Below, one piece after another: positions 1 to 64,000 of a stretch of DNA of 64,000 nucleotides; positions within the stretch are counted from its first letter, which is position 1; the number at the start of each line of letters is the position of its first letter. Source of the stretch: Haloplanus salinus (GTDB lineage: Archaea > Halobacteriota > Halobacteria > Halobacteriales > Haloferacaceae); assembly GCF_003336245.1 (NCBI RefSeq), contig NZ_QPHM01000001.1, positions 2,732,113-2,796,112 of the forward strand, written 5' to 3'. A program made the translations under genes and the position numbers. A model generated the notes under the pieces. The model saw only the letters and a list, made by a program, of their open reading frames with translations. It was not told the origin of the DNA and searched no databases.

Positions 1-597
1 GCGATCCTCGACGCGTCGGTCGGCCTGTACGAACTCGGAGATGTCCAAGCAATCGACGCAACCGGCGTGGATCGTGTCCAAGCGAGTCAGCACTACGCGA
101 AACGGACGGATTACACGTTCGAGGCGGTGAAGACCACGCTGCCCGTCGATTGTGAAACGAGTGCGATTCTAGATATACACTGTTCGATGAAACAACTGCA
201 CGATACCCAGGTCGGTTGGCAGGTGTTGGTGCGGAATCTAAACGATTCGACGGCTGTGGCGGTTCATAAAGGATATGACTGGGAAGCACTTCGGACGAGG
301 TTGCGTGCTGAAAGTATCACACTGCTGATTCCGCAACGCGGTCCTGGTTTCCGAGGATGGGCGAGAAACTTACTCACCCAGGACCGGGCGTAAAACCGGC
401 GTTCGAACGCTGAATCGGTGTTTTTCGATCTGCGGCAGCGATACGGTGAGACGCTGTGGGCGAGAACGTGGTTCGGTCAATTCCACGAACTTGTCATGAA
501 ATCAGCGGTGCGAAATATCGAACGCGCAATCGAGGTGGCTGACCGCCGAACGCTGGCGTCTAGACAACGTCTAGAGGTTCTATTCAGCAGCGTCTGA
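1..597 (+). pseudogene. IS5-family transposase, 3' part, broken by a stop codon
   Basis: The reading frame is already open at base 1 and gives a DDE-type transposase of the IS5 group common in haloarchaea, with segments such as SQHYAKRTDYTFEAVKTT and GPGFRGWARNLL. A TAA at 391-393 interrupts it. The same frame then continues without a shift from 394 to a TGA at 595-597, with the expected C-terminal region (NAESVFFDLRQRYG, TLWARTWFGQF, MKSAVRNIERAIE). A single TAC-to-TAA change, Tyr to stop, would explain the break. The N-terminal half lies outside the window. A small palindrome (TCTAGAC, three bases, GTCTAGA) sits at 558-574 near the gene end. The element is probably immobile unless the stop is read through. 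Confidence 0.85.
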
Positions 598-696
598 GTG
601 AGCTACCCGGCTGTTCAGAACGGTATGCGAGATACAGGACACGAAGACAATTTCCGATGCTGCGGTTCAGATTGCAGAGTGCAGACAACAGCGGCG

Positions 697-1074
697 TCAA
701 AGGATGCCACAGGACGGGTCGGAATCGGGCGTTGGGGCAGTGTCCACTCGGATGGTATCTTGGATTCGGATCCACAGGCCGTACGCCGTCCCCTGATACC
801 TCAGATATGAACTGTCTATCGTCGAAAAACGCTCTGAGAACGAGTAGAGCGCGTCCGGTAGATTGGGGCAGGCGTGATAGAACTCTTCCTCGACAGCTGT
901 TTTGGCTATCTGTTGCTCGGCCCCTGGGAGGTCGGCGTACGAGATTACCTCCGCGTCGTCTGTCGGCGACTGCTCGGCTGTATTGACGACGGCGTCGCGT
1001 GAGTTCCCTCCAATACATCCAGCCAGAGGTGCGACGGCAACCCCGGCAGCCGATAATAGTGCGCGACGGTTCAC
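697..1074 (-). CDS. Tat-type lipoprotein of unknown function
   Basis: This 125-residue protein begins MNRRALLSAAG and has a lipobox-like LAGC at about residues 16-19. It is therefore probably exported through the twin-arginine route and lipid-anchored on the outside of the membrane, as many haloarchaeal lipoproteins are. The mature part has no enzyme motif that I recognise; it contains LPGAEQQIAKTAVEEEFYHACP and a YGLWIRIQDTIRVDT segment. I have the impression that this pattern recurs in small haloarchaeal lipoproteins but cannot name a family. It stands alone between a dead transposase and an amidohydrolase, with its promoter side in the 1,075-1,558 gap. Confidence 0.7.
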   Translation of the reverse strand: MNRRALLSAAGVAVAPLAGCIGGNSRDAVVNTAEQSPTDDAEVISYADLPGAEQQIAKTAVEEEFYHACPNLPDALYSFSERFSTIDSSYLRYQGTAYGLWIRIQDTIRVDTAPTPDSDPSCGIL

Positions 1075-1558
1075 ACCAGCTATTCTTTCAGACGTTCACA
1101 AATGGCTTTCCGTGGCCGTATTATAGCGGCTGGTGGTGTGCTCAACGCTCACTGTGTAGCTTGCACAGCTATCGAACCATCTGTTTAAATTGATAGACGC
1201 CTCGGTGGTCGAAACGGAGGAACAGGCTCCGTTGAAATATTTGGAGAGTGACACGTTTGCCCCCCCCTGCGGTTAGCACGGACGGGTTGTTTCACGAGCG
1301 CCGGTTGAGTGAAACTGGTCCGCGAGACGGGGTCGGACGCGAACTGCGCGTCGCTCAGCCAGTGTCGCGCGATGAGGCTGGATGTCACGGGAGGTTCGCT
1401 CTGAGATGGTCAAGCGCTTCGATCACCGTTCGCGGTGTACAGGCGGTGAATCGGTCAAATACGCCGTCCTCGAACAGCTCGTCTCTCGCGAGTGGGATGG
1501 AGACGCCACCTCATGGCTATCCTAGAGACACATATGACCTCGCACCCCTCATCAGTAT
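1075..1558. other. Intergenic region with promoters and a doubtful 47-residue ORF
   Basis: No confident gene is seen here. TATA-like A/T patches occur near 1180 (GTTTAAATTGA) and 1232 (GAAATATTTGG). A short frame from ATG 1382 to TAG 1525 would encode 47 residues beginning MSREVRSEMVKRFDH; it has no recognisable homology and may be chance or a gene remnant. At the right edge, ACACATATGA at 1528-1537 lies 25-30 bases before the amidohydrolase ATG and is a plausible TATA box for a leaderless transcript. Confidence 0.45.
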
Positions 1559-2584
1559 ATGGAAGAGATCGAGGGAACCATCCTCACCGGGCGGTCGTTC
1601 GAGCCGGTCCACGGCCGGGTCGTCGTCGAGGACGGCCGCATCACGGCCGTCGAGGAGACGACCGGGCGCGACGGCGACCCGAACCGCATCGTGCTGCCGG
1701 CGTTCGTGAACGCACACACCCACGTCGGTGACTCGGTCGCCAAGGAAGCGGCTGTCGGGCTCGGCCTGAAAGAGGCGGTAGTGCCGCCGGACAGCCGGAA
1801 GCATCGGCGGCTGGCGGCAGCCGACCGCGAGACGCTGGTCGGTGAGATGCACCGTACGCTCCGTTTCATGCAGCGAACCGGAACCGCGGCGTTTCTCGAC
1901 TTCCGCGAGTTCGGCGTCGACGGCGCCCGGGCACTACGTGAGGCCGCCGAGGGACTCGATATCGAGGCGTTCGTGTTCGGTAGCGACGACCCGGCCGTCC
2001 TCGACGTAGCCGACGGGTTCGGTGCCAGTGGAGCGAACGACGACGACTACACCGCCCGACGGGCGGCCACAAGAGAGCACGGGGTTCCGTTCGCTATCCA
2101 CGCCGGCGAGCCGGACGCCACCGACATTCACCCGGCGCTCGATCTGGACCCGGACCTGCTGGTCCACATGGTCCACGCCGAAGCCGACCACCTCGAACGA
2201 GTCGCCGACCAAGAGGTCCCTATCGTGGTCTGCCCCCGCGCGAACCGCGTCCTCGGTGTCGGCCGGCCACCGGTCGGGACCCTGCTCGAGCACACTGATG
2301 TGGCGCTCGGGACGGACAACGTGATGCTGAACGCGCCCTCGATGCTCCGTGAGATGGAGTACACCGCCAAGACCTTCGACCTCCCCTCGCGGACGGTACT
2401 CCGAATGGGGACGACCGCAGGAGCCGAGGCGGTCGGCCTCGACTGTGGCGTCATCGAACCGGGTCGTCGAGCTGCGCTGCTGGTGCTCGACGGTGACTCG
2501 GATAACCTCTCGGGCGTCGTGGACCCGGTCGATGCGGTCGTCCGGCGAGCGACGGCACTGGATATCCAGCGGGTCATCTGCTGA
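1559..2584 (+). CDS. Amidohydrolase superfamily protein
   Basis: This 341-residue protein has the architecture of the metal-dependent amidohydrolases (cytosine deaminase/chlorohydrolase/dihydroorotase superfamily). A small beta domain at the N-terminus (GRVVVEDGRITAVEE) is followed by the metal-binding VNAHTHVGD motif at about residues 50-58. Later ligands are the His of FAIHAGE and the His pair in LLVHMVHAE, and LGTDNVM carries the conserved late Asp. The C-terminal region (GVIEPGRRAALLVLD) is typical of the family's closing beta domain. It probably hydrolyses a C-N or C-Cl bond on a small molecule, but the substrate cannot be read from the sequence. It stands alone, and the start follows a TATA-like box closely, suggesting a leaderless mRNA. 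Confidence 0.88.
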   Translation: MEEIEGTILTGRSFEPVHGRVVVEDGRITAVEETTGRDGDPNRIVLPAFVNAHTHVGDSVAKEAAVGLGLKEAVVPPDSRKHRRLAAADRETLVGEMHRTLRFMQRTGTAAFLDFREFGVDGARALREAAEGLDIEAFVFGSDDPAVLDVADGFGASGANDDDYTARRAATREHGVPFAIHAGEPDATDIHPALDLDPDLLVHMVHAEADHLERVADQEVPIVVCPRANRVLGVGRPPVGTLLEHTDVALGTDNVMLNAPSMLREMEYTAKTFDLPSRTVLRMGTTAGAEAVGLDCGVIEPGRRAALLVLDGDSDNLSGVVDPVDAVVRRATALDIQRVIC

Positions 2585-2695
2585 ACGGAGAGCCCGGGGA
2601 GCCGGCGCTCCCAGCCCGTGTGGGTGACACCCGCCCTGTGTTCAGCAGGGTCTTATCCCCTATCCGTGACTGGGGATTCGGCGGAGGTGCGCCGG

Positions 2696-3319
2696 TCATT
2701 CCTGGTGACGATCCGCTCCGGCCCGCCCGACGACGGCGTAGAACGGATCGCCCGGGCCGTCGTCGGCGACGCGGTCGGTCACGGTCAGCCCGCCGGCTCG
2801 CAGATACGATGCGACCAGGTTCGCGCGGTCGGCCATCGAGGCCATCCGCCACGCTCTGATTGCCTTCGTCGGGAACATGCGGTTGGTGAAGCTCACGACA
2901 ACGACACCGCCGCCGTCGAGCACGCGGTCGAACTCCTCGAACACCGCTTCGGGGAACTGGAGATACTGTACTGAGAGGGCACAACAGACCACGTCGAAGG
3001 CGCCATCCTCGAGCGGGAGCGACTGCTCCTCGTTGAGGTTCCGGACGAACCACTCGTCGTAACGGTCGTTCGCCGCGAGTTCGTCCGCGTTGAGCCCGTG
3101 ACCGACCACATGACCGAGTTCCGTCTCCGGGAAGTGAGATATCCAGCTGCCCATCGCGTCGAAGACACGATCGCCGCAGTCGATGACCCCGTCGTACAGC
3201 GCCGTCAATCGCTGGCAGAACGCCGCGTCGGCGTGTGTCACGTATCGGGGGTTGTCGTAGAAGCTGCCGTCGTCGCTGTCGTCCCGTTTTCGGCGCCCCG
3301 CTGCCGAGAGCACGTCCAT
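2696..3319 (-). CDS. Class I SAM-dependent methyltransferase
   Basis: This 207-residue protein resembles type-11 methyltransferases. The central LPLEDGAFDVVCCALSVQYL block corresponds to motif II of the Rossmann-like SAM fold, followed by FEEFDRVLDGGGVVVVSFTN (post-II strand and helix). The first glycine-rich motif is weak: the expected acidic-G-x-G signature is replaced by DCGDRVFDAMGSWISH, so cofactor binding may be atypical. The substrate is unknown. The chosen start (MDVLSAAGRRKRDD) is the first ATG of the frame. It has no operon partner; the next gene on the same strand is about 95 bases upstream. Confidence 0.8.
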   Translation of the reverse strand: MDVLSAAGRRKRDDSDDGSFYDNPRYVTHADAAFCQRLTALYDGVIDCGDRVFDAMGSWISHFPETELGHVVGHGLNADELAANDRYDEWFVRNLNEEQSLPLEDGAFDVVCCALSVQYLQFPEAVFEEFDRVLDGGGVVVVSFTNRMFPTKAIRAWRMASMADRANLVASYLRAGGLTVTDRVADDGPGDPFYAVVGRAGADRHQE

Positions 3320-3413
3320 CGGATATCCGTACGGGTCGGATCCACATCAAGCCCGCGTGCGGGCCGGCGTCGACGGGCGTCGTACCCGACGACTGGAGCG
3401 GCTGCGGTGGCCC

Positions 3414-3818
3414 TCACACGACGAGGACGCGGTCGGTCAGCCAACAGCCGTCCAGTGACCCACCGGACTGCTTCGAGACGCCGAAGCGGTACGTCTCCGT
3501 CCGGCCGTCGGGCCCGGTGAGCGTTACCTGCTGGTCCGCACGCGACTCCGTCCGTTCGAGTGGTCCGCGGATAGCGTCCTCGTGGTCGATCATCGGCGCG
3601 TACTGGGGACCTTCGACCATCCGAACGAACCGATCGAGTGGCCCTGTCTGCCGTCGATTCGCGGGTGACGCGAAATTGTACGCCGTCTTGATGCCCGCGT
3701 CGGGAATCGGATCGTCGTTGGTCGCAAGCGCTTCGAGTTGGATGCCGACGACGCGTTCAGGACCGTACGACGGATCCGGCGCCGGCACTCCCGCGACGGG
3801 GTACGCTGCGTCTTCCAT
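3414..3818 (-). CDS. DUF4864-like protein
   Basis: This 134-residue soluble protein contains VVGIQLEALATNDDP, GIKTAYNFASPANR and FVRMVEGPQYAPM. These fit the pattern of the DUF4864 family, where a Q-x-x-A-L/F...D...A...ASP...F..MV..Y.P framework recurs. That assignment is from memory of the family pattern. No catalytic residues are evident. A role for the family is not established. The gene is separated by about 95 bases from the methyltransferase on the same strand, so co-transcription is possible but not shown. Confidence 0.72.
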   Translation of the reverse strand: MEDAAYPVAGVPAPDPSYGPERVVGIQLEALATNDDPIPDAGIKTAYNFASPANRRQTGPLDRFVRMVEGPQYAPMIDHEDAIRGPLERTESRADQQVTLTGPDGRTETYRFGVSKQSGGSLDGCWLTDRVLVV

Positions 3819-4510
3819 ACCTGTGGTACGGGTCGGCGGGTCAAGCCCCTATCGGCCGCCCGCTGGGTACACGGCCCATCCTGCACCGCCATCCGGACGC
3901 TACGCCGCAGTCCCTAGCATCGTCGGCGACCCGCCGTGTGCGCCTCACCTGCACGAGGGGCTCATCGACGAGCCCCACGGTGGTCCGCGGCCGAGCACCG
4001 GGAGTTGTCCCACGAGCAAGGCCCCCGTTGGCGACGGGGTCGGCCCGGAGGGACCACGCATCGAGTACCGGCCACTCGCTTGGGTCAGGTTGCTCCTCCT
4101 GCTGTCGCTGCCACCCATGTGAACCGCCTCGGGGTCAAGCCCCGAGGCACTCGCCTTGCTCATCTGTAGACGACCGGATATTCGGTGCACGCATCTTAGG
4201 GTGACCCCGAGACGGCCCGCTCCTCACTCCGATGTCGGCTCGGGACGTTTCACGTCACACCGAAGCCAAACTGTCCCGCTGTCGACGTCTCGGCCGAGTG
4301 AGCTCGCCGGCGAGTGAGCGTCGGACGTACTGACGGGGACGTCCGCCACTGACATCCTCCTCCGCATAAACACGGAGGACTCCCGAGCGGTGGGAGTTTC
4401 AGGCTTGCAGTCCAGTCACCGGGGTCCCCGTCCTAACGTGTATTCGGCACTGTCTCAGAGGGAGAAACTAGCCTGTAGGATTGAGTACTTCGTATGCAAA
4501 GCATGAGAAC
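3819..4510. mobile_element. Gene-free stretch with probable IS200/IS605-type remnant
   Basis: No protein gene is supported here, but strong hairpins are present. One at 4126-4148 has 9-bp arms (GCCTCGGGG / CCCCGAGGC) around TCAAG. Another at 4359-4378 has CCTCCG / CGGAGG arms, followed by CTCCC / GGGAG at 4380-4396. Read on the minus strand, the latter block ends GGAGGATGTCAGT, a kind of end I associate with haloarchaeal IS1341/TnpB-type elements of the IS200/IS605 family, whose right ends overlap a guide-like RNA. No TnpB coding remnant can be found beside it. I read this as a decayed right end or solo terminal structure. Confidence 0.4.
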
Positions 4511-4630
4511 GTGCCGACGGACCAGCTCACCCTCGAACGGAAGGAGCAGCTAAAACAGTTCGTCTTCTGGACCGCCGTCGCAGTCGTTGGAGGATTCGTC
4601 GTACTCCGCGTCGTTCCGCGACTGGTCTAA
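4511..4630 (+). CDS. Possible 39-residue single-span membrane protein
   Basis: The frame runs from GTG at 4511 to TAA at 4628-4630. It predicts a charged N-terminus (PTDQLTLERKEQLKQ) followed by one hydrophobic segment (FVFWTAVAVVGGFVVL) and a short basic tail (RVVPRLV). This amphipathic-helix-then-TM layout is typical of real small membrane proteins and unlikely by chance in a high-G+C shadow frame. No function can be given. The frame is open upstream to 4472, so a TTG start at 4481 is an alternative. Confidence 0.45.
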   Translation: MPTDQLTLERKEQLKQFVFWTAVAVVGGFVVLRVVPRLV

Positions 4631-5051
4631 CCGAGCTCTCCTGCTACCGCCGATCGCTCGCTGCCCAGGGTACTACGCCATCATCGAACTCATACTTTGG
4701 TTACGTGGAACATACGTGCCCTCCGTTCAGCACGGTCTTCGAGCTACAGCGGCTACGGAGCGCAGCGGAGCCACTCACGTGATTCTCGCAAGGCTGTGAG
4801 ATGATGCGGTAGTGAGACGGGCCACATGCCCGATTCCGCTCGGATGGTCCGTGCCGGAAACGACGACGAACCCGCCGTCTGTGTCGAGGGGTCAACCGCC
4901 GCCGTGGGTCGGCCACATCTCGGTGAGTTATCCGACTGTACCTCCCGGAAACGATTCACAGAGCGATATGCAGACGTCCGCGCCCGGGGGTGCGAACACG
5001 GGCAGCGCAGGGAGCGCGGCGCCCGGGCGTCGGATCGAGTCCGGTGGCCCG
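4631..5051. other. Intergenic region without a recognisable gene
   Basis: About 420 bases separate the small membrane ORF from the end of the dehydrogenase gene. Several frames are open on both strands, but their translations are Arg/Ser/Pro-rich and lack the acidic bias of genuine haloarchaeal proteins. I see no tRNA, repeat array or clear promoter. Together with the flanking IS traces it looks like decayed accessory DNA. Confidence 0.5.
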
Positions 5052-5810
5052 TCACTGACTCACGTACCCCCCATCGACCACCAGCGTCTCGCCGGTCACG
5101 AACGACGCGTCGTCGGAACAGAGCCACACCGCGGCGTCGCCGATCTCCTCGGGGTCGCCGACCCGACCCATCGGCGTCGCCTCGCTGACCGCTTCGATCA
5201 TCTCCGGATTGGCCGCCGCCGCCCGTTCGACCATCGGCGTCTCGATCACGCCCGGCGAGATGGCGTTCACCCGCACCCCCTCGCGGCCGTACTCCAGTGC
5301 GGCGGTCTTGGTCAACCCGATCACGCCGTGTTTGCTCGCGACGTACGGACTCACGCCTTGGAAGCCGACGACGCCGGCGATAGAGGAGGTGTTCACGATC
5401 ACCCCGCCGCCGTCGTCGAGCATCGCGGGAATCTCGGCCTGCAGCCCCAGGAAGACGCCCTTGAGGTTGACGTCGATGACGCGCTCCCAGTTGTCGTCCG
5501 CCTGGTCCGCCAGCGAGTCGTTACGCCCCTCGATACCGGCGTTGTTGAACGCGAAATCGAGGCCGCCGTAGCGGTCGACGGCCGCCTCGACCATCGCCTC
5601 GACGTTCGCTCGGTCGCTCACGTCCGTCTCGACGAACGTCGCTTCGCCCCCGGCGTCGCGGATGGCCTCCGCAGTCTCCGATCCGCCTTCCGCGTCCACG
5701 TCCGCGGCGACCACGCGTGCGCCCTCCTCGGCGAACCGCCGTGCCGCCGCCCGGCCGATGCCGCTGCTTGCCCCCGTTACGATCGCCACCGAATCCCGAA
5801 TGCCGTTCAT
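5052..5810 (-). CDS. SDR-family NAD(P)-dependent oxidoreductase
   Basis: This is a classical short-chain dehydrogenase of about 252 residues. It shows the TGASSGIG cofactor-binding loop near the N-terminus, the NNAGIEG motif, a catalytic Ser in VNTSSIAG, the YxxxK pair in YVASKHGV, and VNAISPGVIETPM, which follows the active site. The acidic residue after the second beta strand (VVAADVDAEG) hints at a preference for NAD(H) over NADP(H). Its closest functional relatives are probably glucose/3-oxoacyl-type dehydrogenases, but the substrate is unknown. ATG 5810 is used as start; GTG codons at 5822 and 5819 are in frame. A TATA-like AATTATTT at about 5844-5851 would allow a leaderless or very short-leader mRNA. 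Confidence 0.9.
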   Translation of the reverse strand: MNGIRDSVAIVTGASSGIGRAAARRFAEEGARVVAADVDAEGGSETAEAIRDAGGEATFVETDVSDRANVEAMVEAAVDRYGGLDFAFNNAGIEGRNDSLADQADDNWERVIDVNLKGVFLGLQAEIPAMLDDGGGVIVNTSSIAGVVGFQGVSPYVASKHGVIGLTKTAALEYGREGVRVNAISPGVIETPMVERAAAANPEMIEAVSEATPMGRVGDPEEIGDAAVWLCSDDASFVTGETLVVDGGYVSQ

Positions 5811-6261
5811 AGCGCTCACCACCTACCTATCCGAATGACAAGTAGAAATAATTGGCTGTTTGATACTCCGGGCAGATCGGGACCATCTTCGGGCACCGCC
5901 GTCGAGCCCCGACGCCGAGGACCCCGCGGCGGAGCGGATGGACGGCCCACCGCTCGATTTCGCCGACGCCGAGTAGCGACAGCCCATGGGCCACGCGAGG
6001 GGCGAGACCGTAGGCGAGACATCGGGAGCGGGACGCCGCCCGACACGCCACGGGTGGTGGCGAAAGACGGGGTGCGGCCCGCGACGAGCGGAGAACGGTG
6101 ACGCCGCCACCCGTGAAGGCGAGACGCGCGAAGCGGCCGTGCCACGGGGGGACGTTGCCGGGGAAGACGCCGACGCCGACACGTCGATCCCGGACCCGCG
6201 CTCCACACCGCCACGCCGTTCGGAGCGGGTTCGCTGCCGGTGGCGTCGGCGTTGCGATCCC
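5811..6261. other. Intergenic region with one promoter and no gene
   Basis: Apart from the A/T-rich promoter of the dehydrogenase at about 5,830-5,855, this 450-base stretch is very G+C rich. Its open frames run through it on both strands and give Arg/Pro-rich translations typical of non-coding shadow. No RNA gene or repeat is recognised. Confidence 0.5.
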
Positions 6262-7017
6262 TCAGTCCCGCACCACGCGCCGCTCCCCCTCGTCGTACTC
6301 CACCCGCAGGCCGAGTTCGTCGGCGACGGTGGCGGTGTGGACGGGAACGATCCGCTCGGCCTCGACCCGGGCGTTCAGGAGCGGGAGGGCGTCGAGCAGG
6401 TCGGCCCCCGTCTCGACGACGGGCTGGATCGGCAGGAAATCGATGTCGTGGCCCTCGTCGCGTCCCCGCGCGGTCAGCGTCTCCAGCGCCGGGTCGGCGA
6501 AGGCGTCGGTGAAGTCTATCGGAGCGGTGAAGCCGGCGTAGTAGACGCGGCCCTCCGTCGAGGTGCCGAGGACGACCTCGGAGCGCCGGAGTTTCATCGC
6601 CGCGTTGTCGACGATCGGCCGCGTCAGGAACGGGATACTCGGCTCGACGACCGCCGCGGAGACGACGCCCTCCTCGCGGAGGAGGTGCGTGACGGTGTTG
6701 CCGGCGCGGGCGGCCACGTTCGAGCCGACCTGCGGTTCGAAGCGGACGCCGTCGAGGTCGTCGAGCGCCGACGCCGCGACCGCCCGCACGGCCGCCTCCG
6801 ACGCCGTCTCCGTGACGTGACCGTCCGGCAGGCGGTCGTCCGGCCGGTAGTTGACGAGGAGGTCGCCCCCGGAGCGATCGGCCGCGACGAGGACGTCTTT
6901 GAGGACCGCGGCGTACCACTCCGCGGCTTCGGCTTCGGTCAGCGGACTCGTCGCCGCGAGATCGGTCGCGACGAGGCCTTCCCGCGGGGGATCGGCCAGC
7001 ACGGCGATGGTGGTCAT
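6262..7017 (-). CDS. DUF2064-like nucleotidyl/glycosyltransferase-fold protein
   Basis: This 251-residue soluble protein starts MTTIAVLADPPREGLVATDLAATSPL, which fits an N-terminal Rossmann-like strand and loop of the GT-A nucleotidyltransferase fold. A central GSNVAARAGNTVTHLLREE and an AAMKLRRSEVVLGTSTEGRVYYAGFT block correspond to the part of DUF2064/MobA-like proteins where a nucleotide-sugar or metal would bind. The usual GSD/GxDxP signature is not clear, so activity is uncertain. It lies 45 bases downstream of the uracil-DNA glycosylase gene on the same strand and may be co-transcribed with it. Confidence 0.72.
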   Translation of the reverse strand: MTTIAVLADPPREGLVATDLAATSPLTEAEAAEWYAAVLKDVLVAADRSGGDLLVNYRPDDRLPDGHVTETASEAAVRAVAASALDDLDGVRFEPQVGSNVAARAGNTVTHLLREEGVVSAAVVEPSIPFLTRPIVDNAAMKLRRSEVVLGTSTEGRVYYAGFTAPIDFTDAFADPALETLTARGRDEGHDIDFLPIQPVVETGADLLDALPLLNARVEAERIVPVHTATVADELGLRVEYDEGERRVVRD

Positions 7018-7062
7018 GCCTCCGGGTCGTGGCGGCGCGCCCTTGAACGCGCCGGTCCGTGT

Positions 7063-7704
7063 TTAGTCGTGCGCGCCGCTCCGTCCTTTCGTCTGCCGGT
7101 AGTCCCGCCCGAGCACCGACTCGGCGAAGTACTCGACGAAGGCCTCGGCCTCGGCGTCGGTCTGGTCGTCGAGGGCACGCATGGGGACGAGTTCGAACCC
7201 GCGGCCGCGAACCGTCGTCGCGTGGAGGTCGTCGGCGTCGAGTTCGGCCGGGTCGCGCGTCGTGTGTTCGGCAGCGACGCTCCGGAGCGCCCGCGTCCCG
7301 ACGGGGACGATGATCTCCGGGTTGATCATGCGCAGGTCGGCGGTGAGGTACGGGTCGCAGGTCGCTACCTCCTCGTCGGTCGGGCCGCGGTCGGGGTGGC
7401 GACACCGGGTGAGGTAGGTGAGATACGCCCCGTCGAGTTCCGGCCGGTCGGCGTCGGGCGACGACGCCGCGAGGTCGAGGGCGCCGAGGATCCGCTGGAG
7501 GCGACGGCCGGCGTCGTCGCCGGTGAAGGGAACGCCGGTGCGGTCCGCTCCCGGTCCCGGGCGGCTGCCGACGAACAGGAAGTCCGCGCCAACGTCGCCG
7601 TACCCGTGGACGACGTTCGTCCGTGCGTCACAGAGGTCCGAACAGTTCCGGCAGTCCTCGTCCATGCCGAACGGGTTCTCGGGGGAGTCCTGTGCTGGGT
7701 CCAC
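7063..7704 (-). CDS. Uracil-DNA glycosylase superfamily protein (Fe-S type)
   Basis: The product has the layout of thermophile-type (family 4/5-like) uracil-DNA glycosylases. A CRNCSDLC cluster near the N-terminus and TRCRHP...ATCDPYL further on can supply four cysteines for an iron-sulfur cluster. The VGSRPGPGADRTGVPF loop corresponds to motif A, although the acidic catalytic residue there is not the usual one. It would remove uracil or related damaged bases from DNA in the cytosol. GTG 7704 is preferred as start because a TATA-like TTTTGTATAC (minus strand, about 7722-7733) lies 25 bases upstream, and the remaining upstream frame (MFCRRPATFVYG) reads through that promoter. ATG 7665 is a shorter alternative. 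Confidence 0.85.
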   Translation of the reverse strand: MDPAQDSPENPFGMDEDCRNCSDLCDARTNVVHGYGDVGADFLFVGSRPGPGADRTGVPFTGDDAGRRLQRILGALDLAASSPDADRPELDGAYLTYLTRCRHPDRGPTDEEVATCDPYLTADLRMINPEIIVPVGTRALRSVAAEHTTRDPAELDADDLHATTVRGRGFELVPMRALDDQTDAEAEAFVEYFAESVLGRDYRQTKGRSGAHD

Positions 7705-7771
7705 ACGCCCACGAAGCCCCCCGTATACAAAAGTTGCTGGCCGTCGGCAGAACACGTCCGGCCGTCACCGG

Positions 7772-10630
7772 CTACGCATCCACGCTCGTTTCCGCCGTAC
7801 CGGTGATCTCGATCCGCGCCCCACCGGTGGCGCTCTCGGCTGCCTCCACGGTCCAGCCGTGTGCGGTGGCCACTTCGTGCACGATGGACAGACCCATGCC
7901 CGTCCCCTCCGCTCGCGTCGTGTACTCGTTGTCGAACACCGTCTCGCGCTCGCCGGCCGGGATGCCCGAGCCGTCGTCGGCGACGTAGAAGCCGTCGTCC
8001 AGGTCGCCGATGGTCACCGTCACGTCCGATCCCCCGTGTTCGACGGCGTTCCGAACGAGGTTCTCGACGAGTTGTCGGAGCCGGCTCCGATCGGCCGACA
8101 GCGTCCGTGTCGTCTCGACGCGGAGGGTCGCATCGCCGGTCCGTACCGTCCCCCAGCACTCCTCGACGAGGGTCGGCAGGTCGACCGAGGTCGGGTCGCA
8201 GATGGGCTTGCCCTGGCGGGCTAGCTGTAACATATCGGTGGCCAGCGCCTCGATCCGTGAGAGCCCCTTGTCGATACCGTCGAGATGCTCGCTCTCGTGT
8301 TCTTCGCGAAGGAGTTCGAGTCGCCCCTTCGCGACGTTCAGCGGGCTCCGGAGGTCGTGTGAGACGACCGATGCGAACTCGTCGAGGCGTTCGTTCTGCG
8401 CTTCGAGGCGCTCCCGATGTCGCTTCGCGCGAGCCTGGCTCCGACGTCGAGCGACTCCGCTCCCCAGCCACTGTGCGAAGAGTCGCACGAACGTTCGTTC
8501 CTCGCCTCCGAACGGCTCGTCGCGGGCGTCGGAACTGGAGAAGTCGAGGACTCCATAGCGCTCGTCCCCGGCGTAGATCGGCACGCCGAGGTACGAACGC
8601 CGCCCGGAGTTGCGCGAGGCGGTACGTGTCTCCGCGTCGCCGGCCGCGGGACGGTGGAAGCCGACCGCTTCGTCCGCCGAGAGGACGAGCGAATGGCACG
8701 TGTCTTCGAGCGCCGTCGCCTCGGGGACGGCGTCGTCCGCCGACGCGACGGCGTATTCGACGGCGTAGTCGTCACCGTCGACGTGGACGACTCTGGCGAC
8801 GTCCATGTCGAGGTGCTCCCTGCCGAGGTCGAGGACACGCTCCACCCGCGTCTCGAAAGGCACCTCCCGATCGACGACCGTCTGTATGAACCGCTCCATC
8901 GCCTCGGCGCGACGCGACAGCGCCGTCGTTGCCGCCTCCAACTGTGCCGCTCGCTCCCGCCGGTCGGTCACGTCGGTCGCGAGGCCGACGAGCCGCGACG
9001 ACGCACCGGCGTCGTGGGACGTTCGCTGGCGATACGTCACCGACCGCACCCACTTGACCGGGCCGTTGTCCGGGTGCGTTCGATACTCGATACGGACCGG
9101 TTCCCCCTGTGTCGAGTCCAGTTCCGTCCGCTCCGCGCGTTCGAGTCGGTCCCTGTCGTCGGGGTGGACGCACGTCTCGTAGAACGCCTCGTTGGTCGGC
9201 ACTGCCTCGGGCGCGACGCCGAAGAGCCGTTCGAAGGCACCGTACCGCGTCTGTGCGCCGCTCCGTAGATCGATCTCGTACACGTGCGAGTCGGTGATAT
9301 CGAGCGCGAACTCCATCCGTTCACGGAGGGCTTCGAGTCGCCCCACCTGTGCCTGCCCGCCGAGATCGACGTACAGGGCGTTCGTCCCGACGACGTCGCC
9401 GTCCACGTCGCGGCGTGGTGTCGCCCGAAGTAGCGTCGAGACGGTCTCACCGTCCGTCGTGACGAGTTCCCGGCGTTCGCGCACGAAGTCACCGGCACGC
9501 GCCCGCTCGTATCCGTCGTCGAGCATCGTCGCCTCCGATCCGTCGGCGTACAGTTCCGCGAGCGGCATCCCACGCAACTCGTCGCGCGCGTAGCCCAGCG
9601 TTTCGGCGAAGAGGCGGTTGCAGTCGTCGACGACCGGCGTCCCCTCGACCGTCTCGACGAGGGCGAACATCACGGGAGCTTCCTCGAAGAGTCGTCGGTA
9701 CTGGCGTTCGTACACCCGTTGCAGGTCGATCCGGTGATACGCCTCGGCGACCGTGTCGCCCAACTCCGCGAAGACGGCGCGGTCTGCCTCGCCGAACGCG
9801 TGTGGACTGTCCCCGTAGACACAGAGGACGCCGTATCGGGTCCCGTCGTGCCGTAACGGGACTGCGGCGACGGACTGGTAGCCGCGAGCGAGGGCTTCGT
9901 CCCGCCACGGCGCGAACGCGTCGTCGTTCCGGACCTGCTGAACGACGACGCGTTCCTCGCGGAGCGCGGTACCCGCTGGACCCTGTCCCGTCGCGGACTC
10001 GTCGGCCGTGATGGTCACCGCGTCGAGATACCCTTCCTCGGCGCCGGCCGCCGTGCGCGGCCGAACCCGCTCGTCGTCGGTCACCGACCCCACCCACGCG
10101 AACAGGTGCGGGTCGACGTCGCTGAACGCCTCACAGACCCGTCGGTCTACCTCCTCGCGGCTCGTCGCGTCGACGAGTTGACGGTTGATCCGGCGCATGA
10201 CCGCATTCAGCCGCGAGAGCTCCGCGGCCTGGTCACGGGTTCGACTCAACTCGACCGCGGTGCCGACCCGATTGGCCAGCACCTCGGGAGCCACCCCGTC
10301 GTTGCGGTCGCGTACGTGATCGGTCACGCCGGCGTCGATGGCGTCTTTGACCACGCTACCGTCCACGTCCTCGCCGACGAGGACGAACGGCGGTGGCGGC
10401 GACGCGATCCGTCGCACGGTGTGGTAGAACTCGATGCCGGTCGCCCCGTCGAGTCGATAGCCGCTAACCACGCAGTCGACCGAAGCCTCTCGAAGATGTG
10501 CCGCCGCGTCCCTCGGGTCGTCACACTCCACCGTTCGGAGCCCGTCGTACCGTCGTTCGAGGATCCTCGACGTCGCGACCCCGGAAACCGACCGAACTCC
10601 GACTACGAGGACGCTCGTCTTCGCCTCCAT
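7772..10630 (-). CDS. Multi-sensor histidine kinase with pseudo-receiver N-terminus
   Basis: This 952-residue cytosolic kinase has no membrane segments. In order it carries a receiver-like domain (about 5-125), a GAF domain (150-300), two PAS domains (about 310-560), a second GAF domain (590-735), a HisKA dimerisation domain with the phospho-accepting histidine in VVSHDLRSPLN (H758), and a HATPase domain with the N box (NLVRNAVEHG), G1 box (DDGSGIP) and G2 box (GTGMGL). The receiver-like domain has Gly (G57, in CVVSGYRL) where the phosphorylated Asp should be, and it also lacks the N-terminal acidic pair and the late Lys, so it cannot be a standard phosphoreceiver. It is divergently transcribed from the CheF-receiver gene, a natural candidate partner. 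Confidence 0.93.
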   Translation of the reverse strand: MEAKTSVLVVGVRSVSGVATSRILERRYDGLRTVECDDPRDAAAHLREASVDCVVSGYRLDGATGIEFYHTVRRIASPPPPFVLVGEDVDGSVVKDAIDAGVTDHVRDRNDGVAPEVLANRVGTAVELSRTRDQAAELSRLNAVMRRINRQLVDATSREEVDRRVCEAFSDVDPHLFAWVGSVTDDERVRPRTAAGAEEGYLDAVTITADESATGQGPAGTALREERVVVQQVRNDDAFAPWRDEALARGYQSVAAVPLRHDGTRYGVLCVYGDSPHAFGEADRAVFAELGDTVAEAYHRIDLQRVYERQYRRLFEEAPVMFALVETVEGTPVVDDCNRLFAETLGYARDELRGMPLAELYADGSEATMLDDGYERARAGDFVRERRELVTTDGETVSTLLRATPRRDVDGDVVGTNALYVDLGGQAQVGRLEALRERMEFALDITDSHVYEIDLRSGAQTRYGAFERLFGVAPEAVPTNEAFYETCVHPDDRDRLERAERTELDSTQGEPVRIEYRTHPDNGPVKWVRSVTYRQRTSHDAGASSRLVGLATDVTDRRERAAQLEAATTALSRRAEAMERFIQTVVDREVPFETRVERVLDLGREHLDMDVARVVHVDGDDYAVEYAVASADDAVPEATALEDTCHSLVLSADEAVGFHRPAAGDAETRTASRNSGRRSYLGVPIYAGDERYGVLDFSSSDARDEPFGGEERTFVRLFAQWLGSGVARRRSQARAKRHRERLEAQNERLDEFASVVSHDLRSPLNVAKGRLELLREEHESEHLDGIDKGLSRIEALATDMLQLARQGKPICDPTSVDLPTLVEECWGTVRTGDATLRVETTRTLSADRSRLRQLVENLVRNAVEHGGSDVTVTIGDLDDGFYVADDGSGIPAGERETVFDNEYTTRAEGTGMGLSIVHEVATAHGWTVEAAESATGGARIEITGTAETSVDA

Positions 10631-10710
10631 ACGGACTACCGTCGAAGCACGGACTTCAAGCTATCGCGTCGTCGTGGGCCGCGAGGGTCCGAACCGCCGA
10701 ACTGGTAACC

Positions 10711-10720
10711 CTAAATATTA
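10711..10720 (+). promoter_or_regulatory. TATA box of the CheF-receiver gene
   Basis: CTAAATATTA is centred 28 bases before the GTG at 10,744. This is the spacing expected for a haloarchaeal promoter with a leaderless transcript, and it fixes the start of the downstream gene, whose frame is open for another 80 codons upstream. The kinase gene starts 80 bases away on the other strand, so both promoters share this short region. Confidence 0.65.
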
Positions 10721-10743
10721 TCCCCAGTGTACACACGCCCACG

Positions 10744-11763
10744 GTGACCGACGACATCGTGGCCGACTTCACGGCCGACGTGGCGCTAAGCGACGGCGAC
10801 GCGACGCCCAGTCGGATGCGCGTCGTCCTGAACGAGCAGGAACTCGCGTTCGCGACGGGCGACGGGACGCGGTCGATCCCCCTCAGTCGCGTGTTCGACA
10901 TCGTCCAGGACATCTCTCCCGGCACGGCGCCGGACTCGACGGAGACGATTCGACTCGCGTTCCGTGTCGGCGAAGTGCGCGAGGTGGCGTCGGTTCACGG
11001 TGACGCGGAGACGCTCCTGCGATTCCAGCACACGCTGTTTCGGGCCCTGTTGACCGGGACGACCGTCGTCGTCAGACACACCCTCGACGGAAGCCGACGC
11101 CACGCAGCGAGGGAGCTATCGCTGTCGCCGACGGCCACCAGCGCCCGATTCGAGGACGACGGGGCGACCGCGTTCGTGGTCCCGCGCGAGTCGGTGTCGG
11201 AGTTCCGGACGGGCCACGAGTCGCTCGGCGACGACCGGCAGGCGGCGGTCACGCTCTTCTGGATGGACGACGGCGTGCCGGCCAAGACCGTCGTCTGCCT
11301 GCCCACGCCCCGCCTGTTCAACCTGTTCGGTCGGTATCTCCAGTCCACTGCGAGACTCGAGCCGGAGTCCGATGCGGGCGATCGCCCACGGACCGTCGGC
11401 GTGCTACTGGTCGACGACGACCCGGACGACCTGGAGATGAGCGAACTGTTCCTGAAGCGGCAGTCCGATCGCTTCGACATCGAGCGTGCCACCAGCGCCG
11501 CTGGCGGACTCGATTATCTCGCCGACAACCCGGCGGACTGTGTCGTCAGCGACTTCGACATGCCCGGCACCGACGGTATCGAGTTCCTCCAGTCGGTCCG
11601 CGAGCGGTATCCGAACCTTCCGTTCATCCTCTTTACCGGACAGGGATCGGAACGTGTCGCCAAGCAGGCCATCATCGACGACGTGACCGACTACGTCGAG
11701 AAGGGCGTCGGGACGAATCAGTACGCCGTCCTCGCACAGCGGATCCAAAAGGCCGTCGACTGA
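10744..11763 (+). CDS. CheF-like domain fused to a response-regulator receiver
   Basis: The 339-residue product has an N-terminal part (about 1-200) that follows the pattern of archaeal CheF (DUF439): ADFTADVAL..., RMRVVLNEQELAFAT, SIPLSRVFDIVQDI, LFRALLTGTTVVVRH and PRLFNLFGRYLQ. In Halobacterium, CheF links the Che system to the archaellum motor. The C-terminal part (about 216-339) is a complete receiver: acidic triad D224-D226, phospho-acceptor D270 in CVVSDFDMPG, T298 and K320 in VEKGV. No chemotaxis or archaellum genes are nearby. The divergent kinase may phosphorylate it. GTG 10,744 is chosen because of the TATA box just upstream. Confidence 0.85.
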   Translation: MTDDIVADFTADVALSDGDATPSRMRVVLNEQELAFATGDGTRSIPLSRVFDIVQDISPGTAPDSTETIRLAFRVGEVREVASVHGDAETLLRFQHTLFRALLTGTTVVVRHTLDGSRRHAARELSLSPTATSARFEDDGATAFVVPRESVSEFRTGHESLGDDRQAAVTLFWMDDGVPAKTVVCLPTPRLFNLFGRYLQSTARLEPESDAGDRPRTVGVLLVDDDPDDLEMSELFLKRQSDRFDIERATSAAGGLDYLADNPADCVVSDFDMPGTDGIEFLQSVRERYPNLPFILFTGQGSERVAKQAIIDDVTDYVEKGVGTNQYAVLAQRIQKAVD

Positions 11764-11786
11764 CGCGATTCACGCACCCGAGCCAC

Positions 11787-12815
11787 TTACGAGTTCGAGA
11801 CGCGTCGCCGGTTGACGACGCCGACGTTGTTGGCGACGTCCTCGGTGATGACGCGGAAAGCGTCGGCGGTCGGGTTGTCGTCCTGTAACACCATCGGCTC
11901 CTCGCCGCTCCGAACCTCGGGGTCGAGGGGAACGCCGCCGAGGTAAGGGAGGTTGTTCGCCTCCGCGAGTTCGCGGCCGCCACCGGAGCCGAAGATGTCG
12001 TGTTGCCCGCCGCAGTCGGGACACACGAACGAACTCATGTTCTCGGCGAGGCCGAGAACGTTCGTGTCGTGGCGGCCGAACATCCGGATGCCCTTCCGGG
12101 CGTCGTCGACGGCCACCTCCTCCGGCGTCGTGACGATGACGGCACCGGCGAGGGGCAGGGTCTGGAGGATGGTCAACTGCGTGTCGCCCGTCCCCGGCGG
12201 CATGTCGAGGACGAGGTAGTCGAGTTCCCCCCACTCCACGTCCTCGACGAGTTGGGTGAGGACCTGGTGGACCATCGGGCCGCGCCAGATGACTGGGTCG
12301 TCCTCGCCGACCATGAACGCCATGCTGATCAGCTTCACCCCGTAGCGCTCGGGCGGAATGATGGTGTCGTCGTCCGTCGCCGTCGGCGGGTCCTGGGAGT
12401 CGAGCATTCGGGGCACGTTCGGCCCGTACACGTCGGTGTCGAACAGGCCCACCTTCGCGCCGAGTTTCGACAGGCCGGCGGCGAGGTTCACGGCCACCGT
12501 CGACTTGCCGACGCCGCCCTTTCCGGACGCGACGGCGACGACGTTTTTCACGCCGGGCAACACCTCGTCGTCCCGGATGGCGGCGGGTCGCTTGGCCGTG
12601 AGTTCGACCGCCAGTCCGGCGTCGGTCAGGACCTCCCGAACGTCCGCGGCGATGGCGCTCTCCGTCGGCGCGTATGGCGCACCGAGGGCGAGCGACACCG
12701 TCGCCACGCCGTCGTCGACGTCGACGCCGTTGACCAGTCCGAGCGACACGATGTCGTCGCCGAGGTCGGGATCCTCGACCCCGCCGAGCAACTCCCGTAC
12801 GTCCGCTTCGTCCAT
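11787..12815 (-). CDS. Mrp/ApbC-type P-loop ATPase, Fe-S cluster carrier
   Basis: This 342-residue protein has an N-terminal MIP18/DUF59 domain (about 1-80) and a ParA/MinD-type ATPase with the deviant Walker A motif SGKGGVGKST (97-106), DTDVYGPNVPRML, and VLDMPPGTGD as Walker B. A CPDC motif (in SFVCPDCGGQHDIFG) can hold the bridging Fe-S cluster of the Mrp/NBP35 family. It probably transfers Fe-S clusters to apoproteins in the cytosol. The neighbouring divergent MoaA needs two such clusters, a sensible partner. ATG 12,815 is selected because the family's DUF59 domain begins here and a TATA-like AAACCCTTATCC lies about 25-30 bases upstream; the frame is open further upstream but with no family similarity. 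Confidence 0.93.
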   Translation of the reverse strand: MDEADVRELLGGVEDPDLGDDIVSLGLVNGVDVDDGVATVSLALGAPYAPTESAIAADVREVLTDAGLAVELTAKRPAAIRDDEVLPGVKNVVAVASGKGGVGKSTVAVNLAAGLSKLGAKVGLFDTDVYGPNVPRMLDSQDPPTATDDDTIIPPERYGVKLISMAFMVGEDDPVIWRGPMVHQVLTQLVEDVEWGELDYLVLDMPPGTGDTQLTILQTLPLAGAVIVTTPEEVAVDDARKGIRMFGRHDTNVLGLAENMSSFVCPDCGGQHDIFGSGGGRELAEANNLPYLGGVPLDPEVRSGEEPMVLQDDNPTADAFRVITEDVANNVGVVNRRRVSNS

Positions 12816-12904
12816 GGCGTAGCGTGGGCGAGAAGGCGGGATAAGGGTTTTGTCGCGACGGCGCCGGCCGAAACCGGACACGGTGACCCGACCCGCGGCG
12901 ACGT

Positions 12905-12950
12905 AACCACATGTGGTTTCTTCGACGCCTATTCGGGGCGTCAATTTAAG
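12905..12950. promoter_or_regulatory. moaA promoter with a 14-bp perfect palindrome
   Basis: AACCACATGTGGTT at 12905-12918 is a perfect palindrome. It sits about 25 bases before a TATA box (AATTTAAG, 12943-12950), which itself lies about 30 bases before the moaA ATG. Located between mrp and moaA, it is a plausible operator for a dimeric regulator. Which regulator would bind is not known. Confidence 0.45.
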
Positions 12951-12976
12951 CGTCTCCGCGGAAAGTCTCCGATAGC

Positions 12977-13984
12977 ATGTTGGAGGACGATTTCGGTCGT
13001 GAAGTGACGGGGGTTCGCGTGTCACTCACCGACCGCTGTAACTTCGACTGTGTTTACTGTCACAACGAGGGGCTGGGTGACACGCGGGGGCCGATGGAGG
13101 CACAGGACGACGAGATGTCGGCCGACGACATCGTTCGGTTCCTCGACGTGGCCGCGGAGTTCGACGTCGACAGCGTGAAGTTCACCGGCGGGGAGCCGAT
13201 GCTTCGGGACGACCTCGAAGAGATCATCCGGCGCACGCCCGACTCGATGGAGGTGTCGATGACGACCAACGGCACCTATCTTCCCGGCCGTGCCGAGGGC
13301 CTCGTCGACGCCGGTCTCGAACGGGTCAACGTCTCGCAGGACGCTCTCGACCCCGACGCGTTCGCGGAGATCACGAAGGCCGGCGCCTACGACAAGGTGA
13401 TGGAGGGCGTCGAGGCGGCGCTCGACGCGGGACTCGACCCCGTCAAGCTGAACATGGTCGTCTTCGAACACACCGCCGGCTACGTCGAGGACATGGTGAA
13501 CCACGTCGCCGAGAACGACGGCCTCCAGCTCCAGCTGATCGAGTACATGCCCGAACTGACGGGGAAGCCGGAGTGGAACATCGACATTCAGCGCGTCCAC
13601 GACTGGCTGGCCGACATCGCCGACGAGGTGGAACATCGCGAGATGCACGACCGGAAACGCTACTGGGTGAGCGGGACCGACCCGGACGCCCCGACCGCGG
13701 ACCCCGCCGATCGGGGGATGGTCGAAATCGTCGATCCCGTCGAGAACCCCACCTTCTGTGCCAACTGCCACCGGGTCCGCGTCACCCACGAGGGCTACCT
13801 GAAGGGGTGTCTCAACCGCAACGACGACCTGCGCTCGATGGGCGAGATGACGAAACCCGAGATCCGGGAGACGTTCAGAGAGACCGTCGCCAACCGCGTC
13901 CCCTACTACGGCGAGTACATGATCAAAAACGACGAGGGCGAGTGGGAGATCAACGAGAAGTACATCGGCGCGCCGACGGCGTAA
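12977..13984 (+). CDS. moaA: GTP 3',8-cyclase MoaA
   Basis: This radical SAM enzyme of 335 residues carries out the first step of molybdopterin synthesis, converting GTP to 3',8-cyclo-GTP in the cytosol. The N-terminal CNFDCVYC (C21, C25, C28) binds the SAM-coordinated 4Fe-4S cluster, and [10 protein letters not shown] is the GGEP-type SAM-binding motif. The C-terminal [18 protein letters not shown] supplies the second cluster characteristic of MoaA. The extreme C-terminus lacks the usual terminal GG, which in bacterial MoaA enters the active site; it ends EKYIGAPTA instead. It is divergent from mrp. Two tungstate/molybdate-type importers occur 43 kb downstream. Confidence 0.95.
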
Positions 13985-14013
13985 CCGCAGTCTTTCGGCA
14001 TCCGGTCCGCCGC

Positions 14014-15441
14014 TCAGATGGCGACCGCACGGTCGACGAACGGCCAGTAAACGGTCCAGCTGAGAACGACGACCCCCACGGCGACGGCTAGCGTGAGCAG
14101 CCCCAACCGGAACACGTCGGTCGCGTCGAGCGGGCCGCGGTCGTAGGCGACCAGAACCGCGGGGTTGTTGAACGGCAGGAACGTCGCCGCCATCAGGATC
14201 GTCGTCAGTCCGAAGGAGACGTACAGCGGCGTCACGTCCGTCGTAGACAGCCCTTCGAGCACGACGGGAAAGAGCACGACGAACGAGGCCGACACCGACG
14301 AGAACGTCCCGCGAACCAGCACGGCGACGGCGAAGACGACCGCCACGACGACGAAGTCGGGCGCCCCGGACGGGACGACGGCGCCGAACGCCTCCACCAC
14401 CAGGTCGAACGCACCGACCGCCCGCATCACGTCCAGTAGCGACAGCATCGCCCCGACGAGGAAGACGATGCCCCAGTTGATCGCGCGGACGTCCGACGCG
14501 TCGAGGACGCCGACACCCGGCAGCGAAAACAGGACGACGATCAGCACCGCCGGGACGAGCGTCGGAATCCCGACGAACGAGCCGACGACCCACATGACGA
14601 TGGCGCCACCGAGTCCCCCGAGCACGAGTTTCTGGTTCCGACCGAGCGCTTCGAGCGTGGGGTCGTCCCCCTCGGGATCGATGTCGGCCCCCGCCGCCGC
14701 GCCCGCCGGGACGTCGCCGGGCACGTCGTAGTAGCGGGCGCCGAGAACGGTACAGGACGCGAACAGGAGCACCGTCGGCGGCGCCATGTACAGCGCCCAC
14801 TCGACCCACGTCAGCGGCCGGACCGAGGCGTTGACGAGTTCGGCCGTCGCGACGGCCATGCTCCCGCCGGTCATGAGCGCGAGCGACGCCATCGGATTCA
14901 GGTGGCCGATCAGGTAGTAGGCCAGCCGGCGGAACTGGCTGTCCGCCGGCGCGCCGAACGAGGCGTTGATGCGGTCGATGATGGGCATGAACGTCACGCC
15001 GCGAGCGAGCCCGGAGGGGAGGACGAACGCGAGCAGCAACACCATCACCGAGAGTCGGCGGACCGAGCGCCGGGGGGTGTCCCGGGCGGCGACCAGTCGG
15101 GCGGCCACCCAGTCGTCGAGGCCGACGTTCGCGACACTCCGTCCGACGAGCAACAGCACGACGAAAAAGAACACGAGCGTCGAGGCGAAGCCGCTCGCGG
15201 CGTCGGCGAACGTCGGCACCGTCCCGAGGGCGTGGAGGAGGGCGACACAGAGCACGCTCGAGACGGCGTAGGGCACCGGCTTCGTGATCCAAAGCACCAG
15301 CGTCGCCGCGAACACGGTGAGGACCGTCCGTACTGTGCCGTCGACGCCGCCGATCGGCGGACCGAGGGCGCCACCGACGAGGAGGGCAGCGGCCACGCCG
15401 AGTCCACCGAGTCGTGGGAGGTGTTGCCGGTAGCGGCTCAC
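14014..15441 (-). CDS. SLC13/DASS-family anion permease
   Basis: This 475-residue membrane protein has about 11-13 hydrophobic helices. It follows the divalent anion:sodium symporter pattern: ITKPVPYAVSSVLCVALLHALG near the N-terminus, a conserved GHLNPMASLALMTGG block in the first half, and FLPFNNPAVLVAY near the end. Family members carry dicarboxylates, sulfate or phosphate with Na+. The substrate here cannot be decided. The canonical Ser-Asn-Thr motifs of characterised NaDC-type carriers are only partly recognisable. It stands alone, with its 3' end facing the moaA 3' end. Confidence 0.88.
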   Translation of the reverse strand: MSRYRQHLPRLGGLGVAAALLVGGALGPPIGGVDGTVRTVLTVFAATLVLWITKPVPYAVSSVLCVALLHALGTVPTFADAASGFASTLVFFFVVLLLVGRSVANVGLDDWVAARLVAARDTPRRSVRRLSVMVLLLAFVLPSGLARGVTFMPIIDRINASFGAPADSQFRRLAYYLIGHLNPMASLALMTGGSMAVATAELVNASVRPLTWVEWALYMAPPTVLLFASCTVLGARYYDVPGDVPAGAAAGADIDPEGDDPTLEALGRNQKLVLGGLGGAIVMWVVGSFVGIPTLVPAVLIVVLFSLPGVGVLDASDVRAINWGIVFLVGAMLSLLDVMRAVGAFDLVVEAFGAVVPSGAPDFVVVAVVFAVAVLVRGTFSSVSASFVVLFPVVLEGLSTTDVTPLYVSFGLTTILMAATFLPFNNPAVLVAYDRGPLDATDVFRLGLLTLAVAVGVVVLSWTVYWPFVDRAVAI

Positions 15442-15503
15442 ACCGTGCCCACCCGCCCGGAGGCAGATATCGCTGCCGACTCGCCCCGGGGGCTTTCGTG
15501 ATG

Positions 15504-15595
15504 TTTAAGTATCGCCCCCGGGTTCTCTCGAATGCATGCTGCAGGGGCGCCCGGCCCCGAGTCCGAGAGAGCGATGATTCGGACGCCGAATCATC
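15504..15595 (+). promoter_or_regulatory. Promoter and structured leader of the tRNA-Ser/S13 operon
   Basis: TTTAAGTAT at 15504-15512 is a good TATA box and would start transcription near 15,535, about 110 bases before the tRNA. The leader contains a perfect 10-bp hairpin at 15573-15595 (GATGATTCGG / CCGAATCATC, 3-base loop). Before it lies a weaker CTCTCG/CGAGAG pairing. The structure may guide processing of the tRNA from the ribosomal-protein mRNA. Confidence 0.55.
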
Positions 15596-15645
15596 TGCCA
15601 GCACATCCGCGTGGATTTGCGAGGGCGACGATACAGAACGCGAGG

Positions 15646-15730
15646 GTTGCGGTAGCCAAGCCTGGCCCAAGGCGCAGGGTTGCTAACTCTGTGGCGTCAA
15701 GCCTCCGGGGTTCGAATCCCCGCCGCAACG
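15646..15730 (+). tRNA. tRNA-Ser (GCT)
   Basis: The 85-base sequence folds as a class II tRNA. The acceptor stem is GTTGCGG/CCGCAAC with discriminator G. The anticodon arm CAGGG-TTGCTAA-CTCTG gives anticodon GCT. A long variable arm follows (about 15693-15705), then the T arm CGGGG-TTCGAAT-CCCCG. The long variable arm together with GCT identifies serine. The CCA end is not encoded. It lies just upstream of rps13 and is probably in the same primary transcript. Confidence 0.96.
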
Positions 15731-15746
15731 CTCACACCCCATACCA

Positions 15747-16265
15747 ATGAGTGCAGAAGAACCACAGGACGGCTCCCCCGAGGACGACGAGGACCTCCGG
15801 TACTTCGTCAGAATCGGCCAGACCGACCTCGACGGCACGAAAGCCGTCGAGCGGAGCCTCACCGACATGAACGGCATCGGCAAGCGCACGGCGCGCATCG
15901 TCGCCGACGCGGCCGACGTGGATCGAACGGCCACGTTCGGGCGCCTCGACGACGACGAAATCGACCGCGTGATCGAGGTGGTGGAGAACTTCGCCGACGA
16001 AGTCCCCGAGTGGATGGTCAACCGGCGAAACGACTTCTACACCGGCGAGAGCGATCACATCGTCGGCTCCGACCTCAGCCAGACGCGCACGCAGGACATC
16101 AACCGGATGAAGATGATCGATTCGTACCGTGGCGTCCGACACAAGCGCGGGCAGAAGGTGCGCGGCCAGCGGACCAAATCCACCGGCCGTACCGAAGGCA
16201 CCATCGGCGTCAACGTCGAGGCCATCAAGGAAGACATGGCCGAGGACGAGGGTGACGAAGAATGA
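15747..16265 (+). CDS. rps13: 30S ribosomal protein S13
   Basis: The 172-residue product matches archaeal S13 (uS13). The helix-hairpin-helix region is [22 protein letters not shown], and the basic C-terminal part ([24 protein letters not shown]) contacts 16S rRNA and the P-site tRNA. Acidic extensions at both ends are the usual haloarchaeal adaptation. It is the first gene of the S13-S4-S11-RpoD cluster and overlaps rps4 by 4 bases (ATGA), suggesting coupled translation. Confidence 0.98.
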
Positions 16266-16789
16266 CGACCGGCAAGAACACCAAGTTCTACGAGACGCCG
16301 AACCACCCGTACCAGGGCGAGCGCATCGCCGAGGAGGCCGACCTCCTCGGGCGCTACGGCCTGAAGAACAAGGAAGAGCTCTGGCGTGCCCAGTCCGAAC
16401 TCCGCGAGATGCGCCGCGAGGCGCGACGACTGCTCGGCGACGCCCAGGGTGACGTCGAGGCCGCTGCGGAGGCGGGTGGCGAGTTCGTCGCTCGGCTCCA
16501 GCGGCTCGGCATCCTCGGCGGCGAGGACGACATCAGCGACGTGCTGTCGCTGGAAGTGACGGACCTGCTCGAACGACGACTCCAGACGGTCGTCTACCGG
16601 AAGGGGCTGGCACACACGCCCCAGCAGGCCCGCCAGTTCGTCTCGCACGGCCACGTCACGGTCGACGGCGCGCGCGTGCAGACGCCGTCGAAGAAGGTGG
16701 AGGCCGACGAGCAGGCCTCGGTCGCCTTCGACGGGACGAGTCCGCTCGCGGACGACCTCCACCCCGAACGCGCGGAGGGACAAGAATGA
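16262..16789 (+). CDS. rps4: 30S ribosomal protein S4
   Basis: This 175-residue archaeal S4 (uS4) contains the [19 protein letters not shown]-terminus and the S4 RNA-binding domain around [21 protein letters not shown]. It nucleates 30S assembly by binding the 5' domain of 16S rRNA. It overlaps rps13 upstream and rps11 downstream by 4 bases each, as expected in a tightly coupled operon. Confidence 0.98.
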
Positions 16790-17178
16790 GTGCCGAAGAT
16801 CAGGAGAGCAAGTGGGGCATCGCCCACGTCCACGCGTCGTTCAACAACACGCTGATCACGATTACGGATCAGACGGGCGCGGAGACCATCGCCAAATCGA
16901 GCGGCGGGACGGTCGTGAAACAGAACCGCGACGAGGCGTCGCCGTACGCGGCCATGCAGATGGCCGAAGTCGTCGCCGAGGAAGTCCTCGCAGCCGGCGT
17001 CGAGGGCGTTCACGTGCGCGTTCGCGGCCCCGGGGGTAACGGCAACAAGTCACCGGGTCCCGGCGCACAGGCGACGATCCGGGCGCTGGCCCGTGCCGGG
17101 CTAGAGATCGGCCGCATCGAGGACGTGACGCCCATCCCGCACGACGGCACGCGCGCGCCGAAGAACAGCCGCCTCTAA
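16786..17178 (+). CDS. rps11: 30S ribosomal protein S11
   Basis: This 130-residue S11 (uS11) shows the universal [19 protein letters not shown] start, the [21 protein letters not shown] core, and the [17 protein letters not shown] tail that contacts the 30S platform rRNA and mRNA. It is separated by only 4 bases from rpoD. Confidence 0.98.
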
Positions 17179-17182
17179 CATC

Positions 17183-17932
17183 ATGGTAGCCGACTTCGAC
17201 GTCGAGTTCATCGAACGCGACGACCGGAACGCGCGGTTCCTGGTCCGTGGAGCGACGCCGGCTTTCGCCAACGGGGTTCGTCGGGCGATGATCGCCGACG
17301 TGCCGACGTTCTCCATCGACACCGTCCGGTTCGTCGAGAACTCGTCGGTCATGTTCGACGAGATGATCGGCCTCCGCCTGGGGCTGGTGCCGCTTTCGAC
17401 CCCCCTCGACGACTTCGAGGTGGGTGACGAGGTGACGCTGGCGCTGGACGTGGAAGGCCCGGCGACGGCCTACTCGGGCGACATCGAGACGTCCGACGAG
17501 CTAGTACGGCCCGCCGACGACAACATTCCGATCATCGAACTCAAAGAGCAACAGCGGATCGAACTCGAGGCCGACGCCGTGCTGGACCGTGGCCGCGACC
17601 ACGCCAAACATCAGGGCGGCGTGGCCGTCGGCTACCGACACCTCCAGCGCGTCGAGGTCGTCGAGGATGCGGGCGAGTTCGACGAACAGGAGCCGAACAT
17701 CCTGCGCGGGGTCATCGAAACCGAGGACGGCGAACTCGTGGCGACGAGCGAGTTCGACCACGACCTCACGAACCGCTACCCCGGCAAGAAACTCGATGTA
17801 CACGACGTGCCCGACGCGTTCGTCTTCCACGTGGAGACGGACGGATCGTTCAGCGTCGAGGAACTGGTCACGCGCGCCGTCGAGTCCATCGGCGACCGCG
17901 CGGCGGAACTGGAAACGAAAGTCGCAGTTTAA
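17183..17932 (+). CDS. rpoD: DNA-directed RNA polymerase subunit D
   Basis: This 249-residue archaeal RpoD is the homologue of bacterial alpha and eukaryotic Rpb3 and forms the assembly platform with RpoL. The N-terminal dimerisation domain contains [28 protein letters not shown] and [14 protein letters not shown]. Some archaeal D subunits carry an Fe-S cluster domain; this protein has no cysteine at all, so that cluster is absent. It is in its standard position after S11. Confidence 0.97.
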
Positions 17933-18062
17933 GACCCCACGATGCCCCGAACCCCACCCACGCCGACGGTCGCCACGGTCGAAAGCGACGGCGTCGGCTC
18001 GCCCCGCGACGACGCGGGGACCGAAAGTGGTTTGAAGGGGCGACGGATACTGCGCACTGCGT

Positions 18063-18147
18063 GCAGGGATAGCCAAGTCAGGCCAACGGCGCAGCGTTCA
18101 GGGCGCTGTCCCATAGGGGTCCGCAGGTTCAAATCCTGCTCCCTGCA
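18063..18147 (+). tRNA. tRNA-Leu (CAG)
   Basis: This 85-base class II tRNA has acceptor stem GCAGGGA/TCCCTGC with discriminator A. Its anticodon arm is CAGCG-TTCAGGG-CGCTG with anticodon CAG. A long variable arm is present, and the T arm is GCAGG-TTCAAAT-CCTGC. A TATA-like GGTTTGAAGG at 18029-18038 about 30 bases upstream suggests its own promoter, which may also drive L18e and the genes that follow. A tRNA-Leu at this point in the operon is a known haloarchaeal arrangement. Confidence 0.96.
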
Positions 18148-18167
18148 CTCCCTTTTGGAGGAAGACA

Positions 18168-18518
18168 ATGAGTAAGACGAATCCGAGACTCAACAGTCTC
18201 ATCGCCGAGTTGAAGGCGGTTTCGCGCGAGTCCGGCGCCGGAGTGTGGCAGGACGTCGCCGACCGCCTGGAGAAGCCACGGCGCACCCACGCGGAGGTCA
18301 ACCTCGGGCAGATCGAACGATACGCCCGTAAGGACGAGACCGTCGTCGTACCCGGCAAGGTGCTGGGGAGCGGTGTGCTCGAAAAAGACGTTACCGTCGC
18401 GGCCGTCGACTTCTCGTCGACGGCGCGAACGAAGATCGAACAGGTCGGCGACGCCCAGCAGTTGGCACAGGTCGTCGAGAACAACCCCGAAGGCTCCAAC
18501 GTCCGGGTGATTCGATGA
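18168..18518 (+). CDS. rpl18e: 50S ribosomal protein L18e
   Basis: This 116-residue eL18 is found in archaea and eukaryotes only ([19 protein letters not shown], then [13 protein letters not shown] and [16 protein letters not shown]). It is a large-subunit surface protein. It begins 20 bases after the tRNA-Leu and overlaps rpl13 by 4 bases. Confidence 0.97.
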
Positions 18519-18952
18519 GTCTCGCGGAGTTCGACGCCGACGTGGTGGTCGACGCCCGCGACTGCATCGTGGGTCGGGTCGCCAGCGAGGTGGCCCAGCG
18601 CGCCCTCGCGGGCGACCGTGTCGCCGTCATCAACGCCGAGGACGCGGTCATCACCGGCAACGAGGAATCGACGATGGACACCTACCGCAAGCGCGCGGAA
18701 CTCGGCTCCGACAGCGGGCCGTACTACCCCAAGCGCCCGGACCGCATCTTCAAGCGGTCGATCCGTGGGATGGTGCCCTACAAGAAGCCACGTGGCCGCG
18801 ACGCGTTCGAGAACGTCCGCGTCTACGTCGGCAACCCCTTCGACGAGGACGGCGACGTGCTCGACGGCACGTCGCTGGATCGCCTCTCGAACATCAAATT
18901 CGTCTCCCTCGGAGACGTCTCCAAGCAACTGGGTGCGAACGTCACATGGTAA
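18515..18952 (+). CDS. rpl13: 50S ribosomal protein L13
   Basis: This 145-residue archaeal uL13 has [21 protein letters not shown] at the start and the [23 protein letters not shown] core that binds 23S rRNA. Its stop overlaps the rps9 start in ATGGTAA. Confidence 0.97.
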
Positions 18953-19344
18953 CCAACACGAGCGGCAAGAAGAAGACGGCCGTCGCCCGCGCCACCGTAC
19001 GCGAGGGCGAGGGCCGCGTGCGCATCAACTCCCAGCCAGTCGAACTGGTCGACCCGGAGCTCTCGAAGCTGAAGATGCTGGAGCCGTTCCGCATCGCCGG
19101 CGACGACCTGCGCGACGCCGTCGACATCGACGTGACCGTCTCGGGCGGTGGCTTCGCCGGACAGGCCGACGCCGTCCGGACGGCCATCGCGCGCGGGCTG
19201 GTGCAGTATCACAACGACGCCGAACTCCGCGACGCGTTCATGGAGTTCGATCGGTCGCTGCTGGTCAACGACGTCCGGCAGTCCGAACCGAAAAAGTGGG
19301 GCGGCCCCGGCGCACGGGCCCGCTACCAGAAGTCCTACCGCTGA
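18946..19344 (+). CDS. rps9: 30S ribosomal protein S9
   Basis: This 132-residue uS9 begins [20 protein letters not shown] and ends in the conserved [11 protein letters not shown] tail, whose last basic residues reach the P-site tRNA. Middle segments such as [21 protein letters not shown] are typical. It is translated in the L18e-L13-S9-RpoN run. Confidence 0.98.
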
Positions 19345-19356
19345 GGTGACCCACCC

Positions 19357-19548
19357 ATGATGATCCCAGTCCGGTGTTTCACGTGCGGGAAGGTCATCGG
19401 CGAGCACTGGGAAGCGTACCAGTCTCGCCTCGACGCGGGGGAAGACCCCGCCGAAGTGCTCGACGACCTGGGCGTGACCCGGCACTGCTGTCGACGGATG
19501 TTCGTCTCGCACAAGGACCTCGTGGACGTGGTCTCCCCCTACCAATGA
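19357..19548 (+). CDS. rpoN: DNA-directed RNA polymerase subunit N
   Basis: This zinc-binding subunit (62-63 residues) corresponds to eukaryotic Rpb10. It contains the invariant VRCFTCGK (CxxC) and the adjacent cysteines in TRHCCRRMF that bind one zinc ion. Two consecutive ATG codons (19357, 19360) are possible starts. Its stop overlaps the ATG of rpoK. Confidence 0.97.
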
Positions 19549-19724
19549 GTCAGGGACGCTACAACCGCTACGAGAAGGCACGCATCCTCGGGGCACGGGC
19601 CCTGCAGGTGTCTTACGGCGCCCCGGTGCTGGTCGAGACGGACCAGAGCGAGCCGATCCTCGTCGCGGCCGAGGAGTACGACGCCGGCGTGTTGCCGTTT
19701 ACGGTCAGGCGGGAGGGTAGATGA
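19545..19724 (+). CDS. rpoK: DNA-directed RNA polymerase subunit K
   Basis: This 59-residue subunit is the archaeal counterpart of Rpb6/omega. It contains [22 protein letters not shown] and the FTVRREGR end that grips the polymerase clamp. ATG 19,545 overlaps the rpoN stop in ATGA; longer readings of this frame upstream merely run antiphase through rpoN. Its stop overlaps the enolase start. Confidence 0.97.
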
Positions 19725-20926
19725 CGCTGATTCGCTCGGTGAGTCTGCGCCGCGTTCTCGACTCGCGCGGGAACTCGACGGTCGAGGCGGACGTGTTGAC
19801 CGAGTCGGGCGGCTTCGGCCGCGCGGCCGCACCGAGCGGTGCCTCCACGGGCGAGTACGAGGCCATCGAACTGCCGACGGGCGAGTCCATCGCCGCGGCC
19901 CGTCAGCACGCCGTCCCTCGACTGGTCGGCGAAGTTCACGCGGGTAACCAGCGCGAAGTCGACGCTGCCCTCCGCGCCGCGGACGGCACGGACGACTTCT
20001 CCGAGATCGGCGCCAACAGCGCCGTCGCCGTCTCGATGGCGGCCGCCAAGGCCGGCGCCGACGTGCTCGGCGCCCCCCTGTATCAACACTTGGGTGGCAC
20101 CTTCCGTGGCGACAACTTCCCGATCCCGCTCGGGAACGTCGTCGGGGGCGGCGAACACGCCACGGAAGCCACCCACATTCAGGAGTTCCTCGCCGCCCCC
20201 GTCGGCGCCCCGAGCGTCTCCGAAGCCGTCTTCGCCAACGCCGCGGTCCACGACCGGATCGGGGCGTTGCTGGACGAACGCGGAATCGCCGCGGGTACGG
20301 GCGACGAGGGCGCGTGGGCACCTCCAATCGACGACGCGACGGCGCTCGAACTCGTCGCCGAAGCCACGGACGACGTGGCCGACGACGTCGGCTTCGAAAT
20401 CGGCGTCGGCCTCGACGTCGCGGCGTCGGAACTGTACGACGCCGGCGACGGGGTCTACCGCTACGGCGACGCCGAGCGGACGCCGGCGGAACAGGTCGAC
20501 TACATCGCCCGCCTCGTCTCCGAGTACGATCTCGCGTACGTCGAGGATCCGGTCGAGGAGAACGACTTCGACGGGTTCGCCGACCTGACCGATCGGGTCG
20601 GTGACCGGACGGTCCTCTGTGGCGACGACCTGTTCGTCACGAACGTCGACCGCCTCCAACGCGGTATCGACGAGGGGGCGGGCAACGCGGTCCTCGTCAA
20701 GCCCAACCAGATCGGGACCCTCTCCGACGCCGTGGACGCGGTGGAGCTGGCGACCCGGAACGGGCTGCAGGCCGTCGTCTCCCACCGGTCCGGCGAGACG
20801 GAGGACGCGACCATCGCACACCTCGCCGTGGCGACCGACGCCCCGTTGATCAAGACGGGGACGGTCGGCGGCGAGCGAACTGCCAAACTCAACGAACTCA
20901 TCCGCATCGCGGAGGACGCTGTATGA
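19721..20926 (+). CDS. eno: Phosphopyruvate hydratase (enolase)
   Basis: This 401-residue enolase converts 2-phosphoglycerate to phosphoenolpyruvate. Visible landmarks are [13 protein letters not shown], the mobile loop [10 protein letters not shown], metal ligands in [10 protein letters not shown] (Asp), [11 protein letters not shown] (Glu) and LCGDDLFVT (Asp), the catalytic Lys in [11 protein letters not shown], and the SHRSGETED loop. All active-site residues appear intact. Enolase within the ribosomal operon is typical of haloarchaea. It overlaps rpoK and rps2 by 4 bases. Confidence 0.98.
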
Positions 20927-21711
20927 CAGACAACGACAACGAACTCGAAACCCCTGACGGCGAGGCGGAGGCGGAGGCCGCGGCCGAGGAGGCCGCCGCC
21001 CCCGACGACGCCGCGCCCGCGGACACTGAGGAACCGACCGTCGAGGCGGCCGACGAGGCGGCCGAGGCCGACGAAGAAGCAGCCGACGAGGACGCCACCC
21101 CGTTCGACGACGACGTGATGCCCGACGACGAGGCGGACCTCCTCATTCCCGTGGAGGACTATCTCGGCGCCGGCGTCCACATCGGCACCCAACAGAAGAC
21201 CGAGGACATGGAACGGTTCATTCACCGTGTCCGTGACGACGGCCTGTACGTGCTGGACGTGAGTCAGACCGATCGGCGCATCCGCACGGCCGCGGACTTC
21301 CTCGCGAACTACGCGCCCGAGCAGATCCTCGTGACCACCTCGCGCCAGTACGGCCGGTTCCCGGCCGAGAAGTTCGCCGAGGCGATCGGCGCCCGCGCCC
21401 GCACCGGGCGCTTCATTCCGGGTACGCTGACGAACCCGGACTACGACGGCTACATCGAGCCGGACGTGGTGGTCGTCACCGACCCCATCGGTGACTCGCA
21501 GGCGGTCAAGGAGGCCATCACGGTCGGCATCCCCGTCATCGCCATGTGCGACTCGAACAACCAGCTCAGCAACGTCGACCTCGTCATCCCGACGAACAAC
21601 AAGGGTCGACGCGCCCTGTCGGTCGTCTACTGGCTGCTGGCCAACGAGACGCTCGACCGTCGCGGTGCCGAACCCGCCTACGCCCTCGACGACTTCGAGG
21701 CGGGCATCTGA
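20923..21711 (+). CDS. rps2: 30S ribosomal protein S2
   Basis: This 262-residue uS2 has a core starting at about residue 75 ([23 protein letters not shown], with [18 protein letters not shown] and [14 protein letters not shown]). The first 70 or so residues are an extremely acidic Ala/Asp/Glu extension, a haloarchaeal hallmark that is probably disordered. It is the last gene of the conserved operon; the mevalonate kinase gene that follows in a number of archaea is not here. Confidence 0.97.
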
Positions 21712-21805
21712 GCCGGTCGACTGACTTTTCCCCGCGGCCGTACCACCCCGCCGAGCGACGGCGACGCGCGGAAAGGTTTTCGGTGGCCCGGCACTTCAAG
21801 TCGGT

Positions 21806-21883
21806 ATGAACCGCTTCCGGAGTGCCCGCACCGTCACGGATACGTCAGGTGACGGCTACGTCGACGGCGGGGGCCAGCGATGA
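21806..21883 (+). CDS. Short upstream ORF copying the N-terminus of the next gene
   Basis: ATG 21,806 opens a 25-residue frame (MNRFRSARTVTDTSG...) ending in TGA at 21881-21883, which overlaps the ATG of the next gene (ATGA). Its first 20 residues match the start of the metalloprotease (MNLFRSIRTVTGASG...) at most positions, and the DNA of 21806-21865 aligns with 21880-21939 without gaps. This is a diverged tandem duplication of the gene's 5' end. It may be a vestigial start that now acts as a coupled leader peptide, or simply decay. Confidence 0.5.
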   Translation: MNRFRSARTVTDTSGDGYVDGGGQR

Positions 21884-22842
21884 ACCTCTTTCGCAGCATC
21901 CGGACCGTCACGGGCGCGTCCGGCGACGGCTACGTCGACTGGCCGGCGGTCGCCGAGGCGGCCAAGGCCAGCACGGACGCCGGGCACCTCGACCTGAGCG
22001 ACGCCGAGCGCGCGGGCTATGCGGCGGACGTGCGCGACGCGCGGGACCGCCTCCGCTCGTTAGGCGACGTCGCGTTCGACCTCCCCGACGCCATCGAGAT
22101 TCAGAACCGTCACCACTGGATCGACGCCAACGTCGACACCTTCCAGCGGGTGATGGCACCCGTCGAGCGCGAAGCACCACGGGCGCTCTTTCCCGGCGTC
22201 ACCCGCGTCGTCAACACCGGCTCCCTCTCTGTCATGCTCGCCTTCCTCGGCCGGAACGTTCTGGGGCAGTACGACCCGCTCCTTCTCGCGGAGGCGGCGC
22301 CCGGCGACCGGGACCACGCCCTCTACTTCGTCCACCCGAACATCTCGGCCGTGGCCGAGACGCTCGACGTCGCGGAGGCCCGCTTCCGGCGATGGATCGC
22401 GTTCCACGAAGTGTCCCACGCCGCCGAGTTCGGCGCGGCCCCGTGGCTCTCGGCGCATCTCGAAACCCGCCTCGAACGTGGCGTCGACGCCCTCGCGGCG
22501 GGCGAGTTGGACCGCGAGGCGTTCGCCGAACTCGATACGGCGATGACGGCGGTGGAGGGGTACGCAGAACTCCTGATGGATCGGGCGTTCGATGACGACT
22601 ACGCCGACTTACGGGCGAAACTCGACGCTCGGCGGCAGGGTGGCGGTCCGGTCGCCCGACTCGCCCGGCGGCTGCTCGGCCTCGGGCTGAAGCGCCGGCA
22701 GTACGAACGCGGCGCGGCCTTCTTCCGCACCGTCGCCGACGCGCGGGGGTTGGACGGCGCGAGCGCCGTGTGGGAGCGCCCGGAGAACCTCCCGACGGAC
22801 GCGGAACTCGACCACCCCGAGCGGTGGTTGGCGCGGGTCTGA
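21880..22842 (+). CDS. Zinc-dependent metalloprotease, DUF2342 family
   Basis: This 320-residue soluble protein carries an HExxH motif (HEVSH, residues 176-180) in the context RWIAFHEVSHAAEFGAAPWL, and VEGYAELLMDRAF downstream, which supplies a likely third zinc-ligand Glu. It fits the DUF2342 putative hydrolase family, annotated in many actinobacteria and archaea as associated with coenzyme F420 biosynthesis. That association is by phylogenetic profile and the substrate is unknown. The N-terminus is preceded by a duplicated copy of its first 20 codons. It lies 170 bases after rps2. Confidence 0.85.
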   Translation: MNLFRSIRTVTGASGDGYVDWPAVAEAAKASTDAGHLDLSDAERAGYAADVRDARDRLRSLGDVAFDLPDAIEIQNRHHWIDANVDTFQRVMAPVEREAPRALFPGVTRVVNTGSLSVMLAFLGRNVLGQYDPLLLAEAAPGDRDHALYFVHPNISAVAETLDVAEARFRRWIAFHEVSHAAEFGAAPWLSAHLETRLERGVDALAAGELDREAFAELDTAMTAVEGYAELLMDRAFDDDYADLRAKLDARRQGGGPVARLARRLLGLGLKRRQYERGAAFFRTVADARGLDGASAVWERPENLPTDAELDHPERWLARV

Positions 22843-22854
22843 CACGTCCGTGGC

Positions 22855-23685
22855 TCAGGGTTCGAAGTCGCCTTCCTCCCGCGGACCGACGTAGGTGATC
22901 TCGACGCGACGACGAAGCCGGTACAGAGTGAACAGCCCCGTCGTCGAGGACCCGACCACGAGTAGCGTCTCGATCCAGCTAGTCTCGATGACAGGTCCGC
23001 GCCACTCGGCGAGGTAGACCCGGTAGTACGTCCCGTCCCCGGTTCGGATCGGTGTCTGAGGGACGTCCAGTCCGGCGTGGCTGGTCCCGACACCGGTCTC
23101 GGCGGCCCGTCCGATGGGGGTCGGAACCGATTCGGCGTCCCGGGACACGTCGGCCAGCGCCTCGGTCGGCGACGTTCGACGGAGCGACAGCTCACTCCGG
23201 TACAGGGTGCCGCTGGTGGCGACCCCATCCGGTGCCGTACCCCGTCGATAGACGGTGCCGTTCGCGACGACGTACGTCCGGGAGCGGTTCGCCAGCGTGA
23301 TGGGTTCGTAGATCGCGTCGTCGATCTGGACGTAGTCGTATCGGTCCGGACCGACGGCGAACGTGTCCGTCCGCTTGCCGGGGGTGCTGGCGTAGACCCC
23401 CGTGAGGACGGTGTGGTTCCGGACCAAGTGTCGCTCGAAGGCACACGCGCGGGAGGCGGCGCCGGCGCAGACGATCCTGTCACTTGGCGTCGTTCGAGGT
23501 GGGGCCTCGGACTCGTTCGCGAGGCCCACGCTGCCCCCGTCGACGACGACCCGTGTCCGCTCGTACTGGTAGGTCGGGTCGTCGAGATGGAGGGCAGGAA
23601 TCCAGATCGGCCCGGCGAGCAGGAGGACCGCGACGAGCGCGCGGAGCGCGTCGCGTCGACGCGGCGGGAGTGTCGTGGGGGACAT
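22855..23685 (-). CDS. Membrane protein with a large extracellular domain
   Basis: This 276-residue protein has one hydrophobic segment near the N-terminus (LRALVAVLLLAGPIWIPAL) and another near the C-terminus (IETLLVVGSSTTGLFTLYRL). About 190 residues between them are probably outside the cell and contain several N-glycosylation sequons (NHT, NRS, NGT) and two cysteines. No known family is recognised. The promoter side (about 23,700-23,720) has a TATA-like CCCTTATCAGT on the minus strand. Its 3' end lies 12 bases from that of the metalloprotease. Confidence 0.7.
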   Translation of the reverse strand: MSPTTLPPRRRDALRALVAVLLLAGPIWIPALHLDDPTYQYERTRVVVDGGSVGLANESEAPPRTTPSDRIVCAGAASRACAFERHLVRNHTVLTGVYASTPGKRTDTFAVGPDRYDYVQIDDAIYEPITLANRSRTYVVANGTVYRRGTAPDGVATSGTLYRSELSLRRTSPTEALADVSRDAESVPTPIGRAAETGVGTSHAGLDVPQTPIRTGDGTYYRVYLAEWRGPVIETSWIETLLVVGSSTTGLFTLYRLRRRVEITYVGPREEGDFEP

Positions 23686-23760
23686 TGCCGGACGCCGCCC
23701 CTCGATACTGATAAGGGTTCGGTCGAGTGCGGCCGGCGGACGGTCGCCCGGTGGCGCGAA

Positions 23761-23988
23761 TCAGCGCCGGCGTTTCGCGCGCCACTGTCGCCCGACGTAG
23801 TCGAGATACGCCATCAGCGCCCCGCCAACGAGGAGGCCGCCGCCGACCGCCACGAGCGCCTGCAGTGGCGTGGCGCCGGCCGCGAGGGCGACCAACCCGC
23901 CCGAGCAGCCGACGAGCACGACGAAACCGAGTTTGAGTCGTTTCGAGGCGACCGCTCGGTCCTCTTCGGAGAGACTGGGACCGACCAT
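23761..23988 (-). CDS. Small membrane protein with two spans
   Basis: This 75-residue protein starts MVGPSLSEEDRAVASKRLK and contains two hydrophobic segments (LGFVVLVGCSGGLVAL and LVAVGGGLLVGGALMAYL), ending in a basic tail (GRQWRAKRRR), so both ends are probably cytoplasmic. Its ATG overlaps the stop of the upstream NTF2-like gene by one base (TGATG), indicating coupled translation. Function is unknown. Confidence 0.75.
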   Translation of the reverse strand: MVGPSLSEEDRAVASKRLKLGFVVLVGCSGGLVALAAGATPLQALVAVGGGLLVGGALMAYLDYVGRQWRAKRRR

Positions 23989-24374
23989 CAGCCGACGTAG
24001 GGTGTACTGACGTGCATGCCGACGAAGAGCCACTCGGCCGCGTCGCCCTCGCCGCGGCGTTCCATCGTCCCGCTCCAGCGCGTCGAGAAGGCGTACTCGT
24101 GGTTCGCCTCCCGGTTCGTCCAGGTCATGAACACCGAATCGGAGAAGTAGGCGTAGCCGTCGCGCTCGGTGACCCGCAGGTCGTCGCTCTCGACCGTCCA
24201 GTCCTCGGTCGTCCGGGTCTGCTCGCGCAGGCCCTCGGCGATGGCGTCGTAGCCGACCAGCCGTTCGCCGACGCCGACCTTCACCACGTCCGGACGCTCC
24301 GCGAAGTACGGGTAGAGCGGTTCGCCCCGCCGGAGCGCCTCGTAGTACTCGCGGATGGTTGCCGCCGCGTTCAT
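23988..24374 (-). CDS. NTF2-like/SnoaL-fold protein
   Basis: This 128-residue protein has the cone-shaped NTF2-like fold pattern: an N-terminal helix (ATIREYYEALRRGEPLYPYF), VKVGVGERLVGYDAIAEGLREQ, and beta strands with W/F-rich ends (YAYFSDSVFMTWTNRE, WLFVGMHVSTP). Such proteins bind or process small molecules, or act as protein partners. No catalytic pair can be assigned. It is followed directly by the small membrane protein gene, with overlapping stop and start. Confidence 0.78.
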   Translation of the reverse strand: MNAAATIREYYEALRRGEPLYPYFAERPDVVKVGVGERLVGYDAIAEGLREQTRTTEDWTVESDDLRVTERDGYAYFSDSVFMTWTNREANHEYAFSTRWSGTMERRGEGDAAEWLFVGMHVSTPYVG

Positions 24375-24464
24375 GCGCGAACGTCACCGCGACGGGGGTT
24401 AACTGTTTTCAGGTGGAGCGACGACTCGGCGGAGCGTCGTGGCGCCGCCGAACACCTCCGGAAG

Positions 24465-24511
24465 GCGGAGGCGGCGGCGGCGGCAGCGGCGGCGGCGGCG
24501 GCGACGGCGGG
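24465..24511. repeat. GGC trinucleotide repeat
   Basis: A nearly pure run of GGC triplets with isolated interruptions (GGA, AGC, GAC) lies between the start of the NTF2-like gene and the stop of phoU. It is intergenic. Length changes by slippage are plausible. Confidence 0.85.
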
Positions 24512-24515
24512 CCGG

Positions 24516-25199
24516 TCAGTAGAGTAGTTCGTCGTCGTTCTCGGCCATGTAGAGGGTGCGGGCCGCAATGTTGACAGCGTGATCGCCGACGCGTTCGAGG
24601 TCACGGATCGTGAGGAGGAGGCGGGAGATGTCCCGCATCAGGGACTTGACCTCGGTCTCGTCCGCCCCGTCGGTGAGGTAGTCGCCCTCGATGAGGTCAC
24701 GAACGACGACTTCGCTCGCGGCCTCGCACATCGCGTCCACCCCGTCGTCGCGTTCGGCGACCGCGTAACACGCGTCCACGTCCTCGCCGGCGTAGGCGCT
24801 CATCGCGTCCTCCAGCATCTCGAGGGTCGCCATCCCGATGCGCTGCATGTCGACGTCGGGGAAGAGGTCACGTTCGGCGTCGAGGGCGTAGCCGCCGAGG
24901 TTGACGGCGAGGTCGCCGATGCGTTCGAGATCCGTGATGATCTTGAACGACGCCGCGATGAAACGCAGGTCGCTGGCGACGGGCTGTTGGAGGGCGATCA
25001 GATCGACGCACTCCCCTTCGAGTTCGAGATACATCTCGTTGATCTCGTCGTCGCCCCCGATCACCTCGCGGGCGAGTCGTTCGTCCTTCCGCTCGAGGGC
25101 GTCGAGCCCGGTCCGGAGCCGCTCCGCGACCAGCTCGCTCATGTAGAGAACGTCGCCGCGAAGCTTCTCCAACGACGACTGATAGTCCGTTCGTGCCAT
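24516..25199 (-). CDS. phoU: Phosphate signalling protein PhoU
   Basis: This 227-residue protein is made of two three-helix PhoU repeats, each with the metal-binding E/DxxxD pattern (FKIITDLERIGDLAVNLGGYAL in the first, LLLTIRDLERVGDHAVNIA in the second). PhoU couples the Pst transporter to regulation of phosphate genes and restrains uptake. It is downstream of pstB but has its own promoter region: a TATA-like GTTTTAGG (minus strand, about 25,220-25,227) 25 bases before the ATG, and a perfect inverted repeat at 25250-25271 farther upstream. It can thus be expressed apart from the transporter. Confidence 0.95.
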   Translation of the reverse strand: MARTDYQSSLEKLRGDVLYMSELVAERLRTGLDALERKDERLAREVIGGDDEINEMYLELEGECVDLIALQQPVASDLRFIAASFKIITDLERIGDLAVNLGGYALDAERDLFPDVDMQRIGMATLEMLEDAMSAYAGEDVDACYAVAERDDGVDAMCEAASEVVVRDLIEGDYLTDGADETEVKSLMRDISRLLLTIRDLERVGDHAVNIAARTLYMAENDDELLY

Positions 25200-25249
25200 A
25201 CGCCCGCCACGACACGGCTACCCTAAAACGTTGCCCCATGTCTACTGTT

Positions 25250-25271
25250 GACTATAGAGACATCTATAGTC
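25250..25271. promoter_or_regulatory. Perfect inverted repeat upstream of phoU
   Basis: Two 9-bp arms, GACTATAGA and TCTATAGTC, are separated by GACA. The centre is about 61 bases before the phoU ATG, just upstream of the inferred BRE/TATA region. This position suits a transcription factor site. The half-site GACTATAG recurs at 29874-29881 in the pstS promoter, supporting a shared phosphate regulator. Confidence 0.6.
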
Positions 25272-25294
25272 GATTCCAGCGGACGCCATCGCCG

Positions 25295-26170
25295 CTAGCC
25301 GAACTTGCCGGTGATGTAGTCTTCGACGCGTTGACTCTCGGGGTTCTCGAAGATTTTCTCGGTGTCGTCGAACTCGACGAGTTCACCCCCGGTGAGGAAG
25401 ACGGCCGTCCTGTTGGAGATGCGTGCCGCCTGTTGCATGTTGTGGGTAACGATGACGACGGTGTACTCCTCGGCGAGTTCGGAGATGAGGTCCTCGATCT
25501 GTGAGGTGGCGACGGGGTCGAGCGCCGATGCGGGTTCGTCCATCAGGATGACCTCGGGGTCGGGGGCGATGGCGCGGGCGATACAGAGCCGCTGTTGTTG
25601 GCCACCCGAGAGCTCCAATCCCGACTCGTCGAGGCGGTCGTTCACCTCGTCCCACAGCGCCGCCCGCTTCAGCGACTCCTCGACGATCTCGTCGTAGTCG
25701 CCCGGCTTGTTCTGGATCTTCAGGCCGTACGCGACGTTGTCGTAGATGCTCTTTGGGAAGGGGTTGGCTGACTGGAACACCATGCCGACCCGGCGGCGAA
25801 GCGCGACGGGGTCGACGTCGTCGTCGTAGACGTTCTTTCCGCGCAGGTAGAGGTCACCCTCGACGCTGGCGGCGTCGATGAGGTCGTTCATCCGGTTGAT
25901 ACACCGGAGGAACGTGGACTTCCCACAGCCCGACGGCCCGATCATGGCCGTCACCTGATTCTCCGGGATGTCGAGGCTGATGTCCCGAAGCGCCTGCTCG
26001 TCGTTGTACCAGACGTCGACGTTCTCGGCGCGGACGACGGTGTTCGCCTGCATCGTCGGCCCCGACGACTCGACGCTCCCGCTCACATCGGTTTCGACGA
26101 GCATGTCGTCGGTCGTCGGATCGTCGGTCGATTCCTCGCTCGCGTACTCCTGTTCCGGATTATCTGTCAT
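25295..26170 (-). CDS. pstB: Phosphate ABC transporter ATP-binding protein PstB
   Basis: This 291-residue ATPase powers the PstSCAB phosphate importer. It has the Walker A motif GPSGCGKST, the Q loop in [12 protein letters not shown], signature LSGGQQQR, Walker [13 protein letters not shown] and the H-loop His in VTHNMQQA. The [16 protein letters not shown] stretch is diagnostic of PstB. The first 45 residues are an acidic, probably disordered extension that bacterial homologues lack. It is 6 bases downstream of pstA. Confidence 0.97.
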
Positions 26171-26176
26171 TGGTGA

Positions 26177-27775
26177 TCACTGGTCGCTTTGGTACTTGTT
26201 GCGCAGCACGATGGCGACGGAGTTCATGCTGAGCAGGACGATGAGCAACACGACGACGCCCGCGGGGACGGCCGCCTGGTAGAACGGTTCGCTGGCGAAG
26301 AGGCTCGCCCAGGCGTACACCTGCAGTGGCATCGCGCTCACTTTCGAGGAGAGGGCCGTCGGCAGGGAGAAGAGGACGTTCGGCGCGCCGATCATGATGA
26401 GCGGCGCCGTCTCGCCGATGGCACGACCGAGCGCCAGGATCGTCCCGGTCAGAATCCCGGGGAAGGCCCGGGGGAGAACGACGTTTTTGATCGTCTGCCA
26501 CCGCGTCGCGCCCATCCCGTAGGAGGCCTGTCGCATCTCGTTCGGGACGCTTCGGAGCGCCTCGCGGGCCGAGATGATCACGATGGGGAGGATGAGGAGC
26601 GCGAGCGTCGCCCCGCCGATGAGGACGGTCCCAGTGGGCTGGCCGAGATAGGTGACGAACACGCCCAGTCCGAGCAGCCCGTACACGACGGAGGGGACGC
26701 CGGCGAGGTTGGAGATGTTCACGTCGATGAAGCGGGTAAGGCGGTTGTCCGGCGCGTACTCCTCCAGGTACACCGCGGCGCCGACGCCGAGCGGGAACGA
26801 GAGGGCGGCGACGGTGACCATCAGGAGGATGGAGCCGCCGATGGCGGGGTAGAGCCCCGCGTCGGCCGCCGTCCCGCTGTGGGCGCTGGTGAGAAAGCCC
26901 CAGTCGAGCCACGACTGCGGCCCGGTAAAGCCGAAGGCGTCGGCGGCCGCGGCACCGACGAGGGCCCCGCCGAGAATCGTGGCCGCGAGGACGAGTCCCG
27001 ACCGAAGCTCCGGATTCCGACGCACGGCGCCGACGGCGTAGCCGCCGGTGGGAACCACGGCGACGGACAGCAACACCGTCGCGGGCACCGCGCCGACGGC
27101 CAGCAGCGGCCCGAGCACTTCGCCGGTGCCGACGGCGACGACGCCAGCCAGAATCGCGAGGAGGGTGCCCCGGCGCCCCGCCTCCGCGGCGGCGTAGCGG
27201 CCGACGACGAGCGCCACCGGCGCGCCGAGCGAGAGGGTGAGCATGACGCCGTCGGTGGGGTAGACGGGGAGGGCCTGTACGAGGCCGGGGACGAGGAGCA
27301 GCGACCCGACGAGGACCCCGCCGGCGCCGGCGAAGCGCGCGAGGAAGGGGAGCCGCCGGTCGAACCGCTCGATGGCCACGACGCCCGCGAGCGCGACGAC
27401 GAGCGCGAGGACGTAGCTGAACCACACCACCGGCGATACGATGTCGACGAAGATCATCGCCGCGCCGCCGCCGAACATCGTACCGACCGCGAGCAGGCCG
27501 ACGACGCTCGCGCCGAACCGGAACGAGGCCGCGTCGGCGCGCAGGAGGTAGCCCCCGACGACGAGCGTCGGGGTGACGAGCGTCAGGAAGAAGGTGAGAT
27601 GCCAGCCGGGGTCGGCGGTCAGCGGCCGGATGGCGTCGTTGGCGACGTAGATCAAAAGCACCGCCAGCGCCACGATGCCGAACAGCGTCGCCGCCAGCAG
27701 GAGATAGCGGAAGACGGTGCCGACGGTGCGGCTGACGTGACCGAAGTCCTCGATGACGTTCTCTCTCGTCGCCAT
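26177..27775 (-). CDS. pstA: Phosphate ABC transporter permease PstA, N-terminally extended
   Basis: The 532-residue product is much longer than the usual 280-300 residues. The C-terminal 280 residues are a standard PstA permease with the EAA-type loop REALRSVPNEMRQASYGMGATRWQTI and a final GVVVLLIVLLSMNS helix. The N-terminal 240 residues add about eight hydrophobic helices (for example LLLAATLFGIVALAVLLIY and LRADAASFRFGASVVGLLAV). The frame is continuous and membrane-like, so this is a true extension. Its role is unknown. It pairs with PstC to form the phosphate channel. Confidence 0.95.
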   Translation of the reverse strand: MATRENVIEDFGHVSRTVGTVFRYLLLAATLFGIVALAVLLIYVANDAIRPLTADPGWHLTFFLTLVTPTLVVGGYLLRADAASFRFGASVVGLLAVGTMFGGGAAMIFVDIVSPVVWFSYVLALVVALAGVVAIERFDRRLPFLARFAGAGGVLVGSLLLVPGLVQALPVYPTDGVMLTLSLGAPVALVVGRYAAAEAGRRGTLLAILAGVVAVGTGEVLGPLLAVGAVPATVLLSVAVVPTGGYAVGAVRRNPELRSGLVLAATILGGALVGAAAADAFGFTGPQSWLDWGFLTSAHSGTAADAGLYPAIGGSILLMVTVAALSFPLGVGAAVYLEEYAPDNRLTRFIDVNISNLAGVPSVVYGLLGLGVFVTYLGQPTGTVLIGGATLALLILPIVIISAREALRSVPNEMRQASYGMGATRWQTIKNVVLPRAFPGILTGTILALGRAIGETAPLIMIGAPNVLFSLPTALSSKVSAMPLQVYAWASLFASEPFYQAAVPAGVVVLLIVLLSMNSVAIVLRNKYQSDQ

Positions 27776-27776
27776 C

Positions 27777-28736
27777 TCAGTACTCCTCCCGGTACCGCTG
27801 TGCGACGAGGTCGCTGACGATGTTCATCACGAGCGTGATGACGAAAAGCGTGAGACCGATGGCGAAGAGGCTGCGGTAGGCGACGCCGCCGCCGGTGATG
27901 TCGCCGGTCAGGAGGTTCACCATGGCGGCGGTCATCGGGAGCGCCCCCTCCAGATACGCGGCCGGGTTCAGCGGGTTGAGGAGGTTGGCCTGTGAGCCCG
28001 CGGCGACGGTGACGGCCATCGTCTCGCCGATGGCTCGCGAGAGCGCGAGGATGAACGAGGAGAAGATGCCGGAGAGGGAGGCGGGGACGACGATACCGAC
28101 GGAGACGTCGAACTTCGTCGCGCCCATGCCGTAGCCGGCCTGCCGGAGCGAGTCGGGGACGGCCGACATCGCGTCCTCGCTGATCGAGGCGACCATCGGG
28201 ATGATCATGATGCCGACGACGATACTCGCCGAGAGCATGTTGAACGTGCCGAGTCCGGGGACGACCGTCCGGAACGCGGGGGTGATGTAGACGACTGCGA
28301 AGAAGCCGTAGACGACCGTCGGGACGCCGGCGAGCACTTCGAGCGCCGGCTTCAACACCTGTTGGGCGCGTGGGCTCGCGTACTCGCTGAGGTAGATGGC
28401 CGTCGCGACGCCGAGCGGCAGAGCGACGACGGCCGAGCCGACGGTGATGGCGAGCGTCGCCGACACCAGCGGCAGGACGCCGAACTGTTCGTTGTTGATG
28501 ATCCACTCGGTCCCGGTGAGGAAGTCGACGACCGAGGCGGTCGGCCCCTCGATGCCCATCAACGGCGCCGTGATAGTGAAGAACTTCGCCGCCTCCGTGG
28601 TCAACATCAGGATGATGCTGACGGTGGTGACGATGGACAGCACCGCACAGAGGAAGAAAAACGAGCGCGTCAGAAGTTCCTGTGGCGCGTTCTCCGTTCG
28701 ACGGGTGAGGTCCCGTCGTAGGTCGTCCGTACTCAT
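27777..28736 (-). CDS. pstC: Phosphate ABC transporter permease PstC
   Basis: This 319-residue permease has six or so spans. The conserved EAA loop is EDAMSAVPDSLRQAGYGMGATKFDV, preceded by a LPLGVATAIYLSEYASPRAQ segment typical of PstC. One base separates its stop from the pstA start, so the two are translationally linked. Upstream, between it and pstS, are two near-identical 14-bp direct repeats. Confidence 0.96.
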   Translation of the reverse strand: MSTDDLRRDLTRRTENAPQELLTRSFFFLCAVLSIVTTVSIILMLTTEAAKFFTITAPLMGIEGPTASVVDFLTGTEWIINNEQFGVLPLVSATLAITVGSAVVALPLGVATAIYLSEYASPRAQQVLKPALEVLAGVPTVVYGFFAVVYITPAFRTVVPGLGTFNMLSASIVVGIMIIPMVASISEDAMSAVPDSLRQAGYGMGATKFDVSVGIVVPASLSGIFSSFILALSRAIGETMAVTVAAGSQANLLNPLNPAAYLEGALPMTAAMVNLLTGDITGGGVAYRSLFAIGLTLFVITLVMNIVSDLVAQRYREEY

Positions 28737-28751
28737 CTAACGTGGGTCGGT

Positions 28752-28786
28752 TCTTCGCTCGGTGGAAAAAGCTCTTCGTTCGGTGG
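28752..28786. repeat. Two 14-bp direct repeats upstream of pstC
   Basis: TCTTCGCTCGGTGG (28752-28765) and TCTTCGTTCGGTGG (28773-28786) differ at one base and lie 21 bases apart, two DNA turns. They are in the pstS-pstC spacer. They could bind a protein to DNA or RNA and adjust expression of the permease genes relative to the abundant binding protein. Confidence 0.5.
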
Positions 28787-28845
28787 TATAAGCCACTGCC
28801 GATGGGTCGTGACACCCCGCCGACGAACGGCTCCGGGCATCCGTC

Positions 28846-29859
28846 TCAGCCCTGTGCGTTCTCGATGGCCGATTCGAGGGCGTCCATCGCGGCTTGCTGG
28901 TCCTCGTCGCTCAGGGGGACGTAGCCGACCTCGTCGGCGACGATGTCCTGACTGGTAGCGTTCTCGATCCAGTACCGGGCGAACTCGGCGACGTGTTCCT
29001 CGGCCAGCGCCTCCTGTTTGGCGTAGGTAAAGAGCGGCCGCGAGAGTGGCGTGTACTCGCCGGCCCGCGCCGTTTCGAGCGAGGGTTCGGTACAGCCGCT
29101 TCCGTCGTCGACGCTGAGCGCCTTCACTCGGTCCTGGTTCTGGGAGTAGTACGCGAAGCCGAGGTAGCCGATGGCGGTTTCGGAGCCTTCGACGCCCTGG
29201 ATGATCGTGCGGTCCTGCTCGGTGGCGGAGTAGTCCTGTCGGTGACCGGGGCCTTCCTCGCCGAGGATGGCCTCGATGAAGTAGTCGTACGTGCCGGAGG
29301 CGTCCGTCGGGCCGTAGAGTTCGAGTTCCCGATCCGGCCAGTCGGAGTTCACCTCGCTCCAGGTCTCCGGCGGTTCTTCGGCCGACCAGAGCTGCCGGAG
29401 TTCTTCGACGGTGATGCAGTCGACCCAGTCGGCCTCGTTGTTGACGACGACGGTCAGCGCGTCGGTGGCGACGGTCATCTCGACCGGCGTGACGTCGTTT
29501 TCCGAGCACGCGTCCTCCTCCTCGGGCTGGACGGGCCGCGAGGCGTTGTTGAAGTCCGTCCGGCCGGGACAGAAGTGGTTCGCGAAGCCGCCGCCCGAGC
29601 CGGTGGACTGGATGTTGATGTTGACCTCGGAGTGGTCCTCCCCGAATCGTTCGGCCATCGCCGTCGCGAGCGGGAACACGGTCGAACTGCCGGCGATGTC
29701 GATTGTGCCGGAGAGTTCGCCGTCCTCGCCGTTCTCGCTGTCGCCCCCACTCCCGCCACCGCTCTGCGTACAGCCGGCGAGTCCGACGGCGCCGACCGTT
29801 CCGGTCGCCGCGAGGAACTTTCGGCGCGACACGCGTCCGCTCGTGGATTCCTTCGTCAT
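28846..29859 (-). CDS. pstS: Phosphate-binding lipoprotein PstS
   Basis: This 337-residue extracellular binding protein feeds PstCAB. Its N-terminus has a Tat motif (SRRKFLAATG) and lipobox LAGC, followed by a Ser/Gly linker. The phosphate-binding landmarks are IDIAGSSTVFPLATAMAERF, STGSGGGFANHFCPGRTDFNNASRP and PTDASGTYDYF. ATG 29,859 is used; GTG 29,862 immediately precedes it. The promoter is inferred from TACTTAGG (minus strand, 29883-29890), about 28 bases upstream. It leads the pstSCAB run. Confidence 0.95.
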   Translation of the reverse strand: MTKESTSGRVSRRKFLAATGTVGAVGLAGCTQSGGGSGGDSENGEDGELSGTIDIAGSSTVFPLATAMAERFGEDHSEVNINIQSTGSGGGFANHFCPGRTDFNNASRPVQPEEEDACSENDVTPVEMTVATDALTVVVNNEADWVDCITVEELRQLWSAEEPPETWSEVNSDWPDRELELYGPTDASGTYDYFIEAILGEEGPGHRQDYSATEQDRTIIQGVEGSETAIGYLGFAYYSQNQDRVKALSVDDGSGCTEPSLETARAGEYTPLSRPLFTYAKQEALAEEHVAEFARYWIENATSQDIVADEVGYVPLSDEDQQAAMDALESAIENAQG

Positions 29860-29862
29860 CAC

Positions 29863-30183
29863 CGGATGGTGGTCGACTATAGCCTAAGTACTCTTCTATT
29901 GCAGCTATATAGAATTTGGTACGGGAATAGATAACGTGGGATTCGGGGTCGACCGAGCCGATGCGCGATCGAAACCGCCGACGAACGATCGGCTATTGAG
30001 CGATAGATAGGGCCTTTGGTCCCCTCTAAGCGCGTTTTCGAGCACGGTACGCTATCGCGTCGTCGCCGAACTGGTGTCAGTCCTGTCACTGGATCAATTC
30101 GTTCGGCGGCGTGTTTCCCGCACCCCCGGCAAAAGTATATAGATATGAATGGTTTTATCTCGGCGAGCCCGCACTCTCCGCGT
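29863..30183. promoter_or_regulatory. Divergent control region of pstS and the AbrB-PhoU gene
   Basis: This 320-base gene-free region holds both promoters. On the pstS side are the half-site GACTATAG (29874-29881), a TATA-like TACTTAGG on the minus strand, and an inverted repeat TTCTAT/ATAGAA (29894-29914, 9-base spacer). On the other side are AAGTATATAG (30133-30142) and GGTTTTATCT (30151-30160); the latter is about 29 bases before ATG 30,184 and fits a leaderless start. The middle is unremarkable. Confidence 0.6.
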
Positions 30184-31185
30184 ATGGTAGAGACCCGAAA
30201 GGTGCAGGTGACCGGTGGATCGACGTACACCGTGTCGATTCCGAAGGACTGGGCGACCGACAACGGCGTGTCGGCGGGCAGCGAGGTAGCCTTCTACCCC
30301 GAGGGCGACTCCCTCTTTCTGACGCCACGCACCGGCGACGAGCGGACGGAAGGCACGCTCGACATCGGCGAACTCGCCGGGGACGAACTCATCCGCGCCG
30401 TCATGACGATGTACGTCAGCGGGTTCGACATCATCTCGCTGGAGAGCGCGCGGATCGCGACCGACCAACGCCGGACCATCCGTCAGGCGACACAGAGCCT
30501 CGTCGGTCTCGAAGTGCTCGAAGAGACCCGCGACACGGTCGTTATTCGGGACCTGCTCGACTCCTCCGAACTCTCGATCAACAACGCCGTCACCCGGATG
30601 CGGCTGATCGCCCTCTCGATGCTCGAGGACGCGGTGACGGCGCTGATCGACCTCGACGAGGACCTTGCGCGCGACGTGATCCAGCGGGACGACGACGTGG
30701 ATCGTCTGTGGATGGTCGTCTCGCGCATCTTCCGCGCGACGCTTCGGAGCCCCCGGGCGGCGGAGGAGCTCGGCGTCTCCCGCGAGGTGTGTTTCGACTA
30801 CCAGTCCGCGGCCCGACAGCTCGAACGCGTCGCCGACCACGCCACGAAGATCGCCCACCTCTCGCTCAACTTCGACGAACCGCTCCCCGAGGAGGTGAAA
30901 GACGCGCTCGACGGTCTCCACGCCGACGCCGCGAACGTCATCGACGTCGCGATGGACGCCCTCTTTCTCGACGGGAGCGACGAGGCGACCCGCGAAGCGA
31001 ACGAGGCCCGCGAATCCGTCCAGGACATCGACAGCCACGCCCGGTCCATCGACGAACTGCTCCGCGACCTCGATCCGAGCCGGGCGCAACTGCTTGGCCT
31101 CGTCGTCGACTCCCTCTCCCGGAGCGCCGACTACGGCGGCAACATCGCCGAGACGGCGCTACAGAAGGCGGCGCCGACGCCGTAA
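30184..31185 (+). CDS. AbrB-PhoU fusion phosphate regulator
   Basis: The 333-residue protein begins with a SpoVT/AbrB-type swapped-hairpin DNA-binding domain (METRKVQVTGGSTYTVSIPKDWA, about 1-45). It is followed by two PhoU helical repeats with metal-binding motifs (VTRMRLIALSMLEDAV; AARQLERVADHATKIAHLSL; later SLSRSADYGGNIAETAL). Such archaeal fusions are thought to link phosphate state to transcription directly, unlike bacterial PhoU, which has no DNA-binding domain. It is transcribed divergently from pstS and is the best candidate here for binding the GACTATAG sites. Confidence 0.93.
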   Translation: MVETRKVQVTGGSTYTVSIPKDWATDNGVSAGSEVAFYPEGDSLFLTPRTGDERTEGTLDIGELAGDELIRAVMTMYVSGFDIISLESARIATDQRRTIRQATQSLVGLEVLEETRDTVVIRDLLDSSELSINNAVTRMRLIALSMLEDAVTALIDLDEDLARDVIQRDDDVDRLWMVVSRIFRATLRSPRAAEELGVSREVCFDYQSAARQLERVADHATKIAHLSLNFDEPLPEEVKDALDGLHADAANVIDVAMDALFLDGSDEATREANEARESVQDIDSHARSIDELLRDLDPSRAQLLGLVVDSLSRSADYGGNIAETALQKAAPTP

Positions 31186-31281
31186 CGATCCAACGACGAC
31201 CGCGTGATCCGGGTCGTCGTCTCCGGTTACCGGTGCGTCGCCGGCCCCCCGGCACGTACAACAACTCGTCCGAGAATACCC

Positions 31282-31656
31282 CTACTCGTCGACCAGCACC
31301 GCGTTGACCTGCCCGCTCTGTCCCGGGCGGGACGTGACGCGGGCACGCCCCTCGCTCGTGTCGAGAATCGCCCCCTTCGTGACGATGTTCCGGCGGGCGT
31401 AGTTGGTGTTCGATGGGTTGTCGACGACGTTCTCGATGTCGGCCTCGACCGTCTCGCCGTCGACGGCGACGTGGGCGACGTTCGTCGCGAGCGCCCGCGT
31501 CTTCGTCTCGTTGCCACGGGAGTCGACGGTCTGAAACCGGGGTTCGCCGACCGTCGTCTCGGCCGGCTGACGGCCCAGCTGGTATCGCTTCTTGTTTCGG
31601 AAGGGCCGGAGGCGGCCCCCAGTGCGCTTCCGCGTGGAGCGTCCCTGATCTTTCAT
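31282..31656 (-). CDS. rps8e: 30S ribosomal protein S8e
   Basis: This 124-residue archaeal/eukaryotic eS8 starts with the characteristic DQGRSTRKRTGGRLRPFRNKKRYQLGR and continues with NVVDNPSNTNYARRNIVTKGAI. It is a single-gene unit on the minus strand. Confidence 0.97.
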   Translation of the reverse strand: MKDQGRSTRKRTGGRLRPFRNKKRYQLGRQPAETTVGEPRFQTVDSRGNETKTRALATNVAHVAVDGETVEADIENVVDNPSNTNYARRNIVTKGAILDTSEGRARVTSRPGQSGQVNAVLVDE

Positions 31657-31750
31657 ACCGGTATCCAGTCCAAGCAGCTACTTGAATCGCTCGAAACGGG
31701 GAAGCGCGCACACGACAGGATTTAGTGGGCGGCCCGCCGGTCTGTGTGTC

Positions 31751-32206
31751 ATGAGCCTCGAGGCCGCCGTCGCCGCGCCCTTCCGGGACCGAGGGTGCGA
31801 ACGCCTCGGCGAGGGGGAGTTCGTGGTCGCGCTGTCGCTCGACCGCGACTGGTTCACGCCCGATCAGGCCAAGCGCCTCGTCGACGTGGCCGCCGGCCGG
31901 GGCCTGCTCTCCCGCGAGGACGACGCCCTCGTCGCCGCGTTCGACCCCGCGAGCGTCACCATCCCCGACGGCTTCGTCCCCGACGAGTCCGTCCTCCGCG
32001 AGCAGTCGACCTTCGAGCGCGTCCTCTCGGCGCTGACCGACGCCGGCGTCGAGAAGCAAGCTGCCGTCGCCGCGATCAACGAGCGACAGCGGGAACTCGG
32101 CGTCACCATCGAGGCCGCCGCCGTTCTCTACGCCCGCGGCCGGGGCGTCGCCGTCGCCGACGCCGCCGAGCGCGCGCTGACCGACCTCACCGACGACGAA
32201 CGGTGA
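31751..32206 (+). CDS. DUF2240 family protein
   Basis: This 151-residue protein follows the DUF2240 pattern: SLEAAVAAPFRDRGCERLGEGEFVVALSLDRDWFTPDQAKRLVDVA, then GLLSREDDALVAAFDPASVTIPDGFVPDES and a C-terminal helix pair. The family is archaeal; the N-terminal half resembles a winged-helix fold, so a nucleic-acid role is possible but unproven. ATG 31,751 is the family-like start; the frame is open upstream without similarity. Confidence 0.85.
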   Translation: MSLEAAVAAPFRDRGCERLGEGEFVVALSLDRDWFTPDQAKRLVDVAAGRGLLSREDDALVAAFDPASVTIPDGFVPDESVLREQSTFERVLSALTDAGVEKQAAVAAINERQRELGVTIEAAAVLYARGRGVAVADAAERALTDLTDDER

Positions 32207-32237
32207 GGTTGAAACCGCACCGCACTCTCTCATACGT

Positions 32238-32609
32238 ATGGTCACCCACGAACTGGACGACGGCGTGCGAATCGCGCAACTGCTCGCCTCCGACCTCGTC
32301 GGCTACGGAGACGGCCTCGCGGACGTGACGGTGACCGACGCCGACCCGGACGTCGAACCGACGCCGAACGGCGCCCGTGCCTACCGCGTCCACGCCGCCG
32401 ACCGACTCCTCGCGACGGTCTTCGTCCATCCGGAGCGCGCTCGGATCGAGTTCGAAGCGGGACAGGAGGCCGCCCTCGACGCCGCCCGTGAGGCCGGCCT
32501 CCGTGTCCGTCCCAAGGCGGTCGAGCCGCCACGAACGGTCGTCTTCGTCGAGAACGGCGCCGACGTGAAGCGCGCCCTCGGGGTCGCCGAGGCCGCAGCG
32601 AGCGCCTAA
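32238..32609 (+). CDS. Conserved hypothetical haloarchaeal protein
   Basis: This 123-residue acidic protein starts MVTHELDDGVRIAQLLASDLVGYGDGLADVTVTDADPDVEP. It has an alternating strand/helix pattern with FVHPERARIEFEAGQEAALDAAREAGLRVRPKAV. The strong Asp/Glu bias and a codon pattern like its neighbours support expression. No function is recognised. It follows DUF2240 by 31 bases and may be in the same operon. Its stop overlaps that of the converging HAD gene. Confidence 0.78.
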   Translation: MVTHELDDGVRIAQLLASDLVGYGDGLADVTVTDADPDVEPTPNGARAYRVHAADRLLATVFVHPERARIEFEAGQEAALDAAREAGLRVRPKAVEPPRTVVFVENGADVKRALGVAEAAASA

Positions 32610-33259
32610 CGCTCCGCGAGTACCCGCGGCAGCTCGGTGGCCAGGTCGTCGCGGTCGACGTGTGCGAACGCGTCGGGGTCGCGGGACGGGCCGCCGGGGT
32701 AACACACCTGTACCGCGTCGATGCCGGCGGCGACGGCGCCACCGACGTCCGCGGTCACGTCGTTGCCGACGAACACCGTCTCCGGCGCGTCGGTGTCGAG
32801 TTCGTCGAGCAACGACTCGAACGCCGCCGGTTCGGGCTTCCCGGCCGCGAGTTCCCCGGTCACGAGGGTAACGTCGAACGCGTCGACCCATCCCAGCGCG
32901 TCGAGTTTCGATCGCTGTGCGACGACCGGTCCGTTGGTCAGCAGGCCGAGTCGGTAGCGCTCGCGGAGGTCGGCCAACATCCGCTCGACGCCGGGCACCG
33001 GTTCGAGCGCCGCGTTCACCCGCTCGCGATACGCCGTCGCCACCGCGGCCGCGTCGACGTCGTGCCCTTCGAACAGCCGATCGAACACCGGCTCTCGGCT
33101 CCGAGCCGTCAGGTTCTCCGCGTGCGCCTGCAGGTACGCCTCCCGCGAACGCTGCGGGGCGTCGACGTCGCGGAGCGCCTCCGTCAAGAGCGCCGCTCGG
33201 TCGGTCCGCGTGACCGCGAGCGTGTCGTCGAGGTCGAACGCCACCGCGGCCGTATCCAT
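32606..33259 (-). CDS. HAD-superfamily phosphatase
   Basis: This 217-residue haloacid dehalogenase-like hydrolase has all four motifs: I AFDLDDTL (nucleophile and acid Asp), II LLTNG, III the Lys in GKPEPAAF, and IV VFVGNDVTAD. The helical cap between motifs I and II (about 20-90) is of the C1 type found in phosphoglycolate-type phosphatases. It probably dephosphorylates a small metabolite. ATG 33,259 is used because the family begins there; the frame extends upstream with shadow-like sequence only. Confidence 0.9.
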   Translation of the reverse strand: MDTAAVAFDLDDTLAVTRTDRAALLTEALRDVDAPQRSREAYLQAHAENLTARSREPVFDRLFEGHDVDAAAVATAYRERVNAALEPVPGVERMLADLRERYRLGLLTNGPVVAQRSKLDALGWVDAFDVTLVTGELAAGKPEPAAFESLLDELDTDAPETVFVGNDVTADVGGAVAAGIDAVQVCYPGGPSRDPDAFAHVDRDDLATELPRVLAER

Positions 33260-33370
33260 GCCCCCCGTAGTCGATCGACGAGTATGAGCGTGCCGCCTTC
33301 CGGCGGCAATCACCGGCTTCGCCCCGCGCCGAACGCGACGATATTTGTGCGTCGGCCGGGAGGTGAGAGT

Positions 33371-34606
33371 ATGACACTCGATCCGGTCCACGTCGAGGAG
33401 GTGGCGGACCTCGCGGGCCTGCTCGGTCGCCGCGTCGACGACGGCGACCACGACGACCTGGCGCGGACGGCGTTCGAGGAGTGGCTCGACCCCCTTCGGA
33501 TCGACGGGCGGACGGTGCTGGCTCCCCTCGGCGACCGCCGCCTCCGCGCCGTCGCCGTCGACGACGTCGCCCTCGTCGACGCCCCTTATCCGACCGTTCA
33601 CGGCCTCGACTCGGGGACGATCAACCCGACCACGTTCAAGAACGGTCTCGTCCTCGACGTGGCCCACGCGGCGATGGCCGCCGACCCCTCCGACCTGGAC
33701 CTCCACCGCGCTCGGAGTCTGGTGACGACGGTTCACGCCAACGACCCGACGCTCTCGCTCGGCACCGACTGGGTGCGCCGCGACGAGGGCTACTTCCGGC
33801 GGAAGATTCTGCACGCCCCGCGCGTCAACCGCTACGCCGAGGGCGTCGTCCACGCCCTCGCGCTCTATCTCGCCGAGAGCTCCCACGCGCTCGAACACGC
33901 GGACGCCGTCTCCGACTGCCTACTCCTCGACGGGCCGCTCTACCCGAAGGAACTCCTCAACTGGCAGGACCGGGACGCCGAACTCGGCGCGCTGACGACG
34001 GAAGCCAAACCCCAAGCCATCGTCGAGAACTACGTCCGCCTCGTCGAACGGATGCTGGACCGGGACGTTGCCCTCGCGGGCTTCGTCAAGAGCCCCTCCG
34101 CGAAGCTGATCACGCGCGCGCTCCGCGAGAAGGGCGTCGACGCGCCGTGGGTGGACGACACCGCCTTGTTCACCCGGCTGTTAGAACCCAGTGCGGGCGG
34201 CACGGAGGGCCACCGCCTCACCTTCACCAACTGGTTTCGCTCCCGCGGCGGCTCGGATCGGACCCTCGCGGCCGACGGCGACGCCCTCGGCGTCGACCGA
34301 CGGCGCGACCCCGATGACTACGAGGTGACCTTCTTCGTCGTCTACGACCCCCGCGAGGACCTGTGTTATCGGGTCGAAGCGCCGGCCGGCCTCACGCGTG
34401 ACGCCGACGCACGGGACCGGCTCACCCGGCAGATACTACGGGACGTGGCCGTCTCCCGCGGTCCGCCGACGGTCGTCGAGCGTGCGGACGCGCTCGCACG
34501 CATCGGCGTCGACGAGAAAACGGCACTCCGACGGAAGTTCGAGGAACGGCTGGACTCGGCGTTCGTCCGCACGTACGACGACGTGCGCTGGGACGCGGAG
34601 TTCTAG
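33371..34606 (+). CDS. nurA: NurA-domain DNA end-processing nuclease
   Basis: This 411-residue protein carries the NurA nuclease domain. It is recognised by HGLDSGTINPTTFKNGLVLDVAHAAM (acidic metal ligand in the first block), VSDCLLLDGPLYPKEL with a second acidic residue, and ALAGFVKSPSAKLITRALRE, a conserved late block. NurA acts with the HerA translocase to resect DNA double-strand breaks for homologous recombination. In many archaea nurA and herA are adjacent; here a HerA-like gene lies 9.5 kb downstream. Its TAG stop shares bases with the stop of the converging gene (CTAG). Confidence 0.88.
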   Translation: MTLDPVHVEEVADLAGLLGRRVDDGDHDDLARTAFEEWLDPLRIDGRTVLAPLGDRRLRAVAVDDVALVDAPYPTVHGLDSGTINPTTFKNGLVLDVAHAAMAADPSDLDLHRARSLVTTVHANDPTLSLGTDWVRRDEGYFRRKILHAPRVNRYAEGVVHALALYLAESSHALEHADAVSDCLLLDGPLYPKELLNWQDRDAELGALTTEAKPQAIVENYVRLVERMLDRDVALAGFVKSPSAKLITRALREKGVDAPWVDDTALFTRLLEPSAGGTEGHRLTFTNWFRSRGGSDRTLAADGDALGVDRRRDPDDYEVTFFVVYDPREDLCYRVEAPAGLTRDADARDRLTRQILRDVAVSRGPPTVVERADALARIGVDEKTALRRKFEERLDSAFVRTYDDVRWDAEF

Positions 34607-34941
34607 TCGATCGGCTCCGCCTTTTCTATCTCGACGGCGACCGTCGACTCCGGGACGCCGACGCGGGCGAACTGGGTTCGGAGATGCGCTTTCGCCGCCT
34701 CGATGGCCTGTTCGCGCGTGTCGAAGCCGCGAGGCATCGGTGACTCGAACGCGATTCGCTTCTCCTCGCCGTCGATCCGCGTGGTCGACCCGCCGCTCTC
34801 GACCTCGTAGAACTCGTCGCAGACCCACACGTAGGGGGCGTCCTCGTCGGGCGCACCCTGGAACGACGGCGCGCGCTCACCCCGTTCGTACACCGTCCCG
34901 GTGAGCGTCGTGTCGCCGCCCGTGCCACGGATCAGTAACAT
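34603..34941 (-). CDS. Conserved hypothetical haloarchaeal protein
   Basis: This 112-residue protein begins MLLIRGTGGDTTLTGTVYERG. It contains VWVCDEFYEVESGG and a helix (RGFDTREQAIEAAKAHLRTQFARVGV). The sequence is acidic and well formed, but no family with known function is recognised. It converges on nurA with a shared CTAG stop. Confidence 0.75.
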   Translation of the reverse strand: MLLIRGTGGDTTLTGTVYERGERAPSFQGAPDEDAPYVWVCDEFYEVESGGSTTRIDGEEKRIAFESPMPRGFDTREQAIEAAKAHLRTQFARVGVPESTVAVEIEKAEPID

Positions 34942-34994
34942 ACGTCGCCGCTACGGGCGCCCGACGTAAAAGGCGTCCGTGACCGACGCCGCCG

Positions 34995-35939
34995 TCACCG
35001 GTCGAACGCCGACGACAGATCGGCCGCGATCGTCTCCCTCGCGTCCCGCGCCCGCCCCAGGTCGGGGAACGACGCGAACACGTGGACCATCCCCGGGTAG
35101 TCCGCGTGAGTGACCTCGACTCCCGCCTCGCGCAGTCGGTCGGCGTAGGCCGCACCCTCGTCGCGGAGCGGGTCGTAGCCCGCGGTGACCACCGTCGCCG
35201 ACGGCAACCCCGAGAGGTCGGGCGCCCGCAGCGGCGACGCGTACGGGTTCGCGCCGTCCAGTTCGTCGTCGAGGTAGCGATCCCAGTACCAGCGCATGCT
35301 CGCCCGCGAGAGCAGGTAGCCCTCGGCGTTCGCGCGGTAGGAGTCGGTGTCGAGGTCGTAGTCCGTGACCGGATAGAGCAGGACCTGGTGGTCGATAGCC
35401 GGCCCGGCGCGCTCGCGGGCCAACAGCGTCACCGCGGCGGCGAGATTCCCGCCCGCGCTGTCGCCGCCGACCGCGATTCGATCCGGGTCGCCGCCGACTA
35501 CCCCCGCGTGTTCGGCCGCCCACGCCGTCGCCGCGTAGGCGTCGCGGACGGGCGCTGGGAAGGGGTGTTCCGGCGCGCGCCGGTAGTCGACCGAGACGAC
35601 GACGCAGTCCGCCGCCTCGGCGAGGAGGCGGCAGAGGCCGTCGTGGGTGTCGAGGTCGCCGCGCACCCAGCCGCCGCCGTGGAAGTAGACGAGGACCGGG
35701 CGGTCGCCGTCGCCGGGGGGAGCGTACGCCCGTACGTCGAGTGCCGTCTCCGGCCCGTCGGGACCGGGAATCGACAGACTACGTACCGTCAGGTCGTCGT
35801 CCGGCGGGTCGTCGCTCACGAGTACGTCCCGAAGTGCCTCGCGGGCGCCAGAGACGGAGAGCGCGTGGGTCGGCGGGAGGTCGACCTCGTCGAGGATCGT
35901 CTTCGCCTCGGGGTGGAGGTCGGGGGCGCGGTCGGTCAT
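34995..35939 (-). CDS. Alpha/beta hydrolase, hormone-sensitive-lipase family
   Basis: This 314-residue esterase-type enzyme has the oxyanion-hole motif YFHGGGWVRGD, the nucleophile elbow GDSAGGN (Ser), the catalytic Asp region ATVVTAGYDPLRDEG, and the final His in YPGMVHVFASF. The family hydrolyses short acyl esters. No signal peptide is seen, so it should be cytosolic. It has no operon partner. Confidence 0.92.
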   Translation of the reverse strand: MTDRAPDLHPEAKTILDEVDLPPTHALSVSGAREALRDVLVSDDPPDDDLTVRSLSIPGPDGPETALDVRAYAPPGDGDRPVLVYFHGGGWVRGDLDTHDGLCRLLAEAADCVVVSVDYRRAPEHPFPAPVRDAYAATAWAAEHAGVVGGDPDRIAVGGDSAGGNLAAAVTLLARERAGPAIDHQVLLYPVTDYDLDTDSYRANAEGYLLSRASMRWYWDRYLDDELDGANPYASPLRAPDLSGLPSATVVTAGYDPLRDEGAAYADRLREAGVEVTHADYPGMVHVFASFPDLGRARDARETIAADLSSAFDR

Positions 35940-36012
35940 AACGAATCACTCCACCGGGTACTGATACCCATGACTCGGCGAGGGAGCGGGGGATTGATAA
36001 AATCCCGGTCGA

Positions 36013-36576
36013 TCAGTCGTCTTCGGTACCGTTCTTGGGCGGATGCTTCTGGTCGGGACAGTTCACGTCGTACGTCCGGTCCGTATCCGTAACTCGGACG
36101 CCAGGACCCGTGGCTTCGACGACTTCGACTTGCAGTCTCTCGGCGCCCTCCTTGGTCCCGTGGCCAGTCGGTCCGTATATCTCCAGGTAGATGCTTTCAC
36201 CCGCTCCGTACGTCTCGTTAAAGACGATGCGGGTCGATTCGTCCGGCCCCAGCGGTTCGGCCGGACCGGCTTTCGGCGTCCGCTTCGCTCTGACGCGGAC
36301 GTAGCCGCCCAAAGCCGTCACCCGCAGTTCGATGCGGTCGATGTCCGAACTGAACTGGTTGCGTATCAAGGATTGACCGGTACCCTTCGTCGCACTGCTT
36401 CCGGGCCCGCAGGTCAAATCTTCGTCGAGCCCAAGATACGCCTTGTCGCCCGCCACGACGCTCACACTCACGTCCCGCTCCGCCGACACCGAACTGTAAC
36501 TCCCGACGCCGAGCGCCATACTGGCCGCGACACAGAGGGCGACCAGCGCGACGACGCGCCGGGTGCGCCGGCTCAT
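36013..36576 (-). CDS. Secreted DUF1102-like protein
   Basis: This 187-residue protein has an N-terminal hydrophobic segment (RVVALVALCVAASMALGVGSY) followed by SSVSAERDVSVSVVAGDKAYLGL. This matches the start of the mature DUF1102 proteins encoded just to the right (FTSVSADRSLNVEVADD). Two cysteines may form a disulfide. It overlaps the DUF7344 regulator by 4 bases (ATGA), so the two are co-expressed. I infer a surface-filament or cell-envelope role by similarity to its neighbours; it is more diverged than they are. Confidence 0.78.
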   Translation of the reverse strand: MSRRTRRVVALVALCVAASMALGVGSYSSVSAERDVSVSVVAGDKAYLGLDEDLTCGPGSSATKGTGQSLIRNQFSSDIDRIELRVTALGGYVRVRAKRTPKAGPAEPLGPDESTRIVFNETYGAGESIYLEIYGPTGHGTKEGAERLQVEVVEATGPGVRVTDTDRTYDVNCPDQKHPPKNGTEDD

Positions 36577-37109
36577 CGCTCGACTTCGGGTGGCGGCCCG
36601 TCGGTTCCGAGACGCATCCCGCGGGTGTAGTAGGTGTGGACCAGCGCCATCGTGGCGATGGCGATGACGGTGAACACCGCCAGATCCACGTCACTCAGGC
36701 CCGCCAACGGCGGCAAGTCGAGCGCGTGGCCGAACATCACGCCCCCGGCGAGTCCGCCGACCCCGAGATAGTAGAGGCTCCAGGGCACGTCGTGGCCCTG
36801 AACCACCTCCAGGTAGAGGTCGACGTCGGCGGCCGCCTCGGTGAGTTCGACCTCCGCGTCACGTTGATCGAAGACAACCAGATCCAGCTTCTCCATCTTC
36901 GGCAGGTGGAACTGCTGGAGCGACGTGTAGACGTTCTTGCGCGCGTCCGACCCCACGGCCGCGACGTCGATACCGTTCTCCCAGGCGGCGACGTGCTCCG
37001 CGAGCGTTCCCAAGGCCGCCCGCGGCCCGTTCCGCTGCAGATAGTGGATGACGAACCGCCGCCGTCGGTTACTCAACACCTCGTAGACGTCGTCTCGTGC
37101 CAGGCTCAT
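36573..37109 (-). CDS. DUF7344 winged-helix regulator with two membrane spans
   Basis: This 178-residue protein has an N-terminal DUF7344-type domain (DDVYEVLSNRRRRFVIHYL, LGTLAEHVAAWENG, RKNVYTSLQQFHLPKMEKL, VVFDQRDAEVELTEAA, about 5-105). The domain resembles a winged helix-turn-helix. Two hydrophobic segments follow (LYYLGVGGLAGGVMFGHAL and LAVFTVIAIATMALVHTYY). A DNA-binding domain tethered to the membrane next to surface-protein genes suggests a one-component regulator sensing envelope state. It is divergent from the DUF1102 array. Confidence 0.82.
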   Translation of the reverse strand: MSLARDDVYEVLSNRRRRFVIHYLQRNGPRAALGTLAEHVAAWENGIDVAAVGSDARKNVYTSLQQFHLPKMEKLDLVVFDQRDAEVELTEAAADVDLYLEVVQGHDVPWSLYYLGVGGLAGGVMFGHALDLPPLAGLSDVDLAVFTVIAIATMALVHTYYTRGMRLGTDGPPPEVER

Positions 37110-37389
37110 GTCGTTCGAGTCCCCCCCAGCGCACGCGTCCGGGTCGGTCGATTCTGAACACGGCTTCGCATATAAATGACTGTCATTGTCAAATCGACGA
37201 CCGACTTTCAGGCCCGGTCAATCCCCCGGTCAATGACCGTTCGAAGCCGGATCAACGTCGCCCTGAAACCGGGATACGCATTCGTTGAACCGGTTCTATC
37301 GCCCCGTTGTAGACGGCTCAATCGGCTTACTACAAACGGGGTAGGGGTCCAGGGGTGTGATGTGCTCCGGACGGGGCACGTGAACAACA
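37110..37389. promoter_or_regulatory. Divergent promoter region and leader hairpin of the DUF1102 array
   Basis: CGCATATAAATGA (37168-37180) is a strong TATA-like element that could serve the leftward regulator gene. Near the right gene, bases 37302-37341 form a long hairpin: CCCCGTT/AACGGGG and GTAG/CTAC, with a 17-base loop and one bulged A. No TATA box lies 25-30 bases before the ATG at 37,390, so a leader RNA containing this hairpin is likely. Confidence 0.5.
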
Positions 37390-38013
37390 ATGCAACGGCG
37401 AAAGTTCATCGCTGGTGTGGGATCGCTGGCCGCTGGCGCGGCGGCCGTGACTGGTACTGGTGCGTTTACGAGTGTGAGTGCAGATCGGAGCCTCAACGTG
37501 GAAGTGGCCGACGACAGCAGTGCCTTCCTGCAGATTCAAGAGAGTGACGGATCAAACGCTGCCTACGCCAACGAGACCAACGGGACGCTTGAGTTCAACA
37601 TCGACGACGCAGCAAACACCGACGGTGGTCAGGGATTGAACGATGACGCGCGGACGATCATCCGCGATGTTTTCCAGATCACCAACCAGGGGACCCAAGC
37701 TGTCTACGTCTTCATCGAGACTGAGGACATTCCGGATGGGGTGGGCATCTTCTCCGACTACCCCGCCAACGCCGAATCCGGAGCAGGAGATCCTGGTCCT
37801 GGTTCCTCCGAACCGACCGTCGGTCTCGGCGAGGGGACCCAGAGCAAAACCGGTGCGCCGGATCACCCCAAGCCCGAACGGATTCTGGTTCCGGTCGGCG
37901 AGACGATGGATGAAATCGGATTCTCGTTCAAAACCGGGAGCTACGGGAGCCTCGACGAGGCCGACTTCCCGTGGACGCTGACCATCCAGGCCGTCGCGAA
38001 ATCCGAGTACTGA
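37390..38013 (+). CDS. DUF1102 secreted protein 1 (TasA/AbpA-like candidate)
   Basis: This 207-residue protein has MQRRKFIAG, a Tat or SipW-type N-terminal signal, then a hydrophobic stretch ending TGTGAFTSVSAD. The mature domain carries the family signature seen in its neighbours: GLNDDARTIIRDVF, then ITNQGTQAVYVFIE. The strand-rich pattern fits a jellyroll-type beta sandwich. DUF1102 proteins have been related to the filament subunits TasA (Bacillus) and AbpA (Pyrobaculum), which polymerise by donor-strand exchange after cleavage by a dedicated signal peptidase; one is encoded 3.7 kb downstream. The filament role is inferred. Confidence 0.85.
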   Translation: MQRRKFIAGVGSLAAGAAAVTGTGAFTSVSADRSLNVEVADDSSAFLQIQESDGSNAAYANETNGTLEFNIDDAANTDGGQGLNDDARTIIRDVFQITNQGTQAVYVFIETEDIPDGVGIFSDYPANAESGAGDPGPGSSEPTVGLGEGTQSKTGAPDHPKPERILVPVGETMDEIGFSFKTGSYGSLDEADFPWTLTIQAVAKSEY

Positions 38014-38054
38014 GCACATCCGACTCCACGATACACCCCACGTCGGCATGCAGC

Positions 38055-38112
38055 GTCTCCGAATCCTTCGGAGACACACGCGACGGCGGTTCGACTCCGC
38101 CGGTGGGCCTCG
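38055..38112 (+). promoter_or_regulatory. Leader RNA hairpins before DUF1102 protein 2
   Basis: A perfect 9-bp hairpin (GTCTCCGAA/TTCGGAGAC, 3-base loop) lies at 38055-38075. It is followed at 38084-38102 by CGGCGG-TTCGACT-CCGCCG, which looks like a tRNA T arm. The 31 bases at 38082-38112 recur with two C/T changes at 38820-38850, before the next paralogue. No matching acceptor strand exists upstream, so it is not a tRNA. Confidence 0.55.
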
Positions 38113-38135
38113 CCCGCGAGGGCGACCGAACAACC

Positions 38136-38741
38136 ATGCAACGACGCAAGTTCATCGCCGGGATGGGATCGCTCGCCGCCGCCGGGGCGGCCACTGTCGG
38201 GACGGGCGCGTTCACCAGCGTGCAGGCCGATCGGAGCCTCAACGTGGAGGTTGCGGACGACGCGAACGCGTTCCTCGCTATCGAGCCGCAGAGTACCGAG
38301 AACGGAGACGAGTACGCGAGCGTCAACGGTGACGGTACCGTCACCCTCGACTTCACGGGAGACGACGATACGAGCACCGACATCGGGTCGGGGCTCAACA
38401 AGGACGCCGACACGACGATTCGGGACATCCTCAAAGTCAGCAACCAGGGGACGCAGGATGTTGTCGTCGGCGTGAGCGGTCTTCCGAGTAGCATGAGCAT
38501 CTACACCGATGACGGGAGTGTGGCGGCCAACGGTAGCAGTACATCGCTGAATCAGGACAACTACCCGCCGAACTCGGGCAACCTCGCTCTCGTCGAAGTC
38601 GGCGAGATCATGAGCGATGTCGGTGTCATCTTCCGTGATCCGCCGAACAATCTTGACTTCAGCGGATCGCTCACGTTCAACGCCATCGCTGTCGACGAAC
38701 TTTCCAACTTCGACGCCAGCCAGTACCCCGACAACCTCTAG
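38136..38741 (+). CDS. DUF1102 secreted protein 2 (TasA/AbpA-like candidate)
   Basis: This 201-residue paralogue of the preceding gene has an almost identical signal (MQRRKFIAGMGSLAAAGAA) and FTSVQADRSLNVEVADDANAFL at the mature start. It also has the family block GLNKDADTTIRDI, then VSNQGTQDVVVGVS. The high similarity at the start and lower similarity later suggest a tandem duplication followed by divergence. There is no clear TATA box in the 122-base gap before it, so it is probably in one transcript with protein 1. ATG 38,136 is chosen at the signal peptide. Confidence 0.85.
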   Translation: MQRRKFIAGMGSLAAAGAATVGTGAFTSVQADRSLNVEVADDANAFLAIEPQSTENGDEYASVNGDGTVTLDFTGDDDTSTDIGSGLNKDADTTIRDILKVSNQGTQDVVVGVSGLPSSMSIYTDDGSVAANGSSTSLNQDNYPPNSGNLALVEVGEIMSDVGVIFRDPPNNLDFSGSLTFNAIAVDELSNFDASQYPDNL

Positions 38742-38819
38742 CGCAAACAGATCCAACTCAAACGATTCACAGAATCTACGAGGAACGACATACCCACGCT
38801 GGCATACCTCCGTTTCAGG

Positions 38820-38850
38820 GACGGCGGTTCGACTCCGTCGGTGGGCTTCG
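38820..38850 (+). promoter_or_regulatory. Second copy of the T-arm-like leader hairpin
   Basis: CGGCGG-TTCGACT-CCGTCG at 38822-38840 repeats the structure at 38084. The single stem change C to T keeps the stem by a G-U pair. Together with identical flanks (29 of 31 bases), this points to selection on RNA structure. A purine-rich AGGAGAG precedes the ATG at 38,881. Confidence 0.55.
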
Positions 38851-38880
38851 GTCATCCGATCGACACAGGAGAGAGATCAT

Positions 38881-39921
38881 ATGAAACGACGAAAACTGTT
38901 GCTCGGAATCGGAACTATATTGGGGATGAGTGGAACCGTCGGTTCCGGCGCGTTCACAAGCGTTAGCGCCGAACGAACCGTGAGTGTCGCGGTCGCGGAC
39001 GACCCCGACGCGTTCCTCTCGCTCGGTCCCTGTGACGGGCCGAACGGCGACTACGTGACCGTCGAGGGCGGCGTGGCGTCGATAGACCTCTCCCCGTCGA
39101 ACACGCAGGTTCCGGGCAGCGGCGTCAATAACGACGCCGTCTCGGTGTTCGACGACGTGTTCGAGATCGCCAACCAAGGCACCCAGCCCGTCGGCGTGTG
39201 GCTCGACGCCGCTCCCGCGACGGACCGCAACGGCGACCCGGTGGTGGAGTTCTATCGGAACGGCGACCGGAGCACGGAAATCATCGGCCAGGGGAACGCA
39301 GTCTGCCTCGGTGTTGGCGAGGACATCTGCGTCGGCTTGCGGACGGACACCCGGAGCGAACGCTTCGATCCCGGAGATAGACTCCTCAACCTCGTCAGCG
39401 GAGGCCACGAACTGATCGTCAACGCCGATGCAACGGTCGCGTGCGACGCCGGCACCCCTACAGGCGGCGGTCCACTGCGTCTGAACACCGGCGTCGCGGA
39501 CTGGCAGGTGGTCGAAGTGCCGCAGAGTGCGACCGACGACGCGCCGTCGACGCCGTACGACGCGAAAGTTGTCGATCCGCCAAGTGCGTGGGCGACATCG
39601 GAAGCCGACGCTGAGTGGGTCGACCCGTTCGGTACCGGAGGTCTCAAAGCCGATCCGGACGGCGCGTACGCGTACGAACTCGACATCCCTGCGTCCGGAA
39701 CGCTCGTCGTCGAGGAGTACGGCTCCGACAACCCCGTCGAGTTCTTTCTCAACGCTTCGAGCATCGGCGGATCGGGCGGTCAGAGCGCGTTCGGCTCGCT
39801 CCGCTCGGGCGTGCCCGATCAGACGGTCAGTTCCGGGGACACACTCCGAGCCGAAGTGACCAACAACTCCGGTTCGTCGGGGAATCCGACTGGGCTACTG
39901 GTGGCGGCTCGACTCGAGTAG
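38881..39921 (+). CDS. DUF1102 protein 3 fused to a second extracellular beta domain
   Basis: This 346-residue secreted protein starts with a Tat-type signal (MKRRKLLLGIGTILG) and the family start GAFTSVSAERTVSVAVADD. The DUF1102 signature is GVNNDAVSVFDDVF, IANQGTQPVGVWLD. From about residue 195 a second domain begins: LRLNTGVADWQVVEV, PPSAWATSEADAEWVDP, GAYAYELDI, DNPVEFFLN and NPTGLLVAARL. This strand pattern resembles extracellular domains found in bacterial PEP-CTERM proteins. If the DUF1102 part polymerises, this fusion could be a tip or minor subunit exposing an adhesive domain. Confidence 0.82.
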   Translation: MKRRKLLLGIGTILGMSGTVGSGAFTSVSAERTVSVAVADDPDAFLSLGPCDGPNGDYVTVEGGVASIDLSPSNTQVPGSGVNNDAVSVFDDVFEIANQGTQPVGVWLDAAPATDRNGDPVVEFYRNGDRSTEIIGQGNAVCLGVGEDICVGLRTDTRSERFDPGDRLLNLVSGGHELIVNADATVACDAGTPTGGGPLRLNTGVADWQVVEVPQSATDDAPSTPYDAKVVDPPSAWATSEADAEWVDPFGTGGLKADPDGAYAYELDIPASGTLVVEEYGSDNPVEFFLNASSIGGSGGQSAFGSLRSGVPDQTVSSGDTLRAEVTNNSGSSGNPTGLLVAARLE

Positions 39922-40156
39922 TTCGGGACCGCACATTCTCGAATACATTAGTGTAGTGAAACTGGGTTGACTGTTGGACGCACGCCCGATGCCTGAGGGT
40001 CTCCGGTCGCCTCCCAGTGACGCGACTCACCATCTTCAAGGACTGCTTTTGCCCCGGCCCACTCATTCAATCACGTTAATACCAAATACGTGTAGTCGTG
40101 TGCCCCAACACGAACCCGCGGGTGCGAACGCGGTCCCCTACGCATACAGTCGAATC

Positions 40157-41656
40157 ATGTCACCACGCCGAACCGCTGTCTTCATGATCGCCTTCGCGGC
40201 ACTAGGTCTCGTTCTCCCGACCGTCGCAGCACCACTGACGGGACAGGCGACCGACTCCGTCTCCGACAACGTCGCCCTCACCACCGAGAACAGCGCCAAC
40301 GCAGAGTACGTCCGGACCACGGAAACGGGTGATATCACGCTCGACCTCTCACCTTCCGACCCCGCCCTCGCAGCCGACGGCCTCAACCCCGAAGCCCGGA
40401 CGTACGTCGCGGACGCCTTCCGAATCCGGTACGACGGCGACACCGAAGCCACCGTCTGGATCACGAACGACGCCGCGAGCGTGACGTTCCTCGCGGACGG
40501 GGCACCGATCGACGCCCGCGCCGACGCTGTCACGCTGGCGCCGGAGGAGTCCGTCGCGGTGGGCGTCGTCGTCGACACCAGGGGCGCGACGCCGCCCGAA
40601 TCGAGCGAGTTCACCGTCCGGGCGAACGTAACCGACGCCGGCACGGAGACGGCTGACCCCGCGCCGGGTATCGCCGCGCCCGACCCCGAGGAACCGGCGA
40701 CGACCCGAGTCACGAGCCCCACGCCGACGAGTCGCGCCTTGAGCCTCCGCGACACCGCCGACGGGCGCTCCGTCACGCTCGACTTGAATCGCCTCGTCGT
40801 CGCCCGCGCCGGCGACGGCGCCCTGACGCTCGACGACCTGACGGTCGTGAGCGACGGTGGGGACTTGGACCTCGAGGTGAGCAGGACGACGCCCGATTCG
40901 GCGGGCGCGCTCCCGGCCGACGCGGGCGTCCGTCCCCTCGGGGCCGTGCGCGTCGTGGAGCGCCGCGGCGGGGTCGAGCGGGCGACGCTCCGGTTCGGCG
41001 TCGACCGGGCGTATCTGGACGCGGCCGGCTACGCTCCCGAAGACCTGACCGTCTACCGGTACGACGGCCGCGAGTGGTCCGAGCGCGGCGTCGAGGTGGT
41101 CTCGCGGAGCGACGAACGCGTGTTCCTCGAAGCCGGGACGCCCGGGTTCTCGACGTTCGTCGTCGCCGCGGCGGTGCCCGACCTGCGGGTGACGGATGCG
41201 GACTTCCGGACGGGACCGGTACCGGCCGGGGAGGGGGCCACCGTGACCGCCGAGGTGACGAACGCGGGCGACGCACCCGGGGCACGGACCGTCGCCCTGA
41301 CACTCGACGGCGACCCGGTCGCGGAGCGGCGGGTCGACCTGACCCCCGGCGAGTCGACGACGCTGTCGTTCCGGGCCGATCCGTCGAGCGCGGGGACGTA
41401 CGACGTCCGGGTCGGGTCGGCCGACGTGGGGCGTCTCGTCGTCGAAGGGTCGGAGCCGGACACCGGCGGCGACGAGGGGACGCCGGGTGAGGTTGGGCCG
41501 TCGTCGCCCGCCACCTCGACATCGGTCGAGGCGCCGGCCGGCGCGGAAACGCCGGCCGTCGAGCCGGCCGGTGGGGCGCCGACCGAGACGCTGTGGCTCA
41601 CCCTCCTCGTCGGGGTGGTAGCGTTGCTGGCGCTCGTCCGTCGGCTGCGAGAGTAG
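40157..41656 (+). CDS. Secreted PGF-pre-PGF protein with C-terminal membrane anchor
   Basis: This 499-residue protein has a signal peptide (TAVFMIAFAALGLVLPTVAA) and then a DUF1102-like first domain (GLNPEARTYVADAF, IRYDGDTEATVWIT). A PGF-pre-PGF domain follows at about 290-345 (ATLRFGVDRAYLDAAGY, LTVYRYDGREWSERGVE, TPGFSTFVVAA). Next come a CARDB-type beta sandwich (about 350-430), a Pro/Thr/Gly linker, and a C-terminal helix (LWLTLLVGVVALLALVRRLRE). The end resembles PGF-CTERM tails but lacks the PGF triplet. It probably anchors to the cell surface. A TATA-like GTTAATACCAAA lies near 40,074. It may be the cell-wall anchor of the cluster. Confidence 0.85.
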   Translation: MSPRRTAVFMIAFAALGLVLPTVAAPLTGQATDSVSDNVALTTENSANAEYVRTTETGDITLDLSPSDPALAADGLNPEARTYVADAFRIRYDGDTEATVWITNDAASVTFLADGAPIDARADAVTLAPEESVAVGVVVDTRGATPPESSEFTVRANVTDAGTETADPAPGIAAPDPEEPATTRVTSPTPTSRALSLRDTADGRSVTLDLNRLVVARAGDGALTLDDLTVVSDGGDLDLEVSRTTPDSAGALPADAGVRPLGAVRVVERRGGVERATLRFGVDRAYLDAAGYAPEDLTVYRYDGREWSERGVEVVSRSDERVFLEAGTPGFSTFVVAAAVPDLRVTDADFRTGPVPAGEGATVTAEVTNAGDAPGARTVALTLDGDPVAERRVDLTPGESTTLSFRADPSSAGTYDVRVGSADVGRLVVEGSEPDTGGDEGTPGEVGPSSPATSTSVEAPAGAETPAVEPAGGAPTETLWLTLLVGVVALLALVRRLRE

Positions 41657-41718
41657 CCACCGTCGAGCGCTCACCGCCGACCGAGGTTTTTTGCCCCGGC
41701 TCGCGTTCGTGTGAATCG

Positions 41719-42870
41719 ATGCCGTCGGCCCGTCGCGTACTCGCGCTCGGACTCGAACTCCTCCTCGTCCTCGCGGTCGTCTCGCTTCTCGCCGGCCAGC
41801 TCCTCGGTCAGCCCGTCCTCCTCAGCTACGTCGAGACGGGGAGCATGGCGCCGACGATGGAGCCCGGCGACGGGTTCGTCGCCGTGCCGTCGGCGGTCGC
41901 TGGAGAGGTCGAGGAGGGCGACGTGATCACGTTCCGTGCCGAGGAGATTCAGGGCGGCGGCCTCACGACCCACCGCGTCGTCGGCGAGACGGAGCGGGGG
42001 TACGTTACGCGCGGCGACGCCAACCCGTTCACCGATCAGGACGGTGGCGAACCACCCGTAAAGGAGGCCCAAATCGTCGCGAAGGCCCTGGAGGTGGGTG
42101 GCACCGTCGTCGTGCTCCCGAATCTGGGGACGGTCGTCGTCGGGATTCAGGACGTGATTTCGGGGGCGCAGCGGTGGCTCGCGGCGACGTTCGGCACCCG
42201 CTCGCTGCTCGGGCCGCAGGGATTGACCTACCTCCTCCTCGCCGCGTCGGCGCTCGCGTACGTCCTCGACCTCGTGCTCGGCGACGACCGGAACGAGCGC
42301 CGCGAGCGAACGCGGAGCCGCGACGACGGCGTCTCGACGCGGCTCGTGATGGTCGCGCTCGCCGTGTTGGTCGTCTCCACCGCGACGGCCGCGATGGTCG
42401 TCCCCGCGGGCACACAGGAGTTCGGCGTCGTCAGCGCGGAGTTCGAATCGGAGCAGCCGACGACCATCCGGCAGGGCGAGTCGTCGACGCTCCCGTACGG
42501 CGTCCCCAACGCCGGCCTCGTCCCGGTTCACGTCTACTTCGACTCTAGCGACGGCGTCGCCGTCGACTCGGAGTACGTCTACGTCGGCAGCCGGGGCGAG
42601 GCGACGGTCGATCTGACGCTCACGGCGCCGCCCGAGACGGGGTACTACCGGTACTTCGTCACCGAGTACCGATATCTCGCCGTCTTTCCCGCCCCCGTCG
42701 TCGACGCGCTCTACCGGATCCACCCGTGGCTCCCCATCGTCGTCATCGACGCGCTGCTCGGAGGGACGATGTACCTCGTCGGGATGACGGTGGTCGGGAC
42801 CGGCCGCGTCCGGTCGCGGTCCCGAGATGGGCCGTCCGCGCTCCGCCGACTGGCGAACCGGTTCGGCTGA
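41719..42870 (+). CDS. S26-family signal peptidase I with long C-terminal extension
   Basis: This 383-residue membrane protease has an N-terminal anchor helix (LELLLVLAVVSLLAGQLL) and the catalytic Ser in ETGSMAPTM (S42). THRVVGE supplies the His (H85) that replaces Lys in archaeal and ER-type enzymes, and TRGDANPFTDQ carries the conserved Asp residues. The protease core ends near residue 165. The rest comprises membrane spans flanking an extracellular beta domain (FESEQPTTIRQGESSTLPYGV), as in SipW-like enzymes dedicated to filament proteins. Its location among DUF1102 genes suggests that it processes them. ATG 41,719 is chosen at the anchor helix. Confidence 0.9.
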   Translation: MPSARRVLALGLELLLVLAVVSLLAGQLLGQPVLLSYVETGSMAPTMEPGDGFVAVPSAVAGEVEEGDVITFRAEEIQGGGLTTHRVVGETERGYVTRGDANPFTDQDGGEPPVKEAQIVAKALEVGGTVVVLPNLGTVVVGIQDVISGAQRWLAATFGTRSLLGPQGLTYLLLAASALAYVLDLVLGDDRNERRERTRSRDDGVSTRLVMVALAVLVVSTATAAMVVPAGTQEFGVVSAEFESEQPTTIRQGESSTLPYGVPNAGLVPVHVYFDSSDGVAVDSEYVYVGSRGEATVDLTLTAPPETGYYRYFVTEYRYLAVFPAPVVDALYRIHPWLPIVVIDALLGGTMYLVGMTVVGTGRVRSRSRDGPSALRRLANRFG

Positions 42871-42921
42871 CGGTTGTCGCTCCCTCAAGTTTCTTAATGC
42901 CCCGTCGGAAACGAATCGGGC

Positions 42922-44088
42922 ATGTCGTTGGGGGGCGATCGAGATCGGCAGGGCGTGCGTGTGCGTGCGATTCTCGACGACTGGTTCTGGGCCGTCGCGC
43001 TGGTCGCCGTCGTGGTCGCCGGCGCGGGCGGATACGTCACGTACACCGCGTACGCCGACCCGGGAACGACCGTCGAGGAACGGCAGGTGTCGAGCTGGGA
43101 GGGGAACGGGAGTTACGCGACGACGGCGACGGTGACGGAGCCGAACCCGCTCTACCCGGTCGGGACCACGCTCGAAGACCGACCGGCGTACTTTCTCGCG
43201 GTGAGCCCGCGATTCGACGGCACGTTCGCGTTCGAGTACCGAGCGACCCGGGGTGGTGCGGTGGACGTGACGGTCGAACAGAGGCTCGTCCTCCACAGCG
43301 TGACCGAAGACGAAGGGGCGGCGATCGAATACTGGCGGATCGAGGAGCCGCTCGGCACCGAGACGGCGAGCGGCGTCGCCCCCGGCGAACCGGTCCGGTC
43401 GACGTTCTCGCGGAACGTCAGTCGGCTCGCGAACCGGGCCACGAACGTCAGCGAGCGACTCGGCGGGACGCCCGGGGAGACGGAGGTGCTGGTCGTCACT
43501 GCCGTCGGTATCGACGGCGAGGTGAACGGGCAGTCGGTCGAGCGAACCGCGACGTACCGGCTTCCGATAGCCAGCGACGGGTCGACGTACGCCCCCGGCG
43601 AGATGGGCGGTCAGGCGGTCACCGGCTCGACGACCGAACGGATCGCGCGCGAGCGGACGTACGGCCCGGCGTGGCGGGTCGGCGGCCCGGCCGCGTTGCT
43701 GCTCGGCGTCGGCGGCCTCGTGGGACTCGCGTACGGCCGATACGACGGTCGACTGACCGTCTCGGCGGCCGAGCGCAACCGCCTCGACGTCGCGGCGACC
43801 CGCGAGGAGTTCGACGACTGGATCACGACGGCGACGCTCCCGCCGGCCGTCCTCGGTCGCCCGCGGGTCGAGGTCGACTCGCTCGCCGGGTTGGTCGACA
43901 CCGCCATCGACGTCGACGCCCGCGTGTTCGAGCGGCCGGACGGCGGCGAGTTCTACGTCCCCCACGAGGGACTGTTGTACGCGTACACGCCGCCGAGAGG
44001 TGAGAGCGTCGCGGCGGACGGGCAGAACGAGGCGTCGACGGAGCATCCCGCCGACGGTGAGAGCGACGCGGACGCCGACGAGTCGTAG
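42922..44088 (+). CDS. DUF5305 membrane protein
   Basis: This 388-residue protein matches the DUF5305 pattern: an N-terminal helix (FWAVALVAVVVAGAGGYVTYTAY), a large extracellular domain beginning with VEERQVSSWEGNGSYATTATV and NPLYPVGTTLEDRPAYFL, a second membrane helix (PAALLLGVGGLVGLAYG) and a cytoplasmic tail that becomes strongly acidic. The family repeatedly occurs next to S26 signal peptidases in haloarchaea. The molecular role is unknown; an assembly platform or chaperone for surface proteins is a reasonable inference. It starts 51 bases after the signal peptidase gene. Confidence 0.85.
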   Translation: MSLGGDRDRQGVRVRAILDDWFWAVALVAVVVAGAGGYVTYTAYADPGTTVEERQVSSWEGNGSYATTATVTEPNPLYPVGTTLEDRPAYFLAVSPRFDGTFAFEYRATRGGAVDVTVEQRLVLHSVTEDEGAAIEYWRIEEPLGTETASGVAPGEPVRSTFSRNVSRLANRATNVSERLGGTPGETEVLVVTAVGIDGEVNGQSVERTATYRLPIASDGSTYAPGEMGGQAVTGSTTERIARERTYGPAWRVGGPAALLLGVGGLVGLAYGRYDGRLTVSAAERNRLDVAATREEFDDWITTATLPPAVLGRPRVEVDSLAGLVDTAIDVDARVFERPDGGEFYVPHEGLLYAYTPPRGESVAADGQNEASTEHPADGESDADADES

Positions 44089-44133
44089 CCCGGCGCCGAA
44101 AGCGGTTTGATCCCCTCGTCCGTGGTAGCGGAC

Positions 44134-46002
44134 ATGTCCGACCTCGGCGACTTCACCGACTTCTCCTCCGACGACGGCGATGGCGACGGTGACGGTGACG
44201 GTGACGGCGACGGCGCATCGACCTCGCCGTCGTCGGACGCCACCGCCGACGCCGACGACTTCGAACCCTACGAGGTGTCGCCCGCCGGCGCCGACCGCGG
44301 CCTCGGCTCCATCTCCGTCTCGCAGGGGCTCCGGGTGTCGGAGGACGGCGACGAGACGACGCTCGAGGCCTTCGTCACCAGCGACAACCGCGAGTCGGTG
44401 CGGCTCGGGAAGTACCTCCTCGTCCCCTATCCGGACGACGAGACGCTGTTCTGTCGGATCACGGCCCTGGAGTACGCCCAAGAGTTCGAGGCGGACGACG
44501 CGACCGAGATTCACGCCCGGCGGGCGATGCGCCGCGACGACTTCGCGGAGCGGGACTACAAGTTCGTCGCGTCGCTCGATCCCGTGGCGGTCCTGTTCTC
44601 GGAGAGCGGGGCGCAAGGCGCCTCCGGTAACCGGACGAAGTCCGGTGACGGGGACGACCTGCAACGGCGGATGGTCGACCGGGTACCCAAACCGGGTGCG
44701 GTGGTGCGCGAGGCGAGCGACGCCGAGCGGATCAAGACGGGGCTGGCCATTCCGAGCGACGGCGTCTTCGTCGGCCATCTCTCGGTCGGCGGCGAGACGG
44801 TTCGGACCGCAGCGTCGCCGCCGACGATCGATTACCGGCTGAAAGACGACTACGCGGACGGCGACCCCCTCGTTTTCCGTCACACCCTCGTCGCCGGCGG
44901 CACGGGATCGGGCAAGACCCACGCCTCGAAGAACGTCCTCCGACAGTATCTCGACACCACGTATCCGATGGACGACGGGCGCGAGGTGGCGACGGCGGTG
45001 GTCCAGTTCGACCCGCAGGACGAGTACGCCCAGATGCACGACGACAACCCCGGCATGACCGACGCGGTCGCTCGCCGCCTCGACCGGGAGGGCGTCGCCC
45101 ACGGCGGCCACGACGACACCATCGCGTTCGTCCCGGAAGTCGGCGACGCGTCGTACGACGGCGCCACCCACCGCGCCGAGCAGGTGCCGTTCACCGTCCC
45201 GTTCAGCATGGTCCGCCGCCGGCCGTGGCTGGTCGCGGGCGCCCGCCTCAACGACAACCAGTATCAGGCCCTCGACTACTTGCTCGACCGCTTTTTCGAC
45301 GACTACGGCGACGCGGGGACGTACGACGACTTCACGACCTACCTCGACGACCCGGCGCTCCGCGAGGAGCTCGACGAGTCGGGGCGCGTCCATGAGGCCA
45401 CCTTCGACGCCGTGCGCCGGCGAGCGCTCGGGAGCGCCTTTCGCCGCGTCTTCGACCGGGACGCCCGCCCGGTCACCGAACTGGTCCACGAACTCGTCCG
45501 CCCCGGCGGGCTGACGGTGGTGCCGACCTACCACGTCAACGACTCGCGGGCGACGGAACTGGTCGTCCTCGCCGTCGCCAGCCTGCTGGTCGACGAGAAG
45601 TTGTCGAACGACCCCACATACGACCGTATCGAGGAGACGCCACTGATCGTCGGGATGGACGAGGCGCACAACTTCCTCACCGACGCCGAGAGCGTGCAGG
45701 CCCGGAAGGTGATCACGAAGTTCACGGAGGCGGCCAAACAAGGCCGGAAGGAGCGACTCGGCCTCTTTCTGATCACCCAGGACCCACAGGACGTGGCGGA
45801 GTCGGTGTTCAAGCAGGTGAACACGAAACTCGTCCTCAACTTGGGCGACGAGGACGCGATCAAGAGCGTCAACATCCCGCCGACGTTGGAGGACAAGGTG
45901 CCGTACATGGCGAAAGGCCAGATGGTCGTCTACTCGCCGGACAACTCCGAACCGGTGGAGGTGACGGGGCTGTCGACGTGTGTGACGCGGCACGGGGAGT
46001 GA
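44134..46002 (+). CDS. herA: HerA-type DNA translocase ATPase
   Basis: This 622-residue hexameric-type ATPase has an acidic Gly-Asp repeat at residues 14-27 and a HAS-barrel region (about 55-125). A HerA/FtsK-like motor follows, with Walker A GGTGSGKTH (255-263), Walker B LIVGMDEAHNF, and LITQDPQDVAESVF carrying the sensor and arginine region. HerA pumps DNA for the NurA nuclease during double-strand break resection. NurA is encoded 9.5 kb upstream rather than adjacent. ATG 44,134 is used; nothing upstream resembles the family. Confidence 0.88.
   Translation: MSDLGDFTDFSSDDGDGDGDGDGDGDGASTSPSSDATADADDFEPYEVSPAGADRGLGSISVSQGLRVSEDGDETTLEAFVTSDNRESVRLGKYLLVPYPDDETLFCRITALEYAQEFEADDATEIHARRAMRRDDFAERDYKFVASLDPVAVLFSESGAQGASGNRTKSGDGDDLQRRMVDRVPKPGAVVREASDAERIKTGLAIPSDGVFVGHLSVGGETVRTAASPPTIDYRLKDDYADGDPLVFRHTLVAGGTGSGKTHASKNVLRQYLDTTYPMDDGREVATAVVQFDPQDEYAQMHDDNPGMTDAVARRLDREGVAHGGHDDTIAFVPEVGDASYDGATHRAEQVPFTVPFSMVRRRPWLVAGARLNDNQYQALDYLLDRFFDDYGDAGTYDDFTTYLDDPALREELDESGRVHEATFDAVRRRALGSAFRRVFDRDARPVTELVHELVRPGGLTVVPTYHVNDSRATELVVLAVASLLVDEKLSNDPTYDRIEETPLIVGMDEAHNFLTDAESVQARKVITKFTEAAKQGRKERLGLFLITQDPQDVAESVFKQVNTKLVLNLGDEDAIKSVNIPPTLEDKVPYMAKGQMVVYSPDNSEPVEVTGLSTCVTRHGE
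44170..44214 (+). repeat. Gly-Asp coding hexanucleotide repeat in herA
   Basis: About seven copies of a GGN-GAY unit, several of them identical GGTGAC, encode alternating Gly and Asp near the HerA N-terminus. Slippage would add or remove whole Gly-Asp pairs without a frameshift. The tract is probably disordered. Confidence 0.85.
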
Positions 46003-46075
46003 GCGCGCCGGCGGTTCGTCGGCCGCCGACCCGTCGGATCGCTGGGTTCTTTACCGCGCTGGCGTACCCGAGGGT

Positions 46076-47137
46076 ATGACACTGGAACCGGAGCGCCGGG
46101 CGTTTCTGGATCGGCTGCTGGAGACGCCGAGTCCGTCGGGCTTCGAGACCCGCGGGCAACGCGTCTGGCTCGACTACGTGAGCGACTTCGCCGACGACGT
46201 GTGGACCGACGACTACGGCAACGCCGTCGCGGTCCACGACGGTGGTGAGACGGAACTCGCCCTCGCCGGCCACGCCGACGAGGTGGGCTACATCGTCCGC
46301 CGGATCGACGACGACGGCTTCGTCCGCATCGGCTCCATCGGCGGCGCGGATCGGACGGTGTCGAAGGGGCAACACGTCACCGTCCACGCCGAGGACCCGG
46401 TCGCGGGCGTCGTCGGGCAGACGGCGATCCACCTGCGCGAGCGAGACGAAGAGCGCTACGACGACGTCGAAGAGCAGTACGTCGACGTGGGTGCCGTCGA
46501 CGGCGACGAGGCCGAATCGCTGGTCTCCGTCGGCGACCCCGTCACCGTCTCGACCACCGTCGAGGACCTGCACGGCTCGCGGATTTCGGCCCGCGGGATG
46601 GACAATCGAATCGGCGTCTGGGCGGCCGCCGAGGGGCTACGCCGGGCGGTCGAAGCCGACGCCGACGCGACGGTCTACGCCGTCTCGACGATTCAAGAGG
46701 AGGTGGGCCTACAGGGCGCGCGGATGGTGGGTGCCGACCTCGCGCCCGACGCCGTCGTCGCCGCCGACGTGACCCACGCCACCGACTCGCCGGGGATTCC
46801 GGACAAGCGACGCGGCCCGGTCGAACTCGGTGCGGGGCCGGTCGTGACCCGCGGGAGCGCCAACCATCCCGTACTGGTCGAGACGGCGCGTGCCGCGGCC
46901 GACGACGCGGGGGTCGACGTGCAGTTGCAGGCAGCGGGGAGTCGGACCGGGACCGACGCCGACGCCTTCTTTACCGCGGCCGGTGGCACCCCCGCGCTGA
47001 ACGTCGGCCTGCCGAACCGCTACATGCACACGCCGGTCGAAGTGATCGACGCGACCGACTTGGACGACCTGGCGCGCCTCCTCGGGGCGATGGCGGTGCG
47101 TGCGGGGTCGGTCGACTCCTTCGCGGTCGACGTGTGA
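46076..47137 (+). CDS. M42-family metallopeptidase
   Basis: This 353-residue cytosolic aminopeptidase (FrvX/glutamyl-aminopeptidase/TET type) has LETPSPSGFETRGQRVW at the start. The metal and catalytic residues lie in LALAGHADEVGYIV, ISARGMDNRIGVW (bridging Asp), VSTIQEEVGLQGAR (Glu-Glu pair), VAADVTHATD and the final RYMHTPVEVID His. All appear intact. M42 enzymes form dodecameric tetrahedra that trim peptides released by the proteasome. Confidence 0.94.
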   Translation: MTLEPERRAFLDRLLETPSPSGFETRGQRVWLDYVSDFADDVWTDDYGNAVAVHDGGETELALAGHADEVGYIVRRIDDDGFVRIGSIGGADRTVSKGQHVTVHAEDPVAGVVGQTAIHLRERDEERYDDVEEQYVDVGAVDGDEAESLVSVGDPVTVSTTVEDLHGSRISARGMDNRIGVWAAAEGLRRAVEADADATVYAVSTIQEEVGLQGARMVGADLAPDAVVAADVTHATDSPGIPDKRRGPVELGAGPVVTRGSANHPVLVETARAAADDAGVDVQLQAAGSRTGTDADAFFTAAGGTPALNVGLPNRYMHTPVEVIDATDLDDLARLLGAMAVRAGSVDSFAVDV

Positions 47138-47262
47138 ACGACGCGCCGGGTCGGCGTCCACCGGCGCCCGCGCGTGTCGGCACTGCAACGCCCCTGTGAC
47201 CGCGGGACACACCGGTGAGCCGAAAGAAAACCGTTAAAAGTCGGCCGCGGGTTTGGTTCGGT

Positions 47263-47751
47263 ATGGCTGGAACTATCGAAGTGCTCGTTCCCGGCGGCGA
47301 GGCCACCCCTGGCCCACCGCTCGGGCCGGAACTCGGCCCGACACCGGTTGACGTGCAGGCCGTCGTACAGCAGATCAACGACGAGACCGACGCGTTCGAC
47401 GGCATGGAAGTCCCGATCACCGTCGAGTACGAGGACGACGGCTCCTTCACTATCGAGGTGGGCGTCCCGCCGACGGCCGAGTTGATCAAGGACGAGGCCG
47501 GCTTCGAGACGGGCAGCGGCGAACCCCAGGAGACCTTCGTCGCCGACCTGACCGTCGACCAGGTCAGAAAGATCGCCGAGCAGAAGCAGTCGGACCTGCT
47601 CGCGTACGACCTGAAAAACGCCGCGAAGGAAGTCGTCGGCACCTGCGTCACTCTCGGCGTCACCATCGAGGGCAACGATCCGCGGCAGTTCAAAGAGCGG
47701 ATCGACGACGGCGAGTACGACGACGACTTCGTCGAAGAAGCGGCCGCGTAA
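47263..47751 (+). CDS. rpl11: 50S ribosomal protein L11
   Basis: This 162-residue uL11 contains EVLVPGGEATPGPPLGPELGPTPVDVQAVVQQIND and KEVVGTCVTLGVTIEGNDP, with an acidic tail. It binds the GTPase-associated region of 23S rRNA with L10 and L12. A TATA-like CCGTTAAAAG near 47,231-47,240 about 27 bases upstream supports a leaderless single-gene transcript. L1-L10-L12 are 14 kb further on. Confidence 0.97.
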   Translation: MAGTIEVLVPGGEATPGPPLGPELGPTPVDVQAVVQQINDETDAFDGMEVPITVEYEDDGSFTIEVGVPPTAELIKDEAGFETGSGEPQETFVADLTVDQVRKIAEQKQSDLLAYDLKNAAKEVVGTCVTLGVTIEGNDPRQFKERIDDGEYDDDFVEEAAA

Positions 47752-47860
47752 CGGACGCATCGGGAGTCGTGACGGCTGCTCGCCGACGCGAGCGACCACC
47801 GACGGACGACGGCGCCGACGACCGCGGGTTTCTTCTCCACGTCCCTGCTACCCCCCCGAC

Positions 47861-49195
47861 ATGGACGACTCGCTCGCCGTCTCCGAGGACACCATCCGGA
47901 CGACCGTCGGCGACCTCGCCCTGCCGCGGATGGGCGTCGTCGAGCAGATCTGGGAGACCGACCCCATTTCCGCCGAGGAGATCGAATCGCGCGCCGCATC
48001 GGCGACGTCCGATCTCGACTTCGACCACGTCCCCGACGGCGGCGAGGTAGCCATCGGCGCCGGCAGTCGCGGCATCGCCAACCTCGGCACGATCGTTCGC
48101 GGCGTCGCTGCCGGCGTCCGCGAACAGGGGTACGACCCGTTCGTCTTCCCGGCGATGGGGAGTCACGGCGGGGCGACCGCCGAGGGGCAGCGCGAGAAAC
48201 TGAACACCCTCGGCGTCAGCGAGGAGACGGTCGGCTGCGAGATTCGCGCGACGATGGACGTCGAGACGGTGGGGCGGACGCCCGAACGCGACGTCCCGGT
48301 GTACGCCGACGCGAACGCCGTCGCCGCCGACGCCATCGTGATGGTCAATCGGATCAAGCCCCACACCGACTTCGGCGGCGAGGTGGAGAGTGGCCTCTCG
48401 AAGATGCTCGTCATCGGCATGGGGAAACAGAAGGGGGCGAAGATGGCCCACGACTGGGCGGTCGACTGGAGCCTCCGGAACATGCTCCCCGAAATCGCGG
48501 GGCAGTTGCTCGAGTCCCTCCCCGTCGCCGGCGGCGTCGCCATCGTCGAGGACGAACACGACGACACGACGCTGCTCGAGGGTGTTCCCGCCTCGGGCTT
48601 TCTGAAACGCGAGCGCGAGTTGCTGGAGACGGCCTACGAGCGGATGCCGACGCTCCCGTTCGACGAGCTGGATGTGTTGGTAGTCGATCGGATCGGGAAG
48701 GACGTGAGCGGGCAGGGGATGGACACGAACGTCACCGGGCGTCGACACTTCACGATCAACGAACCCGAACCCGAGTCGCCCGAGGTGAAGCGGATCTACC
48801 TCCGCGGCTTCACGGAGAAAACCAGGGGGAACGCGATGGGGATGGGGCAGGCGGATTTCGCCCACCGCGACGTGAAAGACGAACTCGACTGGCCGAAGGC
48901 GCTCATCAACGCCATCACCGCGAGCACGGTTCGTGGCGTTCGGTTGCCTCCCGTGGTCGAGAACGACCGCGCGGGACTGCTCGGCGCCCTCGGGACCGTC
49001 GGCCCCGTCGCCGGCGACGAGGCGCGCGTCCTGCGCGTGACGGACACGATGCGCTTACAGCGGGTGTACGCTTCCGCGCCCCTGATCGAGGCGGCGCGCG
49101 ACCGCGACGACCTGCGGGTGGTCGCCGAACCGGACGACCTCGCCTTCGACGACGACGGGGACTTCGCCGCGCCGTCGCCCGACGACGGGCATTAG
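47861..49195 (+). CDS. LarA/DUF2088-like protein
   Basis: This 444-residue cytosolic protein resembles the N-terminal domain family of nickel-dependent lactate racemase (LarA, DUF2088): VAIGAGSRGIANLGTIVRGVA, FPAMGSHGGATAEGQREKL and MVNRIKPHTDFGGEVESGLSKMLVIGMG, with the His residues of that family. Whether it racemises lactate or another hydroxy acid is unknown. No larB/larC/larE cofactor genes for the pincer nucleotide are visible nearby. Its 3' end overlaps the converging oxidoreductase by 4 bases. Confidence 0.82.
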   Translation: MDDSLAVSEDTIRTTVGDLALPRMGVVEQIWETDPISAEEIESRAASATSDLDFDHVPDGGEVAIGAGSRGIANLGTIVRGVAAGVREQGYDPFVFPAMGSHGGATAEGQREKLNTLGVSEETVGCEIRATMDVETVGRTPERDVPVYADANAVAADAIVMVNRIKPHTDFGGEVESGLSKMLVIGMGKQKGAKMAHDWAVDWSLRNMLPEIAGQLLESLPVAGGVAIVEDEHDDTTLLEGVPASGFLKRERELLETAYERMPTLPFDELDVLVVDRIGKDVSGQGMDTNVTGRRHFTINEPEPESPEVKRIYLRGFTEKTRGNAMGMGQADFAHRDVKDELDWPKALINAITASTVRGVRLPPVVENDRAGLLGALGTVGPVAGDEARVLRVTDTMRLQRVYASAPLIEAARDRDDLRVVAEPDDLAFDDDGDFAAPSPDDGH

Positions 49196-50286
49196 AAGGC
49201 GCGGTGGTACTGGGGCGGGACCCCGACGTCGTCGAGGCGGTCCAGTTGCTGGGCGGCGTGCAGCGCGAAGTAGGGATCGCGGAGGTGTTCGCGGCCCACG
49301 ATGGCGAGGTCACCGCGGCCGTTTCTGATCAGCGCGTCGGCCTGCTCCGGCGTCGTGATGGCGCCGACGGCGCCGATGGCGACCTCCGACTCGGTTTCCG
49401 CCCCGATCCGCCGCGCGTAACGCTCCTGATAGCCCGGGCCGGTCGACGGAATCCGCTGGTCGGGGTGGATCCCGCCGCCGCTCACGTCGATCAGGTCGAC
49501 GCCGAGGGTGGCGAGGTCGTCGGCGAGGCGGATCGAGTCGTCGACGGTCCAAGAGTCGCGGTCGGGGAGCCAATCCGTCGCGGAGACCCGGACGAACAGG
49601 GGGTCGTCGTCGGGCCACACCTCGCGGACGGCGCTTGCGACCTCGCGGAGGAGGCGCGTTCGGCCCTCGAAGCCGCCGCCGTAGGCGTCGGTCCGGTGGT
49701 TGGTCACCGGCGAGAGGAACTCGTGGAGGAGGTAGCCGTGGGCGGCGTGGATCTCGGCCACCCGAAAGCCGGCTTCGCGGGCGCGGACGGCGGCGTCCCG
49801 GAAGGCCTCGATCACGGCCCCGATGTCGTCGGCCGACAGCTCGCGCGTGGGTACCGTCCCGGCGTCGTGGGGGTACGGCTCCGCAGAGGGCGCGACCGCC
49901 TCCCAGCCGTCGTCGCCGACGATCGGATCGCCGCCCTCCCAAGGGCGCGCCGTCGACGCCTTGCGCCCGGCGTGGGCCAACTGGATGGCCGGGACGCTCC
50001 CCTGGGCACTGATCGAGGCCGTGACGTCGGCGAGGGCGTCGGCGTGGTCGTCGCTCCAGATCCCGAGGTCTTGAGGCGAGATGCGGCCGCGTGGCTCGAC
50101 GGCCGTCGCCTCGGTCATGACGAGGCCGGCGCCGCCGACGGCCCGACTGACGAGGTGGGTGTGATGCCAGTCCGTCGGGAGGCCGTCGCGACCCTCACAG
50201 GAGTACTGGCACATCGGCGACATCATGACGCGGTTCGGAATCTCGGTTCCGCGGAGTTCGAGCGGCGTGAACAGGTCGGCTGACAC
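49192..50286 (-). CDS. NADH:flavin oxidoreductase, Old Yellow Enzyme family (YqjM-like)
   Basis: This 364-residue FMN enzyme has LFTPLELRGTEIPNRVMMSPMCQYSC at the start (Cys of the YqjM-type active site), GLVMTEATAVEPRGRISPQDLGIW, the paired His in IQLAHAGRK and AEIHAAHGYLLHEFLSP, and a Tyr/Arg-rich late region (GPGYQERYARRI). It should reduce activated C=C bonds with NAD(P)H. GTG 50,286 is chosen because the family starts here; an in-frame ATG at 50,367 would add 27 residues with no family similarity. Confidence 0.88.
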   Translation of the reverse strand: MSADLFTPLELRGTEIPNRVMMSPMCQYSCEGRDGLPTDWHHTHLVSRAVGGAGLVMTEATAVEPRGRISPQDLGIWSDDHADALADVTASISAQGSVPAIQLAHAGRKASTARPWEGGDPIVGDDGWEAVAPSAEPYPHDAGTVPTRELSADDIGAVIEAFRDAAVRAREAGFRVAEIHAAHGYLLHEFLSPVTNHRTDAYGGGFEGRTRLLREVASAVREVWPDDDPLFVRVSATDWLPDRDSWTVDDSIRLADDLATLGVDLIDVSGGGIHPDQRIPSTGPGYQERYARRIGAETESEVAIGAVGAITTPEQADALIRNGRGDLAIVGREHLRDPYFALHAAQQLDRLDDVGVPPQYHRAF

Positions 50287-50436
50287 GACCCCCGCTTGGA
50301 AATCGAGGGCGATACGCGTGTCGAAAGCGGAACGGTGACGGCGGAGAGTCGTTCGAAAAATACCCATTATCGTCCGTGTGAATGCCGCCACTGTCGACGA
50401 GCTTATTAGTGAGTATTGTGTATATTGGGCACAACA

Positions 50437-52017
50437 ATGAATTACCAGGCACGGACGGCGCTCGCGGCATTGGTGACGCTGTTGCTGGTGTCGGCGGCCG
50501 TCGCGACTCCGACCGCCGCGGCACGGTATAGCGAGCATCAGGACCCCGAACTGACGACGTCGATCGGTGGATCGAACGTTCTCGTTCCCGGCGAGACGAC
50601 GACGCTCCGGATCGGGATTCAGAACCGCGGCACCGCCGTGACGAACGCCGAGGGGGAGGTCAGCGAACTCGCCTCGGCGTTCCGGACGGCGGGCGTGACC
50701 CCCGGTGCGGCGATGGCGACGACGGCGTCGTTCGAGTCGGGAAGTGCTCCCGTGACGCTCCGGTCGGGCGAGCAGTCCGTCGGCACCATCTCGCCCGAGG
50801 GACAGGGGACCGCGCCGCTCGAACTCGAAGTCGACGAGAACGCCACGCCCGGCACCTATCGGATTCCCATCGTCCTCGATTACCAGTACGTGCGCGCGGT
50901 GAGCGTCGACGGCGACGAGACGTTCGTCACGCGCCGTGACGCCACCCACCGCACGCACGTGACTGTCCGGATCGACCCCGCGGTCAGGCTCGGCATCGAG
51001 TCCGTGAGCGGCGAGAACCTCCACGCCAAGGAGGACGGCCGCGTCGTGGTGACCGTCCGCAACGACGGCACGGAGACGGCCACGGACGCCGAACTGTTGA
51101 TGAAGGAGAGCGACCAGTTGACCCCGCGAACCAACGGCCTGTCGCTCGGCACGCTCGCTCCGGGCGAGACGGCGACGGCCGCGTTCCGCGTCGGCGTCGC
51201 CGAAACGGAGTCGACGGACACCTACGCCGTCCCCTTCCGACTGCGCTACGAGGACGGCAACGGCGTGGTCCGGGAGTCACAGGCCCGCACCGGGCGGGTG
51301 ACCGTCGCGGACGCGCCGACGTTCGACCTCTCGGCGACCACCACCGACCTCTACGTGGACTCGACGGGCGCGGTGACGCTCTCGGTGACGAACACCGGCG
51401 ACCGCCCCGTGACGAACGCGCGCGCGCTCCTGGCGCCGGTGGAGCCGTTCTCGCCGCTCTCGACGAGCGCGAGCCTCGGCACGCTCGCACCCGGCGAGAC
51501 GGCGACGGCGAAGTTCAAACTCGAGGTGGCGGACCGCGCCATCGCGCAGGACTACCCCCTCGAGTTCACCGTCGCGTACGAGGACGCCTACCGCGAGACG
51601 GTCGAGAGCGACCCGCTGACCGTCCCCGTCACGGTCGGCCCCGAGATGACCGTCGACACGTCGGGGTCGCCGACGGTCGCCGCCGGATCGACGGAGACGG
51701 TCACGGTGACCGTCACCAACACCGGCGCGGGAACGATGACCGACGCCGTCGCCCGGATCAACGCGAACACGCCGTTCGAAACGGACGACGACACGGCCTA
51801 CGTCGGTGACCTGGCTCCCGGCGAGTCGACGAGGGTCACGTTTACGGTGAGCGTCGACGGCGCGGCCACGCCCAAGGCCTACTCCGTCGACACGACGGTC
51901 AAATACGACAACAGCTTCGGGCGAACGGTCGTCACCGACGTGGAGCCGACGGCCGTCGAAGTAACCGAGAAGCGGGGTGGACTGCTCGCGTCCATCCTGC
52001 AGTTCCTGGGCCTGTAA
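50437..52017 (+). CDS. Exported COG1361-type protein with repeated beta domains
   Basis: This 526-residue secreted protein has a signal peptide (ALAALVTLLLVSAAVATPTAAA). At least four CARDB/NEW3-like beta-sandwich repeats follow, each containing an N-T/D-G...TNA/TDA turn and a GTLAPGETATA-type turn (for example about residues 240, 355 and 460). The last 13 residues (RGGLLASILQFLGL) may form a short membrane-touching helix. TAA is followed directly by the ATG of the RND transporter, so the two are co-translated. It probably acts as an extracellular partner of that transporter. Confidence 0.86.
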   Translation: MNYQARTALAALVTLLLVSAAVATPTAAARYSEHQDPELTTSIGGSNVLVPGETTTLRIGIQNRGTAVTNAEGEVSELASAFRTAGVTPGAAMATTASFESGSAPVTLRSGEQSVGTISPEGQGTAPLELEVDENATPGTYRIPIVLDYQYVRAVSVDGDETFVTRRDATHRTHVTVRIDPAVRLGIESVSGENLHAKEDGRVVVTVRNDGTETATDAELLMKESDQLTPRTNGLSLGTLAPGETATAAFRVGVAETESTDTYAVPFRLRYEDGNGVVRESQARTGRVTVADAPTFDLSATTTDLYVDSTGAVTLSVTNTGDRPVTNARALLAPVEPFSPLSTSASLGTLAPGETATAKFKLEVADRAIAQDYPLEFTVAYEDAYRETVESDPLTVPVTVGPEMTVDTSGSPTVAAGSTETVTVTVTNTGAGTMTDAVARINANTPFETDDDTAYVGDLAPGESTRVTFTVSVDGAATPKAYSVDTTVKYDNSFGRTVVTDVEPTAVEVTEKRGGLLASILQFLGL

Positions 52018-54351
52018 ATGTCGGATCTCGGCACCCGCGTCAGGGACGGACTGGAGGCGCTCGGACGGACGAGCGCGGCCGATCCGCGTCCCGTCGCCGC
52101 CGTCGTCCTCGTCTTGATCATCCTCTCGGGGGGCGTCGCCGCCACCTCGCTCCAGATGAGCATGGGGATGACCCTCTACATCGACGACGACTCCGAGACG
52201 GCGGAGGAGTGGGCGGCCCTGAAAGACGACTTCGAGACGGGGAACAACCTCTTCGTCGTCGTCGAGTCCGACCAGTTGTACGACCCGGAGACGATCCGAG
52301 CCATCGACCGCCTCGACCGGCGTTACACGGCGCTCGACGAGACGAACCGGGTGACCAGCCTCGCGGACGTGGTGCGGGCGGGCAACGACGGCGAGATTCC
52401 AGCGACGGAGTCCGGCGTCCGTCGTGCGCTGGACCGCGCTACCGCCGAGAGCCCCGAGATGGCTGGCCTCCACGCGCAGGTCGTCCCCGAGTCCGGGACG
52501 ACGGTTATCCTCGCCGACTACGGCGAGGTCGACACCTTCGACCGTGGGCGGCTGCTTCCCGAACGCGGCTCCGACATCGTCTACCAGCAGGTTCGGGAGG
52601 AGACGGCCCTGGCCGCGCTCCCACCGGGGCTGTCGGTGACGGTCACTGGCCAACCCGTCTTCGAGAACGCCGCCTTCGGGCTGATGCTCCCCGAGATGAT
52701 CACGCTGTTCGCGGGCGCGTTCGCGCTCATCTTCGGCGTCGTCTACCTCGTCATGCGCTCGAAGGTCGAGCGCGGCTGGCACGTCTTCCTCCCGCTCGGG
52801 ACGGCCATGACCGCCCTGATCTACATGATGGGGGCGATGGGCGTCCTCGGCTACGACTTCAACGCCATCATGCTCGGCGTGATGCCCATCGCCCTCGGCC
52901 TGGGCATCGACTACGGCCTCCAGATCCAGACGCGCTACCTCGAGGAGCGGTCGAACGGTCGCGCGCCCGTCGAGGCGGCGGGGTTGGCGGCGCGGACGAC
53001 GGGCCGGGCGCTCCTCATCGCGATGGGCACCACCGTCGTCGGTCTCGGGTCGCTGCTCGTCTCCGAAGTGCCGCCGGTTCAGCAGTTCGGCGTCACGAGC
53101 GCCGTGAGCGTCTTCGCGAGCATGGTTCTCTCGGTGACGCTGCTGCCCGCCTTACTGGTCCGGTTCGACGCCGGCACGGATGCGGACGTGAGCGAAGCTC
53201 CGGCGGAGGACCGCCTCGAAGCGCTGACCGGGCTGGTGACCCGCCGCCTGACTGCGGGGAAGCCGCTGATGACGCTTCTGATCGCCGTCCTGCTGGTGTC
53301 GGGGGGCGCCTACGCTTACCCGCAGGTCGAACCGCGCCAGCAGATGATGGACTTCTGGCCGCAGGACCTCGGCGCGAAGGAGGACCTGGAGCGGCTGGAA
53401 GACACCGTCGAGGGGTCGAAGGTCGTCTACGTCGTCGTCGAGACGGACCGGGCGTACACACCCGAGACGTTCCGGGAGGTGGCCACCTACCAGCGGCTGA
53501 TGCTGGAAAATCCGAACGTGAACGCGGTGACGAGCCCGGTGACCGCGGTGCGGATGCGGAGCGGCGGGTCCATCCCCGAGACGCAGTACGGCCTCGACGC
53601 CAGCCTGCGGGCGGCGAGTCACGACGGGGCGACGGGGGTTCGGGATCCGTCCGCCCATCCCAGCAAACTCCTGCTCACCTTCTACGTCGACGACGTGGAG
53701 GGCGAACCGGTCCGGACGCTCATCGACGAGTTCGAGGGCAACGCGGACTACACCCTGACGACGGCCGAGGAGGTGCAGGTGACGGGCAAGCCCGTCCTCA
53801 ACCGCAACGTCATCGAGAACGTGACCGCCGGGCTGACGCCGATGACGCTGCTGAGCTTCGCGCTCGGCTTCGCCTTCCTCGCTCTCGCCTTCCGGTCGGT
53901 GCGGATTTCGGCGGTCCTGATCGCTGCCGTCGCCGGGAGCGCCGCCCTGCTGGTGACCGGGGCGATGTACCTGGTCGGCATCCCGTGGAACCCGCTGACG
54001 ATCACGATGTCGTCGCTGACGCTCGGCATCGGCATCGACTACGGGGTCCACGTCTTCGAGCGGTTCGAGTACGAAGTGGCAGAACGGGGGCAGTCACGGC
54101 TCGACGCCGCGACGACGGCGGTGGCGAAGCTCTCCCGCCCGGTGATCGGGTCGAGTTTCACCACCATCTTCGGCTTCGGGATCCTCACCGTCTCGCAGTT
54201 CCCGGTGCTCGCGAACTTCGGGGTGACGACCGTCTTCGCCATCGCGCTGTCCCTCGTCGCCGCGTTCGGCATCCTGCCGGCGGCGCTGGTGACGGTCCGG
54301 CTGATCGATCGCCGCGAGTCGGTCCCGACCGCCGACGTGGCGGGGAGCTAA
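52018..54351 (+). CDS. RND-superfamily (MMPL/HAE3-like) transporter
   Basis: This 777-residue exporter has two homologous halves. Each starts with one transmembrane helix and a large extracellular loop, followed by five helices. Characteristic motifs are ALGLGIDYGLQIQTRYLEE in the first half and LGIGIDYGVHVFERFEYE in the second; the Asp in each helix relays protons. Archaeal HAE3/MMPL members are thought to move lipids or hydrophobic compounds. The substrate is unknown. It is immediately downstream of the COG1361 protein and 2 bases upstream of a Usp gene. Confidence 0.93.
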   Translation: MSDLGTRVRDGLEALGRTSAADPRPVAAVVLVLIILSGGVAATSLQMSMGMTLYIDDDSETAEEWAALKDDFETGNNLFVVVESDQLYDPETIRAIDRLDRRYTALDETNRVTSLADVVRAGNDGEIPATESGVRRALDRATAESPEMAGLHAQVVPESGTTVILADYGEVDTFDRGRLLPERGSDIVYQQVREETALAALPPGLSVTVTGQPVFENAAFGLMLPEMITLFAGAFALIFGVVYLVMRSKVERGWHVFLPLGTAMTALIYMMGAMGVLGYDFNAIMLGVMPIALGLGIDYGLQIQTRYLEERSNGRAPVEAAGLAARTTGRALLIAMGTTVVGLGSLLVSEVPPVQQFGVTSAVSVFASMVLSVTLLPALLVRFDAGTDADVSEAPAEDRLEALTGLVTRRLTAGKPLMTLLIAVLLVSGGAYAYPQVEPRQQMMDFWPQDLGAKEDLERLEDTVEGSKVVYVVVETDRAYTPETFREVATYQRLMLENPNVNAVTSPVTAVRMRSGGSIPETQYGLDASLRAASHDGATGVRDPSAHPSKLLLTFYVDDVEGEPVRTLIDEFEGNADYTLTTAEEVQVTGKPVLNRNVIENVTAGLTPMTLLSFALGFAFLALAFRSVRISAVLIAAVAGSAALLVTGAMYLVGIPWNPLTITMSSLTLGIGIDYGVHVFERFEYEVAERGQSRLDAATTAVAKLSRPVIGSSFTTIFGFGILTVSQFPVLANFGVTTVFAIALSLVAAFGILPAALVTVRLIDRRESVPTADVAGS

Positions 54352-54353
54352 TC

Positions 54354-55160
54354 ATGTACGACACCATCTTGATCCCGACCGACGGCAGCGACGTTGCGAC
54401 GACCGCCGCACGCTACGGGCTGGCGCTCGCCGAACGATTCGACGCGACGGTGCACGTCCTCTCGGTCGTCGACCCCGGCCGCTTCGTCACCGACGCGGTG
54501 GGCGACGTAGACGACCTGATCCGCCGCCAGCGGGCACGGCTTCACGACCGCGCACGGTCCGTCGTCGACCGAATCGCGGCCGAGAGCGCCGTCCCCGTCG
54601 AGACACACGTCGTCGAGGGACGCCCGTCGGCGGCGCTCGCGTCCGCCATCGACGACTACGACGCGGACCTCGTCGCGATGGGAACCCACGGCCGTTCGGG
54701 CGTGGACCGTTACCTGCTCGGCAGCCTCGCCGAGCGGACCCTCCGTACCGCCCACGTTCCCGTCCTCGCGGTCCGGACGCCCGTGGACGACGCGACCCAC
54801 CCCTCGATCGACGACGTGTTGGCCGCGACGGACGGGAGCGACGGGGCCGAACGAGCGGGCGAACACGCCGTCGCCGTCGCGGCGGCCACCGATGCTCGCC
54901 TCCACGCTCTGACGGTCGGCGACGACGACCCCGCCCGCCGCCTCGCGGCACGCGCCCGCGAGGCCGGCGTCGACGTCACCGTCGCCGTTCGGACGGGGGC
55001 ACCCCACGAGAAGATACTGGGCTACGCCGACGAGGCGGCGGTCGATCTGGTGACGCTCGGGAGTCACGGGCGGACGGGCGTCGAACGCGTCCTCCTCGGG
55101 AGCGTCGCCGAGCGCGTCCTGCGGGCGGCGACGACGCCGGTGCTGGCCGTCGGTCGCTAA
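54354..55160 (+). CDS. Tandem universal stress protein (two UspA domains)
   Basis: This 268-residue protein has two UspA domains in series. The first (MYDTILIPTDGSD ... LVAMGTHGRSGVDRYLLGSLAERTLR) carries a complete ATP-binding Gx2Gx9G(S/T) motif. The second (VLAATDGSDGAERAGEHA ... LVTLGSHGRTGVERVLLGSVAERVLR) is likewise complete. Such tandem Usps can act as ATP sensors. It follows the RND gene closely and is probably part of the same operon. Its stop overlaps that of the ModE gene on the other strand. Confidence 0.93.
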   Translation: MYDTILIPTDGSDVATTAARYGLALAERFDATVHVLSVVDPGRFVTDAVGDVDDLIRRQRARLHDRARSVVDRIAAESAVPVETHVVEGRPSAALASAIDDYDADLVAMGTHGRSGVDRYLLGSLAERTLRTAHVPVLAVRTPVDDATHPSIDDVLAATDGSDGAERAGEHAVAVAAATDARLHALTVGDDDPARRLAARAREAGVDVTVAVRTGAPHEKILGYADEAAVDLVTLGSHGRTGVERVLLGSVAERVLRAATTPVLAVGR

Positions 55161-55846
55161 AGGTTCGGGACACCCCGCGTCGCGGTGGCTTTGAACGAGG
55201 CGACGACCGGGGTCCCGCGGTGAAGGTTCAGTCGTCCGACGCTCTCGGTCGTGACGAGCGCCGAGAGCGTCGTCCCGCCGCCCACGTCGACCGTCACCAG
55301 CGCCACCGTCTCGCCGGCGTCGACGGCGAGTACCGTCCCTTCGAGGCGGTTACGGGCGCTCGTTCGATCCGAATCCGGCGACCGCGACGGCGACTGGAGC
55401 GTGACGGCGTCCGCTCGTAGGGTGAGACGCACCGCGTCGCCGTCCGGCGGGACGAGCGCCTGCACCGTTCCGGCCGGCGTCTCGACGGCGGCGAGTTCCC
55501 CCTCCCGGTCGACGACCCGTCCGTCGAGCACCGTCTCGGCCGTCTCGGCGACGCCGCTGAACTCCGATCGCAGTCGCTCGTAGCGCGACAGGAGCGAGCG
55601 GGCGTCGTCGGTCAGCCGGCTTCCGCCGCCCCCCGAGCCGCCGCGTTTGCGCTCGACGAGGTCGCCGAACGCGCCCTCCAACTCGACGATCCGCTGTTGG
55701 GCCCGGGAGTAGGATCGACCGAGCGCCGTCGCGGCGGCGTTGATCGACCCGTGGTCGTCGATAGCCCGTAGCAGTTCCACGTCGCGGGCGGCGAGGGTCA
55801 CGTCGCCGTGCCCGATCCGGGCGTCGAACTCCGTCGAGAACTCCAT
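55157..55846 (-). CDS. ModE-type molybdate/tungstate-responsive regulator
   Basis: This 229-residue protein has an N-terminal LysR-like winged helix of the ModE type ([33 protein letters not shown], about 25-60). A TOBE/MOP-like domain occupies the C-terminal half ([35 protein letters not shown]), where molybdate or tungstate would bind. It is divergent from the tup operon, whose promoter has an 8-bp-arm palindrome, and two oxyanion importers follow. ATG 55,846 is used; the frame extends only 7 codons further. Confidence 0.92.
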
Positions 55847-55942
55847 ACCCCTGAATGAGAGGCCCACATCAAAGACCTTGCCGCCGGCTGGGCACCGGGT
55901 ACTCGACGCCGGGCGATTACGGCACGAAACTGATATCGATTA

Positions 55943-55979
55943 TTCGATCGCTGACCGATCGAAAACTACTTTATCACTA
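55943..55979 (+). promoter_or_regulatory. tupA promoter with palindromic candidate ModE operator
   Basis: TTCGATCG and CGATCGAA are perfect arms around CTGAC at 55943-55963. The TATA-like CTTTATCACT follows at 55970-55979, about 25 bases before ATG 55,998. The palindrome sits just upstream of the BRE/TATA, where an activator or competing repressor would bind. The adjacent divergent ModE gene is the obvious candidate. Confidence 0.6.
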
Positions 55980-55997
55980 TTTTCCAACATTGTTTCT

Positions 55998-56930
55998 ATG
56001 TCGATACAACGACGCCAGTTCATCGCGACACTCGGTGGCGGAGCACTCGCAGCTACCGCCGGTTGTACCGGAAGCAGCGGCGGACAGAGCGAGAGCGGAG
56101 GTAGTGCCGGCGTGGCCGGTGAGACGCTCACGCTGACGACGACGACCAGTACCTACGACACGGGACTACTCGACGAGGTTCATCCGGACTTCGAGGAGAT
56201 GTACGGCGTGACCGTCGACGCCGTCGCCCAGGGGACCGGCGCGGCGCTTGAGTCCGCCCGCAACGGCGACTCCGACGTGGTGATGGTCCACGCCCGGGGA
56301 CTCGAAGACGAGTTCATGCGTAACGGGTACGGGATCAACCGTCGCGACCTCATGTTCAACGACTTCGTGATCGTCGGTCCGGAGAGCGACCCGGCGGGCG
56401 TCCAAGGCATGGATTCGGCGACGGAGGCGCTCACGACCATCGCGGAGGCGGAGGCGACGTTCGTCTCCCGGGGCGACAACTCCGGGACGCACACCAAAGA
56501 GCGGAACCTTTGGGAGGCCGCGGGCGCCGACCCCGGGGGCGACTGGTATCAAGAGACCGGGACCGGCATGGGCGAAGCGCTGAACGTCGCCAACCAGCAG
56601 GGCGCCTACACGCTCTCCGATCGCGGTACGTTCATCTCCCAGCGCTCGGAGATCGGCCTGATCATCCTCGTCCAGGGTCCCATCGAGGGTGGCCCGGAGA
56701 CTCTCGCCAACCCGTACGGCATCATGGCGGTCAACCCCGGCGTCCACGACAACGCCAACTACGACCTGGCGATAGCCTACATCGGTTGGATCACCAGTCC
56801 CGGCGCGCAGGACGCCATCTCGAACTACCAGATGAACGGCGAGCAGCTGTTCTTTCCGGAAGCGGTCTCGGAGAACCCCGACTTCCAGCAGTACGTTCCG
56901 GAAGGTTGGAGTAGCGACACTTCCGGGTAG
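55998..56930 (+). CDS. tupA: Tungstate-type ABC transporter binding lipoprotein TupA
   Basis: This 310-residue lipoprotein has a Tat-type signal ([13 protein letters not shown]) and lipobox TAGC. The mature protein has the TupA signature [41 protein letters not shown] and [15 protein letters not shown], which bind tungstate (or molybdate) with high affinity in characterised family members. It overlaps the permease start by one base (TAGTG). Confidence 0.92.
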
Positions 56931-57652
56931 TGACCGTGCCGTTGGACCCGGTCGTGTCGCTGCTTCCGGCCGTCGTCGACCTCCCCTTTCGGGAGGGATA
57001 CGTCAGGAGCACCATCTACGTCTCGCTGTACGTCAGCGTCATCGCGGTTACGCTCAGCACGTTGTTCAGCCTGCCGGTGGCGATGATCATGGGCTTTTCC
57101 GACTTCCGGGGCAAGCAGTTCGTGAAGTCGGTGATCAACACTGGAATGGGCTTTCCGAGCGTCGTGGTCGGCTTGGTCGTCCTCTTTGCCGTCTCGAACC
57201 AGGGACCGCTGGGGACACTCGAACTCATCTTCACCAAGGAGGCGATGATCATGTCCCAGTTCGTGCTGGCGACGCCACCGATCACGGCCGTCAGCCTCGC
57301 AGCCATCACGGGCGTCGACGAGAACGTCCGCGACGCCGCCCACGTCCTCGGCGGCACGCGTCTCGACGTGGCGCTGGTCGTCGTCAAGGAGGCCCGCTAC
57401 GGTATCGCCACCGCCGTGCTCGCCGGCTTCGGTCGCGCCATCAGCGAGGTGGGGTCCGTCCTCATCGTCGGCGGCAACATCGTCAGCTCCAGCGGGATCT
57501 CGAGTACGCGGACGCTGACGACGGCCATCCAACTGGAAGCACGACAGGGTCAGTACGACACCGCGATGGTGCTCGGGGCGGTGCTGGTCGCCATCGTGCT
57601 GACGGTCAACGCCATCGTCGTCCGCCTCGGCGACGACGGGGTGATGCAGTGA
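56930..57652 (+). CDS. tupB: Tungstate-type ABC transporter permease TupB
   Basis: This 240-residue permease has about five membrane helices. The EAA-type coupling loop is [28 protein letters not shown], with [18 protein letters not shown] near the end. It would carry the oxyanion inward with TupA and TupC. GTG 56,930 overlaps the tupA stop; the next gene starts in TGATG at its own stop. Confidence 0.92.
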
Positions 57653-58416
57653 TGGTCCAGCTCTCGAACGTCACCCACGCCTTCGGCGACGAGACGGTCG
57701 TCGAGGATCTCTCGCTGCCCCTCGACTCCGGGGAAGTGGTCGCCGTCATCGGCCCGTCCGGGGTCGGCAAGACGACCGTCCTCCGTATCCTCGCCCTATT
57801 CCTCGAACCGAGCGCGGGGACCGTCACGCTCGACGGGCGGGACGTGTGGACCCTCGACGAGGACGCGCGACTGGCCTTGCGCCGGCGTATCGGCATGGTG
57901 TTCCAAGAGGCGAGCCTCTTCGACGCCTCCGTCGAGCGGAACGTCGAGTACGGTCTCCGGGTACGCCAGCCGTGGAGCGACCGGCTCCGCGAGGAACTGT
58001 GGTCGGTGGTCGGCTCGAACGGGACGCCCGAAGCCGTCACCGAAGCGCTCGACCTCGTGGGACTGAGCGACAAAATTCATCAAGAAGCGCGCTCGCTGTC
58101 CGGCGGCGAGGCCCAGCGTGTCTCGTTCGCGCGGGCGCTGGCGTACGACCCCGAGTACCTCCTGCTCGACGAGCCGACCTCCGACCTCGACCCCCGGAAC
58201 ACGGACCTCATCGAGGACGCGGTCCTCGAAGCCCGCGACCGGGGCATCGGCGTCGGTGTCGCCACCCACGACATGCACCAGGCCGAGCGCATCGCCGACC
58301 GGGTCGCCGTCATCCTGGGCGATAGCATCGCCGAGGTCGGACCGGCCGAGCAGGTGTTCGAAAATCCGACGGACGAGCGGACCGCGAAGTTCGTCTCCGG
58401 GGAACTGGTGTACTGA
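57652..58416 (+). CDS. tupC: Tungstate-type ABC transporter ATPase TupC
   Basis: This 254-residue ATPase has Walker A GPSGVGKTT, a Q loop in GMVFQEASLFD, signature LSGGEAQR, Walker B YLLLDEPTSDLD and H-loop His in VATHDMHQAER. There is no C-terminal TOBE domain, as usual for Tup systems, so transport inhibition by substrate is not expected here. ATG 57,652 is chosen (GTG 57,649 is the longer option). Confidence 0.92.
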   Translation: MVQLSNVTHAFGDETVVEDLSLPLDSGEVVAVIGPSGVGKTTVLRILALFLEPSAGTVTLDGRDVWTLDEDARLALRRRIGMVFQEASLFDASVERNVEYGLRVRQPWSDRLREELWSVVGSNGTPEAVTEALDLVGLSDKIHQEARSLSGGEAQRVSFARALAYDPEYLLLDEPTSDLDPRNTDLIEDAVLEARDRGIGVGVATHDMHQAERIADRVAVILGDSIAEVGPAEQVFENPTDERTAKFVSGELVY

Positions 58417-58482
58417 TCGGTCGCAGCTTCGAATTCGGATCTTCCCGTCACGGCGAGTCCTTCGGCTCGAGAAATCCAAAGA

Positions 58483-58513
58483 CATTATATCGCATAAATA
58501 ATAACGCCGTTAT
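58483..58513 (+). promoter_or_regulatory. wtpA promoter: two TATA-like boxes and a 13-bp palindrome
   Basis: CATTATAT (58483-58490) and GCATAAATAAT (58492-58502) precede two possible ATG starts (58,512 and 58,521) by about 25 bases each. ATAACG-C-CGTTAT (58501-58513) is a perfect palindrome just downstream of the boxes, at the expected transcription start, where bound protein would block initiation. Confidence 0.5.
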
Positions 58514-58520
58514 GCTACCT

Positions 58521-59681
58521 ATGACACAACGAGAGGAGACGCCTACGTGGCTGCAGGAGCAGAAAGAGCACTGGAAGCAGGTCGTCCGGGGCCGGTCGCG
58601 GCGCGACGTGCTGAAGGGACTCGGTGCGGCCGGAATGGCGGGACTTGCGGGTTGTTCCGGCGGTGGCGGTGGTGGAAGCGATCCGACGGCCACCGCGACG
58701 GCGACGGAGGGATCGATGGACTCCGGCGGCGAGGCGACCGAGACCGATACGGCGACCAGCACGCCCGCCGAAGTCAGCGGCTCGATGACCATCTTCCACG
58801 CCGGTAGCCTCGCGGCGGCGTTCAGCGAGGCCGAACCGACGTTCGAGGAGGAGTACGGCGTCGACGTGAACCGCGAACCGAAGGGCTCGGTCGCCTCGAC
58901 GCAGAAGATCACCCAGCAGGGCCGCCGGGCGTCCGTGCTCGGTACCTCCGACTTCCGACTCATCCGAAATCGGATCGTCCCCGACTTCGGCGACTGGTAC
59001 TGCATCTTCACGACCAACTCGATGTCGATCCAGTACCGCGAGGACTCGCCGGGCGCGGACGAGATCACGAAGGACAACTGGTGGGAGATCCTGTCGCGTG
59101 ACGACGTGACCATCGGCCACTCCGACCCCGCGGTCGACCCCGGTGGGTATCGTGCGGTCATGACGCAGCAACTCGGCGCCGAGGAGTTCGACGGCTCGGC
59201 GCTCTACGACCAGTCGACCTACGAGGCGCTCCGCGAGAACTCCACCGTGCCGACGGGGACGGAGACGAAGCTCAAGGGTCAACTCGAGTCCGGTGCCCTG
59301 GACTACGCCTTCTACTACCAGTCCATCTCCAGCACCGCCGACATGCCGTACATCGACCTCCAGCCGCAGGTCGACCTCTCGCAGGCGACGAGCGAGTACG
59401 CCAAACACTACGCGAAGGCCGAAGTCGAGACCGGCAGCGGAACGTTCACCGGCGCGCCCATCGCGTACGGCATGACCGTCCCGAACGTCGCCCCCAACCC
59501 CGAAGCGGGCGCCGCGTGGATCGAATACTTCGCGAGCGACGAGGGACGGACTGTCCTCGAAGAACTGGGCCTCGTCCCGGTCGAGCCAATCGTCGTCCCC
59601 CAGAGCGGGCAGGACGCCGTGCCGGACCGTGTGATGAGCGTCGCCTCCGCTCAGAGCAACCTCGGTCCGCTCGAACTGTAA
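58521..59681 (+). CDS. wtpA: Tungstate/molybdate-binding lipoprotein WtpA
   Basis: This 386-residue lipoprotein has an unusually long N-terminal region of about 25 residues before the Tat motif SRRDVLKGL and lipobox LAGC. A Gly/Thr-rich linker follows. The mature domain carries MTIFHAGSLAAAFSEAEPTFEEEYG, GTSDFRLIRNRI, IGHSDPAVDPGGYRAVM and ALDYAFYYQSIS, which correspond to the archaeal WtpA/ModA-like oxyanion site. ATG 58,521 is used; ATG 58,512 would add MLP. It is 104 bases after tupC and has its own promoter. Confidence 0.93.
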   Translation: MTQREETPTWLQEQKEHWKQVVRGRSRRDVLKGLGAAGMAGLAGCSGGGGGGSDPTATATATEGSMDSGGEATETDTATSTPAEVSGSMTIFHAGSLAAAFSEAEPTFEEEYGVDVNREPKGSVASTQKITQQGRRASVLGTSDFRLIRNRIVPDFGDWYCIFTTNSMSIQYREDSPGADEITKDNWWEILSRDDVTIGHSDPAVDPGGYRAVMTQQLGAEEFDGSALYDQSTYEALRENSTVPTGTETKLKGQLESGALDYAFYYQSISSTADMPYIDLQPQVDLSQATSEYAKHYAKAEVETGSGTFTGAPIAYGMTVPNVAPNPEAGAAWIEYFASDEGRTVLEELGLVPVEPIVVPQSGQDAVPDRVMSVASAQSNLGPLEL

Positions 59682-59733
59682 GGAGCCGCCCGCTCCGACA
59701 CAGCTATGTTTCCGAACGGGCATAACGATAGCA

Positions 59734-60714
59734 ATGGCTACGAGCACTGAGACGCGGTTCTCGCTGGACGGGGTCGGACGAGTATCGCTGGCCGTGGCGT
59801 TCGTCGTGATGCAGGGACTCGCCTTCGTGGGCGCGTACGCCGTCGGTCGGCCGACGTGGTACGCGTTCTTCATGATCGGGAGCACCGCGGTCACGGCGTA
59901 CTTCCTCCGGGGCGACACCTTCGTCGTCGCCGCGGCGACGATGGGGAGTATCCTGATGGTCGCGCTCGGACTCCCGTTGTTCATGTTCGTCGCTCGCCAG
60001 CAACCGTCCATCGTCGTCGAGAAGGCGCTTAGTTCCGACGTGCATCGGATGCTCTATCTCGGCGTCTACGGGCCACTGCTGGCGGCCATCGTCAGCTTGG
60101 CGTTCGGCGTGCCGCTCGCGCACCTGTTCTCGGAGGGGTTCACGGGCCAACAACTGGTCGAGAGCCTCGTGGATCTCCCGCTGGTCGTGCCCCACAGCGT
60201 GGCGGGCATCCTCATCCTCTTCGGCTTCGGGAAAGGCGGCGCCTTCCCGAACGTCACCGTGCTCGGAAGCATGATCGGAATGATCCTCGCGATGACGTTC
60301 GTGAGCGCCCCCTACGCCGTCAACGCCACGCGCGAGGCGTTCGAGTCCATCGACGACCGCCTCGAGTACGCCTCGCGCATCCACGGCGCGAGCCGCTGGG
60401 ACACGTTCCGTCGGGTGACCGCTCCACTCGCGATTCGGGGGATGGTCACCGGGGGCGTCCTCGCGTGGGCACGCGCCGTCTCCGAGTTCGGCGCCGTCGC
60501 CGTCGTCGCCTACTCGGTCTCCTTTTTCTACCCACCGGCCGGCGGCGAAGTGACGACCCAGCACGCGCCCGTGTTCGTCTACGGAACGTACCTGCAGGGT
60601 GGACTGGCAGAGAGCGGCGCCGTCGCGTTCATCCTACTCGGCGTCTCCGCGCTCATCTTCCTGTTCATCCGGTATCTCACGAGCGACAGCGCCACGACGG
60701 GAGGGGTCGTATGA
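59734..60714 (+). CDS. wtpB: Tungstate/molybdate ABC permease WtpB
   Basis: This 326-residue permease is longer than the 250-residue family norm. Extra N-terminal helices (VSLAVAFVVMQGLAFVGAYAV, FMIGSTAVTAYFL) precede a standard ModB/WtpB core with VPLAHLFSEGFTGQQLVESLVDLPLVVPHSVAGI. The coupling loop is AFESIDDRLEYASRIHGASRWDTF. It overlaps wtpC by 4 bases. Confidence 0.92.
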   Translation: MATSTETRFSLDGVGRVSLAVAFVVMQGLAFVGAYAVGRPTWYAFFMIGSTAVTAYFLRGDTFVVAAATMGSILMVALGLPLFMFVARQQPSIVVEKALSSDVHRMLYLGVYGPLLAAIVSLAFGVPLAHLFSEGFTGQQLVESLVDLPLVVPHSVAGILILFGFGKGGAFPNVTVLGSMIGMILAMTFVSAPYAVNATREAFESIDDRLEYASRIHGASRWDTFRRVTAPLAIRGMVTGGVLAWARAVSEFGAVAVVAYSVSFFYPPAGGEVTTQHAPVFVYGTYLQGGLAESGAVAFILLGVSALIFLFIRYLTSDSATTGGVV

Positions 60715-61691
60715 GCCTCCACGCCGACCTGACGGCGACGTTCACCGCCGAGGGGGCGCAGTCGTTCCGCGTCGACGCCGAAATCGAGGTCGAGCGCGGC
60801 GAGAGCCTCGTCATCCTCGGTCCGAGCGGGAGCGGGAAGACGCTCTTTCTCGAGACGGTCGCGGGCTTTCATTCCCACGACGGCCCGGTCACTCTCAGCG
60901 GGCAGCGGATGGACGACACGCCACCCGAGAAGCGCGATTTCGGATTCGTCTTTCAGGACTACGCGCTCTTTCCACACATGACCGTCCGGGAGAACGTCGA
61001 CTTCGGCAGCCGCTATCACGACGACACCCGCGACGCCGACGCCTTGTTGACGGAGCTCGGCGTGGGGGAACTCGTCGACCGCTACCCGCCGACCCTCTCC
61101 GGCGGCGAACAGCAACGGGTCGCGTTGGCGCGGGCGCTCGCGGTCCGTCCCGAGGTCATGCTCCTCGACGAACCGCTCGCGGCGCTCGACGTGCCGACCC
61201 GGCAGTCGCTCCGTGACGACCTCGCGGACGTACTGGCGGACGCGACGGCGGTGTACGTGACCCACAACCGGACCACCGCCCGCGCCCTCGCCGACCGTAT
61301 CGCCGTGATGAACGACGGGCAGGTCGTCCAGAGCGGCACGCCCGAAGCGGTGTTCCACCGTCCGAACTCCCCGATGGTCGCCCGATTCACCGGGTCGAAC
61401 GTGATCGACCTCGAGGACGCGCCCTCGATCCGCTCGGTGCTCGACGTGCCGGGAGACGACGTGGTGGCCCTCCGTCCCGAGGCGGTCGGATTCGGCCCGG
61501 AGGGCGACGTTCGCGCCACGGTCGAACGGGTCATCCGCGAGGACGCCACCAACCGCGTAACGTTCGCCGTCGACGACGTCGCCATCGACGCGTTCGCCGA
61601 CGAGGCACCGGCCGTGGGTGAGGAGGTGTGGCTGACGCTGTCCGACGACGGGGCGCACGTCTGCCGGCCGCCCGCGGCCTCGCCGGTCTGA
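60711..61691 (+). CDS. wtpC: Tungstate/molybdate ABC ATPase WtpC
   Basis: This 326-residue ATPase has Walker A GPSGSGKT, signature LSGGEQQR, Walker B VMLLDEPLAALD and H-loop His in YVTHNRTTARAL. A C-terminal regulatory domain of about 90 residues (DVVALRPEAVGF ... ATVERVIREDATNRVTFAVDDVAIDAF) is TOBE/MOP-like. In related archaeal ModC such a domain binds oxyanion and inhibits transport. TupC next door lacks it, so the two importers are probably controlled differently. Confidence 0.93.
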   Translation: MSLHADLTATFTAEGAQSFRVDAEIEVERGESLVILGPSGSGKTLFLETVAGFHSHDGPVTLSGQRMDDTPPEKRDFGFVFQDYALFPHMTVRENVDFGSRYHDDTRDADALLTELGVGELVDRYPPTLSGGEQQRVALARALAVRPEVMLLDEPLAALDVPTRQSLRDDLADVLADATAVYVTHNRTTARALADRIAVMNDGQVVQSGTPEAVFHRPNSPMVARFTGSNVIDLEDAPSIRSVLDVPGDDVVALRPEAVGFGPEGDVRATVERVIREDATNRVTFAVDDVAIDAFADEAPAVGEEVWLTLSDDGAHVCRPPAASPV

Positions 61692-61760
61692 ACGGGTGCC
61701 CCCGTCACTACATCCCACAAAACGCCCGTCTTCGGCCGCGTCGCCGCCGATGCTTCGACG

Positions 61761-61850
61761 GACTTAAGGCCAACTTCCTCCACTTTCCGGTGAGACAGGC
61801 CCACGCCTGTTTCACTGACCCGTAGGAGCGTTTAGCGTACTACGGAGGTG
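61761..61850 (+). promoter_or_regulatory. Promoter and L1-binding-like leader of rpl1-rpl10-rpl12
   Basis: The TATA-like GACTTAAGGC (61761-61770) predicts a start near 61,790. A hairpin follows directly (GAGACAGGC/GCCTGTTTC with CCAC loop, 61792-61813), then a strong Shine-Dalgarno GGAGGTG (61844-61850), 4 bases before the ATG. Haloarchaeal L1 operons have a short leader that mimics the L1 site of 23S rRNA and allows L1 to repress its own mRNA; this leader has the right place and length. Confidence 0.65.
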
Positions 61851-61854
61851 AAAG

Positions 61855-62489
61855 ATGGCAGATACAATAGAGGAAGCAGTCGATCGCGCACTCGACGAGG
61901 CCCCGCCGCGGAACTTCCGCGAGACGGTCGACCTCGCCGTGAATCTGCGCGACTTAGATCTCAACGACCCGTCGAATCGCGTCGACGAGAGCGTCGTCCT
62001 GCCGGCCGGCACCGGCCAGGAGACGCGGATCGTCGTCTTTGCAACCGGTGAGACCGCACTCCGAGCCGAGGAGGTGGCGGACGACGTCCTCAGCCCCGAC
62101 GAACTCGAAGATCTCGGGGACGACGACGACGCCGCGAAGGACCTCGCCGACGAAACCGACTTCTTCGTCGCCGAAGCGCCCATGATGCAGGACATCGGCC
62201 GGTACTTGGGGACCGTCCTCGGGCCGCGCGGCAAGATGCCGACGCCGCTCCAGCCCGACGACGACGTCGTCGAGACGGTCAACCGCATGAAGAACACGGT
62301 TCAGCTTCGGAGCCGTGATCGGCGAACGTTCCACACGCGCGTCGGCGCGGAGGACATGTCCGCCGAGGACATCGCCGACAACATCGACGTGATCGTCCGT
62401 CGTCTCGAGGCGGCCCTCGAGAAGGGACCGCTCAACATCGACTCTATCTACGTCAAGACGACCATGGGACCGTCCGTGGAGGTAGAGGC

Positions 62490-62493
<4 letters not shown>
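61855..62493 (+). CDS. rpl1: 50S ribosomal protein L1
   Basis: This 212-residue archaeal uL1 shows [30 protein letters not shown] and the diagnostic [25 protein letters not shown]. It forms the mobile L1 stalk and, in archaea, can repress translation of its own operon. It overlaps rpl10 by 4 bases. Confidence 0.98.
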
Positions 62494-63551
<1,058 letters not shown>

Positions 63552-63566
63552 CTACGGAGAACACCA

Positions 63567-63905
63567 ATGGAATACGTTTACGCAGCACTCATGCTGAACG
63601 AGACCGGCGAAGAGATCAACGAAGACAACGTGACCGCGGTCCTCGAAGCCGCCGGCGTCGACGTGGAGCAGTCCCGCGTCAAAGCGCTGGTCGCCGCCCT
63701 CGAGGACGTCGACATCGAGGAGGCCATCGACACGGCCGCCGCCGCGCCCGCTGCGGGTGGCGCTGCCGGCGGTGCGGCCGACGACGACGACGACGACGAG
63801 GGCGACGAGGCCGCCGACGAGGCCGAGGAGGAGGAAGCCGCCGAAGAGGAAGAGGACGAGGACGAAGAGGCCAGCGGCGAGGGCCTCGGCGAACTCTTCG
63901 GGTAG
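63567..63905 (+). CDS. rpl12: 50S ribosomal protein L12 (P1)
   Basis: This 112-residue archaeal P1/L12 has an N-terminal dimerisation domain ([34 protein letters not shown]), an Ala/Gly hinge, a highly acidic region and the C-terminal GEGLGELFG that recruits translational GTPases. A purine-rich GGAG lies about 8 bases before the ATG. It is the last gene in the operon. Confidence 0.98.
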
Positions 63906-63940
63906 GACGGCCTACTCCACGCCGTACGAACCGCATTTTT
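63902..63940 (+). terminator. Probable terminator after rpl12
   Basis: A small hairpin (GTAGG-ACGG-CCTAC, 63902-63915) overlaps the stop codon, and a T5 run occurs at 63936-63940. Archaeal polymerase can stop at such oligo-T tracts. The remaining 60 bases to the window end hold no recognisable gene. Confidence 0.45.
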
Positions 63941-64000
63941 CACGGCGCGAACCGCGTAGCGACGCGTGGGTTCAAGAGTGAGGAGGCGGCCACCCTCGCG

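Follow-up and report, generated by a model that had tools for sequence, protein, structure and literature searches.

Which kind of surface structure is specified by the eight genes at positions 36,013 to 44,088 of the window, the 64,000-nucleotide stretch of Haloplanus salinus DNA analyzed here, and how might its subunits be put together? The first-pass annotation of this DNA read the cluster as a surface-filament or biofilm-matrix locus related to bacterial TasA and archaeal AbpA. The filament part of that reading is supported by the match of the encoded proteins to those of the Tat-fimbriae, or tafi, and to the solved subunit of a Tafi pilus, and the tafi-type gene cluster very probably builds thin surface fibres in this archaeon. 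As described in PMC12687288, tafi are thin haloarchaeal surface filaments that are exported by the Tat pathway and have TafA as their core component; the same article cites Galeva et al. (iScience 2025, 28:111793) for the original report. While the system itself is thus already known, the sequence logic by which donor segments and a conserved block are distributed among its subunits seems to be new.

All eight open reading frames of the first-pass annotation were recovered in the ORF listing (Table 1; proteins are named by the first coordinate of their genes). The G1 and DUF7344 genes overlap by four bases, and the layout [G1-DUF7344 | pilins-anchor-S26-DUF5305] is found again across haloarchaeal genera. 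Family matches uphold the proposed identities of the DUF7344 regulator and the DUF5305 protein (Table 1), as well as that of the S26 signal peptidase, which scores 60.7 bits against TIGR02228, a model for archaeal type I signal peptidases. The peptidase further matches the SipW model (1.6e-7) and carries Ser42-Met43 and His85, with S42 and H85 invariant, so that the dedicated processing enzyme envisaged earlier is an S26 peptidase of the SipW type. Protein 40157 exceeds the PGF-pre-PGF cut-off (35.5 bits), contains a CARDB domain according to Pfam, and has a membrane helix at residues 474-499 by hydrophobicity, as expected of the membrane anchor it was taken to be. For the DUF7344 protein two membrane helices had been claimed: one clear hydrophobic segment (134-162) passes the threshold applied, and a second (about 113-130), judged by eye, is plausible. 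After the locus, at window positions 44107-46002, the same strand encodes what by eye is a HerA-like ATPase of 631 aa; we see no reason to include it.

Table 1. Genes of the tafi-type locus, with positions in the window and main sequence features.
Feature	Position	Strand	Features
G1 protein	36013..36576	-	187 aa; hydrophobic signal; donor-like segment SYSSVSAERDVSVSVV; without G-x-N-x-x-A block
DUF7344 (winged-helix-like) regulator	36573..37109	-	Pfam 3.5e-28; C-terminal hydrophobic segment(s)
TafE/DUF1102-like pilin 1	37390..38013	+	Tat-type signal, donor segment and block; TafE 1.2e-19; 9p0a 2.4e-14
TafE/DUF1102-like pilin 2	38136..38741	+	Tat-type signal, donor segment and block; TafE 1.8e-18; 9p0a 6.1e-14
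TafE/DUF1102-like pilin 3	38881..39921	+	about 150-aa extra C-terminal domain; TafE 7.1e-21; 9p0a 1.7e-11
TafF-like anchor	40157..41656	+	Sec-type signal; pilin-like head without donor segment; PGF-pre-PGF and CARDB; C-terminal membrane helix
S26 signal peptidase, SipW/ER type	41719..42870	+	TIGR02228 over cut-off; C-terminal Ig-like extension; several membrane segments
DUF5305 membrane protein	42922..44088	+	Pfam 2.4e-48; near S26 in 53/56 loci

The relationship to tafi is apparent at several levels. Firstly, all three pilins match TafE, one of the four tafi families in NCBIfam (TafA, TafC, TafE and TafF, NF052520-NF052523), with E values from 1e-18 to 7e-21, and each of them as a single sequence matches the PDB chain 9p0a_C (E 2e-11 to 2e-14; 1.2e-19 for the profile match of the pilins to 9p0a), an entry that appears in the fold search under the title 'Structure of Natrinema sp. 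J7-2 Tafi pilus'. Homology to this 2025 structure covers the signal, the donor strand and the block; identity over the fold match is only about 21%, however, and the C-terminal halves are unlike. Secondly, the head of 40157 matches TafF (1.3e-8) and the N-terminus of 36013 matches TafA (3.7e-5). Thirdly, locus L046, which holds a near-identical homologue of the 9p0a subunit (5e-117), has the window's order of pilin, anchor, S26 and DUF5305, and loci with TafA, TafC, TafE and TafF over cut-off also hold the same S26, DUF7344 and DUF5305 genes. Taken together, the gene order of L046, the neighbours found in true tafi loci and the TafE, TafF and 9p0a matches identify the locus as one of the tafi kind.

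Among all window proteins, none reaches the NCBIfam equivalog cut-off for TafA, TafC, TafE or TafF: the best scores against the cut-offs, in bits, are 39.5/190, 39.9/410, 76/155 and 34.8/420, respectively, and the window proteins are thus relatives rather than proven orthologues. Since the near-identical homologue of the solved pilin also falls below the TafE cut-off, at 77 bits, these cut-offs delimit a subgroup within tafi. Membership is therefore assigned to the tafi kind and not to the TafA, TafC, TafE or TafF equivalogs. With Haloarcula-type tafi the locus shares Tat-type signals, TafE-like pilins, a TafF-like anchor and the S26, DUF7344 and DUF5305 neighbours; it differs in having three TafE-type pilins in a row and no TafA or TafC over cut-off, in a G1 protein without LamG, and in an anchor with PGF-pre-PGF and CARDB where TafF (L055, L091, L092) has a low-complexity stalk and two C-terminal membrane segments. 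DUF1102 (PF06510) is matched over its cut-off by 38881 and a paralogue, with 37390 and 38136 remaining below. Though tafi are a recent description, this locus type occurs in over half of the sampled haloarchaeal genomes, and most of the loci surveyed lie outside the curated TafA/TafE subgroup.

That these genes belong together is evident from their conservation as neighbours, as the first-pass annotation had anticipated. Of 56 DUF5305 loci from about 50 genera, chosen without regard to pilins, 53 have S26 nearby, 45 DUF7344 and 50 pilins. In the genome to which the window belongs, this type of S26 has just four occurrences and DUF7344 has 17, so that chance neighbours within 20 kb are expected at about 2% and 10%, respectively. 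Across 195 sampled haloarchaeal genomes, TafE-type pilins (118) and DUF5305 (126) occur together in 114, TafE-type pilins alone in 4, DUF5305 alone in 12 and neither in 65, giving an odds ratio of 154 in a test that ignores kinship. The collection was queried with the S26 profile (261 related places); the pilin profile had no conserved stretch. The 80 loci reached via the S26 protein show the same gene order, and the number of pilin genes between DUF7344 and S26 ranges from 0 to 4, which marks the pilins as the changeable part of the system and the anchor, S26, DUF5305 and DUF7344 as its core. In L095 and the Halorubrum loci L109, L120, L121, L129 and L131, the core genes (G1, DUF7344, anchor, S26 and DUF5305) are present with no pilin between DUF7344 and the anchor; their pilins are on the opposite side or may be encoded at another place in the genome.

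The pilins begin with a twin-arginine motif (of the MQRRKFIAG or MKRRKLLLG type; MQRRKF, MQRRKF and MKRRKL in the window), a feature absent from their first-pass description. The RR motif is present in 177 of 196 related pilins, and the hydrophobic core of their signals is weaker than in the anchors. An AlphaFold model of mature 38136, built with 40 sequences, is mainly beta (pLDDT 74.6, pTM 0.70), with its first strand at residues 9-15. When this single-chain model was compared with the PDB using Foldseek, self-complemented FimA, 9p0a, AbpA of Pyrobaculum (7ueg) and the thread of Sulfolobus (7pnb) were among the best matches, although their scores are modest (E 1e-3 to 5e-2, TM 0.37-0.48); the predicted fold thus resembles the beta-sandwich of donor-strand pilins, and the earlier suggestion of an AbpA-like donor-strand fold agrees with it. 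AbpA and the Sulfolobus thread have in common with the window pilins a single-domain beta-sandwich and, putatively, the N-terminal donor strand, but lack a sequence match to them. A type IV pilus or archaellum, with its class III (PibD-type) signal peptide and T4P helix, was considered and rejected, as the window proteins have no such family match and the pilins combine a Tat-type signal with an all-beta fold. In 9p0a, 188 of 215 residues are observed, which fits the loss of everything through GTGA; judged from these lengths, cleavage before the F of GTGAF would be close to the situation in TasA, where residues 28-38 form the donor strand (PMC9674648).

To examine the start segment (donor-like) and the G-x-N-x-x-A...NQGTQ block separately, a small profile of each was built and scored against a background of 1500 unrelated ORFs. 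As both profiles were built from pilins, low scores of divergent G1 or anchor proteins may in part reflect divergence and not absence. The donor profile gave 25.8 bits for 37390, 25.5 for 38136, 21.8 for 38881, 15.4 for 36013 and -2.8 for 40157, with 1 of the 1500 background ORFs reaching 5 bits, while the block profile gave 50.5, 46.2 and 46.8 for the three pilins in the same order and 9.7 for 40157, with none in the background and no block found in 36013. Measured against this background, the resemblance is far above chance. Of two earlier claims, the block in four proteins is corroborated, whereas the FTSVSA-D/E-R start, ascribed to five secreted proteins, holds for the three pilins and 36013 and fails for 40157. 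The same division recurs across the loci when proteins are assigned to classes from where their genes lie, which family they match and how hydrophobic their C-termini are: the donor segment is detected in 211 of 249 pilins, 66 of 78 G1 proteins and 1 of 80 anchors, and the block in 190 of 249 pilins, 60 of 80 anchors and 1 of 78 G1 proteins.

If a subunit has a donor strand but no accepting site, it can only start a chain, while one that accepts without donating can only end it; as the block-only protein has a membrane helix, G1 would form the free end of the chain and the anchor its end at the cell. The sequences thereby suggest that the chain is polar, with a distal G1 and with the anchor as its base; going by its distribution, the block would line the acceptor groove. 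Specifically, the pilins would fold inside the cell and be exported by Tat, whereupon the neighboring SipW-type S26 peptidase would cut them directly ahead of the phenylalanine in GTGA|F. The cut would free the N-terminal strand RSLNVEV to complete the beta-sandwich of the next subunit by donor-strand complementation, as predicted. Having a donor strand and no block, G1 could not accept and would form the first unit, at the distal end; the three shaft pilins (37390, 38136 and 38881) would both donate and accept; and the TafF-like anchor 40157, with a block and no donor, would take the last strand, its C-terminal helix fixing the fibre to the membrane. DUF5305 would work with the peptidase to process subunits or pass them on, and DUF7344 would regulate the divergent operons. 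Considered as a whole, a tafi-family pilus formed as a polar donor-strand chain, with S26 processing alongside DUF5305 and regulation by DUF7344, is the best explanation of the locus, and one that we hold with considerable confidence.

The assignment of ends makes 36013 the candidate chain-starting, distal subunit. Its position is kept in 78 loci and corresponds to that of TafC, behind the DUF7344 gene, in true tafi loci, where TafC carries a LamG lectin-like domain that fits an exposed end for the G1 position. Protein 38881, previously proposed as a tip or minor subunit, has both elements and an extra domain and may be internal or near the tip; 36013 and 40157 are the likelier chain ends. The extra C-terminal domain (window 39466-39918), for which Pfam gives no match, has two relatives among the loci read (L117, L080) and is possibly adhesive. 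The comparison of about 140 loci thus offers a suggestion of how the fibre starts, grows and attaches to the cell, and yields a testable rule for which protein lies at which fibre end. An unlikely variant of the same pilus would have its ends reversed, G1 serving as a cell-proximal nucleator and the block-only membrane protein as a tethered chaperone. There is a precedent in TapA, which has been suggested to supply TasA with its first donor strand close to the surface of the cell (PMC9674648), and the G1 genes do lie with the regulator, away from the structural operon; yet both the membrane helix and the anchor-type stalk belong to the block-only protein, and the lectin-like domain of TafC is suited to the outer end.

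The first-pass comparison with TasA raises a further alternative, namely a genuine biofilm-matrix operon of the TasA/CalY type, resembling tasA-tapA-sipW and a homologue of the bacterial system. As in the TasA/CalY and SipW system of Bacillus, a SipW-type S26 peptidase is present and an N-terminal strand would be freed at an A|F-like site, the signal end GTGA|F resembling GTxAYF; outside the Halobacteriales, moreover, the DUF5305-S26 pair, common to this locus and TasA-type archaeal loci, adjoins proteins that have SipW-cognate signals and match camelysin/TasA. The pilins themselves, however, show no detectable sequence relation: set against the archaeal camelysin/TasA-type profile, the pilin profile reaches a probability of 1.2%, the window proteins have no TIGR04088, TasA or camelysin match in Pfam or NCBIfam, TasA does not occur among the 50 best fold matches of 38136, and the pilin signals are of the Tat type, not Sec. 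TasA membership of the locus is thereby largely refuted, and such an operon is very improbable. Individual adhesins, associated with the S-layer or belonging to the matrix and alike in their secretion signal but not forming one fibre, would accommodate the variable pilin gene number and the extra C-terminal domains found repeatedly in other long members (LamG in 5, right-handed beta-helix in 4), but are scarcely credible given the direct relation of the pilins to the solved pilus subunit 9p0a and the complementary distribution of donor and block.

Within the tafi-type locus as we read it, the place of DUF5305 is illuminated chiefly by loci outside the Halobacteriales. Its AlphaFold model (pLDDT 95.1) comprises an N-terminal membrane helix, a long extracellular beta domain, a second helix and a small cytosolic domain; a fold search of the PDB returned scattered Ig/arrestin-like pieces and nothing close (TM normalized by query length no higher than 0.21), and with no close solved relative the structure does not indicate a function. 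Outside the order, all 10 loci taken hold S26 within the 15-20 kb stretch around DUF5305, and 8 of them encode proteins with SipW-type starts (such as GTLAYFSDTETS); the five of these eight that were scanned all match TIGR04088 and camelysin models, and four match TasA weakly. DUF5305 thus travels with SipW-type peptidases and TasA/camelysin-type proteins and is probably a general partner of the processing enzyme, the simplest reading being that it is the partner of the SipW-type S26 peptidase class. This is a first functional clue for DUF5305, and it links the fibres of the tafi and TasA types through a common processing module. We tentatively extend the model to an usher-free assembly in which a donor-only starter (G1/TafC), a shaft of subunits with donor and acceptor, and an acceptor-only anchor (TafF) are joined, with DUF5305 as a general SipW-type partner in tafi- and TasA-type loci of the Halobacteriota; such a generalization may well prove too broad.

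One further locus outside the order and within the same phylum, L181, holds three strong DUF1102 (PF06510) proteins with the same neighbours as in the window (S26, DUF5305 and DUF7344). By eye, two of the three have the donor segment and one does not, and their signals are Sec-like, not Tat-like; Tat export may consequently have arisen later, among the haloarchaeal members of this fibre family. A second S26 gene of the window's genome (G000:C1:581600-583700; L094:410-2499) encodes a protein whose C-terminus is the DUF5305 cytosolic domain (PF17231 163-215). It is followed by a gene for a 328-aa secreted protein that matches no Pfam or NCBIfam model and has a CalY/TasA-like start, GGAAALFHDSESFGESTVSAGVVDLEAEP. 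The same genome contains two further TafE-type pilins at G000:C1:1689093-1690211 (L001, L089), with no S26, anchor or DUF5305 gene within 10 kb, and a third, lone TafE-type pilin at C1:2098103-2098501 (L090); these may act as alternative subunits that the main locus serves.
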